From Bacteroidales bacterium (GTDB lineage Bacteria; Bacteroidota; Bacteroidia; Bacteroidales; UBA932), in the NCBI GenBank assembly GCA_024398125.1, contig JAKSJO010000021.1, forward strand, positions 1 to 42,106: a DNA stretch of 42,106 nucleotides, in the 5' to 3' direction. The position numbers were made by a program, and so were the translations under genes. Positions 1 to 42,106 of the stretch are shown here, piece after piece. Within the stretch, counting starts at the first letter, position 1. Every line of letters starts with the position of its first letter. Below the pieces are notes generated by a model, which saw only the letters and a program-made list of their open reading frames with translations, was not told where the DNA came from and made no database searches.

Positions 1-17
1 CAGCCTCCACCTGATGT

Positions 18-2639
18 TTATCTAAGGCTCGCTTTGGGAGCGCGTCCCTTGATAGTCGTCTCATTAAGAGAAACCTTCCTGGCGGCTGCTTCCGAGGCTT
101 CGGTCGGCAGGCTGACCTTGCGCAGGTCGCGGCTGACTGCGATTGGCTCTGAAGATGACCAGTTGCCGTTTTCGACCTCATAGCTCTGACGCAGCTTGTC
201 GCTGACTATCCAGAATCGTGTACGCTGTCCGTCGTCAGGGAAGACCTTCATATTGCCGTTGGAGTCAGTTTCGACGCGGCCGCCGTAGACTATCCAGCCG
301 AATGTCGGATCCTCTACCAGTACAGTTGCCGCTACGCGGTTGACCGCACAGAGGCCCAGGTCGCCTTCGCCACAATAGCGCCAAGGACCGCGTTCCTCGT
401 CCGTTCCGATCCAGGCATGCCCGAACTTCACGGGAGTAAACGACTGTCCCATAGCGCCGTCCTTCTCTTTTCCCGGATACCAGTAGCCGTAATCGGACTC
501 GGCATCGCCGGCATTGATAAGACCCATCGGACCGCTGTGCCCGGCATAGCCTACGCGAAGAAGATCATATGGGTCGTCCGCATACTTGAGCGCATATTCT
601 ATTACTCCCCATGCTCCCATGCGGGCCATGTAGGTATGAAGGCTGTAATCCGAAGATGTCACGAAATCGCTGCCCAGGATGTACCACTGCTGCTCCAGGA
701 CTCCCCTGCTGCTGAGGTTTGCAGCAAGCTGGCGGTCCATGAAATCACGTGCTTCAGCAGAGCCTTTCTCATGCACCATCGCATATTCTCCAAGAATGTA
801 AGTTGACTCGAACGCTGTACGGTCGACGGCATATTCGGAACGGAAAGGATAGCGTTCCTCGTGCACGAAATAATCTACCTTGCGCTGCCATTCGTCTCTC
901 AGTTCCTTGGCTTCAGCCTTCTTTCCTCTTCTCTCCAGTTCGTCGGCAATCTCAGGAATGACGCATTCGTTGTAGCAGCCCCACTGATATACCTTGTAGT
1001 AGAATCCCTGGAGCTCAGTCGGATAGGTCCAGTACACCTTTGCGGTCTCGTAGGCGCGGCGAAGATACTCGTCCGCGGTCGCATAGGTTGACAGCGATGG
1101 GTAGCGGTCGGCAATCTTGAACATTTCCCACCAGAGCATGATCATGTGTGCATAATCGTATGTGCGCCAAACTCTCATGCGGTCGATATTGTAGTCTGTC
1201 TGCGTCAGCCTGAGGTCTGTATTTCGGTTTATGTTCCAGTCCGGAGTGCCGTAGACACCGTATGGGTATGGAGTTTCGTCTCCTGTGCGCTGCAGGCCAC
1301 CCCAAACAAAATGCTCGATGTGGTATTCAAGGGACTCTATTTCCTTTTTGTCCGGGAATACCGCGTTCTTGGCTGCCAGGAACGGCGCCTTGCCAAGTAT
1401 AGGGTCGTCACTGGCGAGGAAATAGGTCCTCTGGGTATCAAATATATCAGGGTCGTCGGGCCCGCGAAGCTGGCCTTCCTTCATGTCATATACGCCATAA
1501 AGTCCGTCATACCAGCGTCCGGTTCCGCGGAACTGCTGATGCTCTACCAGGAAGCTGCTTCGTTTCTTTATAAGAGTCTCGGGAGACAGTGCGCAGAACA
1601 TCTCTATAGGCATGCGGCGGTCTCCATTATAGTGGATTGTGACCATGTTCTCGCCCAGCTGCTGCATCTTCACGGACCAGATCTGTGCCCCATCCGCATT
1701 GGTTCTTATATATTTGACAGTGGTTTTGCCTGGGTGCTCAGAGGAAAGTGAGTCAATCCTTATGCTGCCGGAAATGGCTACGAGGGCATCTTCTCCTCGG
1801 GTTACAGTAAGTCCGGGAGCGACTTTCACCGATGGCTTTCCGGAATCACCGATGCGCTTTGAAATCTCGTCATAGCTGCCTGCCTCGGCAATCGTGAATC
1901 CCAGTTTCAGGTTTTCGCCAGGACCCAACCATACGCTGGTGTGGGGGTGACGCCAGTTTCCTCGCTTCTCGCGAGGACCGCTGTATCCTGAGTGTACGTA
2001 TGTGAAATAGTCATTGTTCTCGCCATATCCATAGTACTCGATAGGCGTTCCGTCATCGGGAATGACCAGGTAGTATGGTGCTCTGCCTCCACAGCGGGTG
2101 AAATACATGAACGAGCCGTCCAAAGCCATGTTGATATGCTTGGTGAAGCTGCGCTCGAAGATATCGACAGGCTCCTCGCCTCCTGTCTTGTACGGAATGT
2201 TGAAGCCAAGATCCCCGATCTCGAGCGGGAACCGGCTGTTGTTTACGAATTCGCAGTCCCATTTCACATCCTTTCCGGCAAGTGAGAACGACTGGATGAA
2301 TTGTACTGAGTTGTTTACCCCGCGGTCAATGTAGCTGATATGGGTTGCATCGGATTCAAGTACCTCACGTTTAGAGGTTTCGCCGCGGCCCGGTCTTGCC
2401 GCTATCTTCTGCCAGAAACCGTCCTTGACCCGGTAGCGGATATCCCACCAGCCGAGTTCTGAGCGCAGAAGGTTTGCCTGATATGGGTCATCTGATGCGA
2501 CTATTCCTGTAATTCCATTCTCGTTGCAGCTGATTGTCCAGCTGTCATTGGCAAGGGTTTCCGTCTTTGCATTGACAGCAGTGGCAAACAGTGTGGCTGC
2601 AGCTGTCATCAATGATGCGATTCTGTTCAAAGTAGACAT
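18..2639 (-). CDS. Secreted DUF5695-like protein, probably carbohydrate-active
   Basis: An 873-residue exported protein. The open frame extends 24 codons further upstream, but those residues do not look like a protein start. The ATG at 2639 begins a typical signal peptide (MSTLNRIASLMTAAATLFATAVNA, cleaved after about residue 24), so I chose it. The N-terminal half looks beta-rich. The C-terminal half is rich in W, Y and helical stretches, as in alpha/alpha six-hairpin glycosidase folds. From memory the overall pattern resembles the DUF5695 family of Bacteroidota, whose biochemical role is not established. It is transcribed divergently from the SGNH hydrolase gene, and no SusC/SusD pair is present. 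A polysaccharide-related periplasmic or surface role is an inference. I identified no catalytic residues. Confidence 0.6.
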   Translation of the reverse strand: MSTLNRIASLMTAAATLFATAVNAKTETLANDSWTISCNENGITGIVASDDPYQANLLRSELGWWDIRYRVKDGFWQKIAARPGRGETSKREVLESDATHISYIDRGVNNSVQFIQSFSLAGKDVKWDCEFVNNSRFPLEIGDLGFNIPYKTGGEEPVDIFERSFTKHINMALDGSFMYFTRCGGRAPYYLVIPDDGTPIEYYGYGENNDYFTYVHSGYSGPREKRGNWRHPHTSVWLGPGENLKLGFTIAEAGSYDEISKRIGDSGKPSVKVAPGLTVTRGEDALVAISGSIRIDSLSSEHPGKTTVKYIRTNADGAQIWSVKMQQLGENMVTIHYNGDRRMPIEMFCALSPETLIKKRSSFLVEHQQFRGTGRWYDGLYGVYDMKEGQLRGPDDPDIFDTQRTYFLASDDPILGKAPFLAAKNAVFPDKKEIESLEYHIEHFVWGGLQRTGDETPYPYGVYGTPDWNINRNTDLRLTQTDYNIDRMRVWRTYDYAHMIMLWWEMFKIADRYPSLSTYATADEYLRRAYETAKVYWTYPTELQGFYYKVYQWGCYNECVIPEIADELERRGKKAEAKELRDEWQRKVDYFVHEERYPFRSEYAVDRTAFESTYILGEYAMVHEKGSAEARDFMDRQLAANLSSRGVLEQQWYILGSDFVTSSDYSLHTYMARMGAWGVIEYALKYADDPYDLLRVGYAGHSGPMGLINAGDAESDYGYWYPGKEKDGAMGQSFTPVKFGHAWIGTDEERGPWRYCGEGDLGLCAVNRVAATVLVEDPTFGWIVYGGRVETDSNGNMKVFPDDGQRTRFWIVSDKLRQSYEVENGNWSSSEPIAVSRDLRKVSLPTEASEAAARKVSLNETTIKGRAPKASLR

Positions 2640-2698
2640 AGGGAAGGTATTGGTTGGACGAATATAGGCAAATCCACAATAAATATGATTAAAATGAT

Positions 2699-2706
2699 TA
2701 TATTTG
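2699..2706 (+). promoter_or_regulatory. Bacteroidota -7 promoter element before the SGNH hydrolase gene
   Basis: TATATTTG matches the TAnnTTTG -7 consensus and lies 16 bases before the ATG at 2723. I do not see a clear TTTG -33 element, so this is a partial match. Confidence 0.4.
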
Positions 2707-2722
2707 GTCATAAAACGACTGT

Positions 2723-3412
2723 ATGATGAAAAAGATCCTTGCTATTGCCGCGCTCTTTCTTTCGCTCGCGGCATCCGCTCAGCACAAGAATGCCTATCGT
2801 CCTGAGATTGCAGTCCTTGGCGACTCATACTCAACATTCGAGGACTATATTCCGGAAGGTTATGCCTGCTGGTACTTCAACGAAAACGACCCCAAGCTTA
2901 CCGACGTCAACAATGTCAAGCAGACATGGTGGTGGCAGGTCTGCTCCAAGGGTGGATACAAGCTTGGTGTAAATAATTCATGGTCAGGCTCTACCATTTG
3001 CAATACAGGTTATGATGATGCAGACTACAGTGACCGCTCGTTTATCAGCAGGGTCGCCAAGCTTGGAAATCCGGACATCATTCTTGTCTTTGGAGGAACA
3101 AACGACGCCTGGGGAGCTGTCCCTGTTGGGGAATACAAGTACGACAGCTTCAAGCGTGCGGACCTCTATACCTTCCGTCCAGGCTTCGCAAGAATGCTTG
3201 AGCAGCTTATCGAGCGCTATCCCGGTGCTGATATCAGGGTTCTCGTCAATACCCAGATCGGAGATGACGTTCCAGAATCTATGCGTACCATCAGCAAGCA
3301 TTATGGCGTGAAGACCATCGACCTGCATGATATCTCGAAGAAGGCTGGCCATCCTGATATCGAGGGTATGAAGGCCATTGCAGACCAGGTTATCGAGGCC
3401 CTCAAGAAGTAG
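2723..3412 (+). CDS. Secreted SGNH/GDSL-family hydrolase
   Basis: A 229-residue exported esterase-type hydrolase. The signal peptide covers residues 1-19 and ends ASA-Q. Block I is VLGDSYS with the predicted nucleophile Ser35. Block III is GGTND at residues 124-128. Block V probably uses Asp203 and His210 (GHPD). These are the hallmarks of SGNH hydrolases, which cleave acyl or acetyl esters from sugars, lipids or other substrates; the substrate cannot be read from sequence. Two ATG codons are in tandem at 2723 and 2726, and either may be used. The channel gene starts 3 bases after the stop, so the two are probably cotranscribed. Confidence 0.82.
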   Translation: MMKKILAIAALFLSLAASAQHKNAYRPEIAVLGDSYSTFEDYIPEGYACWYFNENDPKLTDVNNVKQTWWWQVCSKGGYKLGVNNSWSGSTICNTGYDDADYSDRSFISRVAKLGNPDIILVFGGTNDAWGAVPVGEYKYDSFKRADLYTFRPGFARMLEQLIERYPGADIRVLVNTQIGDDVPESMRTISKHYGVKTIDLHDISKKAGHPDIEGMKAIADQVIEALKK

Positions 3413-3415
3413 ACC

Positions 3416-4285
3416 ATGTTCAAGAGAAAGGAAAGGACTCCGGAACAGCTGGAGAAGATCAGGCAGAGGAAGCTTAGGATCTACGATATTGTATTCGAGA
3501 ATGATACGCCTGAAGGAAAGGCGTTTGATATCTTCTTGATGATATGCATAGTAGTGAGCATCTTCCTTGTGGTTGCCGAGAGTACCCTCCATTTCGATGC
3601 CTTTGGAGCATTCATCTTGAGAATCCTTGAATATGCGTTCACAGCATTCTTCACAATCGAGTATCTCCTGAGATTGTACTGTTCGCCGAAGCCGAAGGAC
3701 TATGCGCTGAGCTTCTTCGGAATAATCGACCTGCTTGCTACGCTTCCGCTTTATATTGCATGGCTGTTCGGCCCTGCGCGGTATTTGATGATAATAAGGA
3801 CTTTCCGTCTTATCAGGGTTTTCAGAATCTTCAAGCTGTTTTCGTTCCTTGATGAAGGCTATGCCCTTATTCACGCCTTGCTGGACAGTATGAAGAAGAT
3901 TTCGGTATTTTTCCTTTTCGTACTGATCATGGTCATCTCGATCGGTACTCTCATGTTCATGGTGGAAGGAAATGTACCGGAAAGTTCGTTCAAGGACATC
4001 CCTAGCAGCATATATTGGGCAATCGTCACGCTTACCACGGTAGGTTATGGAGACATCACCCCTGTCACGACAGCAGGACGATTCCTTTCCGCTCTCGTCA
4101 TGTTACTGGGTTACACTACGATAGCTGTTCCTACCGGAATCGTTTCTGCAAATCTCATCAAGACCAAGGACAGCCCGTATAAGCGCATCTGTGAGAACTG
4201 TGGACGCACCGGTCACGACGAGAATGCCAAGTACTGCAAGTACTGCGGAACACCTCTCGATGTCAATCCTCAGGACCACGATTAA
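3416..4285 (+). CDS. Voltage-gated-type potassium channel with C-terminal zinc ribbon
   Basis: A 289-residue inner-membrane ion channel of the six-TM Kv type. The S1-S3 helices span roughly residues 36-118. S4 (about 121-143) carries Arg at 122, 128, 131, 134 and 137, largely at every third position, as in a voltage sensor. The pore loop holds the selectivity filter TTVGYGD at 207-213, followed by S6. The C-terminus is unusual: Cys259, Cys262, Cys274 and Cys277 form a CxxC...CxxC zinc ribbon in place of a cyclic-nucleotide or RCK domain. A zinc or redox regulatory role for that tail is inference. The ATG is 3 bases after the SGNH stop. Confidence 0.88.
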   Translation: MFKRKERTPEQLEKIRQRKLRIYDIVFENDTPEGKAFDIFLMICIVVSIFLVVAESTLHFDAFGAFILRILEYAFTAFFTIEYLLRLYCSPKPKDYALSFFGIIDLLATLPLYIAWLFGPARYLMIIRTFRLIRVFRIFKLFSFLDEGYALIHALLDSMKKISVFFLFVLIMVISIGTLMFMVEGNVPESSFKDIPSSIYWAIVTLTTVGYGDITPVTTAGRFLSALVMLLGYTTIAVPTGIVSANLIKTKDSPYKRICENCGRTGHDENAKYCKYCGTPLDVNPQDHD

Positions 4286-4312
4286 GCAGCTATAATTTCC
4301 CGACTTTTTTGT

Positions 4313-4320
4313 TATATTTG
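4313..4320 (+). promoter_or_regulatory. Bacteroidota -7 promoter element before ligA
   Basis: TATATTTG is a full match to TAnnTTTG, 22 bases upstream of the ligA ATG at 4343. The region upstream is T-rich, but no clean TTTG lies at the preferred distance. It would drive the ligA-to-ispG chain. Confidence 0.55.
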
Positions 4321-4342
4321 TAGTTTATATCACTCATAGGAT

Positions 4343-6394
4343 ATGACTGTCGAAGAAGCAAAGGTCAGGATTGATTCCCTGCGTACTCAACTCGCTGAGC
4401 ATAGCCGACGCTATTATGTTGATAATGCGCCGGTTATAAGCGATTTCGACTTTGATCAGCTCATGCATGAGCTAGAGTCTCTCGAAGCTTCCTTCCCGCA
4501 GTTCTCAAGTGCAGACTCCCCTACCTTGAGAGTCGGCAGCGATCTGTCTGACAGTCCTCGCCATGAATTCCGCCAGGTCGCACATAGATATCCGATGCTT
4601 TCTTTGGGCAATACTTACAGTATTGAAGAGATAGAAGCCTTTGCAATGAGGGCGGACAAGACTCTTGATGGCTCTGTATTCACATACAGCTGTGAACTGA
4701 AGTTCGATGGTACAGCAATCTGCCTTGAATATCGTAAGGGAAAACTGTACAGAGCTCTTACCCGCGGCGACGGTACAATGGGTGATGATGTCACGGCAAA
4801 CGTCCTCCAGATCAAGAATGTCCCATCTGTGCTTCATGGCGATTATCCAGATGAGTTTGAGATTCGTGGAGAGATCCTTATGCCTTATGAGGCGTTTGAC
4901 AGGCTGAATGCGGAACGCGAGCTTAAGGAAGAAGCTCCTTTCGCCAATCCAAGAAATGCAGCCTCAGGCTCGATCAAGCTGCTCGATCCCAAAGAGGTTG
5001 CTCATCGTGGCCTGATGGTGACTCTTTATCACATTCCGGATGGAATCCTTGATTACAAGACCCATTCAGAAGCGCTTGATGCCGCAAAGTCATGGGGATT
5101 GCCTGTAAGTGACGAGAGACGCATCTGTCACGGAATCGAAGAAATAGAGAATTATATAAGCCACTGGGATACAGCTCGTAAAACACTTCCGTTTGCGACT
5201 GATGGCATTGTTATAAAGATCAATGAGCGCGATTGCCAGACCACTTTGGGCTATACCGCCAAGTCTCCGCGCTGGGCTGTGGCATATAAGTTCAAGGCCG
5301 AGCAGGCCCTGACTGAATTGAAGTCCATTGACTATCAGGTCGGCCGTACTGGAGCCGTCACTCCTGTCGCTAATCTAGACCCTGTTCTCTTGAGTGGAAC
5401 CATGGTGAAGCGTGCGACATTGAACAATGCAGACCAGATGGCTCAGATGGACATACGTGTCGGTGACTGGGTGTATGTCGAGAAAGGTGGCGAGATCATT
5501 CCGAAGATTACCGGTATCGAGCTTTCCAAGCGTCCTTCGACAAGCACGCCGACAGTGTTCCCTACCCTTTGTCCAGTCTGCGGTACTCCTCTTGTACGCG
5601 AAGATGACGAGGCCAAGTGGTTCTGTCCGAACAGTGAGGGCTGTGCGCCGCAAATCCAGGGACGTCTGATCCACTTCCTTTCGCGCAAGGCTATGAACAT
5701 CCTTGCGGGCGAGGCTACGGTCGAGCAGCTGCATTCCCTTGGTTTCGTCAAGAGTCCTGCAGACCTGTATGATCTGGATAAACTTAAGCTCGTTGGGCTG
5801 GAAGGGTGGCAGGACCGTTCTGCGCAGCGTTTCCTGGACAGTCTTGCAGAGTCCCGTTCCGTTGGATTCGAGAGAGTTCTCTTTGCTCTTGGAATAAGAT
5901 TCGTCGGAGAGACCACGGCCAAGACGCTTGCCCGTCATTTCGGTGACATTGACTCCATCGCAAAAGCTGACATGGAGTCCCTTCAGGCTGTCCCGGATGT
6001 GGGATCAGTGATTGCGAGAAGTGTTTATGACTTCTTCCGTAATGATGAACATATTGCTGAGATTGAGAGACTAAAGGCTCATGGTCTACAGTTCTCCTTG
6101 AAGTCGGAAACTGTTGAAAGGACGGATGCTCTTGCCGGTATGACCATAGTCATTTCCGGTAATTTCAGCATTTCTCGCGACGCGATGAAGGAACTCATCG
6201 AGAACAATGGAGGAAAGAACAGCGGATCCGTAAGTGGGAAGACCAGCTTCCTTCTTGCCGGAGAGAAACCTGGTCCGGAAAAAATCAAGAAGGCTGAATC
6301 CCTTGGAGTCAGAATCATTTCGGAAAAAGAGTTCATGAGCATGCTGCCTGACGCTCCGCAGATTGTTGAACAGGAAGAATTGACATTGTTTTGA
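4343..6394 (+). CDS. ligA: NAD+-dependent DNA ligase LigA
   Basis: A 683-residue ligase, full length for the family (about 670), that seals nicks during replication and repair using NAD+. Domain Ia/adenylation contains the nucleotidyl lysine Lys120 in the KFDG motif (ELKFDG, 118-123). The OB fold follows. A four-cysteine zinc finger uses Cys410, Cys413, Cys428 and Cys434. Helix-hairpin-helix repeats and a C-terminal BRCT domain (about 600-675) complete the expected order. It is the first gene of a tightly coupled plus-strand cluster, and its TGA overlaps the next ATG by one base. Confidence 0.97.
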   Translation: MTVEEAKVRIDSLRTQLAEHSRRYYVDNAPVISDFDFDQLMHELESLEASFPQFSSADSPTLRVGSDLSDSPRHEFRQVAHRYPMLSLGNTYSIEEIEAFAMRADKTLDGSVFTYSCELKFDGTAICLEYRKGKLYRALTRGDGTMGDDVTANVLQIKNVPSVLHGDYPDEFEIRGEILMPYEAFDRLNAERELKEEAPFANPRNAASGSIKLLDPKEVAHRGLMVTLYHIPDGILDYKTHSEALDAAKSWGLPVSDERRICHGIEEIENYISHWDTARKTLPFATDGIVIKINERDCQTTLGYTAKSPRWAVAYKFKAEQALTELKSIDYQVGRTGAVTPVANLDPVLLSGTMVKRATLNNADQMAQMDIRVGDWVYVEKGGEIIPKITGIELSKRPSTSTPTVFPTLCPVCGTPLVREDDEAKWFCPNSEGCAPQIQGRLIHFLSRKAMNILAGEATVEQLHSLGFVKSPADLYDLDKLKLVGLEGWQDRSAQRFLDSLAESRSVGFERVLFALGIRFVGETTAKTLARHFGDIDSIAKADMESLQAVPDVGSVIARSVYDFFRNDEHIAEIERLKAHGLQFSLKSETVERTDALAGMTIVISGNFSISRDAMKELIENNGGKNSGSVSGKTSFLLAGEKPGPEKIKKAESLGVRIISEKEFMSMLPDAPQIVEQEELTLF

Positions 6395-7413
6395 TGAATA
6401 GGATTACTGTAGGAAGAATGATGGTGGAAGCCAGAAAGGTGTTCTCGGATGAAATCTGGGAACTGCCTCTTGATGGTTTCTCGCTGTTCAAGAAGAGACT
6501 TGTGCAGTTCATCAAACTTATGAAGATCGTTTTCAATGAGTTTGCCAAGAACCGTATGGGATTCCAGTGTGTCGCCCTCAGCTATTTCGGAGCACTTGCC
6601 GTCATTCCGCTTGTGGCATTCGTATTCGCGGTTTCCGGTGGTCTCGGACTTGAGGACAAGCTGCGCGACATGCTCTTTTCCTATATTCCGACTGATCCTG
6701 AATTCCTCAATGTCATCATGGACAAGGCCGGCAATATCATTGATACAGCGCAGTCCAGCGGTGTTGGCCTTATCAGTGCCCTTCTGTTCTTCTGGACGGT
6801 AATCTGGCTGATGTTCCAGGTTGAGCGTGTGTTCAACAACGTCTGGGGCATCCGGAAGATTCCCCGCAAGATCTATCTGCGCTTTTCGTTCTATTTAGGA
6901 GCTCTCCTGCTGACACCGTTCCTTGTTATGCTTTTCGGAACAGGTATCGCGTTGTATTCCAATGTGACCAGCCTTATCGGTATCAGCATCCACATCAAGG
7001 ACGTTTCGTTCTTTGTCTCCATTCTTGGACACTTTGTCATGTTCGTGTTTGCGGTATTCTTGTTCACGATCATGTATAAATACATTCCAGCCACGTTCGT
7101 CAGTACCAGAAGTGCCTTCTGGTCCGCATTGGTCGCGGCGTTTATCTTTGTGATCTTCCAGCATCTGTATCTCCATACCCAGGCATTCATGTCCCGTCTC
7201 AACGGTGTCTACGGAGCGATTGCGGCCATCCCGCTGTTCCTTATGTGGATGAACTATAGCTGGCAGATCATCATCTATGGCGCCCAGTTGTGCTATGGAT
7301 TGCAGCATATCGATGATTATAATATTCCAGAAGGCCGTCTCCAGGACTTTACTCCTATGCGTGACCGTCTCAAGAAGGAATTTGAAGAAGATATATTGGA
7401 GGAACAGAAATGA
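6394..7413 (+). CDS. YihY/BrkB-family inner-membrane protein
   Basis: A 339-residue polytopic membrane protein. After a charged N-terminus of about 50 residues there are roughly six hydrophobic segments, with family-typical patches such as FQCVALSYFGALAVIPL, and FNNVWGIRK between the second and third helices. The family was once called RNase BN in error; its real function is uncertain. I placed the start at the ATG at 6394, which overlaps the ligA stop (TGATG); a TTG one codon earlier is also open. Its own stop overlaps the next gene's start (ATGA), so translational coupling on both sides is likely. Confidence 0.85.
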   Translation: MNRITVGRMMVEARKVFSDEIWELPLDGFSLFKKRLVQFIKLMKIVFNEFAKNRMGFQCVALSYFGALAVIPLVAFVFAVSGGLGLEDKLRDMLFSYIPTDPEFLNVIMDKAGNIIDTAQSSGVGLISALLFFWTVIWLMFQVERVFNNVWGIRKIPRKIYLRFSFYLGALLLTPFLVMLFGTGIALYSNVTSLIGISIHIKDVSFFVSILGHFVMFVFAVFLFTIMYKYIPATFVSTRSAFWSALVAAFIFVIFQHLYLHTQAFMSRLNGVYGAIAAIPLFLMWMNYSWQIIIYGAQLCYGLQHIDDYNIPEGRLQDFTPMRDRLKKEFEEDILEEQK

Positions 7414-9614
7414 GTTTTTCCCTTTTTACACAACAGGACTACGACCTGATCAACCACGATTGGGAGCAGTTGTATGCCAGCGCCAAGATACGCTGTACAG
7501 ATGAGAATGAGCTTGCTGTAGTACGCAAGGCGTTTGAATTCGCAAACGAGGCCCACAAGAACGTACGCCGCCGCTCTGGTGAGCCATACATGCTTCATCC
7601 TATCGCTGTGGCTCAGATCGTGGTCGACAACATCGGCCTCGGCTACAAGTCGATCACCGCTGCTCTTCTGCATGATGTCGTTGAAGACACAGATTTCACC
7701 ACTGAGGATATAAAGAATCTTTTCGGGGAGAAGGTTGCGTCTCTTGTCGATGGTCTTACCAAGATCAAGACCGTGCTTGACAATGAGAATCGTCGCGACT
7801 CCAGGAATGTCTATACGGAAAGCGTCCAGGCTGAAAACCTGAAGCGTATCCTGCTTACGCTCAATGATGATGCCCGTATCTCGCTGATCAAGCTGGCTGA
7901 CCGCCTCCATAACTGCCGCACCATCGAGTTCATGCCTGAGCACAAGCGCGACAAGATTCTCAGCGAGACCATGTTCATCTTCATCCCTCTCGCCCACCGC
8001 CTCGGTCTTTACGAGGTCAAGTCTGAGCTTGAGAATATCTGGCTGCGCTACAAGGAGCCTGACGTTTATAAAGACATCTGTTCCAGAATTGACAGGAATG
8101 TCGAGGTCACGGATAAGAAGATCGACGATTTCATTTCTCCAATCGCAAACGCTCTTACCAAGGCTGGATTCGAGTTCGAGATAAAGAAGCGTGTGAAGAC
8201 TCCGTATTCGATCTGGCACAAGATGCAGACGAAGAATGTGACCTTTGATCAGGTGTATGACCTTTATGCGGTCCGTATCATTTTCAACCAGAAGCTGACC
8301 GAGCCGGAACGTGATCAGTGCTATCACATCTTCTCGATCATCACAGGTCTTTACCGATATCAGCCAAGCCGCGTCCGTGACTGGGTGAAGCATCCAAAGA
8401 GCAACGGTTACGAGGCCCTCCACTGTACGCTCATGAGTCAGTTCGGTTCATGGGTGGAAGTACAGATCCGCAGCCGCCGTATGGATGACATTGCTGAGAA
8501 AGGTATTGCTGCGCATTGGACATACAAGAAGGAAGGATATATCACAGAAACTGAAAGCGAGATGGACAAGTGGCTTCAGCAGGTATCAGACCTGCTCAAG
8601 ACCAAGGATATCAACTCGCTCGAGCTGCTTGACATCATTCACAACGACCTTATCAACACAGATATCGTCCTCTTCACTCCTAAGGGAGAGCAGAAGACGA
8701 TGCAGAAGGGTGCCAGCGTCCTCGACTTCGCATACCAGATTCATACAGATATCGGTAACAAGGCGATTGCCGGAAAGGTCAATATGAAGCTTGTGCCGCT
8801 TTCCCATACACTTATGACTGGTGATCAGGTGGAGATCGTCACTGCCCAGAATGGATATCCGAAGCGTGAATGGCTCCAGTTCCTTAAGACTCGTCAGGCC
8901 CGCAGCAAAGTCATCGATTACTTCAAGGACTATCGTGAGACGATTGTCGCAGAAGGAGAGGCCAGGCTCAAAAAGGAATTCCTGTCACTCGGCAAGGAGT
9001 TTACAAACAGGAGCCTGCGCCGCATACTGTATTCATGCAACCTTCGCGAATCTGAAGAGCTTTATTTCCGATACGGCTTGGGAATCATTCCTTTGAGCAG
9101 CATTTCTCTGGCTCTTACCGAGGCTCCGGAAAAGGCTAAGGCTGAGAAAAATGAGAGGTTTATCATCGACACAAGTGCGGAATCTCCTCGCAAATACATA
9201 ATCTCGGAGTGCTGCAAGCCTATCCCGGGCGATCCTGTTGTCGGATTCCTCAATCCTGACGGCTCAGTCGAAATACATAAGAAGACTTGCCCAAGGGCAG
9301 AGCTCCTCGGCTCTATCCATGGAGACTGGATGATTGTGCCCGAGTGGAAGGCTGACGATGCAGACAAGCCTAGGGACTATCTCGTACGACTGTCCCTTGG
9401 AGGAATCGACCGTCTTGGACTGTTGAATGACATCTCATCTTTCATGGCGACAACCATGGGGCTCAGCGTCAAGCGCGTTTTTCTTAATACTGACGGAGAA
9501 ATCTTTGACGGCTATATCGAATTCATGGTCAACGACAGAAACCTGCTTGAAAGGATCATTTTCAAGCTGCAGGCCATCAAGGGTATCCACAGCGTTATTA
9601 GAACTGACATCTGA
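7410..9614 (+). CDS. RelA/SpoT-family (p)ppGpp synthetase/hydrolase
   Basis: A 734-residue bifunctional alarmone enzyme of the stringent response. The HD hydrolase domain carries His63, His88-Asp89 and the catalytic Glu92-Asp93 (HDVVEDT), so hydrolysis looks intact. The synthetase domain (about 240-370) contains a NGYEALH motif and a VEVQIR strand. A TGS domain (about 410-475), a zinc-finger/CC region starting with the Cys-Cys pair near residue 600 and a C-terminal ACT domain (about 655-734) follow. Length and order are those of long Rel/SpoT proteins. It overlaps the upstream gene by 4 bases. Bacteroidota often carry two RSH paralogues; I cannot tell which one this is, so I give no symbol. 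Confidence 0.95.
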   Translation: MSFSLFTQQDYDLINHDWEQLYASAKIRCTDENELAVVRKAFEFANEAHKNVRRRSGEPYMLHPIAVAQIVVDNIGLGYKSITAALLHDVVEDTDFTTEDIKNLFGEKVASLVDGLTKIKTVLDNENRRDSRNVYTESVQAENLKRILLTLNDDARISLIKLADRLHNCRTIEFMPEHKRDKILSETMFIFIPLAHRLGLYEVKSELENIWLRYKEPDVYKDICSRIDRNVEVTDKKIDDFISPIANALTKAGFEFEIKKRVKTPYSIWHKMQTKNVTFDQVYDLYAVRIIFNQKLTEPERDQCYHIFSIITGLYRYQPSRVRDWVKHPKSNGYEALHCTLMSQFGSWVEVQIRSRRMDDIAEKGIAAHWTYKKEGYITETESEMDKWLQQVSDLLKTKDINSLELLDIIHNDLINTDIVLFTPKGEQKTMQKGASVLDFAYQIHTDIGNKAIAGKVNMKLVPLSHTLMTGDQVEIVTAQNGYPKREWLQFLKTRQARSKVIDYFKDYRETIVAEGEARLKKEFLSLGKEFTNRSLRRILYSCNLRESEELYFRYGLGIIPLSSISLALTEAPEKAKAEKNERFIIDTSAESPRKYIISECCKPIPGDPVVGFLNPDGSVEIHKKTCPRAELLGSIHGDWMIVPEWKADDADKPRDYLVRLSLGGIDRLGLLNDISSFMATTMGLSVKRVFLNTDGEIFDGYIEFMVNDRNLLERIIFKLQAIKGIHSVIRTDI

Positions 9615-11410
9615 TGAAGAAATTCCGTTCCAGATACTTTCCTGCCATACCTGTCATCATCGTCCTTGTGTCGTTGATGTTCTCCAACTCGTGTGCAAAT
9701 ACTTCACAGGCGCCATCTGGAGGCAAGAAGGATACAATTCCTCCCATTCTCGTCAAGTGTTCTCCCGCAAACGGGACCACCAATGTCCCTGTAAAGGGGG
9801 CGGTGCTTACATTCACTTTCAATGAGTACGTAGTCGTCAAGACAGCGAGCAACATCTTCCTCTCCCCTCCTCAGCAGAAGATGCTGAAGACCAGGATGAA
9901 GGGCAAGAGTCTGGAAGTGAGATTCGAAGAAGACCTTCAGCCAGACATGACGTATACCCTCAGCTTTACAGATGCGATAAAGGATAACAATGAGGGCAAT
10001 GTCTTCCCCGGTTTCACCTATGTTTTCTCGACAGGACAGACCATAGATTCCATGATGGTCACCGGAACAGTGCGCGACAGCAAGACCCTCAAGGCAATGA
10101 AGGGCATTACGGTCATGCTGTATAAGGATTCTTCCGATTCCGCTGTAATGGAAAAGAGACCTTTCGCCGCTGCGCTGACTGATGACTGGGGCTATTTCTG
10201 TATAAGGAATATCAAGGATACTTCATATCGTCTCTACGCTGTCAAGGATGACAACAGCAACAAGATGTATGATGCTTCCGAAAATGAGCTTATCGCCTTT
10301 GTCGACAGTATCATAAGACCAACAATGCGCGTGGTTGACAGCCTTCCGGAAGCAAGGGCCTTCGATATGAAGGATACGGTTGGCTGCCAGTCTAGAACCA
10401 GCCAATATGAGCTGGCTATGTTCCGCGCCAGACCTACCAAGCAGCTTATCGTCAACAAGGTCCGCGTCAGTGACCGTAGCTCGTACATTACATTCATGGC
10501 TCCGGATACCCACATCGATTCCATGTGGATCTTGGGTGTGAAGCCGGACAGGCTTATCACTCAGTTCAATGCAGAACGTGACAGTCTTGAAATCTGGGTA
10601 AACGACAAGCAGCGCATGCCAGATACTCTCAATCTTTTTGTAAACTACAGAAAGACGGATTCTCTTGGCAGGCTGTCCCCTGAGACAGAAAGGGTTAGAC
10701 TCTATGCCGAAGGAGGCTCAAAGAACAAGAAACGCAAGCCAGTCGAGCATAAGGATACTATTTGCCTATTGAATCTTGAGGCAGTGCCGGAGACTGTTGA
10801 ACAGGAAGGTTTCAAGCTCGAGTTCACATATCCTATCGTAAATGAATGCTTCGATTCTCTCCAGATGATTTCCATCAATCCGAAGCAGATTGAATCCAAG
10901 ATCAAGTATCGCGTGGTTCAGGACAGCACCAATATCCGTCGCTATTCGATTTTCCCGGATGAGAAGATGCTTGTAGGATATGATTACAGGCTAAAGCTTC
11001 CACATCGTGGTTTCCGTGATATCAATGGATATTACAGCGACAGTACAGAGGTTACCGTCAAGCTTCCAACAAGTGACAAGCTCTCTACTCTTAATCTGAT
11101 TCTTAAGGACGTCGGGAACCGGTACATTGTCGAACTGCTTAACGAGAAACAGAACACCGTTCTTCGAAGCTATGTGGTCACATCAAGCGAGACCCTTACC
11201 TTCCCATATCTCAAAAAAGGCAAGTATTCAATAAGGATTGCAAATGACGTGAATGGAAACGGTCTCATTGATACGGGTTCGCTTATGGCTCATCGTCAGC
11301 CTGAGCAGGTTATATTCTTGAAATTCAACAAGAAGGAATTCATAGACATTCCTGAATCTGTGGATCTTGACCAGGAGGTAAACGTGGCTGAATTGTTTGG
11401 AAACAAGTGA
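9614..11410 (+). CDS. Ig-like-domain outer-membrane or periplasmic lipoprotein
   Basis: A 598-residue putative lipoprotein. The N-terminal hydrophobic stretch ends in an imperfect lipobox, FSNSC, with Cys27 as the lipidation site. Residues of about 40-145 form a bacterial Ig-like domain of the SbsA/Big_5 type: it begins DTIPPILVKCSPANGTTNVP and ends in a YVFSTG strand. This is followed by a segment resembling a carboxypeptidase-regulatory/Cna-B-like strand region (GTVRDSKTLKAMKGITVMLY) and a long beta-rich remainder. Homologues in Bacteroidota are annotated only by domain. It sits in the ligA-ispG chain, overlapping the RSH stop by one base. Function is unknown. Confidence 0.75.
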   Translation: MKKFRSRYFPAIPVIIVLVSLMFSNSCANTSQAPSGGKKDTIPPILVKCSPANGTTNVPVKGAVLTFTFNEYVVVKTASNIFLSPPQQKMLKTRMKGKSLEVRFEEDLQPDMTYTLSFTDAIKDNNEGNVFPGFTYVFSTGQTIDSMMVTGTVRDSKTLKAMKGITVMLYKDSSDSAVMEKRPFAAALTDDWGYFCIRNIKDTSYRLYAVKDDNSNKMYDASENELIAFVDSIIRPTMRVVDSLPEARAFDMKDTVGCQSRTSQYELAMFRARPTKQLIVNKVRVSDRSSYITFMAPDTHIDSMWILGVKPDRLITQFNAERDSLEIWVNDKQRMPDTLNLFVNYRKTDSLGRLSPETERVRLYAEGGSKNKKRKPVEHKDTICLLNLEAVPETVEQEGFKLEFTYPIVNECFDSLQMISINPKQIESKIKYRVVQDSTNIRRYSIFPDEKMLVGYDYRLKLPHRGFRDINGYYSDSTEVTVKLPTSDKLSTLNLILKDVGNRYIVELLNEKQNTVLRSYVVTSSETLTFPYLKKGKYSIRIANDVNGNGLIDTGSLMAHRQPEQVIFLKFNKKEFIDIPESVDLDQEVNVAELFGNK

Positions 11411-12240
11411 TGAAAAAGATATTCCCACTCATACTGATACTGCTTCTTTCTGCGGCTTTCAATGCGTCAGCATCTGGAGACCGCAAGCAGAAGACCGAGC
11501 CCAGAAAGTATTCGAATGAGTATCTGGATACGGTAAAGGTCGACAAGGAACTCGTCATCAATGATTATGTCATGGTTGGTGTAGAGTATGGAGGTGGTGT
11601 GAGCCGTCAGCTTTTCAATCCCCCATACCTCCAGGATAATCTCTGGTCAATGGATTATTATGGCATATCGATCACAAAGTATAGCAAGATGTTCGGCTTC
11701 ATGCCTTATTTCGGTCTTCAGGCCGGCCTGTTCCATGGAATAGAAGGCTATAAGATGAAGGAGAATAAGGAGACGGGATCGATTGCCATCGTCAATGGTG
11801 CAATCCAATGCAGCTACAAGGTCATAGATATTCCTGTGACAGCGCAGTTCCATTATGACATGGACCATTTCAAGCTTCTTGCATCGGCTGGCATATATGG
11901 AGGGTACAGGTATGCGATAGAGCGCGTCGGCCCTATGGTTACGGACGAGACAAGGTACACTTTCCTTGATACAGACCATAGGATAGACTATGGTCTCAAG
12001 GGTGGAGCCGGATTCGGAATCGTTTTCGATCCATTCGAAGTGCATGTAAAGGCAAACGTTAGATACGCGTGGTCAACTCTCTATGACCCAAATTACAGGA
12101 GTGAATATTATTTCAGCTTTGCATATCCTTTGGACATCAATCTTAGTGTAGGTTTGTTTGTTCAGCTTGGCAGCCGTTCGGGAAAGGACAAGGCGACTCT
12201 CCGCAAGGAAGCAAAGGCAATCGTATATGGTAATAACTGA
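11410..12240 (+). CDS. Outer-membrane beta-barrel-like protein of unknown function
   Basis: A 276-residue exported protein with signal peptide MKKIFPLILILLLSAAFNASA. After it, alternating aromatic/hydrophobic strands (for example VHVKANVRYAWSTLY and DINLSVGLFVQLG) resemble small PorT-type outer-membrane barrels, but the family cannot be assigned with confidence. The ATG at 11410 overlaps the upstream lipoprotein stop (TGATG); a GTG one codon earlier is open but less likely. The pairing with the preceding lipoprotein suggests the two act in the same envelope process. Confidence 0.7.
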   Translation: MKKIFPLILILLLSAAFNASASGDRKQKTEPRKYSNEYLDTVKVDKELVINDYVMVGVEYGGGVSRQLFNPPYLQDNLWSMDYYGISITKYSKMFGFMPYFGLQAGLFHGIEGYKMKENKETGSIAIVNGAIQCSYKVIDIPVTAQFHYDMDHFKLLASAGIYGGYRYAIERVGPMVTDETRYTFLDTDHRIDYGLKGGAGFGIVFDPFEVHVKANVRYAWSTLYDPNYRSEYYFSFAYPLDINLSVGLFVQLGSRSGKDKATLRKEAKAIVYGNN

Positions 12241-12241
12241 T

Positions 12242-13579
12242 ATGACAAGAGAAGTCAAGATTGGCGGAGTTTGTATTGGATCAGGGAATCCGATAGCCGT
12301 CCAGACAATGTGCAATACCCACACCTATGATGTGGCAGAAACAGTCGACCAGTGCAGACGAATGGCTGCTGCAGGTGCTGACATTATAAGGATTACAGTT
12401 CCGGGTCTCAATCAGGTTGACGATATCAAGGCCATAAAGGAGCAGCTCCGCGCAGAGGGCATCGATACTCCCCTTGTCGCTGATATCCATTTCTCGTCAG
12501 AGACAGCAATCGCTGTCGCTCCTATTGTAGAAAAAGTCCGTATCAATCCCGGCAATTTCCATAAGGACCATGAGATGGCCCGTGAGCAGTTTGCAAAGCT
12601 GCTCGAAGTCTGCAAGAAGACCGGAACTGCCATTAGAATCGGTCTGAATCATGGTTCTCTTGGCCAGTATATCACAGACCAGTATGGCAACACTCCACTT
12701 GGAATGGCCAAGGCTGCCATGGAATGGGTTGAGATGGCTATTGAAAACGAGTTTTTCAATATCGTATTGTCGCTCAAGGCAAGTAACACAATTGTTATGG
12801 TAGAGGCGTACCGTCTTTTGGCTAAGTATATGGCTGAAAAGGGGTATTCTTTCCCTATGCATCTTGGTGTGACCGAGGCTGGCAATGGAGACTCGGGACG
12901 AATCAAATCTTGTGTTGGCATCTCTGCCCTTCTTTCCGAAGGAATCGGTGATACGCTCCGAGTTTCGCTTACCGAGGATCCCGTGAACGAAATTCCTGTT
13001 GGAAGATACCTTGAGGAAAGATATGATGGAAAGATAAACACATCTCTTGTATCTGTTTCTGTCCAAGACCGTGTAGCGACCGCTGTCTATGACTCCCCTT
13101 CCTGGAACAGGCTTATCATGGATGCATCATGTGATTTTGGAAAGAAGCTTCTTGACCGGGAGCTTGATGGTGTTGCTTTCAAGGGGTCGTATCTTGACGA
13201 AGAAGGCAATTCTGTTGATATTGAATCATCAAAGAAGGGAGAATACCTCGCAGATGAGCTGTTACAGGCCTGCAGACGCAAGTTCTACCGCCCAGAGTAC
13301 ATTGCATGCCCAGGATGCGGAAGAACCATGTATAACCTCCAGAAAGCCTTTGAAGAGGTCAAGTCGCGTACATCGCACTTAAGCAACGTCATCATTGCTG
13401 TCATGGGATGTATCGTGAACGGTCCTGGTGAGATGGCTGATGCAGACTGGGGCTACGTGGGAGAAGGAAACGGAAAGGTCTCTATATACAAAAAGAACGA
13501 GCCTGTTCTAAGGCACGTTCCCGAAGACGAAGCTGTCGACAAGCTTCTCGAACTTATCGAAGCAGATAAGAAAAACTAG
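12242..13579 (+). CDS. ispG: 4-hydroxy-3-methylbut-2-enyl diphosphate synthase IspG (compact form)
   Basis: A 445-residue [4Fe-4S] enzyme of the MEP isoprenoid pathway, converting MEcPP to HMBPP. The N-terminal TIM barrel (about 1-262) opens with the family signature IGSGNPIAVQTMCNT. The C-terminal cluster domain has Cys356, Cys359 (CPGCGRT) and Cys390, with the conserved Glu397 in MGCIVNGPGE. The linker between them is only about 90 residues, yet its end (LLQACRRKFYRPEYIACPGCGRT) resembles the three-domain plant/Bacteroidota type, whose central A* domain is usually about 250 residues. The ATG at 12242 directly follows the upstream stop; an in-frame ATG at 12227 is an alternative. It is convergent with psd, and the two stop codons overlap. 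Confidence 0.93.
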   Translation: MTREVKIGGVCIGSGNPIAVQTMCNTHTYDVAETVDQCRRMAAAGADIIRITVPGLNQVDDIKAIKEQLRAEGIDTPLVADIHFSSETAIAVAPIVEKVRINPGNFHKDHEMAREQFAKLLEVCKKTGTAIRIGLNHGSLGQYITDQYGNTPLGMAKAAMEWVEMAIENEFFNIVLSLKASNTIVMVEAYRLLAKYMAEKGYSFPMHLGVTEAGNGDSGRIKSCVGISALLSEGIGDTLRVSLTEDPVNEIPVGRYLEERYDGKINTSLVSVSVQDRVATAVYDSPSWNRLIMDASCDFGKKLLDRELDGVAFKGSYLDEEGNSVDIESSKKGEYLADELLQACRRKFYRPEYIACPGCGRTMYNLQKAFEEVKSRTSHLSNVIIAVMGCIVNGPGEMADADWGYVGEGNGKVSIYKKNEPVLRHVPEDEAVDKLLELIEADKKN

Positions 13580-14238
13580 TTCAGCGACGCAATAATCGTC
13601 TCACATGCATCTACATAATTTCCAAGCTCGACCTGGATATCGGCATCGAGCGGGAGGAACATGTCGATGCGGCTGCCGAACTTGATGACTCCGCACTGCT
13701 TGCCTGCTGAAACCTGCATGCCCGGCTCGGCATAGTTGACGATTCTTCTTGCGAATGTTCCGGCTATCTGCTTGAAAAATATTTCCTTGCCATCCTTGGT
13801 CTTGATACAGGTTGAGCTATGTTCGTTGAGTTCTGAAGACTTTGGCAGAAAAGCGAGGAGATATCTTCCAGGGTGATACTTATAGTAGGTCACCTCGCCT
13901 GTTACAGGCCAGAAATTCACATGGACATCGAAGAAGTCCATATATACAGAAACCTGTATGCAGTCGCGCTTGAGATACTCCTTTTCGTATACCTTTTCGA
14001 GAATCACGACCTTGCCGTCAGCAACCGATGACACAAGGGTCCCGTTTCCTGCCTCCTGGCGGCGGGGCACACGGAAGAAATATGTGATGAATACAGAAAA
14101 GGCAAGGAAGATTGCTGACAGCACCCAGTTCAGCCATGCGATCTTGATCAGCATGCAGCAGGCAAGGAGGCAGACTGCACTGATAGCGTATACTGAAAGG
14201 ATGGTTCCGTATGAATTCTTGTCTATTCTTAATCTCAT
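13576..14238 (-). CDS. psd: Phosphatidylserine decarboxylase proenzyme
   Basis: A 220-residue decarboxylase that makes phosphatidylethanolamine from phosphatidylserine at the inner membrane. Two hydrophobic segments occupy about residues 13-50 before the FRVP motif. The self-cleavage site corresponds to FGSR, with cleavage expected between Gly188 and Ser189, which becomes the pyruvoyl group. The length matches the short archaeal/Bacteroidota-type Psd. It lies 3 bases after cdsA, so the two consecutive phospholipid steps are cotranscribed. A pssA gene is not in the window. Confidence 0.92.
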   Translation of the reverse strand: MRLRIDKNSYGTILSVYAISAVCLLACCMLIKIAWLNWVLSAIFLAFSVFITYFFRVPRRQEAGNGTLVSSVADGKVVILEKVYEKEYLKRDCIQVSVYMDFFDVHVNFWPVTGEVTYYKYHPGRYLLAFLPKSSELNEHSSTCIKTKDGKEIFFKQIAGTFARRIVNYAEPGMQVSAGKQCGVIKFGSRIDMFLPLDADIQVELGNYVDACETIIASLN

Positions 14239-14241
14239 TGG

Positions 14242-15069
14242 TTATAATAGGTTGAAGAGTGATAGATAAACAGCTCCCACTGGTATTGCAATCAGTGCGC
14301 TGTCAAAGCGGTCCATCATTCCACCATGTCCAGGGATGATGTTTCCGGAGTCTTTCACGTTGCAGAAACGCTTCCACATAGACTCGAAAAGGTCTCCGCA
14401 TACACCGCCACAATGCATTATGACACCAAGGACGATGCAGTGTACGAGTGATATGCTTATGACTCCAAACGTGTGAAGAAGAATCACAGCCAGGACAGAG
14501 GTCAGCATTCCTCCCCAGAACCCGATCCAGGATTTCTTAGGAGATATGCTCGGACACATTTTCTTTCCGTATTTCTGTCCTAGAGACAGACCGAAAGCAT
14601 AAGCTCCCACGTCTGAGCTCCAGATTATTACAAAGAATACGAGAAGCAGGGTCGCATTGAAATCGCCGTCATGGAACGCAATCAGATTGGAAAGCGCCAA
14701 TGGAACAGCGATATAGACGTAGCCTGTGTAGATGTAGGAGAAAAGACCGAATTCAGACTTGTCCTTTACGAACAGAGAGTTGACCATCACCACGATCATG
14801 GGAATCATGGTCAGAGCCATGAACTTGGTAGGGAAATCCCATCCGTTCTCGACAAAGAGAACCAGTTCTAGAATGACACCGGCAAGGATAGCGAGGATAC
14901 GTGATCCCTTGTACCTGTCCCCCATCGTCATATTGTAGAATTCAAGCATCATTGCAACCATAACAAACACGACAAGCCCCGCGAACAGGAATCTGTTCAG
15001 CAGGAGCCCGGCGAGCATTATTGCGACAAAGACGATGCCCGATATGGTACGCTTTGCAAGACTATTCAT
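14242..15069 (-). CDS. cdsA: Phosphatidate cytidylyltransferase CdsA
   Basis: A 275-residue polytopic membrane enzyme that makes CDP-diacylglycerol from phosphatidate and CTP. It has about eight hydrophobic segments. The C-terminal CDS signature is clear: SMWKRFCNVKDSGNIIPGHG followed by GMMDRFDS, including the paired Asp of KD and DR. It starts within the ftsH coding end (8-base overlap) and is followed 3 bases later by psd, so it shares the rsfS-ftsH-cdsA-psd transcript. Confidence 0.95.
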   Translation of the reverse strand: MNSLAKRTISGIVFVAIMLAGLLLNRFLFAGLVVFVMVAMMLEFYNMTMGDRYKGSRILAILAGVILELVLFVENGWDFPTKFMALTMIPMIVVMVNSLFVKDKSEFGLFSYIYTGYVYIAVPLALSNLIAFHDGDFNATLLLVFFVIIWSSDVGAYAFGLSLGQKYGKKMCPSISPKKSWIGFWGGMLTSVLAVILLHTFGVISISLVHCIVLGVIMHCGGVCGDLFESMWKRFCNVKDSGNIIPGHGGMMDRFDSALIAIPVGAVYLSLFNLL

Positions 15070-17011
15070 CTTCGTTCTTTACCTTGGGACCAAGGATCTT
15101 TTCTACGTCTTCTGCAAATATAACTTCTTTTTCCAAAAGTAATGAAGCTACCTCCAAAAAACCATCCTTGTGGTTCATGAGAAGCTCGTATGTCTTGTCA
15201 TGGATTTCCTTGATAAGCTTCTTGACCTCAGCGTCAATAAGTTCGGCTGTCTTCTCACTGTATGGCTTTGTCAGGTCATAGCCTCTCGCACCGGTGGAAT
15301 CATAGTAGGATACGTTACCGACACTGTCACTCATGCCATAGTACTGGATCATGGCGTAAGTCATCTGGGTAAGGCGCTCCAGATCATTCTGGGCACCGGT
15401 AGAAGGTTCTCCGTTGATGATTTCCTCCGCAACGCGTCCACCGATGAGAGAACACATCTCGTCCATCATCTGGGACTTGGTCTGTATTTTGTGCTCCTCA
15501 GGAAGATACCACGCTGCACCAAGGGCGTTTCCACGGGGTACGAGTGTAACCTTGAACAAAGGATTTGCATTAGGAAGAAGCCAGCTGGTAACAGCGTGAC
15601 CGGCTTCGTGATGAGCAATGGTCTTCTTCTCCTTAGGCTTGATTATCGTGCTCTTGCGCTCGATTCCTCCTATGATGCGGTCAATTGCATCGAGGAAATC
15701 CTGGCGGCTGATTACGCTATGGCCTTTGCGTGCTGCCGTAAGCGCTGCCTCGTTGCATGCATTTGCGATGTCGGCACCGCAGAAACCGGGAGTATGCTTT
15801 GCCATGAACTCGACGTCGAAGTTCTCCTCGACCTTGAGGCCACGCATATGTACATTGAAAATCTCGACTCTCTCCTTGAGCTCAGGAAGATCAACATGAA
15901 TCTGACGGTCGAAACGGCCTGCGCGCATGAGCGCCTTGTCAAGGATATCGGCGCGGTTTGTAGCTGCCAGTACGATGACACCGGAATTGCTGCCAAAACC
16001 ATCCATCTCGGTAAGAAGCTGGTTGAGAGTATTTTCGCGCTCGTCATTTGAAGAAAAACCTGCATTCTTTCCGCGGGCACGTCCAACTGCATCGATCTCA
16101 TCGATGAACACGATGCATGGGGCTTTTTCCTTTGCCTGCTTGAAGAGGTCACGGACGCGTGATGCGCCAACTCCGACAAACATCTCAACGAAATCTGAAC
16201 CGGAGATGGAGAAGAATGGAACGTTCGCCTCACCTGCCACAGCCTTGGCAAGAAGAGTCTTTCCGGTCCCCGGAGGGCCTACAAGCAATGCTCCCTTAGG
16301 AATCTTTGCTCCAAGCGCGGTGTATTTCTGGGGATTCTTAAGGAAGTCTACGATCTCTACGACTTCTTCCTTGGCTCCATAAAGACCTGCGACATCTTTG
16401 AATGTCACCTTAATCTGGTCCTTATCAGTCATTCGGCTTGGAGCCTTTCCGACATTGAACATGCCTCCTCCATTGCCACCGCCGCCCATACGGCCGTTAA
16501 GACCGCGGAACATCCAGACCCACATGAGAATCATGAGTATAGGGAAAAGCAGGAATTCCAGTGCGGTTCCCCATACGTCGGTCTCATTTTCCATGATGAC
16601 CTTTACCTGAGATGCGGTTGTAAGCTGGGAATTAAGCTCCCCGAACTCCTTCTCTGCATCAAACTTATTGGATACAAGGAAGTTGAAATGTGGAGACTTG
16701 GTAGGAACGATGCCGCCCGGATACTTGCTGGCGTATTTGCCGAGACAGTCTGGCTTGATCGTTACTGTTCCCTTGTTGTGATTTCGTATGAAATGTATCT
16801 CTTTTACGTCTCCGCTGAGAACCATGGACTGTACTTCCGCCCACTCAATTTTCTGGGCAGGAGTATCACTCTTGTTGAAGAACATCCATACGATACCAAG
16901 GATAAGCAGAAGATAGAACCAAGACAGGTTGAATCTGATCTGGATTCTCTTCGGCCCCTTGCCATCCTGGTCCATCTTTGGACCATTCGAATTATTTGGT
17001 GTTTCAGACAT
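15062..17011 (-). CDS. ftsH: ATP-dependent zinc metalloprotease FtsH
   Basis: A 649-residue membrane-anchored AAA+ protease that degrades misfolded and regulatory membrane proteins. One TM helix is near residue 30-45, a periplasmic domain follows, and a second TM lies at about 148-168. A Gly/Met-rich linker ([13 protein letters not shown]) leads to the AAA domain with Walker A GPPGTGKT (about 243-250) and Walker B IVFIDEID. The zinc site HEAGH is at about 467-471. The C-terminus is short and acidic. It overlaps the rsfS stop by one base and the cdsA start by eight. The phospholipid genes downstream fit the known link between FtsH and membrane lipid balance, but regulation here is inference. 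Confidence 0.97.
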
Positions 17012-17394
17012 TATTCTTCCGTTGCTGTTTTCTTCACAGGACGCTTGCGCTCCTTGTACTCTTTCCTTGGTGCGTCAGCCCAAAGATCCTCAAGTCTGTA
17101 GAAATCCCTGTATTCGCCAAGGAATACGTGGATGACGATATGACCGAAATCAATGATGATCCAGTAGTTGTTCTCAAAACCCTGGGTGCGGATAGGCTTC
17201 ATTCCAAGCTGCTCCTTTGCTTCCTTTATGATATTGTCAGCGATTGCAGCTACCTGAGTGGTGTTGGTTCCGTTGCAGACCATGAAATAATCGGCAATAG
17301 CCGAACTTACAGGTCTGAGATCAAGAGAAACCACCTTTTCTGCCTTCTTGTCCTGCATCGCATCTGCGAGAACGCGTAAATCGTGTGTAATCAT
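17011..17394 (-). CDS. rsfS: Ribosomal silencing factor RsfS
   Basis: A 127-residue protein of the RsfS/Iojap/DUF143 family, which binds ribosomal protein uL14 and blocks subunit joining in poor growth conditions. The family core is visible: a YFMVCNGTNTTQVAAIADNI segment followed by GFENNYWIIIDFGHIVIHVF and RDFYRLEDLW near the C-terminus. A basic tail of about 20 residues extends past the family core. First gene of the rsfS-ftsH-cdsA-psd operon, with the promoter region shared with birA. Confidence 0.93.
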   Translation of the reverse strand: MITHDLRVLADAMQDKKAEKVVSLDLRPVSSAIADYFMVCNGTNTTQVAAIADNIIKEAKEQLGMKPIRTQGFENNYWIIIDFGHIVIHVFLGEYRDFYRLEDLWADAPRKEYKERKRPVKKTATEE

Positions 17395-17405
17395 TGAAAA
17401 TTGCT

Positions 17406-17413
17406 TAATTTTG
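17406..17413 (+). promoter_or_regulatory. Putative -7 element for birA
   Basis: TAATTTTG fits TAnnTTTG. It lies 40 bases before the birA ATG. A convincing -33 TTTG is not seen, so this is tentative. Confidence 0.35.
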
Positions 17414-17427
17414 TCAGTGTTATCTTA

Positions 17428-17435
17428 CAAATATA
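17428..17435 (-). promoter_or_regulatory. -7 element for the rsfS-ftsH-cdsA-psd operon
   Basis: On the minus strand this reads TATATTTG, a full TAnnTTTG match, with a TTTG about 15 bases upstream (CAAA at 17451-17454 on the plus strand). The start point would fall about 27 bases before the rsfS ATG. It faces the birA element across the same 59-base gap. Confidence 0.6.
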
Positions 17436-17453
17436 CAACAAAAAAGCGACCAA

Positions 17454-18080
17454 ATGATACCAAAGGGCCCAATACAGTGGTACGATGTCATAGATTCGAC
17501 AAATAGCGAAGTCAGAAGGCTTCTGGAACAGGATAAACTTGACAATTTGTCAGTGATAGCCGCGACCTGTCAGACAGCCGGCCGTGGTCAGGGTGACCAT
17601 AAATGGACCAGCACACCAGGCGACAATCTCACCTTCACGACCGCCATGCGCTTCTCGACAGACGGTAACGGCATAGAAATGCCTACCTCGGAAATGCTTC
17701 AGATAACATGTGTCACCACACTGGCGATCAGGGATTTCCTTCTTGATAATGGTATCACTGCCCGCATCAAGTGGCCTAATGATATCTGGGTTGGTGATCT
17801 AAAGATCTGCGGCATTCTCATTGAGAACATCCTTGAGGGCACACTCGTCCGTGACAGCATAGTGGGCATCGGACTAAACCTCAACCAAGAGTCCTGGCCG
17901 GAGGGCATCCCTAACCCGGTTTCGATGAAGATGCTTACCGGAAAGAGCTATGAACCTCATGCGACCCTGGAGGCTCTGCATGAAAAACTCCGCCTCCGTT
18001 TCGAGCAATTGGCTACGAAAGAAGGCAGAGTAGATCTTGATGCCGAATTCAGGCAGTATATGTTCAGGCTTGAAGCCTAG
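17454..18080 (+). CDS. birA: Biotin--[acetyl-CoA-carboxylase] ligase, C-terminal domain absent
   Basis: A 208-residue biotin protein ligase, which activates biotin with ATP and attaches it to carboxylase carrier proteins. The catalytic core is intact: an STN motif near residue 16, the biotinyl-AMP loop GRGQGDHKW, and KWPNDIWVGDLKICGILIEN. There is no N-terminal DNA-binding domain, so it is a monofunctional enzyme. The protein stops right after the core (ending EFRQYMFRLEA), where homologues usually continue for about 40-50 residues with an SH3-like domain. The stop overlaps the convergent rpe stop. The catalytic call is secure; whether the short form is fully active is uncertain. Confidence 0.9.
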   Translation: MIPKGPIQWYDVIDSTNSEVRRLLEQDKLDNLSVIAATCQTAGRGQGDHKWTSTPGDNLTFTTAMRFSTDGNGIEMPTSEMLQITCVTTLAIRDFLLDNGITARIKWPNDIWVGDLKICGILIENILEGTLVRDSIVGIGLNLNQESWPEGIPNPVSMKMLTGKSYEPHATLEALHEKLRLRFEQLATKEGRVDLDAEFRQYMFRLEA

Positions 18081-18736
18081 AAATTGCGCATTGCATCGAT
18101 AGTCGCGCCCGGATCCTCACTCTTGAAGACTGAGCTTCCGGCAACGATGATATCTACGCCGGCCTCGTAGAGGTTCTTTGCATTTGCAGGACTTGCACCA
18201 CCGTCAATCTGGACGAGACAGTCACTTCCCTGCCTCTTGATCTCCTCTTTGAGGGCTGATACTCGGTCGTATGTCTCATAGATGAACTTCTGACCGCCGA
18301 ATCCAGCAAAGACAGACATGACAAGGATGAAATCAGCATCCTTGATGTACTTGTACACACTCTTTACAGGGATGTCAGGGTTGATAGCCAGTCCCGCCTT
18401 CATTCCAAGTGAGCGGATCTGCTTGAGAAGGTCGGATGCGTCCAGTCTTGCCTTGCGGGCAGCCTCAAGGTGGAAACTGCACATATTGATTCCAAGTCCG
18501 GCAAGTCTCTCAAACCAGCGCTCAGGATGGACGACCATAAGGTGGGCGTCCATAGGAATCTTTGCGATAGGGCTTATCGGTTCAATGATCGAGAATCCAA
18601 AAGAGATGTTTGGAACCAATGATCCATCCATCACGTCGATATGGATTATATCGGCGTTTGCATTCAGCATCTCAATATCCTTCTCAAGATGAAGAAAATC
18701 TGCGGACAGAATCGAAGGTGCAATCTTAGGTCCCAT
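18077..18736 (-). CDS. rpe: Ribulose-phosphate 3-epimerase
   Basis: A 219-residue TIM-barrel enzyme interconverting ribulose-5-phosphate and xylulose-5-phosphate. The metal-binding set is present: His32 and Asp34 (HIDVMD), His65 (DAHLMV) and Asp178 (IDGGAS). Ser8 of the SILSADF motif is also present. Two usually conserved loops deviate: DG-His is Ser39 (DGSLVPN), and the NPGFGGQ loop reads FAGFGGQ at 143-149. I placed the start at the ATG at 18736; a TTG at 18745 is three codons earlier. It is the last gene of dnaA-pepD-rpe and its stop overlaps the birA stop. Confidence 0.93.
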   Translation of the reverse strand: MGPKIAPSILSADFLHLEKDIEMLNANADIIHIDVMDGSLVPNISFGFSIIEPISPIAKIPMDAHLMVVHPERWFERLAGLGINMCSFHLEAARKARLDASDLLKQIRSLGMKAGLAINPDIPVKSVYKYIKDADFILVMSVFAGFGGQKFIYETYDRVSALKEEIKRQGSDCLVQIDGGASPANAKNLYEAGVDIIVAGSSVFKSEDPGATIDAMRNF

Positions 18737-18749
18737 GATTGTCAAATGT

Positions 18750-20174
18750 TTATGCGAAGTTAGTCACTACGTCGATAAGGTGAGCTGTGAACTTGTCAAG
18801 CGAAGCAAGCTCCATTCTCTCGCCAGGGGCGTGTATGCCTATCATGGTAGGTCCCATAGAGATCATGTCCAGGTCTGGGAACTTTGTAAGGAACAGTCCG
18901 CACTCAAGGCCGGCATGAATGGCCTTGACGATAGGCTCGTTTCCAAAGAGCTTGACATATGAAGACTTGCAAACATCAAGTACATGAGAATCCATGTTCG
19001 GCTTCCAGCCCGGATACTCATAAAGATGCTCGACCTTGGCTCCCTTTGATGCGAAGTTTTCCTCGACCTTGGCAGCAATCTTGCGGCACTCTGCGGTGAT
19101 CGAGCTTCTCTGGCTTGTGACAACGCGTACAGTTCCGCGGGCAGACATGTCAACTGCTGCAAGGTTTGTAGATGTCTCAACGAGACCCTCGATGTCAGCG
19201 CTCATTGCCTGTACTCCATGAGGACAGTCGGCGAGGCCGTTGATAAGGTTTTCCATGTCCTTCTGGGTGAGGACTTTCTCGTTGATGCTTGCAAGCGCAG
19301 ACTTGAAGCAGACGGCAGGGTCTGTGTCCTTAACCGCCTCGCAAGCCTCAAGGCCGAAGTTCTTGAACCTTATAGCTGTTGCATTTGCGTCAGGAACGCA
19401 AACATAAGCGGATGCTTCGCGGCAGATCGCATTCGGCTTGTTGCCTCCGCTGATCATGATGAGCTGGAGACCGTAAGGCATTTCTTTCTGGAGGAACTGG
19501 GCAAGAGTCCTGACGGTGTTCATGCGGCCCTTGTTGATGTCTTCGCCGCTGTGACCGCCCTGGCCGCCGTTGATCCTGAGCACCATGCGGGTATATTCGC
19601 TGTTGCGGTTCTCTGTGCTGTAGCTGTATGTTGCTATCGTGTTGACGCCACCGGCGCAGCCGATACAGAACTCGCCTTCTTCCTCGGAGTCGAGATTGAT
19701 GAGGGTCTTGCCTGTGAAGAAGCCTTCCTTGATAGCCTGTGCTCCATCCATACCGGTCTCCTCCGAGATGGTGAAGAGACATTCGATCTTTCCTGCCGGC
19801 CGGCCGCGCCCGCGGCGTCCGAGGCTTGCTGCAACGCCGACGCCCTCCCCTGCACCGAGGGTCGTGTCCGGCGCGATCATCCAGCCATCCTCGATGACAT
19901 AGTGGATAGGGTCCTTGGCAAAATCATGCTGAACACCCGCATTCTTCTCGCAGACCATGTCCTGATGGCTCTGGAGCACGATTGCAGGAACATTTTCCTT
20001 GCCTGGAGCGGCAGGTTTGGTAATGAGAACGTTGCCTGTCTCATCGGTCTTGCAGTCGAGACCGTGATTAACGGCAAATGACTGCAGGTATGCAGTCATC
20101 GCTTCCTCGTGTCCGGATTCTCTCGGGATACGGGTTATTTCCTTGAAGATGTTCAGTACTGAATTTGAATCCAT
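18750..20174 (-). CDS. pepD: M20-family aminoacyl-histidine dipeptidase (PepD-type)
   Basis: A 474-residue cytosolic nonspecific dipeptidase of the M20C type, which splits dipeptides including Xaa-His. Conserved features are the metal ligand His70 and Asp72 of HQDM, Glu138-Glu139 in EETGMDGA, Asp162 in NLDSEE, and the C-terminal GIHAPGERM segment. A key change is visible: the metal-bridging Asp expected in LGADNGIGVA is replaced, as residues 106-114 read LGAGEGVGV. The next about 15 residues are GR-rich (SLGRRGRGRPAGK) and encoded by an unusually GC-rich stretch. Activity is therefore doubtful unless Glu110 substitutes or the sequence has an error. The gene starts 3 bases after dnaA. Confidence 0.85.
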   Translation of the reverse strand: MDSNSVLNIFKEITRIPRESGHEEAMTAYLQSFAVNHGLDCKTDETGNVLITKPAAPGKENVPAIVLQSHQDMVCEKNAGVQHDFAKDPIHYVIEDGWMIAPDTTLGAGEGVGVAASLGRRGRGRPAGKIECLFTISEETGMDGAQAIKEGFFTGKTLINLDSEEEGEFCIGCAGGVNTIATYSYSTENRNSEYTRMVLRINGGQGGHSGEDINKGRMNTVRTLAQFLQKEMPYGLQLIMISGGNKPNAICREASAYVCVPDANATAIRFKNFGLEACEAVKDTDPAVCFKSALASINEKVLTQKDMENLINGLADCPHGVQAMSADIEGLVETSTNLAAVDMSARGTVRVVTSQRSSITAECRKIAAKVEENFASKGAKVEHLYEYPGWKPNMDSHVLDVCKSSYVKLFGNEPIVKAIHAGLECGLFLTKFPDLDMISMGPTMIGIHAPGERMELASLDKFTAHLIDVVTNFA

Positions 20175-20177
20175 ATC

Positions 20178-21614
20178 TTAAAAATTATCTGCTGGCTTCA
20201 GCATTTTTCCAATGTCGGTGACGTACTGTTTGATGGTCTTGTCTGTGCTCATCAGGTCATTGACGATCTTGCAGGCGTGGACTACAGTCGCATGGTCACG
20301 GCCTCCGAACGCGGCACCGATGTTTGCCAATGAACAATTGCCGGCTAGATTTCTGCAGTAATACATTCCAATCTGGCGAGCCTGTGCGATGGAACGCTTG
20401 CGGCTCTTGGACTCGATGTCTGCCATGGAAATGTTGAAATAGTCACAGATGGTAGCCTTGATCTTGTCAACGGTAATCTCGACATGCTCTTCACCAATGA
20501 TCTTGTCGGTCAGGCGCTGTGCAAGCTCTACTGTTACATCCTGGTGTGCAAGGGTTGCATGTGCCATGAGGGAAATCAGGGTTCCCTCAAGCTCCCTGAA
20601 GTTTGAATTGACTCTTGCGGCAACAAACTCAAGAACGTCATCCGGAATGTCTACCACAGCCTCGCGTCTTGCACGTGCCTTCAGCATTGCAAGGCGGGTC
20701 GCATAGTCAGGACGGGTAAGCTCTACTGAAAGACCCCACTTGAAGCGGGACAGTAGGCGGTTCTCGAACTTCTGGAGCTCGACTGCAGGACGGTCTGAAG
20801 TGAAGATCAGCTGCTTGCCGTTCTGGTGGAGATGGTTGAAGATGTTGAAAAACGCATTCTGGGAACCTGGACCCACAAGCTCCTGGATATCATCCACGAT
20901 GAGCACATCGACCCTTGAGTAGAACGCCATGAAGTCATTGAGCTTGTTGTTCTTTGTCGTGGCGTTGACATACTGGGTCTGGAACTCGTTGCCGGTTACA
21001 TACAATACGACCAGGTTTGGCTGCCTTTCCTTGATTTCAAGTCCGATAGCCTGAGCTATATGGGTTTTTCCAAGTCCCGATCCACCGAAGAGGAAGAGCG
21101 GGTTGAAGGAGTTGCGGCCAGGTGAATTCGCGATGTTCACACCGGCAGTGATGCCCATGCGGTTGCAGTCGCCTGTGATAAGGTTGGCGAAGCAATAGGT
21201 CGGGTTGAGCCTTGGATCGATGTTGTATCTGACCAGACCTGGGAACTTGTCGGCTCCCGGGTTGGACTGTGCGAGCGATGCAGAGTTGATGGAGATAGGT
21301 CTGTTGACAGGAGCTGCCTGTGGTCCCATAGGATGAACCATCGGCTTTTCGTCCTGTACAGGTCTTACCTGATATGAAAGTTTCGCATCGGTGCCGATCA
21401 CGCGCTTGAGCGTCTTGCTGATTATGTCGATGAATCCACTTTCAAGGTATTCCACGAAATACTCGGATGGAGCTTCAACGGTAAGCATGGAGCCTTCGAT
21501 GCTGACAGGCTTGATCGGCTTGAACCAGACATCAAAGCGAGCGGGCTCGATGTTCTGCTGAAAAATGCGCAGACAGTCGTCCCATATCTGTATATGTCTG
21601 GTGTTGTTGTCCAT
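20178..21614 (-). CDS. dnaA: Chromosomal replication initiator protein DnaA
   Basis: A 478-residue initiator, normal length. Domain I is at 1-80; the linker at about 85-125 is Pro/Gln/Ser-rich. The AAA+ domain III has Walker A GGSGLGKT at 177-184 and Walker B VLIVDDIQ near 237-244. C-terminal domain IV carries the DNA-binding signature GGRDHATVVHACKIV. The start ATG follows an AT-rich gap of 294 bases with repeats and a predicted promoter. Downstream pepD and rpe are on the same strand with very short gaps. dnaN and gyrB are not adjacent. Confidence 0.97.
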   Translation of the reverse strand: MDNNTRHIQIWDDCLRIFQQNIEPARFDVWFKPIKPVSIEGSMLTVEAPSEYFVEYLESGFIDIISKTLKRVIGTDAKLSYQVRPVQDEKPMVHPMGPQAAPVNRPISINSASLAQSNPGADKFPGLVRYNIDPRLNPTYCFANLITGDCNRMGITAGVNIANSPGRNSFNPLFLFGGSGLGKTHIAQAIGLEIKERQPNLVVLYVTGNEFQTQYVNATTKNNKLNDFMAFYSRVDVLIVDDIQELVGPGSQNAFFNIFNHLHQNGKQLIFTSDRPAVELQKFENRLLSRFKWGLSVELTRPDYATRLAMLKARARREAVVDIPDDVLEFVAARVNSNFRELEGTLISLMAHATLAHQDVTVELAQRLTDKIIGEEHVEITVDKIKATICDYFNISMADIESKSRKRSIAQARQIGMYYCRNLAGNCSLANIGAAFGGRDHATVVHACKIVNDLMSTDKTIKQYVTDIGKMLKPADNF

Positions 21615-21632
21615 ATAAAAGTGATTGCATAA

Positions 21633-21649
21633 AGGGGCGATACTCCCCT
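21633..21649. other. Small hairpin in the dnaA leader
   Basis: AGGGG and CCCCT (5-base stem, loop CGATACT) lie 18-35 bases upstream of the dnaA ATG. It is probably part of the untranslated leader and might affect translation. Confidence 0.3.
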
Positions 21650-21834
21650 GTCATCTGTGGTGCAAAGTTGGTTGAAAAAAAAGTGATAAAAAATCTCTTT
21701 TCAACTTGCTTTTGAAGAATATTTGGCATAACTTAAAGTCAGCAAAATCTATGATCGCAGTCTTTGTAAGTTGCGCCTTTTCAATCACTTATGAGATAAA
21801 CACTAATTGTAAACGATTAGTAATCAAGTGTTCA

Positions 21835-21863
21835 CAAATTTAGAATTTATCTAAATTGGCAAA
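21835..21863 (-). promoter_or_regulatory. Predicted dnaA promoter
   Basis: On the minus strand TTTG, then 17 bases, then TAAATTTG, a good match to the Bacteroidota -33/-7 consensus. The start would be near 21830, giving a leader of about 215 bases to the dnaA ATG. Confidence 0.5.
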
Positions 21864-21908
21864 CGTTTAGATATGACACGTTTAGCAATTTCGATATGCG
21901 TTTTACGC

Positions 21909-23066
21909 CTATTTTTCAAGGGTTGCAATTCCGTTTTCAACCTTTACAAGAAAGGCGTCTGCATAGGTCTTCCTGATTTTTGAAAGCTCCTTCCTGGCTT
22001 CGGACTTGTCGGCTGATATGCCGATGACATACTTGTTGTATTTCCCTCCTTTCAGACAAAGCGGCTCATATCCCAAGAAGTATTTATCGGCCTTGTCCAT
22101 GTTCTTTCCTGTCACCAGCACCTGTGTTCCATAAACGACACCTTCTGTCTTTGACGTTGTCTCCGAAACGGCCGGCTTTGATGGGGCTGTCTCCTGTTTC
22201 TTGGTGTCGGCCTTTGAAGCCGCCGGCTTTGAAGTGGTGGCGCCGGTGCTTTCGTCATAGAGAGTCTTGTATTCCTTGAATGCTTCGAACAGCAGGTTTA
22301 CAATCTGGTCGATCTTTTCCTCGCTCCTTATAACGGCGAGGTCTGAGGCATTGGTCATGAAGCCAAGCTCAAGGAGCATGGCCGGCATCGACGCCTGGCG
22401 GAGGACGGCGAAATTGTTCTGATATATGCCGTTGCTTTTCTTATACGGACCGGTCTTCAGCTTGTTGTCGATTATCTGGGCGAAAAGCAGACTCTGCTCG
22501 CGATATGCGTTGTGCATGAGCTTCAGGAAGATGTCTGATTCAGGATCCTTCGGGTCAAATCCCTGGTAGTTTGTTGAATAGTCTTCCTCGAGAAGGATTA
22601 CCTCGTTCTCACGCTTGCACACTTCCATGTTGTACGCGTACGTGTTGCTGTTCTTGTTGTCTGACTGACCAAGAAGGTGGACTGAATATCCATTTGCCGA
22701 AGTCGAGCGGTCGCTGGCATTTATATGGATACTCAGAAAGAATGAGGCACCATTGTTGCTGGCATATTTCGCGCGGTCATTGAGAGGAATGAAGCGGTCG
22801 TCATCCCTGGTCATGAGAACCTTCACTGATGGATACTCACTGCTGATGCGGTTTTTGAGCTTCTTCGAGATATTGAGAACGACAGCCTTCTCCTGTGTCT
22901 TGCCATCCTTGCTGATACATCCGGGGTCGTTTCCACCATGTCCAGGGTCGATTACGATTGTGTTCAGTCCAAGATCTGGATTCTGGGCATGCATGACTGC
23001 TGGAACAGCCAAAAGGAGAATCGCCAGAAGTGCGGATCTATATGCTGGGAGGAGTCGGTTTTTCAT
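21909..23066 (-). CDS. N-acetylmuramoyl-L-alanine amidase with C-terminal SPOR-like domain
   Basis: A 385-residue exported peptidoglycan hydrolase of the Amidase_3 (AmiC) type that cuts the bond between MurNAc and the peptide stem. The signal peptide is about residues 1-27 (ends MHAQ). The first zinc ligand His43 is in the IDPGHGGNDPG motif and the second ligand Glu59 follows in TQEKAV. SIHINAS and LLELGFMTNASD are the other family motifs. A Thr/Lys/Ala-rich linker with AATSKP-type repeats (about 275-300) precedes a C-terminal region of about 80 residues that resembles a SPOR domain, which would target septal peptidoglycan. It is divergent from the LptD-like gene and shares its promoter region. 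Confidence 0.9.
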   Translation of the reverse strand: MKNRLLPAYRSALLAILLLAVPAVMHAQNPDLGLNTIVIDPGHGGNDPGCISKDGKTQEKAVVLNISKKLKNRISSEYPSVKVLMTRDDDRFIPLNDRAKYASNNGASFFLSIHINASDRSTSANGYSVHLLGQSDNKNSNTYAYNMEVCKRENEVILLEEDYSTNYQGFDPKDPESDIFLKLMHNAYREQSLLFAQIIDNKLKTGPYKKSNGIYQNNFAVLRQASMPAMLLELGFMTNASDLAVIRSEEKIDQIVNLLFEAFKEYKTLYDESTGATTSKPAASKADTKKQETAPSKPAVSETTSKTEGVVYGTQVLVTGKNMDKADKYFLGYEPLCLKGGKYNKYVIGISADKSEARKELSKIRKTYADAFLVKVENGIATLEK

Positions 23067-23076
23067 GGTTCGTACC

Positions 23077-23107
23077 TTTGTAATACAGGATTATTGTAGT
23101 ACATTTG
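23077..23107 (+). promoter_or_regulatory. Predicted promoter of the LptD-like gene
   Basis: TTTG at 23077-23080, then 19 bases, then TACATTTG at 23100-23107, an excellent match to the Bacteroidota consensus. It implies a leader of about 20 bases to the TTG start at 23133. Confidence 0.7.
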
Positions 23108-23115
23108 TGTTTTTG

Positions 23116-23123
23116 CAAATATA
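23116..23123 (-). promoter_or_regulatory. -7 element for the amidase gene
   Basis: TATATTTG on the minus strand, a full -7 match, 50 bases before the amidase ATG. The nearest TTTG is about 26 bases upstream, so the -33 part is weak. Confidence 0.45.
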
Positions 23124-23132
23124 CTGAAAAAA

Positions 23133-25844
23133 TTGCATTCTAATAGGGTCAAATACATACTTACAGTGGTTTTGCTGCTGGTAATGACGGGGTTGATGCT
23201 TACGGCAAGAAACTTCCGTTACCCAGTTAGACGTTCAGTATATCTGCCGGCTCTCGAGACTGGCCAGGACTCGTTGCTTACAACTGCACCTGACAGCCTT
23301 TCAGTATCCAGATCCGATTCACTTTCCAAAGCCGATTCTCTTGAACTTCTGGAAAAGAGCTCGCTTGAGCGTCCTGCTTTTTCCGGAGCGAAAGACTCTA
23401 TCGTAGAGGTCTTCAGCGGTGGTCACAAGATGATCTACTATTATGGAGATGTCAAGGTGAAGTATCAGAATATGGAGCTTACAGCCGAGTATATGGAGTA
23501 TGACCTTGACAAGGGCGAGGTTTATGCCAGCGGTATCTTTGACTCGCTGACGGGTACGTGGCAGGGACAGCCGGTAATGAAGCAAGGCAGCGAGCAGTAC
23601 GAGATGGAGAAGCTGCGTTACAACTTCAACTCGAACAAGGCCCGTATCACCAACATGATAACATCCGATGCCGAAGGCCAGATCCATGGCCAGAACATCA
23701 AGATGATGCCGGACCGCTCGATCAATCTTACCCACGGAAAGTATACGGTATGTGACGCTGACCATCCTCATTACTACATGTCGCTGAGTACAGCCAAGGT
23801 CATCACAAAGCCGACCCAGAAGACTGTGTTCGGACCGGCCGGTGTCGTTGTCGAGGATGTCCATCTGCCTATCGGACTGCCATTCGGTTTCATCCCGAAG
23901 AAGCCGGAGAGATCAACAGGACTTCTGATTCCAACATTTGGAGAGGAAAATGCCCGAGGCTTTTATGCAAGGGATGGCGGTTTCTACTTTGTCATAGGCG
24001 ACTTCTTCGATATTTCCCTGACCGGCTCATACTACACCCTTGGATCGTGGGCTGTAGAACTCAATTCCCGATACAGGGTGAATTACAAGTTCAACGGTAA
24101 CTTTTCTTTGAACTACTCAAATGACCAGACCGGAGAGGTCGGGAGCACAGATTTCTTCCAGAGCCGCAACTTTGGTGTAAAGTGGTCGCATACCCAGGAT
24201 TCGAAGGCTCATCCGGGAACGACCTTCTCGGCTTCAGTCAACTTCTCCAGCCCTTCAAACAACAGGTTCAATTCGACATCTGTAAGCGAAGCGCTCCAGA
24301 ACCAGATATCATCTTCCATCTCGTATGGAAGACGATGGGACAAGATCAACCTGTCCATAAATGCTCTGCACAGCCAGAACTCGCGAGACAGTTCATACAC
24401 GTTCACGCTTCCTAACCTGACCATGTCGCTCAGCACCATCTATCCGTTCAAGCAGAAGGTTCGTGTCGGAAAGGAAAAGTTCTACGAGAAGATATCGTTC
24501 GGATATAATACTTCATTCCAGAACAAGGTCAACTTCAAGGCCAGCGAGTTCGAATTCCCAGCCATCCTGGACAGATTCCAGAATGGCATGAAGCACAGTT
24601 TCACGATCGGTCTTCCCAGCTTCACTCTTGCGAAATACCTCAACTTCAGCCCTGGAATCAGCTATGGTCAGAACTGGTTCTTCACCTACAAGGATTATGA
24701 GTACAATCCGGAGACTGACAGGGTTGAAGAGGTTCAGGCACATAAGTTCAGCACTCTTGGAATAACCCAGACCTATTCCGGAAGCATTTCAATGAACACC
24801 AGATTGTATGGAATGTATGACTTTGGAAGGTACAGCAGGGTCCAGGCGATCAGACACGTTGTCTCCCCTAGCCTCTCTTTCTCAGTCAGCCCGGAACTCG
24901 GTACATATGCAAATGGATGGCGTACATACAGCTATGTGGACAGACATGGCGTTGAGAAAGAGTACGAGTACAACAGGTTCGCAGGCCAGATGAACGCGCC
25001 TCCGGGAAAGGGAAAGAATGCTTCAGCCAACTTCTCTATCGGAAACAATATCGAGGCTAAGGTCAGAGACTTCGCGGATACGACAGGAAAGGGTTCCAAG
25101 AAGGTCAAGCTTATCGACCAGCTCAATCTCAGTTCCGGCTATAATTTCCTGGCTGACTCGCTTAACATGAGCAACATCAACCTGAGCCTTTCAACCTCGA
25201 TCTTCGGAAAGCTTTCCATCAGCGGAAGCGCGTCGTTTGATCCTTATGCCATCGACGGCCGCGGACGCAGGATCAGCACATTCAATGTAGTAAAGGACCC
25301 TAGGCATCCTGTAAGGCTTCTTAACGCCAGTGCGTCAACTTCGTATTCATTCTCAGGCAAAGGTCACATAAATGGCAACGATGGCAGGGATAAAACCAGC
25401 CAATCCCCTGCCGACTATTATCAGCGCCAGTTCTTCCATCCTGTCACAGGTGAGTTCATCCCTGGCGGATGGCTTTACTATACAAATCCGGATGTGCCGT
25501 GGTCGCTCAACTTCAGCTACTCGTTCAGCTATGGCCGAAGCTATTCGTATACAAATGACCAGCTGATAACGAATAACAGGTATACCCAGACGCTGTCGAT
25601 GTCCGGCAACATAAAGCTCACACCGAAGATGTCCATCCAGGGCAACACCGGTTTCGACCTCATGGCTCTCAAGATGACCACCTCCCAGATCAGCGCTACC
25701 TATGACCTCCATTGCTTCAACATTGCTGTGTCATGGGTTCCTACCGGAACATGGAAGTCATATTCATTCAGAATCGCTGCAAATTCAGCGACACTCTCGG
25801 ACATCCTCAAGTTCAAGAAGAGCAGCAGTTACTGGGACCGTTGA
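23133..25844 (+). CDS. Putative LPS-assembly outer-membrane protein LptD-like
   Basis: A 903-residue exported outer-membrane protein of the Bacteroidota LptD/OstA-like type. The N-terminal hydrophobic segment (HSNRVKYILTVVLLLVMTGLM) is a signal sequence. Residues of about 75-195 form an LptA/OstA-like periplasmic domain of short strands (MIYYYGDVKVKYQNMELTAEY and onward). The remainder has the alternating aromatic strands of a large beta barrel. LptD inserts LPS at the outer surface with LptE. The start is unusual: no ATG is available before the signal sequence, and TTG at 23133 fits best because the promoter ends at about 23114. The gene is followed by rho. Length is typical of the LptD-like group. 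Confidence 0.85.
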   Translation: MHSNRVKYILTVVLLLVMTGLMLTARNFRYPVRRSVYLPALETGQDSLLTTAPDSLSVSRSDSLSKADSLELLEKSSLERPAFSGAKDSIVEVFSGGHKMIYYYGDVKVKYQNMELTAEYMEYDLDKGEVYASGIFDSLTGTWQGQPVMKQGSEQYEMEKLRYNFNSNKARITNMITSDAEGQIHGQNIKMMPDRSINLTHGKYTVCDADHPHYYMSLSTAKVITKPTQKTVFGPAGVVVEDVHLPIGLPFGFIPKKPERSTGLLIPTFGEENARGFYARDGGFYFVIGDFFDISLTGSYYTLGSWAVELNSRYRVNYKFNGNFSLNYSNDQTGEVGSTDFFQSRNFGVKWSHTQDSKAHPGTTFSASVNFSSPSNNRFNSTSVSEALQNQISSSISYGRRWDKINLSINALHSQNSRDSSYTFTLPNLTMSLSTIYPFKQKVRVGKEKFYEKISFGYNTSFQNKVNFKASEFEFPAILDRFQNGMKHSFTIGLPSFTLAKYLNFSPGISYGQNWFFTYKDYEYNPETDRVEEVQAHKFSTLGITQTYSGSISMNTRLYGMYDFGRYSRVQAIRHVVSPSLSFSVSPELGTYANGWRTYSYVDRHGVEKEYEYNRFAGQMNAPPGKGKNASANFSIGNNIEAKVRDFADTTGKGSKKVKLIDQLNLSSGYNFLADSLNMSNINLSLSTSIFGKLSISGSASFDPYAIDGRGRRISTFNVVKDPRHPVRLLNASASTSYSFSGKGHINGNDGRDKTSQSPADYYQRQFFHPVTGEFIPGGWLYYTNPDVPWSLNFSYSFSYGRSYSYTNDQLITNNRYTQTLSMSGNIKLTPKMSIQGNTGFDLMALKMTTSQISATYDLHCFNIAVSWVPTGTWKSYSFRIAANSATLSDILKFKKSSSYWDR

Positions 25845-25857
25845 TGTCTTGAACCTT

Positions 25858-25888
25858 TTTGCCATTTAATTTATTCTTGTTATATTTG
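25858..25888 (+). promoter_or_regulatory. Predicted rho promoter
   Basis: TTTG at 25858-25861, 19 bases, then TATATTTG at 25881-25888, a near-perfect Bacteroidota promoter. The transcript would have a leader of about 70 bases before the rho ATG. Confidence 0.75.
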
Positions 25889-25965
25889 TACATCAATTGA
25901 TGCACAAATCCTGCATCTTGTCCGTCTCCGGACATAATCTGATTACACATTTTTAACATACAGAC

Positions 25966-27921
25966 ATGAAAGTTCATATCGACGAACTGCGTAAGATGAA
26001 CAGAGAGCAGCTTGAGGAACAGGCTGTCAGACTTGGAATCGAAAAGCTCGCCAGCTTCTCGGACCAGGATCTGATGTATGAGATTCTCAACGTTGCCGCT
26101 GATGAGGAATCGCACAAGGCAAGCGACAACCCAAAGAAAAAGCGCAATTCAAGATCATCAGAAAAGAAAGAAAAAGTAGAGACCAAGCAGCAGGAAAACC
26201 CTGCCGAGGCTGAAACTGCCCCAGTGGCCGAGAACCAGCCAAAGAAGCGTGGCCGCAAGAAGAAAGTGGAGGCGCCGGCAGAGGCTGTTGTTGCTGAAGA
26301 GAAGCCTGTAGAGGCTCCTGCGGCGGCAGAGTCTGCCCCGGTGGCTGAAAAGCAGCCAAAAAAGCGTGGCCGCAAGAAGAAGGTTGAAACACAGGCCACA
26401 GAGATCGCTGCTCCTGTTATCGTTGAAGAAAAGCCTGCAGAGGAGGCTCAGGCCGCTCCAGCCATGGATGATGCTGCCGCTAAGCCAGCGGAAGGCAAGA
26501 AGCACAAGAAGCGTGAGCGTATTGCCAAGCCGGAGGCTCAGCCTGTCGACATTAAAGAGGAAACAGCTCAGCAGGAGGCAAAGGCCCAGGCAAGACCGGA
26601 ACCTGCAAATGAGGATAATGACCAGCAGAAGGGTCAGTACGTAAATGGTGGTCAGAACAACCAGAACAGGAAGAAGCAGAAGGGGCAGAACCGCGACCAG
26701 CAGCAGAATAACAACCGTCAGGAGCAGAATCAGAACCAGAATCCGCAGCCTAAGGCCAGAATCGAGTTCGAGGGTACTGTAGAGGCCACCGGTGTACTTG
26801 AAATCATGGCGGATGGCTATGGATTCCTCCGTTCATCTGACTATAACTATCTTAACTCGCCAGATGATATCTATGTATCAGCCGCTCAGATCAAGCAGAA
26901 TGCTCTCAAGGCGGGAGATACCGTGACCGGTGAGATCCGTCCACCTCGTGAGGGAGACAAGTACTTCCCTCTCGTGAGAATCAAGATGATCAATGGACGC
27001 AGCCCTGAATTCATCCGAGACCGCGTACCGTTCGATTTCCTTACCCCTCTCTTCCCTGACGAGAAGTTCAACCTGTTGGGCAACGGTCACGGCAGCGACA
27101 TGTCTTGCCGCATCGTGGATATGTTCGCCCCTATCGGAAAGGGACAGCGCGGCCTTATCGTGGCACAGCCTAAGACAGGTAAGACAATGCTCCTCAAGTC
27201 TATTGCAAATGCAATAGCTGATAATCATCCTGAGGTTTACGAGATAGTTCTCCTTATCGACGAGCGTCCTGAGGAAGTTACCGACATGTCCCGCAGCGTC
27301 AAGGCTGAGGTTGTCGCATCAACCTTCGATGAGCCTGCCGAGAGACATGTGAAGGTTGCAAACATGGTGCTTGAGAAGGCGCGCAGACTCGTGGAGTGCG
27401 GACATGATGTGGTAATCCTTCTTGACTCGATTACCCGTCTTGCACGTGCATACAATACAGTACAGCCAGCATCAGGAAAGGTCCTTTCCGGAGGTGTCGA
27501 TGCTAATGCCCTCCAGAAGCCTAAGAGATTCTTCGGAGCAGCCCGTAACATCGAAGGCGGCGGTTCGCTTACCATCATCGCAACCGCTCTCACCGAGACA
27601 GGCTCAAAGATGGACGACGTCATCTTCGAGGAATTCAAGGGAACCGGCAACATGGAGCTCCAGCTTGACCGTGCGCTTTCCAACAGAAGAATCTTCCCTG
27701 CTGTCAATGTCATCCTCTCAGGTACCAGACGTGACGATCTCCTTCTTGACAAGGGTACTGCGAACAGGATATGGATCCTGCGCAAGATGCTCGCCGAGAT
27801 GAATCCTGTCGAGGCTATGAAGTTCATGCAGCAGATCATGGATGAGCACAAGACCAATGCGGACCTTATCGACAACATGTCCAAGGTCAGCATGCGTGAT
27901 GTAAAGTCATACGACTACTAG
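25966..27921 (+). CDS. rho: Transcription termination factor Rho with long disordered insertion
   Basis: A 651-residue hexameric RNA helicase that ends transcripts (E. coli Rho is 419). An N-terminal Rho_N helix bundle covers about 1-45. A long low-complexity insert (about 50-260) has two near-copies of a 39-residue unit centred on [11 protein letters not shown], and an N/Q-rich tract from about 224 to 262. The cold-shock RNA-binding domain (about 270-345) includes [12 protein letters not shown]. The ATPase domain has the P-loop AQPKTGKT (about 400-407), [10 protein letters not shown] and the secondary-site loop around [12 protein letters not shown]. Such inserts are known in Bacteroidota Rho. 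It is preceded by its own promoter and followed by clpP in 28 bases. Confidence 0.96.
26216..26414 (+). repeat. Tandem-like duplication in the rho insert, period 117 bases
   Basis: Segments from 26216 and from 26333 are near-identical over about 70 bases (CTGCCCC.GTGGC.GA.AA, then AAGCGTGGCCGCAAGAAGAA). The unit encodes an acidic Ala/Pro/Glu stretch and an RGRKKK basic patch; a third, partial copy of the acidic part follows. Confidence 0.85.
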
Positions 27922-27949
27922 TTTTCCCAAACGAACAGCATATCAAGCC

Positions 27950-28636
27950 ATGACAGAATTTGAAAAGTTCGCCATCCACGGATCCGGCATTTCAAGCAAT
28001 ACTCTCAGCAGCTACCAGAAGGCAATGGACGCTAGTCCTGTGGCTGCATATATCAACCCCAGCATCATCGAGGAGCGTAAGCTAAACGTAGCCCAGATGG
28101 ATGTGTTCAGCCGTCTTCTCATGGACCGTATCCTCTACGTCAGCGGTGAGATCTGTGATGATACTGCAAACATCCTTACTGCTCAGCTCCTTTTCCTCGC
28201 AAGCCAGGGCAAGGAAGACATCAGCTTGTACATCAACACCCCAGGAGGAGTGGTCACAAGCGGTCTCGCCATCTATGACACCATGCAGCTTATCGAGCCT
28301 GAGATAGCAACAATCTGTACAGGCATGGCTGCCAGCATGGGTTCAGTTCTTCTCTGCGCGGGAGCTCAGGGAAAGCGCAGCGCACTTCCCCACTCCAAGG
28401 TGATGATCCATCAGCCTCTAGGAGGAGCACGCGGACAGGCTACAGATATCCTTATCGCTGCAAAGGAGATCGAGAAGACCCGCGAAGAGCTTTGCCGTAT
28501 AATCGCCGAGCACAGTGGCAAGACCCTAAAGAAGGTGCTGGCAGATTGCGAGCGTGACTATTGGATGACTGCCGAAGAAGCTAAGGCCTACGGCATGATC
28601 GACGAGATTCTCGTCAGCCGCAAGGCTAAGAAATAA
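27950..28636 (+). CDS. clpP: ATP-dependent Clp protease proteolytic subunit ClpP
   Basis: A 228-residue serine protease subunit that forms tetradecamers with ClpX or ClpA. The catalytic triad is visible: Ser129 in GMAASMGSV, His154 in HSKVMIHQPLGG and Asp203 in ERDYWM. A propeptide-like N-terminal extension of about 35 residues precedes the core. It starts 28 bases after rho, and a strong terminator follows. clpX is not downstream here, unlike in many relatives. Confidence 0.96.
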   Translation: MTEFEKFAIHGSGISSNTLSSYQKAMDASPVAAYINPSIIEERKLNVAQMDVFSRLLMDRILYVSGEICDDTANILTAQLLFLASQGKEDISLYINTPGGVVTSGLAIYDTMQLIEPEIATICTGMAASMGSVLLCAGAQGKRSALPHSKVMIHQPLGGARGQATDILIAAKEIEKTREELCRIIAEHSGKTLKKVLADCERDYWMTAEEAKAYGMIDEILVSRKAKK

Positions 28637-28664
28637 TTCCGCTGCAAGGTGGTAAAGATATAAC

Positions 28665-28699
28665 AGGAAAGAGGTCACCGTTCTGGTGGCCTCTTTCCT
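28665..28699. terminator. Strong bidirectional terminator between clpP and nspC
   Basis: A 15-base stem (28665-28679 with 28685-28699) with loop GTTCT, formed by AGGAAAGAGGTCACC and its complement with one G-U pair. It lies 28 bases after the clpP stop and its right arm reaches the nspC stop, so it could end transcripts from both sides. There is no long U run. Confidence 0.8.
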
Positions 28700-29847
28700 T
28701 ATAGTCTGGATTTGAAGTCGTCGTACCCGAATTTCTTCCAGGTCCTGAGATTGCCGTCTTCTTCGAGAATATCAATCTCTGGCAGCGGCATTCCATTGAA
28801 AGTGTTGTTCTTCACCATGGAATAGATCGCCATGTCGTCAAATCTGAGGATGTCGCCTTCAACCAATGGACTGTCGAACGAATAGTCCCCTATGACGTCG
28901 CCGGAAAGGCATGTTGGGCCTGCCAGCCTGTATGTGAAATCCTTCTCCCCAGCCTTGCCGCTTTTATCAAGCGGAGGTCTGTATGGCATTTCAAGCACGT
29001 CGGGCATATGGCATGCTGCGCTTGTGTCCAGGATTGCAATATCCAATGACTTGCGATGCTGAACCTCAAGGACCTTGGTGTATAGATAACCGGAATTGAG
29101 TGCAATTGCCTCTCCCGGCTCCAGATATACTTCCAAACCATATCCCGTCTGCATCCTTCTTATGCATCTCTTGAGACGATCGATATCGTATCCCTGTCTT
29201 GTTATGTGATGGCCTCCTCCGAAGTTAACCCATTTCATTCCCGGCAGGTACTTTTCGAATCTTTTCTCGAATTCATCAAGAGTTGTCTCAAGATCATCCG
29301 AATCCTGTTCACAGAGCGTATGGAAGTGAAGACCATCAAGCAATCCAAGCATTTCGGGATAATCCGCAAGACCTGCCTCGAATTCCTCCAGGGTCGTTCC
29401 CAGGCGGCTTCCTTCTGCGCAGGGATCATAAATTGCATGCCCTTCCTGGGTGGATTTCTCCGGGTTGATTCTCAATCCTGTCTGCAGCCCTTTCTGTCTT
29501 GCCTTTGGGGCGAATCTGATAAGCTGTCTTACTGAATTGAATACGATGTGGTCGCAGATATCCAGTATCTCCGGCATATCCTCATCCTTGAATGCAGGAG
29601 AGAATATATGGTTCTCCCCGGATGGCATGAATTCGTGTGAAAGTCTTGCCTCGAACAGACCCGATGCCGTTGCACCTGACAGGTACTCCGCGATCATCGG
29701 GTACAAGGTGTAGCATGAGAAAGCCTTTTGTGCAAGAAGTATGTGGGCTCCGGTGGAGTCCATGACTTCCTTAATAATGGATAGATTCCGCCTGAGCGCA
29801 GCGGAATCTATCACATAGCAAGGTGTATGGAGTGAACTTATATTCAT
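28699..29847 (-). CDS. nspC: Carboxynorspermidine decarboxylase-family protein
   Basis: A 382-residue PLP-dependent alanine-racemase-fold decarboxylase. It removes the carboxyl group from carboxynorspermidine/carboxyspermidine or, in related enzymes, carboxyaminopropylagmatine. Lys41 (LLAQKAFSCY) is the PLP lysine. The GGGHHITRQGYD loop and CEQDSDDLE are family features. The ORF extends ten codons upstream of the ATG at 29847, but those overlap the previous gene's stop, so I chose 29847. Placed last in the operon right after its usual partner dehydrogenase (1-base gap). It is convergent with clpP across a strong terminator. Confidence 0.92.
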   Translation of the reverse strand: MNISSLHTPCYVIDSAALRRNLSIIKEVMDSTGAHILLAQKAFSCYTLYPMIAEYLSGATASGLFEARLSHEFMPSGENHIFSPAFKDEDMPEILDICDHIVFNSVRQLIRFAPKARQKGLQTGLRINPEKSTQEGHAIYDPCAEGSRLGTTLEEFEAGLADYPEMLGLLDGLHFHTLCEQDSDDLETTLDEFEKRFEKYLPGMKWVNFGGGHHITRQGYDIDRLKRCIRRMQTGYGLEVYLEPGEAIALNSGYLYTKVLEVQHRKSLDIAILDTSAACHMPDVLEMPYRPPLDKSGKAGEKDFTYRLAGPTCLSGDVIGDYSFDSPLVEGDILRFDDMAIYSMVKNNTFNGMPLPEIDILEEDGNLRTWKKFGYDDFKSRL

Positions 29848-29848
29848 C

Positions 29849-31108
29849 TTAGTCAACAAGGACAGGGTTCTCGTCAACTACCCATGGAAGTCCCCACTTG
29901 TTAAGAGCCTCCATGTATGGATCCGGATCGAAGTCCTCTACATTGAAGACACCTGCCTTCTTCCAAAGGCCTGTCATTACCATCATGGTGCCGATCATTG
30001 CTGGAACTCCTGTCGTGTAAGAGATAGCCTGGGAACCAACTTCCTTGTAGCACTCCTGGTGATCGCATACATTGTAGATCTTGATCGACTTCTTCTTTCC
30101 GTCCTTGATGCCTGTGAAGATACAGCCGATGTTGGTCTTGCCTACAGTTCTTGGACCGAGGGATGCAGGATCAGGAAGAAGAGCCTTGAGGAACTGGATA
30201 GGAACGATTTCCTTGCCTTCGAACATGACAGGGTCCGTGCGGAGCATTCCAACATTCTCGAGACACTTCATATGAGTGAGGTAGCTCTGGCCGAAGGTCA
30301 TGAAGAAGCGGATTCTCTTTACGCCAGGGATGTTCTTTGCGAGAGATTCGATCTCTTCGTGGTGAAGAAGGTACATGTCCTTCTGGCCGACTCCCTCGAA
30401 AACGTACTCTCTCTTTATCTCCATCGGTTTTGTCTCTACCCAGTGGCCGTCTTCCCAGTATGAACCGTTTGCCGATACCTCTCTGAGGTTGATCTCCGGG
30501 TTGAAGTTGGTTGCGAACGGATATCCGTGATCGCCTCCATTGCAGTCAAGTATATCTATGGTATGGATTTCGTCGAAATAGTGCTTGAGGGCATATGCCG
30601 AGAATACGCTGGTCACGCCCGGGTCAAAACCGGTTCCAAGAAGAGCGGTGATACCCTTGCTGTTGAATCTGTCCTGGTAAGCCCACTGCCATGAGTAGTC
30701 GAAGTATGCGGTGAATCCCAGTTCCTTGCATCTTTTTTCGTAGATTGCTCTCCACTCAGGATCTTCTGTGTCCTCTGGCTCATAGTTGGCAGAATCCACA
30801 TAGTCAACCCCAGTAGCGAGACAGGCATCCATGATAGTGAGGTCCTGGTAAGGAAGCGCAAGATTAAGGACGATGTCAGGCTTCACCTCTTTGATGAGGG
30901 CAACGAGCTCGTCAACGCTGTCAGCATTGACCTTTGCTGTGGTTATGACTGCATTCGTCTTGCCATCGAGCTTGGCCTTGAGAGCTTCGCACTTAGAAAC
31001 GGTGCGGCTTGCTATGCAGATTTCTGTGAATACCGAGTCGTTCTGTGCGCACTTCTGGATTGCCACCTGGGCAACTCCACCACATCCGATTACCAATACT
31101 TTTCCCAT
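29849..31108 (-). CDS. Carboxynorspermidine/carboxyspermidine dehydrogenase (saccharopine dehydrogenase-like)
   Basis: A 419-residue NAD(P)-dependent enzyme that reductively joins aspartate-beta-semialdehyde to a diamine: diaminopropane, putrescine or, in recently described relatives, agmatine. The Rossmann motif VIGCGGVAQVA is at 6-16. The SWQWAYQDRF and DPGVTSVFSAYAL segments are typical of CASDH. It is followed by its decarboxylase. The acceptor diamine cannot be read from sequence; the nearby ureohydrolase raises the agmatine possibility. Confidence 0.9.
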   Translation of the reverse strand: MGKVLVIGCGGVAQVAIQKCAQNDSVFTEICIASRTVSKCEALKAKLDGKTNAVITTAKVNADSVDELVALIKEVKPDIVLNLALPYQDLTIMDACLATGVDYVDSANYEPEDTEDPEWRAIYEKRCKELGFTAYFDYSWQWAYQDRFNSKGITALLGTGFDPGVTSVFSAYALKHYFDEIHTIDILDCNGGDHGYPFATNFNPEINLREVSANGSYWEDGHWVETKPMEIKREYVFEGVGQKDMYLLHHEEIESLAKNIPGVKRIRFFMTFGQSYLTHMKCLENVGMLRTDPVMFEGKEIVPIQFLKALLPDPASLGPRTVGKTNIGCIFTGIKDGKKKSIKIYNVCDHQECYKEVGSQAISYTTGVPAMIGTMMVMTGLWKKAGVFNVEDFDPDPYMEALNKWGLPWVVDENPVLVD

Positions 31109-31119
31109 TTTCTTTTTTC

Positions 31120-31156
31120 TAGTCTTTTATTGATTGTAATTATGATATAGTCTTTT
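31120..31156. repeat. Short direct repeat between speB and CASDH genes
   Basis: TAGTCTTTT occurs at 31120-31128 and 31148-31156 (28-base period) in the 56-base intercistronic gap. It is the longest gap inside the operon. No promoter consensus is seen; function is unknown. Confidence 0.5.
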
Positions 31157-31164
31157 CATTCCCT

Positions 31165-32022
31165 CTATTTCTGGAGAGCAAGCATCAGCTCTCTGGCGAC
31201 CTTGCATGCGACAGCGGTGGAAACCCCGCTCTGGTCGTATGTCGGGCAGAGTTCGTTGATGTCGCATCCGACGATGTCACAGGCTGAGCATACCTTGATG
31301 ATTGCCTCTATAAGGTCCATGAAGCTGACACCGCCGGCCTCTGGCGTACCTGTCCCTGGGAAGATGGAAGGATCAAGCACATCGAGGTCTATGGTGAAAT
31401 AGACATGCTTGCCCTTAAGCTTCTCCAATGTATCGGTCAGTCCGTCAAACGAGAACTTGTGCAGCTCAGTATGACCTTCATCCGCCCATCTGAATTCTGG
31501 GCGGTCTCCTGACCTGATTCCGAACTGATGTATCCTGCCGTCTCCGACAAGGTCGTGACAACGTCTGATGACTGCCGCATGCGAGAGCTTTACTCCAAGG
31601 TACTCGTCACGAAGGTCGGTATGTGCATCAAAATGGATGACATGAACGTCTGGATACCTTTTGTATACCTCCCTGAAGGCTCCCAGGGTAACAAGATGCT
31701 CGCCTCCTACCATGAGCGGCAGCTTTCCGTCATCGAGGATAGTCGAAGTCCGTTCCGATATCTGTGAAAGGGCGATCTCACTTGAGCCCATGCTGAGCTC
31801 GATGTCTCCACTGTCAAAGATGCTGCAGTCGGTCAGATCCTTGTCCTGGTATGGGCTGTAAGTCTCCAGACCGTAGGACTCGGAACGTATGGCCTTGGGA
31901 CCGAACCTGGTCCCGGGGCGGTATGATGTAGTAGAGTCGAATGGCGCACCGAAGATGACGATAGATGCATCATCATATTCGGCATCGCAGGCGATGAAAG
32001 TCTCTATGTTTCTCTCAAGCAT
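31165..32022 (-). CDS. speB: Agmatinase-family ureohydrolase
   Basis: A 285-residue binuclear manganese ureohydrolase. Metal ligands are His109 (GGEHLVTLG), Asp132, His134 and Asp136 (HFDAHTDLRD), and Asp212 and Asp214 (TIDLDVLDPS). The usual reaction is agmatine to putrescine plus urea. Relatives instead act on aminopropylagmatine, giving spermidine directly; the sequence alone does not decide between them. It starts 2 bases after the SpeE-like gene. This differs from Bacteroides, in which agmatine deiminase and N-carbamoylputrescine hydrolase are usual. Confidence 0.88.
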   Translation of the reverse strand: MLERNIETFIACDAEYDDASIVIFGAPFDSTTSYRPGTRFGPKAIRSESYGLETYSPYQDKDLTDCSIFDSGDIELSMGSSEIALSQISERTSTILDDGKLPLMVGGEHLVTLGAFREVYKRYPDVHVIHFDAHTDLRDEYLGVKLSHAAVIRRCHDLVGDGRIHQFGIRSGDRPEFRWADEGHTELHKFSFDGLTDTLEKLKGKHVYFTIDLDVLDPSIFPGTGTPEAGGVSFMDLIEAIIKVCSACDIVGCDINELCPTYDQSGVSTAVACKVARELMLALQK

Positions 32023-32024
32023 TT

Positions 32025-32888
32025 TTAATCGTTTATTGATTCAACGTCTCGGAGCGCCCTCTCGACGTATGCGGGAAGTGCGAAGCATCCTACGTGAAGA
32101 TTGGTTGTATAATAGTCAGTGTAGATGCCGAGCCTGTTCCATCTTGCAGCATCCAGGTCATCAACAGGATGGTATTTCTTTGAAGCGAATCCGAAGAGCC
32201 AGTATCCTGATGGATAAGATGGAATGTGCGCCTGATAGACTCTCGAGATAGGAAAGTTGGAAAGGATTCTCTTGTGGGCTTTCTGGGTCTCGATCCTGTC
32301 CTCGTCATAGAACGGACTCTGATGCTGGTTGACCATGATGCCGTCTTCCTTGAGAGCCTTGTAGCAGCTGCCGTAGAACTCTCGAGTAAGGAGACTCTCC
32401 CCCGGACCATAGAATCCCGCAGAGTCGACGATGATGATGTCATATTCGTTCTCTATGTGGCGTATGAAACGGAGCGCATTGTCGGTATAGAGGTTGACGC
32501 GTGGATCATCCAGTGATGCTGCCACGTCCGGAAAAAACTGGCGGCACGCCTCGACTACTCCGTCGTTTATCTCGACCAGATCTATCCTCTCGATGCTTTT
32601 GTATTTCACGAGTTCATCAATAACTCCGCCGTCTCCGGCACCGAAGACCAGTATCTTGCGGGCGTCCTTATGGACAGCCATAGGAACATGCGCAAGCATC
32701 TCGTCGTAGATGAATTCGTCCCTTTCCGTGAAGATGATATATCCGTCGACCGCGAGAATTCTTCCATACTCGATCGAGTCGAAGATATCCACTCTTCCGA
32801 GATCGTTCTCGTTGCTGTACAGATGCTTGTCCACGCGTACCGAGAACTTTACGTCCTCTGTATGATGCTCTGAAAACCAGTACTCCAT
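32025..32888 (-). CDS. SpeE-like aminopropyltransferase with altered active site
   Basis: A 287-residue spermidine synthase-family protein with Rossmann motif GAGDGGV at 84-89. Alignment from memory to clostridial and E. coli SpeE shows good overall match (TERDEFIY, GPGESLLTREFYGSCYKALKEDG, PSYPSG). Key catalytic residues are changed: YHEM is YDEM at 61-64, VEID is VEIN, EDG/DDG is TDN, and the DxTDP motif is DSAGF at 155-159, so the second Asp, normally an amine-binding residue, is absent. No SpeD (source of decarboxylated SAM) is in the window. Its activity may be lost or redirected. It sits between the decarboxylase and ureohydrolase genes. Confidence 0.85.
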   Translation of the reverse strand: MEYWFSEHHTEDVKFSVRVDKHLYSNENDLGRVDIFDSIEYGRILAVDGYIIFTERDEFIYDEMLAHVPMAVHKDARKILVFGAGDGGVIDELVKYKSIERIDLVEINDGVVEACRQFFPDVAASLDDPRVNLYTDNALRFIRHIENEYDIIIVDSAGFYGPGESLLTREFYGSCYKALKEDGIMVNQHQSPFYDEDRIETQKAHKRILSNFPISRVYQAHIPSYPSGYWLFGFASKKYHPVDDLDAARWNRLGIYTDYYTTNLHVGCFALPAYVERALRDVESIND

Positions 32889-32894
32889 TCTTTC

Positions 32895-34358
32895 TTAATA
32901 TATGGTCATTTCCTTGATAACATTCAGTCTCTCGCACTTCTCGTCTTCCGGTCCTGTAAGGGAGCAGCCTTTCTCCTTTGCATACAGGATGTAGTCGATG
33001 ATTTCCTGGGTGATTCTCTCGCCTGGTGCCAGGATAGGAATCCCAGGAGGATAGCTCATCACAAACTCCGTACATACCCTTCCCTTGGTTTCGCGTATTG
33101 GAATCATTTCCTCCTTTACCGCGTAGAATGCTTCCTGGGGAGTAAGGACTACCTGCGGGTTGATATACTCATGATCGAAGAGGCCGGTTCTGTCCTTGCT
33201 GTAAATTCTCTTGATGTCATACAGAGCACTGACAAGTCTCTCAACCTCTCTCATGCGGTCTCCGATGGAGATGTATGCGAGGACGTTTCCGATGTCTCCG
33301 AGTTCGAGCTGGATGTCGTATTCGTCCCTGAGCAGATCGTATACCTCGATGCCCGCGAGTCCGATGTCGAGGGTGAATACGGTGAGCTTCGTGGTATCAA
33401 AATCATACACGCTGTCTCCATTGACAAGCTCCTTGCCGTAGGCGTAGTATCCTCCGATATTGTTGATCTCCCTGCGGGCGTATTCAGCAATCTCGCGTAC
33501 CTGGCGGAATGATTCCTTGCCCCTGAGTGCAAGATTGCGTCGGCTTATGTCAAGGCTCGCCATGAGCAGGTAGGACGCACTCGTGGTCTGGGTGAGGTTG
33601 ATCACCTGACGTACATAGCCAGCGCTGACTCTCGGTCCTGCGAGCAGGAAGGAACTCTGGGTAAGGCTTCCTCCTGACTTATGCATGCTGACTGAAGCCA
33701 TGTCGGCACCCGCAGCCATGGCGGTGACGGGCATGTCCTCGCCGAAATAGAAGTGAGTTCCATGGGCCTCATCGACAAGAACCATCATGTTGTGCGCATG
33801 TGCAATCTCGACAATTTTCCTAAGGTTTGAACAGATACCGTAGTAAGTCGGATTGTTGACAAGGATTGCTACAGCGTCTGGATTCTCCTCGATCGCTTTT
33901 TCGACCTGGGAGATCTTCATCCCAAGAGCGATTCCAAGCCGCTTGTCGGTGTCAGGGTTGACATAAATAGGAGTTGCGCCGTTGACAACAAGCGCATTGA
34001 TAACTGAACGGTGGACATTTCGTGGCAGAATGATCTTTTCTCCGCTCTTGCAGGCAGTGAGAACCATCGTCTGTACGGCAGAAGTGGTGCCTCCTACCAT
34101 AAGGAATGCATGAGCGGCACCGAATGCTTCTGCGGCGAGAATCTCGGCTTCCTTGATCACTGAGATCGGGTGACAAAGGTTGTCAAGCGGCTTCATCGAA
34201 TTGACATCCAGCTCGACGCACTGCTTGCCAAACAGCTTGACGAGTTCGGGATTGCCTCGGCCTCTCTTGTGACCTGGGACGTCGAATGGAACGACTCTGT
34301 TTCTTCTGAATTCCTCGAGGGCCTCGTATATAGGCGCCTTGTCCTGATTCATAGGCAA
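32895..34358 (-). CDS. PLP-dependent Orn/Lys/Arg decarboxylase family, probably arginine decarboxylase
   Basis: A 487-residue fold-type I decarboxylase, of the short Firmicutes SpeA/YaaO type. The PLP lysine is Lys227 in SMHKSGGSLTQ, with the cofactor Asp196 in DEAHGTH. A PGHKRGRG motif is near the start. The context with agmatinase points to arginine decarboxylation (agmatine), but lysine or ornithine cannot be excluded. First gene of the operon; its ATG follows a structured leader of about 320 bases. Two in-frame ATG codons (residues 1 and 3) are close. Confidence 0.88.
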   Translation of the reverse strand: MPMNQDKAPIYEALEEFRRNRVVPFDVPGHKRGRGNPELVKLFGKQCVELDVNSMKPLDNLCHPISVIKEAEILAAEAFGAAHAFLMVGGTTSAVQTMVLTACKSGEKIILPRNVHRSVINALVVNGATPIYVNPDTDKRLGIALGMKISQVEKAIEENPDAVAILVNNPTYYGICSNLRKIVEIAHAHNMMVLVDEAHGTHFYFGEDMPVTAMAAGADMASVSMHKSGGSLTQSSFLLAGPRVSAGYVRQVINLTQTTSASYLLMASLDISRRNLALRGKESFRQVREIAEYARREINNIGGYYAYGKELVNGDSVYDFDTTKLTVFTLDIGLAGIEVYDLLRDEYDIQLELGDIGNVLAYISIGDRMREVERLVSALYDIKRIYSKDRTGLFDHEYINPQVVLTPQEAFYAVKEEMIPIRETKGRVCTEFVMSYPPGIPILAPGERITQEIIDYILYAKEKGCSLTGPEDEKCERLNVIKEMTIY

Positions 34359-34420
34359 TAATTTCGCTTTTATTAAATACTACATGCCTAGATCGGATAC
34401 ACCTCGGGTGGAGGAGATAC

Positions 34421-34457
34421 AAAAAAGGCGTAAACAATTACCTTCTTGTCTACGTCC
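34421..34457 (-). terminator. Second terminator-like hairpin in polyamine operon leader
   Basis: Arms 34427-34437 and 34446-34457 pair over 11 positions with one bulge (GGACGTAGACAA with TTGTTTACGCC in transcript sense), loop of 8, followed in the minus-strand sense by six T residues. It lies about 60 bases before the start codon, so it could be an attenuator. Confidence 0.65.
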
Positions 34458-34577
34458 GTACAAAGGGGTATTGCCCCCAGTCAGTACAGATCTGTCAGAG
34501 TCTATTAGTAAATACCATTACTCAGTACTCTATTGACCGTTTTTACAAGTCGGATCGGTCGTAAAGTGGACCAGCTT

Positions 34578-34603
34578 AAAAAACAGCGCACCTTTTCGAT
34601 GCG
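34578..34603 (-). terminator. First terminator-like hairpin in polyamine operon leader
   Basis: CGCATC/GGTGCG stem with a GAAAA loop (34587-34592 with 34598-34603) then CTG and six T residues in the minus-strand sense. It would end a short RNA of about 100 bases from the predicted promoter. The U run is on the minus-strand side only. Confidence 0.5.
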
Positions 34604-34685
34604 AAAGTGTCGTAAACGACACAAAATCAATAAAATAAATATTTACCGAATAACCTCTAACAATCAATACCGTTATTCAACGGCG

Positions 34686-34693
34686 CAAATATA
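34686..34693 (-). promoter_or_regulatory. -7 element of the polyamine operon
   Basis: TATATTTG on the minus strand is a full -7 match. No clear -33 TTTG was found at normal distance. It is placed just before the structured leader. Confidence 0.5.
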
Positions 34694-34748
34694 GACAATT
34701 ATTTGATTCATGCGAGAAATGATGGCTATTTTTTTAAGTTTTCATAAT

Positions 34749-34781
34749 AAAACCGGTCCATAACTAATATGAACCGGTTTT
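34749..34781. terminator. Terminator after galE
   Basis: AAAACCGGT and ACCGGTTTT form a 9-base stem (34749-34757 with 34773-34781). It lies 26 bases past the galE stop and ends in T-rich sequence on either strand, so it is a plausible bidirectional terminator separating the two operons. Confidence 0.75.
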
Positions 34782-34806
34782 CAAATGTCAACGGAAAGCA
34801 GCCGAT

Positions 34807-35826
34807 TTACTTCGACTCGTATCCGTTCGGATTGTTCTTCTGGAAATTCCAGCTGTCGCGGCACATGTCCTCGATGCCGTACTGTGCCTCCCATCCTAGC
34901 TCAGCCTTTGCCTTTGCAGGATTACAGTAGCATGTGGCGATGTCACCAGGGCGGCGTGGCTTGATAGCGTATGGAACCTTGAGATCATTTGCCTTCTCGA
35001 AGGCCTTTACAACGTCAAGAACGCTGTAGCCATGGCCGGTACCGAGGTTGTAGATGGCAAGGCCGCAGTTTTTCTCGATAGCCTGAAGTGCAGCCACATG
35101 GCCGCTGGCGAGGTCTACGACATGGATGTAGTCGCGTACGCCTGTTCCGTCAGGAGTGTCATAGTCGTTTCCGAATACGCCGAGCTCCTTGCGGATGCCG
35201 ATGGCGGTCTGGGTGATGTACGGCATCAGGTTGTTTGGAATGCCGTTAGGGTTTTCGCCAATGAGACCGCTCTTGTGCGCACCGATAGGATTGAAGTAGC
35301 GCAGGAGTACCACATTCCACTCCTTGTCGGCTTTCTGGACGTCCATGAGAACTTCCTCGAGCATGCTCTTGGTCTGGCCGTATGGATTGGTGCAATGACC
35401 CTTTGGACACTCCTCTGTGATAGGAATCATTGCAGGGTCGCCGTATACTGTGGCGGATGAGCTGAAGATGATGTTCTTGCATCCATGGTTGCGCATCACG
35501 TCAAGGAGAACGAACGTTGCGTTCATGTTGTTCTCGTAGTACTCAAGCGGCTTGGCAACGCTCTCGCCGACTGCCTTGAGACCGGCGAAATGGATCACAG
35601 CATCGATCTTGTTGTCGCTGAAGACCTTGTCCATGGCAGCACGGTCGCGTACATCAGCCTCTACAAAGGGAACTTCCTTGCCGATGATCTTCGCAACGCG
35701 CTTCAGAGCCTCTGGCTGAGAATTGTAATAGTTGTCGACAACGACTACGCTGTGACCGGCCTTGTCAAGCTCGATGATGGTGTGGCTTCCGATGTAGCCT
35801 GCTCCACCTGTAAGGAGAATATTCAT
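34807..35826 (-). CDS. galE: UDP-glucose 4-epimerase GalE
   Basis: A 339-residue short-chain dehydrogenase-type epimerase interconverting UDP-glucose and UDP-galactose. NAD-binding TGGAGYIGSHT is at 6-16. The catalytic Tyr149 and Lys153 lie in NPYGQTKSMLEEV, with the Ser in SSSATVYGD. Length is standard (about 338). It ends an operon starting outside the window and is 23 bases downstream of the glycyl-radical activase, an unexpected location for a sugar epimerase. Confidence 0.96.
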   Translation of the reverse strand: MNILLTGGAGYIGSHTIIELDKAGHSVVVVDNYYNSQPEALKRVAKIIGKEVPFVEADVRDRAAMDKVFSDNKIDAVIHFAGLKAVGESVAKPLEYYENNMNATFVLLDVMRNHGCKNIIFSSSATVYGDPAMIPITEECPKGHCTNPYGQTKSMLEEVLMDVQKADKEWNVVLLRYFNPIGAHKSGLIGENPNGIPNNLMPYITQTAIGIRKELGVFGNDYDTPDGTGVRDYIHVVDLASGHVAALQAIEKNCGLAIYNLGTGHGYSVLDVVKAFEKANDLKVPYAIKPRRPGDIATCYCNPAKAKAELGWEAQYGIEDMCRDSWNFQKNNPNGYESK

Positions 35827-35849
35827 AGAATATGGGTGTTGTGCTTTTG

Positions 35850-36740
35850 TTATCCGCCTATGATGGCATGTATTCCGTGGGCCTCGAATATCGCGGCGCT
35901 CTCGGCGAGCACTTCCTTCGAAGGCTCCTGCATGTCATAGTTGTCAGGGTTGTAGGTTGTGTGCATGCGGGCATGCTTGCCCTTGCCGATATCGTGGTAT
36001 GGAAGAAGGTTGACCTGCTTTGTCTTCCATGGAAGGGATTCCAGGAATGCAGCTGACTTTTCGATGTTCTCCTTGTCTGCATTCACGCCCACAATTAGCG
36101 GAATACGGATATAGAATTCAGCCCCTAGTTCAGTTGCAAGGCGGATGTTGTCCAGAATGATGTCATTCGAAACTCCTGTGTAGAACTTGTGCTTCTCTGC
36201 ATCCATGTGCTTTAGATCCACGAGAAGAAGCTCCGAATTGGCAATGACTTCGCGTACAACCTTTTCCGGCGCGAAGAGAGTCGTGTCCACGCAGCGGTGG
36301 AATCCCCTTTCTCCAAGTTCCTTGAGGATTTCAAGAAGATAGTCGGGGTGCATGAGAGGCTCGCCGCCGCAGATGGTCACACCACCGCCGCTGCCGGTCA
36401 TCACTCCCCTTTCCTTCTCGATCACGGCCATGAGCTCGTCCATTTCCCATTCCTTGCCGCACATCTCCAGCGCGATTGCAGGACATTCCTCGACGCACTT
36501 TCCGCAATTGATGCAATCCTTCAGCTCACGAGGATCGAGCCCGTTCGGACAGGCCTCGACGCAGCTCAGGCAGCCGATGCATTTCTGTTCCTTGAACAGA
36601 CGCTGGCGCTGGGCACGCTGGCTTTCAGGATTGTGACACCATACGCAACGGAGCGGGCACCCCTTCATGAAGATGGTGGTGCGGATGCCCGGTCCGTCGT
36701 TGATGGCGTAACGCTTGATATCGAATATCAGATTGCTCAT
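35850..36740 (-). CDS. Glycyl-radical enzyme activase (radical SAM, ferredoxin-type insert)
   Basis: A 296-residue radical SAM enzyme that installs the glycyl radical on its partner. The SAM cluster is Cys28, Cys32 and Cys35 (CxxxCxxC, KGCPLRCVWCHNPES). An inserted ferredoxin-like region has two CxxCxxCxxxC sets: Cys54/57/60/64 and Cys76/79/82/86. This arrangement is typical of activases for dehydratase-type GREs rather than plain PFL activase. The ATG overlaps the stop of the glycyl-radical enzyme gene by one base (TAATG). It is almost certainly the activator of that gene product. Confidence 0.95.
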   Translation of the reverse strand: MSNLIFDIKRYAINDGPGIRTTIFMKGCPLRCVWCHNPESQRAQRQRLFKEQKCIGCLSCVEACPNGLDPRELKDCINCGKCVEECPAIALEMCGKEWEMDELMAVIEKERGVMTGSGGGVTICGGEPLMHPDYLLEILKELGERGFHRCVDTTLFAPEKVVREVIANSELLLVDLKHMDAEKHKFYTGVSNDIILDNIRLATELGAEFYIRIPLIVGVNADKENIEKSAAFLESLPWKTKQVNLLPYHDIGKGKHARMHTTYNPDNYDMQEPSKEVLAESAAIFEAHGIHAIIGG

Positions 36741-39139
36741 TAGAGTTCCTCGTTCTCGGTACGTGCGATGATCTCGTTCTGGAGCTGTGCAGTCATATCG
36801 TTGAAGTAGTCAGAGTATCCTGCTACGCGGACGAGAAGGTCGCGGTAGTTGTCTGGATGGAGCTGAGCGTCCTCGAGGGTCGCGGTGTCAACGATGTTGA
36901 ACTGGATATGGTGTCCGCCGAGCTTGAAGTACTCACGGATGAGTGAAGAGAACTTCTTGAGGTCCTCGTCTCTCTTGAGGAGTGCAGGCACGAAACGTAC
37001 ATTGAGGAGGGTACCGCCTGACTTGGTCTGGTCGAGCTTGCCGAGCGACTTGATCACAGAGGTAGGTCCCTGGCAGTCTGAACCGTGTGAAGGAGATGTA
37101 CCGTCGGAGATTGCGAAGTGTGCGAAACGTCCGTTAGGAGTTGCACCGCAGACGCTTCCGAAGTAGTTGTGGCAGGTAGTAGAAAGCATGTTGAGACAGG
37201 TCTTGCCGCCACGGGTGTTAGGACGTCCTTCGATAGCCTTCACGAGATCCTCGTATACGCGTACAGCGATGGTATCGGCATACTCGTCGTCGTTTCCGAA
37301 GAATGGAGTGTGGTTGCGGATGTACTGACGCATCTTCTCCTCACCCTCGAAGTTCTTCTTGAGAGCCTCGAGCATCTGGTCCATGGTGAACTTCTTATCC
37401 TCGAAGATATGCTTCTTGATGGTTGTGAAGCAGTCGGTGATGGTTCCGAGACCGGTGCACTGGATATAGGTGGTGTTGTAACGTGCACCGCCGCTGTAGT
37501 AGTCACGGCCCTTCTCGATACAGTCGTCGATATAGAGGCTGAGGAAGGTTGCAGGAGCATAGAGAGAGAACATTCTCTCGATGTAGTTGTTGACTGAAAG
37601 CTTGAGGTTTACAAAGTATACCATCTGCTTGTGCCATGCATCGTATACCTCCTCGAAGCTCTTGAACTCACGAGGGTCGCCGGTCTGGAGACCGATAAGT
37701 TTGCCGGTCTCAGGATCGATACCGTTGTTGAGAGTGATTTCGAGGATCTTTGGAGTATTGAGGTAACCGGTGAGAAGGTAAGCCTCCTTACCGAATGCGC
37801 CGACCTCGATACAGCCTGAGCAACCGCCTTCGTTTGCATCCTCGCGGCTCTTGCCCTGACGCATGAGCTCCTTGGTATAGGTATCAGGGTTGAATACTGA
37901 AGGATATCCGAATCCCTGACGGATCACGCGGCAACCTGCGAGAAGGAACTCGTCCGGGGTCTTTTCCGAAATATGGATTGAAAGACCTGGCTGGAGCTCG
38001 TGAAGCTCTTCCTGGATTTCGAGGATCACGTAAGAAAGCTCGTTGGATCCATCCTCACCATCACGGGTGATACCACCGATGTTGATGTTGGTGAAGTCGT
38101 TGTAGGTACCTGACTCCTTTGCGGTAATACCTACCTTTGGAGGAGCTGGCTGGTTGTTGAACTTGATCCAGAGGCATGAGAGAAGCTCCTTTGCCTGGTC
38201 GCGGGTGATGGTACCCTCGGCGAGCTGCTTCTCGTAGAATGGCCAGAGATGCTGGTCGATGTGACCAGGGTTCATTGAATCCCAGCCGTTAAGCTCGGTC
38301 ACGGTTCCAAGGTGAACGAACCAGTACATCTGGATAGCCTCCCACATGTCACGTGGTGCATGTGCAGGAACCCAGTGGCATACTTCTGCGATCTTCTCGA
38401 GCTCGGCCTTGCGCTGAGGATCAGTCTCCTCGGCAGCCATCTTCTCTGCGAGCTCTGCGTGACGCTCAGCGAACACGATTGCAGCGTCACAGCTGATGCT
38501 CATGGCGGTCAACTCGTCGTTCTTGTCGGTAGCCTCAGGGTCGTTGATGTAATCAAGGCTTGCAATCTTCTTCGCGATTCTCTCCTTGACATCAAGAAGT
38601 CCCTCCTTGTAGAGCTTGCCGTCCATTGCGGTATGACCGGCGGCACGCTGCTCCATAAACTCGGTGAACACACCTGCAACGTAAGCCTCTTCCCACTCCT
38701 TAGGTACGTGGTTGAAGATGCGCTCGCGCTGGGTCTTGCCCTCCCAGTATGGAATCACCTCACGCTCGTAGGTGTCGATGTCCTCCTGGCTGATGTGGTA
38801 TGGCTGGAGGTCGCGGGTGTTGAGGACATTGAGGTCCTCTACTGAGTGACAGGTAAGCTCAGGGAATGTAGGAACGGCCTTTGGAAGTGGTCCACGCTCG
38901 CCGACGATAAGCTCGTCCTTGCCGATATAGATGGTCTTCTTCTTGCAGATCTCAAGGAAGTTTGATGCACGGAGGACAGGAAGAGGCATCTTGCCGTAGT
39001 TCTCCTTGTAGAAAGCGGTCTCGATAAGAGCACGCTCGATGGTAAGGGTGGTAGGAGTCTCGATGCTCTCGTTGCGGAGACGCTTGATACGATCGTTCAT
39101 TCCACCATCGTTACCTGGGTATTTCAGTGCGAAATTCAT
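36740..39139 (-). CDS. hypD: Glycyl-radical dehydratase, probably trans-4-hydroxy-L-proline dehydratase (HypD)
   Basis: A 799-residue glycyl radical enzyme. The active-site Cys443 and Glu445 (SGCIE) give the CxE signature of GRE dehydratases and exclude PFL, which has adjacent Cys-Cys. The radical Gly774 is in RVAGYSDYF. Alignment from memory to Clostridioides HypD is close along the length, with FTEFMEQRAAGHT, WIKFNNQPAPPKVGIT and TTCHNYFG. HypD converts trans-4-hydroxyproline to pyrroline-5-carboxylate, and the operon has P5C dehydrogenase and an X-Pro aminopeptidase. A start at Met14 (39100) would align better with HypD; I kept the upstream ATG. Other GRE dehydratases remain possible. Confidence 0.85.
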   Translation of the reverse strand: MNFALKYPGNDGGMNDRIKRLRNESIETPTTLTIERALIETAFYKENYGKMPLPVLRASNFLEICKKKTIYIGKDELIVGERGPLPKAVPTFPELTCHSVEDLNVLNTRDLQPYHISQEDIDTYEREVIPYWEGKTQRERIFNHVPKEWEEAYVAGVFTEFMEQRAAGHTAMDGKLYKEGLLDVKERIAKKIASLDYINDPEATDKNDELTAMSISCDAAIVFAERHAELAEKMAAEETDPQRKAELEKIAEVCHWVPAHAPRDMWEAIQMYWFVHLGTVTELNGWDSMNPGHIDQHLWPFYEKQLAEGTITRDQAKELLSCLWIKFNNQPAPPKVGITAKESGTYNDFTNINIGGITRDGEDGSNELSYVILEIQEELHELQPGLSIHISEKTPDEFLLAGCRVIRQGFGYPSVFNPDTYTKELMRQGKSREDANEGGCSGCIEVGAFGKEAYLLTGYLNTPKILEITLNNGIDPETGKLIGLQTGDPREFKSFEEVYDAWHKQMVYFVNLKLSVNNYIERMFSLYAPATFLSLYIDDCIEKGRDYYSGGARYNTTYIQCTGLGTITDCFTTIKKHIFEDKKFTMDQMLEALKKNFEGEEKMRQYIRNHTPFFGNDDEYADTIAVRVYEDLVKAIEGRPNTRGGKTCLNMLSTTCHNYFGSVCGATPNGRFAHFAISDGTSPSHGSDCQGPTSVIKSLGKLDQTKSGGTLLNVRFVPALLKRDEDLKKFSSLIREYFKLGGHHIQFNIVDTATLEDAQLHPDNYRDLLVRVAGYSDYFNDMTAQLQNEIIARTENEEL

Positions 39140-39158
39140 AGTTGTTTATTGATGTTTT

Positions 39159-40550
39159 TTATTTATTCATTGCTTCATAGACCTCGGCGATGGTCATAGG
39201 CTTCTTGATTGTACCCATGAGCTCAGCGCCCTTGTCTGTGATCATATAGTCAAGTTCATTGCGGAGACCTGAGAAGCCCTTCCACTTCTCAACCTCATCG
39301 TAGTTGATGAAATCAGCGAACTGCTTCTCTGCGTGCCACTTGTCGATAAGCTCAGGCATGAAATAGATACCTGGCTCGACAGTGAATACGAATCCCTTCT
39401 CCAGCGGACGTGCAAGTCTTAGAGACTTGAAACCGAACTGGGTACTCTTCTTCACGCCCTCAGGATAGCCTACGTACTGCTCGCCGAGGTTCTCCATGTC
39501 GTGAACGTCGAGACCCATCATGTGGCCGAGACCGCATGGGAAGAACAGTGCGTATGCGCCGATCTCGGCAGCTTCGCGTGCGTCGCCCTTCATCATGCCG
39601 AGTCCCTTCATGCCCTCGACAATCTTTGTTGCAGCTGCGAGGTGTGCCTCCTTGAAAGGAACGCCTGGCTTGAGGGTGTCGACTGCAGCCTGGAATGAAT
39701 CGAGATGGATGTTGTAGATCATCTCCTGCTGCTCTGTGAACTTGCTGCTTACAGGACATGCTGATGAGAGGTCTCCAGAGTAATGGAGAGGAGTCTCTGC
39801 ACCGGCGTCGAGAAGGAAGATGTCGCCCTCCTTGAGGGTATGTACGAATCCGTGGTTGTGGAGCACATGACCGTGGCTGGTGGCGATGGTAGGGAACGAG
39901 AGACGCCCGCCGCACTCGCATGCAACCTGCTCGACGGCAGCTGCGATCTCGCACTCATGCACGCCTGGCTTTGCCATACGGTATGCGGTAAGGTGCATGC
40001 GGGTAGAGATATCTACTGCCTTGGTGATCTCGGCGATTTCCTCGTCGGTCTTGTGATTTCTCATGTTCACTACAGCCTTGACAAACTCTACGCTTGCATA
40101 CATCTTCTGGGCAGCTGGAGCGATTCCGAGAAGCTCTGCAATCTTGAGCTTGTGCTCAGGACGGTAAGGAGGAAGGAAATGAACCTTCTGGCCCTTGTTG
40201 ATGGCTGCATGAAGGTATGATTCGAGGCTGCAGAGAGCCATGCTCTTGGCTACACCTACGATAGCACTCTTCTCAGCTACGGTAGGCTGGGTGCCCATCC
40301 ATACGAAGTCGTCGATGGTAAGCTCGTTTCCGAAGATGATCTCTTCGTCATTGTCAACGTCGATGACAGCTGCGAGTCCTGAATAGTCAAGACCGAAATA
40401 GTACGAGAAGGTACTGTCCTGGCGGAACATGTAGGTATTGTCCTCGTAGTTCATTGCGCTCTCGTCATTGCCGAGGAAGAGCAGCAGACCGCTGCCCATA
40501 GCCTTCTTGAGCTCGGCGCGGCGTGATATGTAGGTTTCCTTGCTGAACAT
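39159..40550 (-). CDS. M24B aminopeptidase P-family metallopeptidase (X-Pro peptidase)
   Basis: A 463-residue pita-bread metallopeptidase that cleaves Xaa-Pro bonds. Metal ligands are Asp248 (LLDAG), Asp260 (YSGDLSSACPVS), His343 (GLGHMMGLDVHD), Glu392 (TVEPGIYF) and Glu432 (GLRNELD). An N-terminal creatinase-type domain covers about 1-160. No signal peptide is seen, so it is cytosolic. I started it at the ATG at 40550; ten upstream codons are open but overlap the M64 gene end. It precedes hypD by 19 bases and would release proline or hydroxyproline-containing products. Confidence 0.92.
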   Translation of the reverse strand: MFSKETYISRRAELKKAMGSGLLLFLGNDESAMNYEDNTYMFRQDSTFSYYFGLDYSGLAAVIDVDNDEEIIFGNELTIDDFVWMGTQPTVAEKSAIVGVAKSMALCSLESYLHAAINKGQKVHFLPPYRPEHKLKIAELLGIAPAAQKMYASVEFVKAVVNMRNHKTDEEIAEITKAVDISTRMHLTAYRMAKPGVHECEIAAAVEQVACECGGRLSFPTIATSHGHVLHNHGFVHTLKEGDIFLLDAGAETPLHYSGDLSSACPVSSKFTEQQEMIYNIHLDSFQAAVDTLKPGVPFKEAHLAAATKIVEGMKGLGMMKGDAREAAEIGAYALFFPCGLGHMMGLDVHDMENLGEQYVGYPEGVKKSTQFGFKSLRLARPLEKGFVFTVEPGIYFMPELIDKWHAEKQFADFINYDEVEKWKGFSGLRNELDYMITDKGAELMGTIKKPMTIAEVYEAMNK

Positions 40551-40560
40551 GGTTATTGTT

Positions 40561-41889
40561 TTATTTTGTATAATATTCAATCATTCTTTCAATAGCGCGC
40601 TGGCATACAGGACAGAACGCCGGTGCTGTATTGTTGATCATTCGGCACTCCCAGAAAGGACGGTAGATGTCCTTTGCCATATAGCCGGCTCCTTCGTAGA
40701 GACCGACGACATTGAGAGTTGAATCAGTCGTAGGGACAGGTGTGCTCTCGTCGACCATATCTGCCCACTTGGATTCGAAGTCAACGAGAGTGGTGATGTT
40801 CGGTTCCCATGGCTCTACATCCAGAGGATAGTATCCTTCGTATGCGACAGGAGACTTGTAGTACTCATCACCCAGACCTGCGAAGCTGTGACCGAACTCA
40901 TGGATGAATACCTCGTTCGAGAGTTCGTTGTCGGCTGTTCCCATTGCATACGAATAGAAGATGCCGCCACCGCCGTATTTGGTTTCGTTCGCGATGACGA
41001 AGATCGCGTCAAACGGTGTTCCGCTGTAGACGTCTCCGATCTTGCGGTGATCCTGGATTGTGAGGTAACGGTCCTCGTAGAATGTGTCGAAACCGGAGTT
41101 GAATGCGGTATTGCGCCACTCGCCGAACTGAGGCTTGTCCACGCCTCCTTCTTCCGAAGCGCTCTCGATCAGCCATACGTTGAAGTCGTCGCGGTGGCTC
41201 TTATATGGTTCCATGGAGAAGAGATACTCCATGAACTTGTTTGCGTCCTTGTTGAGCTTGCCCATCTGGTCCTTTGTGTAGGCTTCGCCTGAGAACACAA
41301 GGTCAACCTTGTGGGCCATGTCTCCCTTGACCTGGAGAGGAATGACGTTGAAGTCATTGACCGGTCCGGGGATGATGTGTGTATCGGCAGGGTCGATCTC
41401 GAAGGAAGCGGCCTTCTCGAACAGTCCTGTCTTGCGGATACGGTAGTAGAACACTACGGTAACCTTTTCCTTAGGGCATGGCATCCATACACACTGGTTT
41501 GCCGCCATGTCTACATGCTTTGCCTGGTCGGTAGTGCGCCACTCCTCGAAGAGAGTTGAAAAACCTCTCGAGAAGATGAGCTTGTCCCCGCTGAAAACCT
41601 CGAAGAAGTACTGGCCATAGCCAAACTTGTCGATGAGCGAGTTCGGTGAACCTGCCCATGCGCACTCCTTGTAGATATCGCTGAGGAAGAACTCCTGCCT
41701 TTCGCTGTTTCCCGCAAAGACCATGTTGATGCGGAGGCGCTCAGGAGTGAAATATGTATCGTAGTCAACATCCTCGGTGCAGATGCTTGTCACTGTACCG
41801 TCGCCGATGACCACTTGGGTGTCTTTCTGTCCGCTGCAGCCGGAAAGCATGAGAATCGCCGCAGCTATGGAGAGAATGCTTCTTTTCAT
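40561..41889 (-). CDS. M64-family metallopeptidase lipoprotein
   Basis: A 442-residue exported zinc peptidase of the IgA-peptidase M64 family. Lipoprotein signal with Cys18 (LMLSGCSG). The zinc motif HEFGHSFAGLGDEYY starts at His330 (Glu331, His334). An N-terminal beta-rich domain (about 30-190) precedes it. In this setting it would trim host or dietary peptides at the cell surface; its true substrate is unknown. It is cotranscribed with the M24 peptidase gene that follows. Confidence 0.92.
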   Translation of the reverse strand: MKRSILSIAAAILMLSGCSGQKDTQVVIGDGTVTSICTEDVDYDTYFTPERLRINMVFAGNSERQEFFLSDIYKECAWAGSPNSLIDKFGYGQYFFEVFSGDKLIFSRGFSTLFEEWRTTDQAKHVDMAANQCVWMPCPKEKVTVVFYYRIRKTGLFEKAASFEIDPADTHIIPGPVNDFNVIPLQVKGDMAHKVDLVFSGEAYTKDQMGKLNKDANKFMEYLFSMEPYKSHRDDFNVWLIESASEEGGVDKPQFGEWRNTAFNSGFDTFYEDRYLTIQDHRKIGDVYSGTPFDAIFVIANETKYGGGGIFYSYAMGTADNELSNEVFIHEFGHSFAGLGDEYYKSPVAYEGYYPLDVEPWEPNITTLVDFESKWADMVDESTPVPTTDSTLNVVGLYEGAGYMAKDIYRPFWECRMINNTAPAFCPVCQRAIERMIEYYTK

Positions 41890-41909
41890 GTCGGAATTGA
41901 AATCATAAT

Positions 41910-41962
41910 CTTGCAGTCACGGCTCCCCTGCTTCAGACAGCACGGGAGCCGGATTCTGCAAG
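41910..41962. other. Two-tier hairpin between P5C dehydrogenase and M64 peptidase genes
   Basis: CTTGCAG (41910-41916) pairs with CTGCAAG (41956-41962) and, inside it, GGCTCCC (41921-41927) with GGGAGCC (41944-41950). It has no long T run on either side, so it is a weak terminator or an RNA-stability element between cotranscribed genes. Confidence 0.55.
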
Positions 41963-41981
41963 TATCAGAAAATCAACTTCA

Positions 41982-42106
41982 TTACTTCTTCATGTAAGTG
42001 TAATGGTAGTCGGTAGGAGAAACGAGAGTCTCCTTGATAACTCTAGGGAGTACCCAGCGGATGAGGTTGAACTCACCACCTGCCTTGTCGTTGGTACCTG
42101 AAGCAC
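41982..42106 (-). CDS. L-glutamate gamma-semialdehyde (P5C) dehydrogenase, C-terminal part
   Basis: Only the last about 41 residues lie in the window; the gene runs off the right edge. The translated end, ASGTNDKAGGEFNLIRWV and then LPRVIKET...TDYHYTYMKK, matches the C-terminus of the long RocA/PruA-type P5C dehydrogenase. It oxidises glutamate semialdehyde (the open form of P5C) to glutamate with NAD+. This supports the hydroxyproline breakdown reading of the downstream hypD. Confidence rests on a short sequence. Confidence 0.78.
   Translation of the reverse strand, partial: ASGTNDKAGGEFNLIRWVLPRVIKETLVSPTDYHYTYMKK

What the first reader, a model, noticed from the sequence alone, without database searches (positions are those of the whole stretch)
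36740..42106. Candidate hydroxyproline catabolic operon: peptidases, HypD and P5C dehydrogenase
Seen: on one strand lie P5C dehydrogenase (partial), an M64 peptidase lipoprotein, an M24 X-Pro aminopeptidase, a glycyl radical dehydratase and its activase. Known: HypD makes P5C from trans-4-hydroxyproline, and in Clostridia this is usually followed by reduction to proline (ProC). Inference: here P5C would be oxidised to glutamate, with the peptidases freeing proline or hydroxyproline from collagen-like peptides. An oxidative HypD route in a Bacteroidota is worth a check.
Basis: partly seen in the sequence, partly recalled or inferred. Interest (0 to 1): 0.75.

Follow-up and report, generated by a model that had tools for sequence, protein, structure and literature searches.

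The report
Plant-extensin locus with hydroxyproline catabolism
A gut Bacteroidales from a lineage seen in horse faeces appears to carry one long operon that imports pieces of an arabinose-coated, hydroxyproline-rich plant cell-wall protein (probably extensin) and breaks its hydroxyproline down to glutamate without oxygen, which would give the known gut hydroxyproline enzyme a plant source rather than collagen.

Summary
HypD (36740-39139) passes NCBI's cut-off and keeps 14 of 15 active-site positions checked. The activase, an M24 prolidase-type peptidase, an M64 lipoprotein and the end of a P5C dehydrogenase share its strand. The window is a whole contig; its end overlaps contig C36 by 55 bases, and C36 carries the rest of P5CDH plus DUF6055, DUF4859, SusD, SusC and GH127 beta-L-arabinofuranosidase. 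A 92.5%-identical relative has this order on one contig. No proline dehydrogenase was found, so oxidation of P5C to glutamate is well supported; proC genes leave reduction possible. Collagen is not supported: in some relatives the HypD operon shares one stretch with arabinofuranosidases, alpha-galactosidases (some fused to a putative zinc peptidase), PPEP-like lipoproteins and, once, the arabinose operon, which fits extensin. Some lineages only: GH127 lies within 45 kb of HypD in 7 of 30 genomes; 11 family genomes show neither GH127 nor P5CDH beside HypD. HypD in Bacteroidota was known; I found no paper linking it to extensin.

The parts
36740..39139 (-). [quoted passage not shown]
   Evidence: NF043068 1161.6 bits, cut-off 1100; best PDB match 6vxc, C. 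difficile HypD, without gaps over residues 13-796; 14 of 15 active-site positions conserved, the exception being Val435 (Ile here), the X of the CXE motif
35850..36740 (-). HypD-activating radical SAM enzyme, 296 aa
   Evidence: Best NCBIfam match T4HPD_activ_SAM 318.8 bits, below its cut-off of 425; above the cut-off of the general GRE activase model TIGR02494 (312.1 against 174.35)
39159..40550 (-). M24 Xaa-Pro dipeptidase/aminopeptidase, 463 aa, no signal peptide seen by eye, so probably cytosolic
   Evidence: PF00557 and PF05195; best PDB matches are Xaa-Pro dipeptidase, then aminopeptidase P; start
40561..41889 (-). M64 metallopeptidase lipoprotein, 442 aa
   Evidence: PF09471 and PF16217; PDB 4df9 at 7.9e-97; lipobox-like start LMLSGC
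41982..42106 (-). C-terminal 40 codons of P5C dehydrogenase (ALDH4 type); the rest is on contig C36, which also carries DUF6055, DUF4859, SusD, SusC and GH127 upstream on the same strand
   Evidence: Frame read; 55-base exact contig overlap; TIGR01236 762.9 against 613.6 in L037; Pfam of the C36 genes
34807..35826 (-). galE, UDP-glucose 4-epimerase, last gene of the apparent operon
   Evidence: TIGR01179 458.2 bits, cut-off 262.3; 23-base gap after the activase, 25 in relative G295
34735..34800 (-). Terminator-like hairpin after galE
   Evidence: 14-pair stem, -23.5 kcal/mol, z -5.45

Best explanation
The genes are the right half of an 11-gene polysaccharide-utilisation-type operon: GH127 - SusC - SusD - DUF4859 - DUF6055 - P5CDH - M64 - M24 - HypD - activase - GalE. 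It is proposed to use arabinosylated, hydroxyproline-rich plant glycoproteins, most likely extensins. Proposed working: lipoprotein zinc peptidases (M64, and DUF6055 by its HExxH motif) cut the protein backbone; GH127 removes beta-L-arabinofuranose from the sugar chains that sit on hydroxyproline (Hyp); SusCD imports the (glyco)peptides; M24 frees Hyp inside the cell; the activase-charged HypD dehydrates Hyp to P5C; P5CDH oxidises P5C to glutamate. A second locus of the same genome (C29: regulator - GH97 - GH127 - aldose epimerase - symporter - AraD - AraA - kinase - GH51) would handle the sugar. Shown here: gene identity, order, conserved active site and recurring gene association. Inferred: the substrate, cell location, peptidase activity of DUF6055, and flux to glutamate.
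For: HypD identity and active site; 14 residues tested are the same in all 78 sequences aligned, i.e. the query and 77 of the 80 loci. Operon on one contig in relative G295. P5CDH is ALDH4-type. In the window's genome one Aldedh-family gene and no ProDH were found. GH127 on C36 has all three GH127 Pfam domains. In G296, G304, G306, G309, G314 and G316 genes of the GH127/GH146 Pfam family lie 7-35 kb from HypD, in stretches that also hold, variously, GH51, GH27, GH97, GH43, S9 peptidases and an HTCS-type regulator. G304 has SSF-AraR-AraD-AraA-kinase directly upstream of P5CDH-PPEP-like-M24-HypD on the same strand. GH27 is fused to DUF6055 in two of two proteins scanned for it and GH97 to DUF6055 in another. 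A conserved lipoprotein next to M24-HypD folds like Pro-Pro endopeptidases, top seven PDB matches, and lies within 8 kb of HypD in 18 of 30 genomes. 27 of 80 record titles name a herbivore or the rumen, by my count; the other 53 name no host, and the make-up of the collection was not controlled for. Hyp-linked Ara3/Ara4 in extensin and its attack by GH43/GH121/GH127 are described for Bifidobacterium (PMC7263609, passages).
Against: No substrate was tested. GH127-family genes within 45 kb of HypD are seen in only 7 of 30 genomes, against very roughly 3 expected by density alone, and these genomes are partly related, so proximity alone is weak; the case rests on gene order, strand and content. 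In 11 further HypD genomes of the window's own family (three of them just below the HypD cut-off) neither GH127 nor P5CDH was seen in the fetched flanks. Three Prevotella-type genomes fetched 19 kb further upstream (G297, G298, G308) show only the P5CDH/PPEP-like/M24 core, G107 shows only HypD and activase of the genes sought, and 27 of 80 loci have none of the six peptidase groups in the flanks held. GH127 enzymes also act on arabinogalactan and RG-II; the only NCBIfam model matched is aceric acid hydrolase, at 486 bits, well below its cut-off of 950. In the window's own operon the PPEP-like gene is absent; it lies on contigs C19 and C23. The PPEP fold match is modest (best E 1.9e-4 and the only one under 0.001, TM 0.44-0.54 by target length, rmsd about 9, model pLDDT 73).
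Confidence: 0.7

Rival explanations
1. The operon uses Hyp from collagen or gelatin of the host or diet; GH127 and SusCD are incidental neighbours.
For: HypD and prolidase-type peptidases would act on any Hyp peptide; Hyp is abundant in collagen (PMC7077986, introduction read). Collagenase peptidase domains appear lower in the fold list of the PPEP-like protein. Many HypD loci have no arabinose enzymes nearby.
Against: GH127 is in the same tight operon (35-base gap to SusC). Some relatives add GH51, GH27, GH97 and an arabinose operon. 27 of 80 record titles name a herbivore or the rumen. Collagen carries no arabinose (recalled).
Confidence: 0.12
2. The target is another plant arabinose polymer with a protein part, such as arabinogalactan protein (AGP), and Hyp is a by-product.
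For: AGP backbones also contain Hyp (recalled); a B. thetaiotaomicron GH127, BT3674, acts with galactanases on larch arabinogalactan (PMC10850190, passage). The subfamily of the GH43 in G304 was not determined, and a GH2 protein lies about 9-10 kb upstream of HypD in 4 of 80 loci.
Against: No GH16, GH79, GH78, GH105 or GH35 match was seen among the locus proteins I scanned; not every gene of every locus was scanned. Alpha-galactosidase families and PPEP-like proteins fit Ser-Hyp4 repeats better (repeat structure recalled).
Confidence: 0.15
3. P5C from HypD goes mainly to proline through ProC, and P5CDH serves another route such as ornithine catabolism.
For: Two intact proC-like genes in the genome; 8 of 31 HypD genomes lack this type of P5CDH, and 11 of 11 further family genomes show none beside HypD; reduction is the known clostridial route (PMC7077986).
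Against: P5CDH sits in the HypD operon here and within 8 kb of HypD in 17 of 30 other genomes. No ProDH was found in the window's genome.
Confidence: 0.25

Closest known systems
C. difficile HypD/activase with P5C reductase (Stickland Hyp route)
   Same: Same dehydratase with the same active-site residues but for Val435 and an activase next to it.
   Different: Here the neighbours are P5CDH, peptidases, SusCD and an arabinofuranosidase instead of ProC; the product route is oxidative and the proposed source is plant glycoprotein.
Bifidobacterium longum HypAA-HypBA2-HypBA1 beta-arabinooligosaccharide cluster for hydroxyproline-rich glycoproteins
   Same: Beta-L-arabinofuranosidase of GH127 (plus GH146-like and alpha-arabinofuranosidase genes in relatives) and arabinose use (PMC7263609, PMC10850190, passages).
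   Different: The passages I read describe sugar release and import only; here the protein backbone and Hyp would also be catabolised, import is by SusCD, and GH121 was not seen among the proteins scanned.
Bacteroidota polysaccharide utilisation loci
   Same: SusC/SusD pair, surface lipoproteins and glycosidases; in relatives an HTCS-type regulator.
   Different: Adds peptidases and a complete amino-acid catabolic branch (HypD, activase, P5CDH).
Pro-Pro endopeptidases (PPEP-1, -2, -3)
   Same: Fold of the conserved HypD-neighbour lipoprotein: the top seven PDB matches are PPEP entries.
   Different: A lipoprotein of Bacteroidota next to HypD; no Pfam match in two members scanned; no significant sequence-level match in the PDB; activity untested.

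Membership tests
[quoted passage not shown]
   1161.6 against 1100 bits; next family 627.8, below its own cut-off of 678.2
[quoted passage not shown]
   14 of 15 positions conserved; the 15th is the X of CXE, Val to Ile. Residue roles from PMC7077986 passages; the number of the radical Gly is recalled
[quoted passage not shown]
   Needs an assay
HypD activating enzyme | Score above the curated cut-off | tested here: not met
   318.8 against 425 bits, though the best match of all models listed; filed only as a GRE activase by TIGR02494, 312.1 against 174.35, and by position
L-glutamate gamma-semialdehyde (P5C) dehydrogenase | Score above the curated cut-off | tested here: met
   TIGR01236 762.9 against 613.6 for L037, which is 99% identical to the C36 piece
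Polysaccharide utilisation locus | SusC/SusD pair with degradative lipoproteins in one operon | tested here: met
GH127 beta-L-arabinofuranosidase | GH127 catalytic, middle and C-terminal domains | tested here: met
   PF07944 396.5, PF20736 91.7, PF20737 73.4 bits
GH127 beta-L-arabinofuranosidase | Activity on Hyp-linked or beta-linked arabinofuranose | not testable with these tools
   GH127 also holds aceric acid hydrolase, whose model cut-off is not met (486.3 against 950)
Pro-Pro endopeptidase (the HypD-neighbour lipoprotein of relatives) | PPEP fold with HExxH | tested here: inconclusive
   Top seven Foldseek PDB matches, best E 1.9e-4 and the only one under 0.001, probability 0.99-1.00, TM 0.44-0.54 by target; HExxH kept in the 22 sequences aligned; no significant sequence match
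Pro-Pro endopeptidase (the HypD-neighbour lipoprotein of relatives) | Cleavage between two prolines or hydroxyprolines | not testable with these tools
   Needs an assay

The most novel reading that the evidence does not exclude
Bacteroidales of herbivore guts have dedicated extensin-utilisation loci that digest both halves of the glycoprotein in one programme: arabinofuranosidases and alpha-galactosidase-peptidase fusions strip it, PPEP-like lipoproteins cut its poly-hydroxyproline runs, and HypD plus P5CDH turn the freed hydroxyproline into glutamate without oxygen. HypD in these bacteria would then serve mainly plant cell-wall protein, not collagen.
Probability: 0.55. Interest if true: 0.85.

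Novelty: new variant of a known kind. Interest (0 to 1): 0.72.

Why it matters
Extensins are structural proteins of plant cell walls. One paper whose passages I saw says that little is known of the pathways, genes and microorganisms that break them down, least of all in anaerobes (PMC4454575). The locus joins two so far separate lines of work, the glycyl radical enzyme for hydroxyproline and the beta-arabinofuranosidases, into one testable pathway. It also names new candidate enzymes: PPEP-like lipoproteins for poly-hydroxyproline and alpha-galactosidase-DUF6055 fusions for Ser-galactose peptides. If right, it changes the assumed natural source of hydroxyproline for HypD in herbivore guts and makes that source directly testable.

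Tried and rejected
Collagen as the source: rejected as the leading reading because of the arabinose enzymes. 'Another GRE family': rejected. P5CDH as part of proline oxidation in this genome: rejected, no ProDH found. Simple GH127-HypD proximity statistics: too weak to carry the claim. DUF6055 structure model: pLDDT 51 with 7 sequences, not used further. Promoter motif TANNTTTG on C36: 6 found, 4.8 expected, no better than chance. I did not test whether the operon was transferred between species, although in the window's genus 1 of 7 genomes searched has HypD above cut-off. No phylogenetic tree of HypD was built; family membership rests on profile scores and residues.
Full report
WHAT IS IN THE WINDOW. 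The window is a complete contig, C14, of a 2.34-Mb Bacteroidales genome in 49 contigs (the order is inferred from the named relatives). Gaps are about 92, 10, 19, -1 and 23 bases (the last four; the first worked out from the end of the match, having printed 96 with a rounded end). A hairpin of -23.5 kcal/mol, z -5.45, follows galE, and the next long minus-strand ORF starts 448 bases after galE.

HypD IS HypD. It scores 1161.6 bits against a curated cut-off of 1100, and no other NCBIfam model listed reaches its own cut-off. The C. difficile enzyme of known structure, 6vxc, aligns without gaps from residue 13 to 796. PMC7077986 (abstract, introduction and passages seen) names Phe152, Arg156, His160, Trp277, Asp278, Lys326, Ser334, Asp339, Phe340, Cys434, Val435, Glu436, Tyr450 and Thr645; the number of the radical glycine, 765, is recalled. 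Of these 15 positions 14 are kept, and Val435, the X of the CXE motif, is Ile. The 14 are kept in all 78 sequences aligned from the query and 77 of the 80 relatives (three ORFs fell outside the cluster and were not aligned). The activase is a GRE activase and matches the HypD-activase model best, but below its cut-off. In an even draw of 295 genomes of the class, 2 (the window's and G107) have HypD above cut-off.

WHERE THE OPERON BEGINS. One aldehyde-dehydrogenase-family gene was found in the genome, and it runs into the end of contig C36. The last 55 bases of the window equal the first 55 of C36, so the two contigs are neighbours in the assembly. Upstream of P5CDH on C36, same strand, lie DUF6055 (with BACON and an HExxH), DUF4859, SusD, SusC and GH127, with gaps of 115, 57, 17, 14 and 35 bases. 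A relative from horse faeces, G295 (L037, 92.5% identical DNA over 15.4 kb), has GH127 to galE in the same order on one 393-kb contig. P5CDH passes the TIGR01236 cut-off (762.9 against 613.6), and its nearest solved relatives are mitochondrial P5C dehydrogenases.

OXIDATION OR REDUCTION. No proline dehydrogenase was found in the genome; the completeness given is 97.6%. P5CDH therefore has no proline-oxidation partner that I could find. Two intact proC-like genes exist (both just under the TIGR00112 cut-off), so reduction is possible too. Among 31 HypD genomes examined (the window's and 30 that I chose from the 80 loci), 23 have this P5CDH and 8 have ProDH. In the 30 others P5CDH lies within 8 kb of HypD in 17, on the same contig but further away in 4, and on another contig or not found in 9. 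G309's P5CDH is in two pieces with masked bases nearby. It was not found in eight, among them Prevotella communis and P. aff. ruminicola Tc2-24 (names). None was seen in the flanks of 11 further HypD genomes of the window's family, nor beside HypD in G107.

THE SOURCE OF HYDROXYPROLINE. In these 80 loci, with flanks of up to 10 kb that are often cut short by contig ends, the tallies are activase 70, M24 48, a small HExxH lipoprotein 40, P5CDH 24, long aminopeptidase P 13, any of six peptidase groups 53 and none of them 27, GH43 4, GH127/146 only 2, GH27 2, GH51 1, AraA 1. Wider stretches from seven genomes show more. G316: GH146-like, HTCS (opposite strand), GH127, GH51, GH27 in one frame with DUF6055, SusC, SusD, DUF4859, DUF6055, P5CDH, HExxH lipoprotein, M24, HypD, activase (opposite strand), S9 peptidase. 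G306 and G309 are alike, with extra SusC genes. G314: GH127, GH51, GH146-like, GH27, DPP4-type S9, then P5CDH, HExxH lipoprotein, M24, HypD. G310 (short contig): GH27, SusCD, DUF6055, S9, then the same core. G296: GH51, GH127, GH97-DUF6055 fusion, regulator, activase, HypD, M24, M64, a tandem copy of the HExxH lipoprotein, P5CDH, DUF6055, DUF4859, SusD, SusC, GH27, GH146-like (Pfam). G304: GH127, SusCD, DUF4859, two DUF6055, CotH, HTCS, M64, aldose epimerase, symporter, AraR, AraD, AraA, kinase, P5CDH, HExxH lipoprotein, M24, HypD, GH97, activase on one strand, with a second GH127, a second GH97 and a GH43 on the other. 'GH146-like' is my reading of a weaker match to the Pfam family that covers GH127 and GH146. 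Three Prevotella-type genomes taken 19 kb further upstream (G297, G298, G308) show only the core of P5CDH, HExxH lipoprotein, M24 and HypD among the genes sought. The window's own genome has a second locus on C29 with HTCS, GH97, GH127, aldose epimerase, SSF symporter, AraD, AraA, kinase and GH51; its truncated SusC is 47% identical to the one in the HypD operon.

WHY EXTENSIN. Extensin hydroxyprolines carry three or four L-arabinofuranoses with three beta-bonds and, in the longer chain, one alpha-bond, and bifidobacteria remove them with GH43, GH121 and GH127 enzymes (PMC7263609, passages); a bifidobacterial GH146 acts on the Hyp-linked arabinose (PMC10850190, passages). Extensin serines carry alpha-galactose and stand in Ser-Hyp4 repeats (recalled). 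The families found match these bonds: GH127 and GH146-like for beta-arabinose, GH51 for alpha-arabinose, GH27 and GH97 as candidates for alpha-galactose, plus AraA/AraD for arabinose and HypD/P5CDH for hydroxyproline. GH27 fused to DUF6055 and GH97 fused to DUF6055 tie glycan and peptide work together; DUF6055 keeps HExGH and a downstream Glu in all seven sequences aligned, so a zinc peptidase is likely but unproven.

THE HExxH LIPOPROTEIN. Two members scanned have no Pfam match, and there is no significant PDB sequence match (best E 0.03). An AlphaFold2 model from 22 sequences (pLDDT 73.1) matches Pro-Pro endopeptidases PPEP-2, -3 and -1 in the top seven places (best E 1.9e-4 and the only one under 0.001, probability 0.99-1.00, TM 0.44-0.54 by target length, rmsd 8.7-9.4). 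I therefore treat it as PPEP-like, not as a PPEP. It is present in 29 of 42 HypD genomes searched and within 8 kb of HypD in 18 of 30. In the window's operon M64 stands in its place, and two PPEP-like genes lie elsewhere in that genome (C19, C23).

RESULTS AGAINST. GH127-family genes lie within 45 kb of HypD in 7 of 30 genomes; in six of the seven at least one is upstream on HypD's strand, in G296 the one on HypD's strand is downstream. At about 3.6 such matches per genome of about 2.9 Mb (my estimate), roughly 3 of 30 would be expected by chance in unbroken chromosomes, and several of the seven are related, so the count alone is not strong. In 16 of 99 genomes of the window's family HypD is above cut-off, in its genus in 1 of 7. 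In 11 family genomes with HypD that I fetched (three of them just below cut-off), with about 2 to 17 kb upstream and more downstream, neither GH127 nor P5CDH was seen; M24, long aminopeptidase P or S9 peptidases were seen in 6 of 11. A GH2 protein, which does not belong to the extensin scheme, lies about 9-10 kb upstream of HypD in 4 of 80 loci. So the extensin arrangement belongs to some lineages only. HypD with peptidases is wider, and HypD alone is wider still.

NOVELTY. A 2024 review states that HypD works in 'Firmicutes and Bacteroides bacteria' (PMC11574389, passages), so HypD in Bacteroidota is known; the 2017 and 2018 primary papers were not held. Searches for HypD with extensin, extensin with hydroxyproline, rumen and Prevotella, hydroxyproline with extensin, gut bacteria and peptidase, and hydroxyproline dehydratase with glutamate and Bacteroid- returned no paper. 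Others returned papers, of which I saw the listings and, where said, passages: HypD with glycyl radical (7 papers; one looked into), HypD with pyrroline-5-carboxylate and gut (two looked into), extensin with GH127 and Bacteroid- (three looked into), hydroxyproline-rich glycoprotein with PULs (one), extensin with polysaccharide utilization (one), Pro-Pro endopeptidase with Bacteroid- (none). None of what I saw joins these parts. The library holds open-licence papers only.

VERDICT. A real and well-supported oxidative HypD operon. Its best reading is the protein half of an extensin-utilisation locus: a new variant of the polysaccharide-utilisation kind with a full amino-acid branch. Confidence about 0.95 that HypD is HypD, 0.7 for an arabinosylated hydroxyproline-rich glycoprotein substrate, and about 0.65 that most P5C goes to glutamate.

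Noticed in passing
window 28699-34358, minus strand: The next operon downstream looks like polyamine synthesis (decarboxylase, SpeE-, SpeB-like, carboxynorspermidine dehydrogenase- and NspC-like). These names are read from sequence by recall; no family search was run on them. Conserved in L037.
   Followed up: no
L155 and L206 (G000 contig C29): A second arabinose-type locus in the window's genome: HTCS, GH97, GH127, aldose epimerase, SSF symporter, AraD, AraA, FGGY kinase, GH51, and an SBF-family transporter. The kinase matches only the xylulokinase model, far below its cut-off.
   Followed up: partly
L150:10154-12643, L159:2881-5367, L038:16211-19405: DUF6055 is fused to a GH27 alpha-galactosidase or to GH97; DUF6055 has an HExGH kept in the seven sequences aligned and may be a zinc peptidase family acting on glycopeptides.
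   Followed up: partly
G000:C19:28801-29649 and G000:C23:1834-2577: Two PPEP-like lipoprotein genes outside the HypD operon in the window's genome; neighbours were checked only with locus queries, which found nothing beside C19 and a weak GH27 match near C23.
   Followed up: partly
L175, L176 (G400, G417): A more distant HypD lineage (48-49% identical to the window's) in the same family is also flanked by M24 and long aminopeptidase P genes, an apparently separate case of HypD with proline peptidases.
   Followed up: no
L077:13335-14243, L081:13556-14464, L091:12874-13869, L083:12660-13619: In four relatives a 303-332-aa protein, by recall like a REP-associated transposase, lies downstream of HypD, before the activase, which is on the opposite strand.
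   Followed up: no
G000 and its genus: Of 7 genomes of the window's genus searched, only G000 has HypD above cut-off; four siblings have weak GRE matches that look like another GRE. Horizontal gain of the locus is possible.
   Followed up: no
L032:1606-1613, minus strand: A TAAATTTG match to the Bacteroides promoter element (recalled) lies in the 115-base gap before P5CDH; such matches are at chance level on this contig, but an internal promoter is possible.
   Followed up: no
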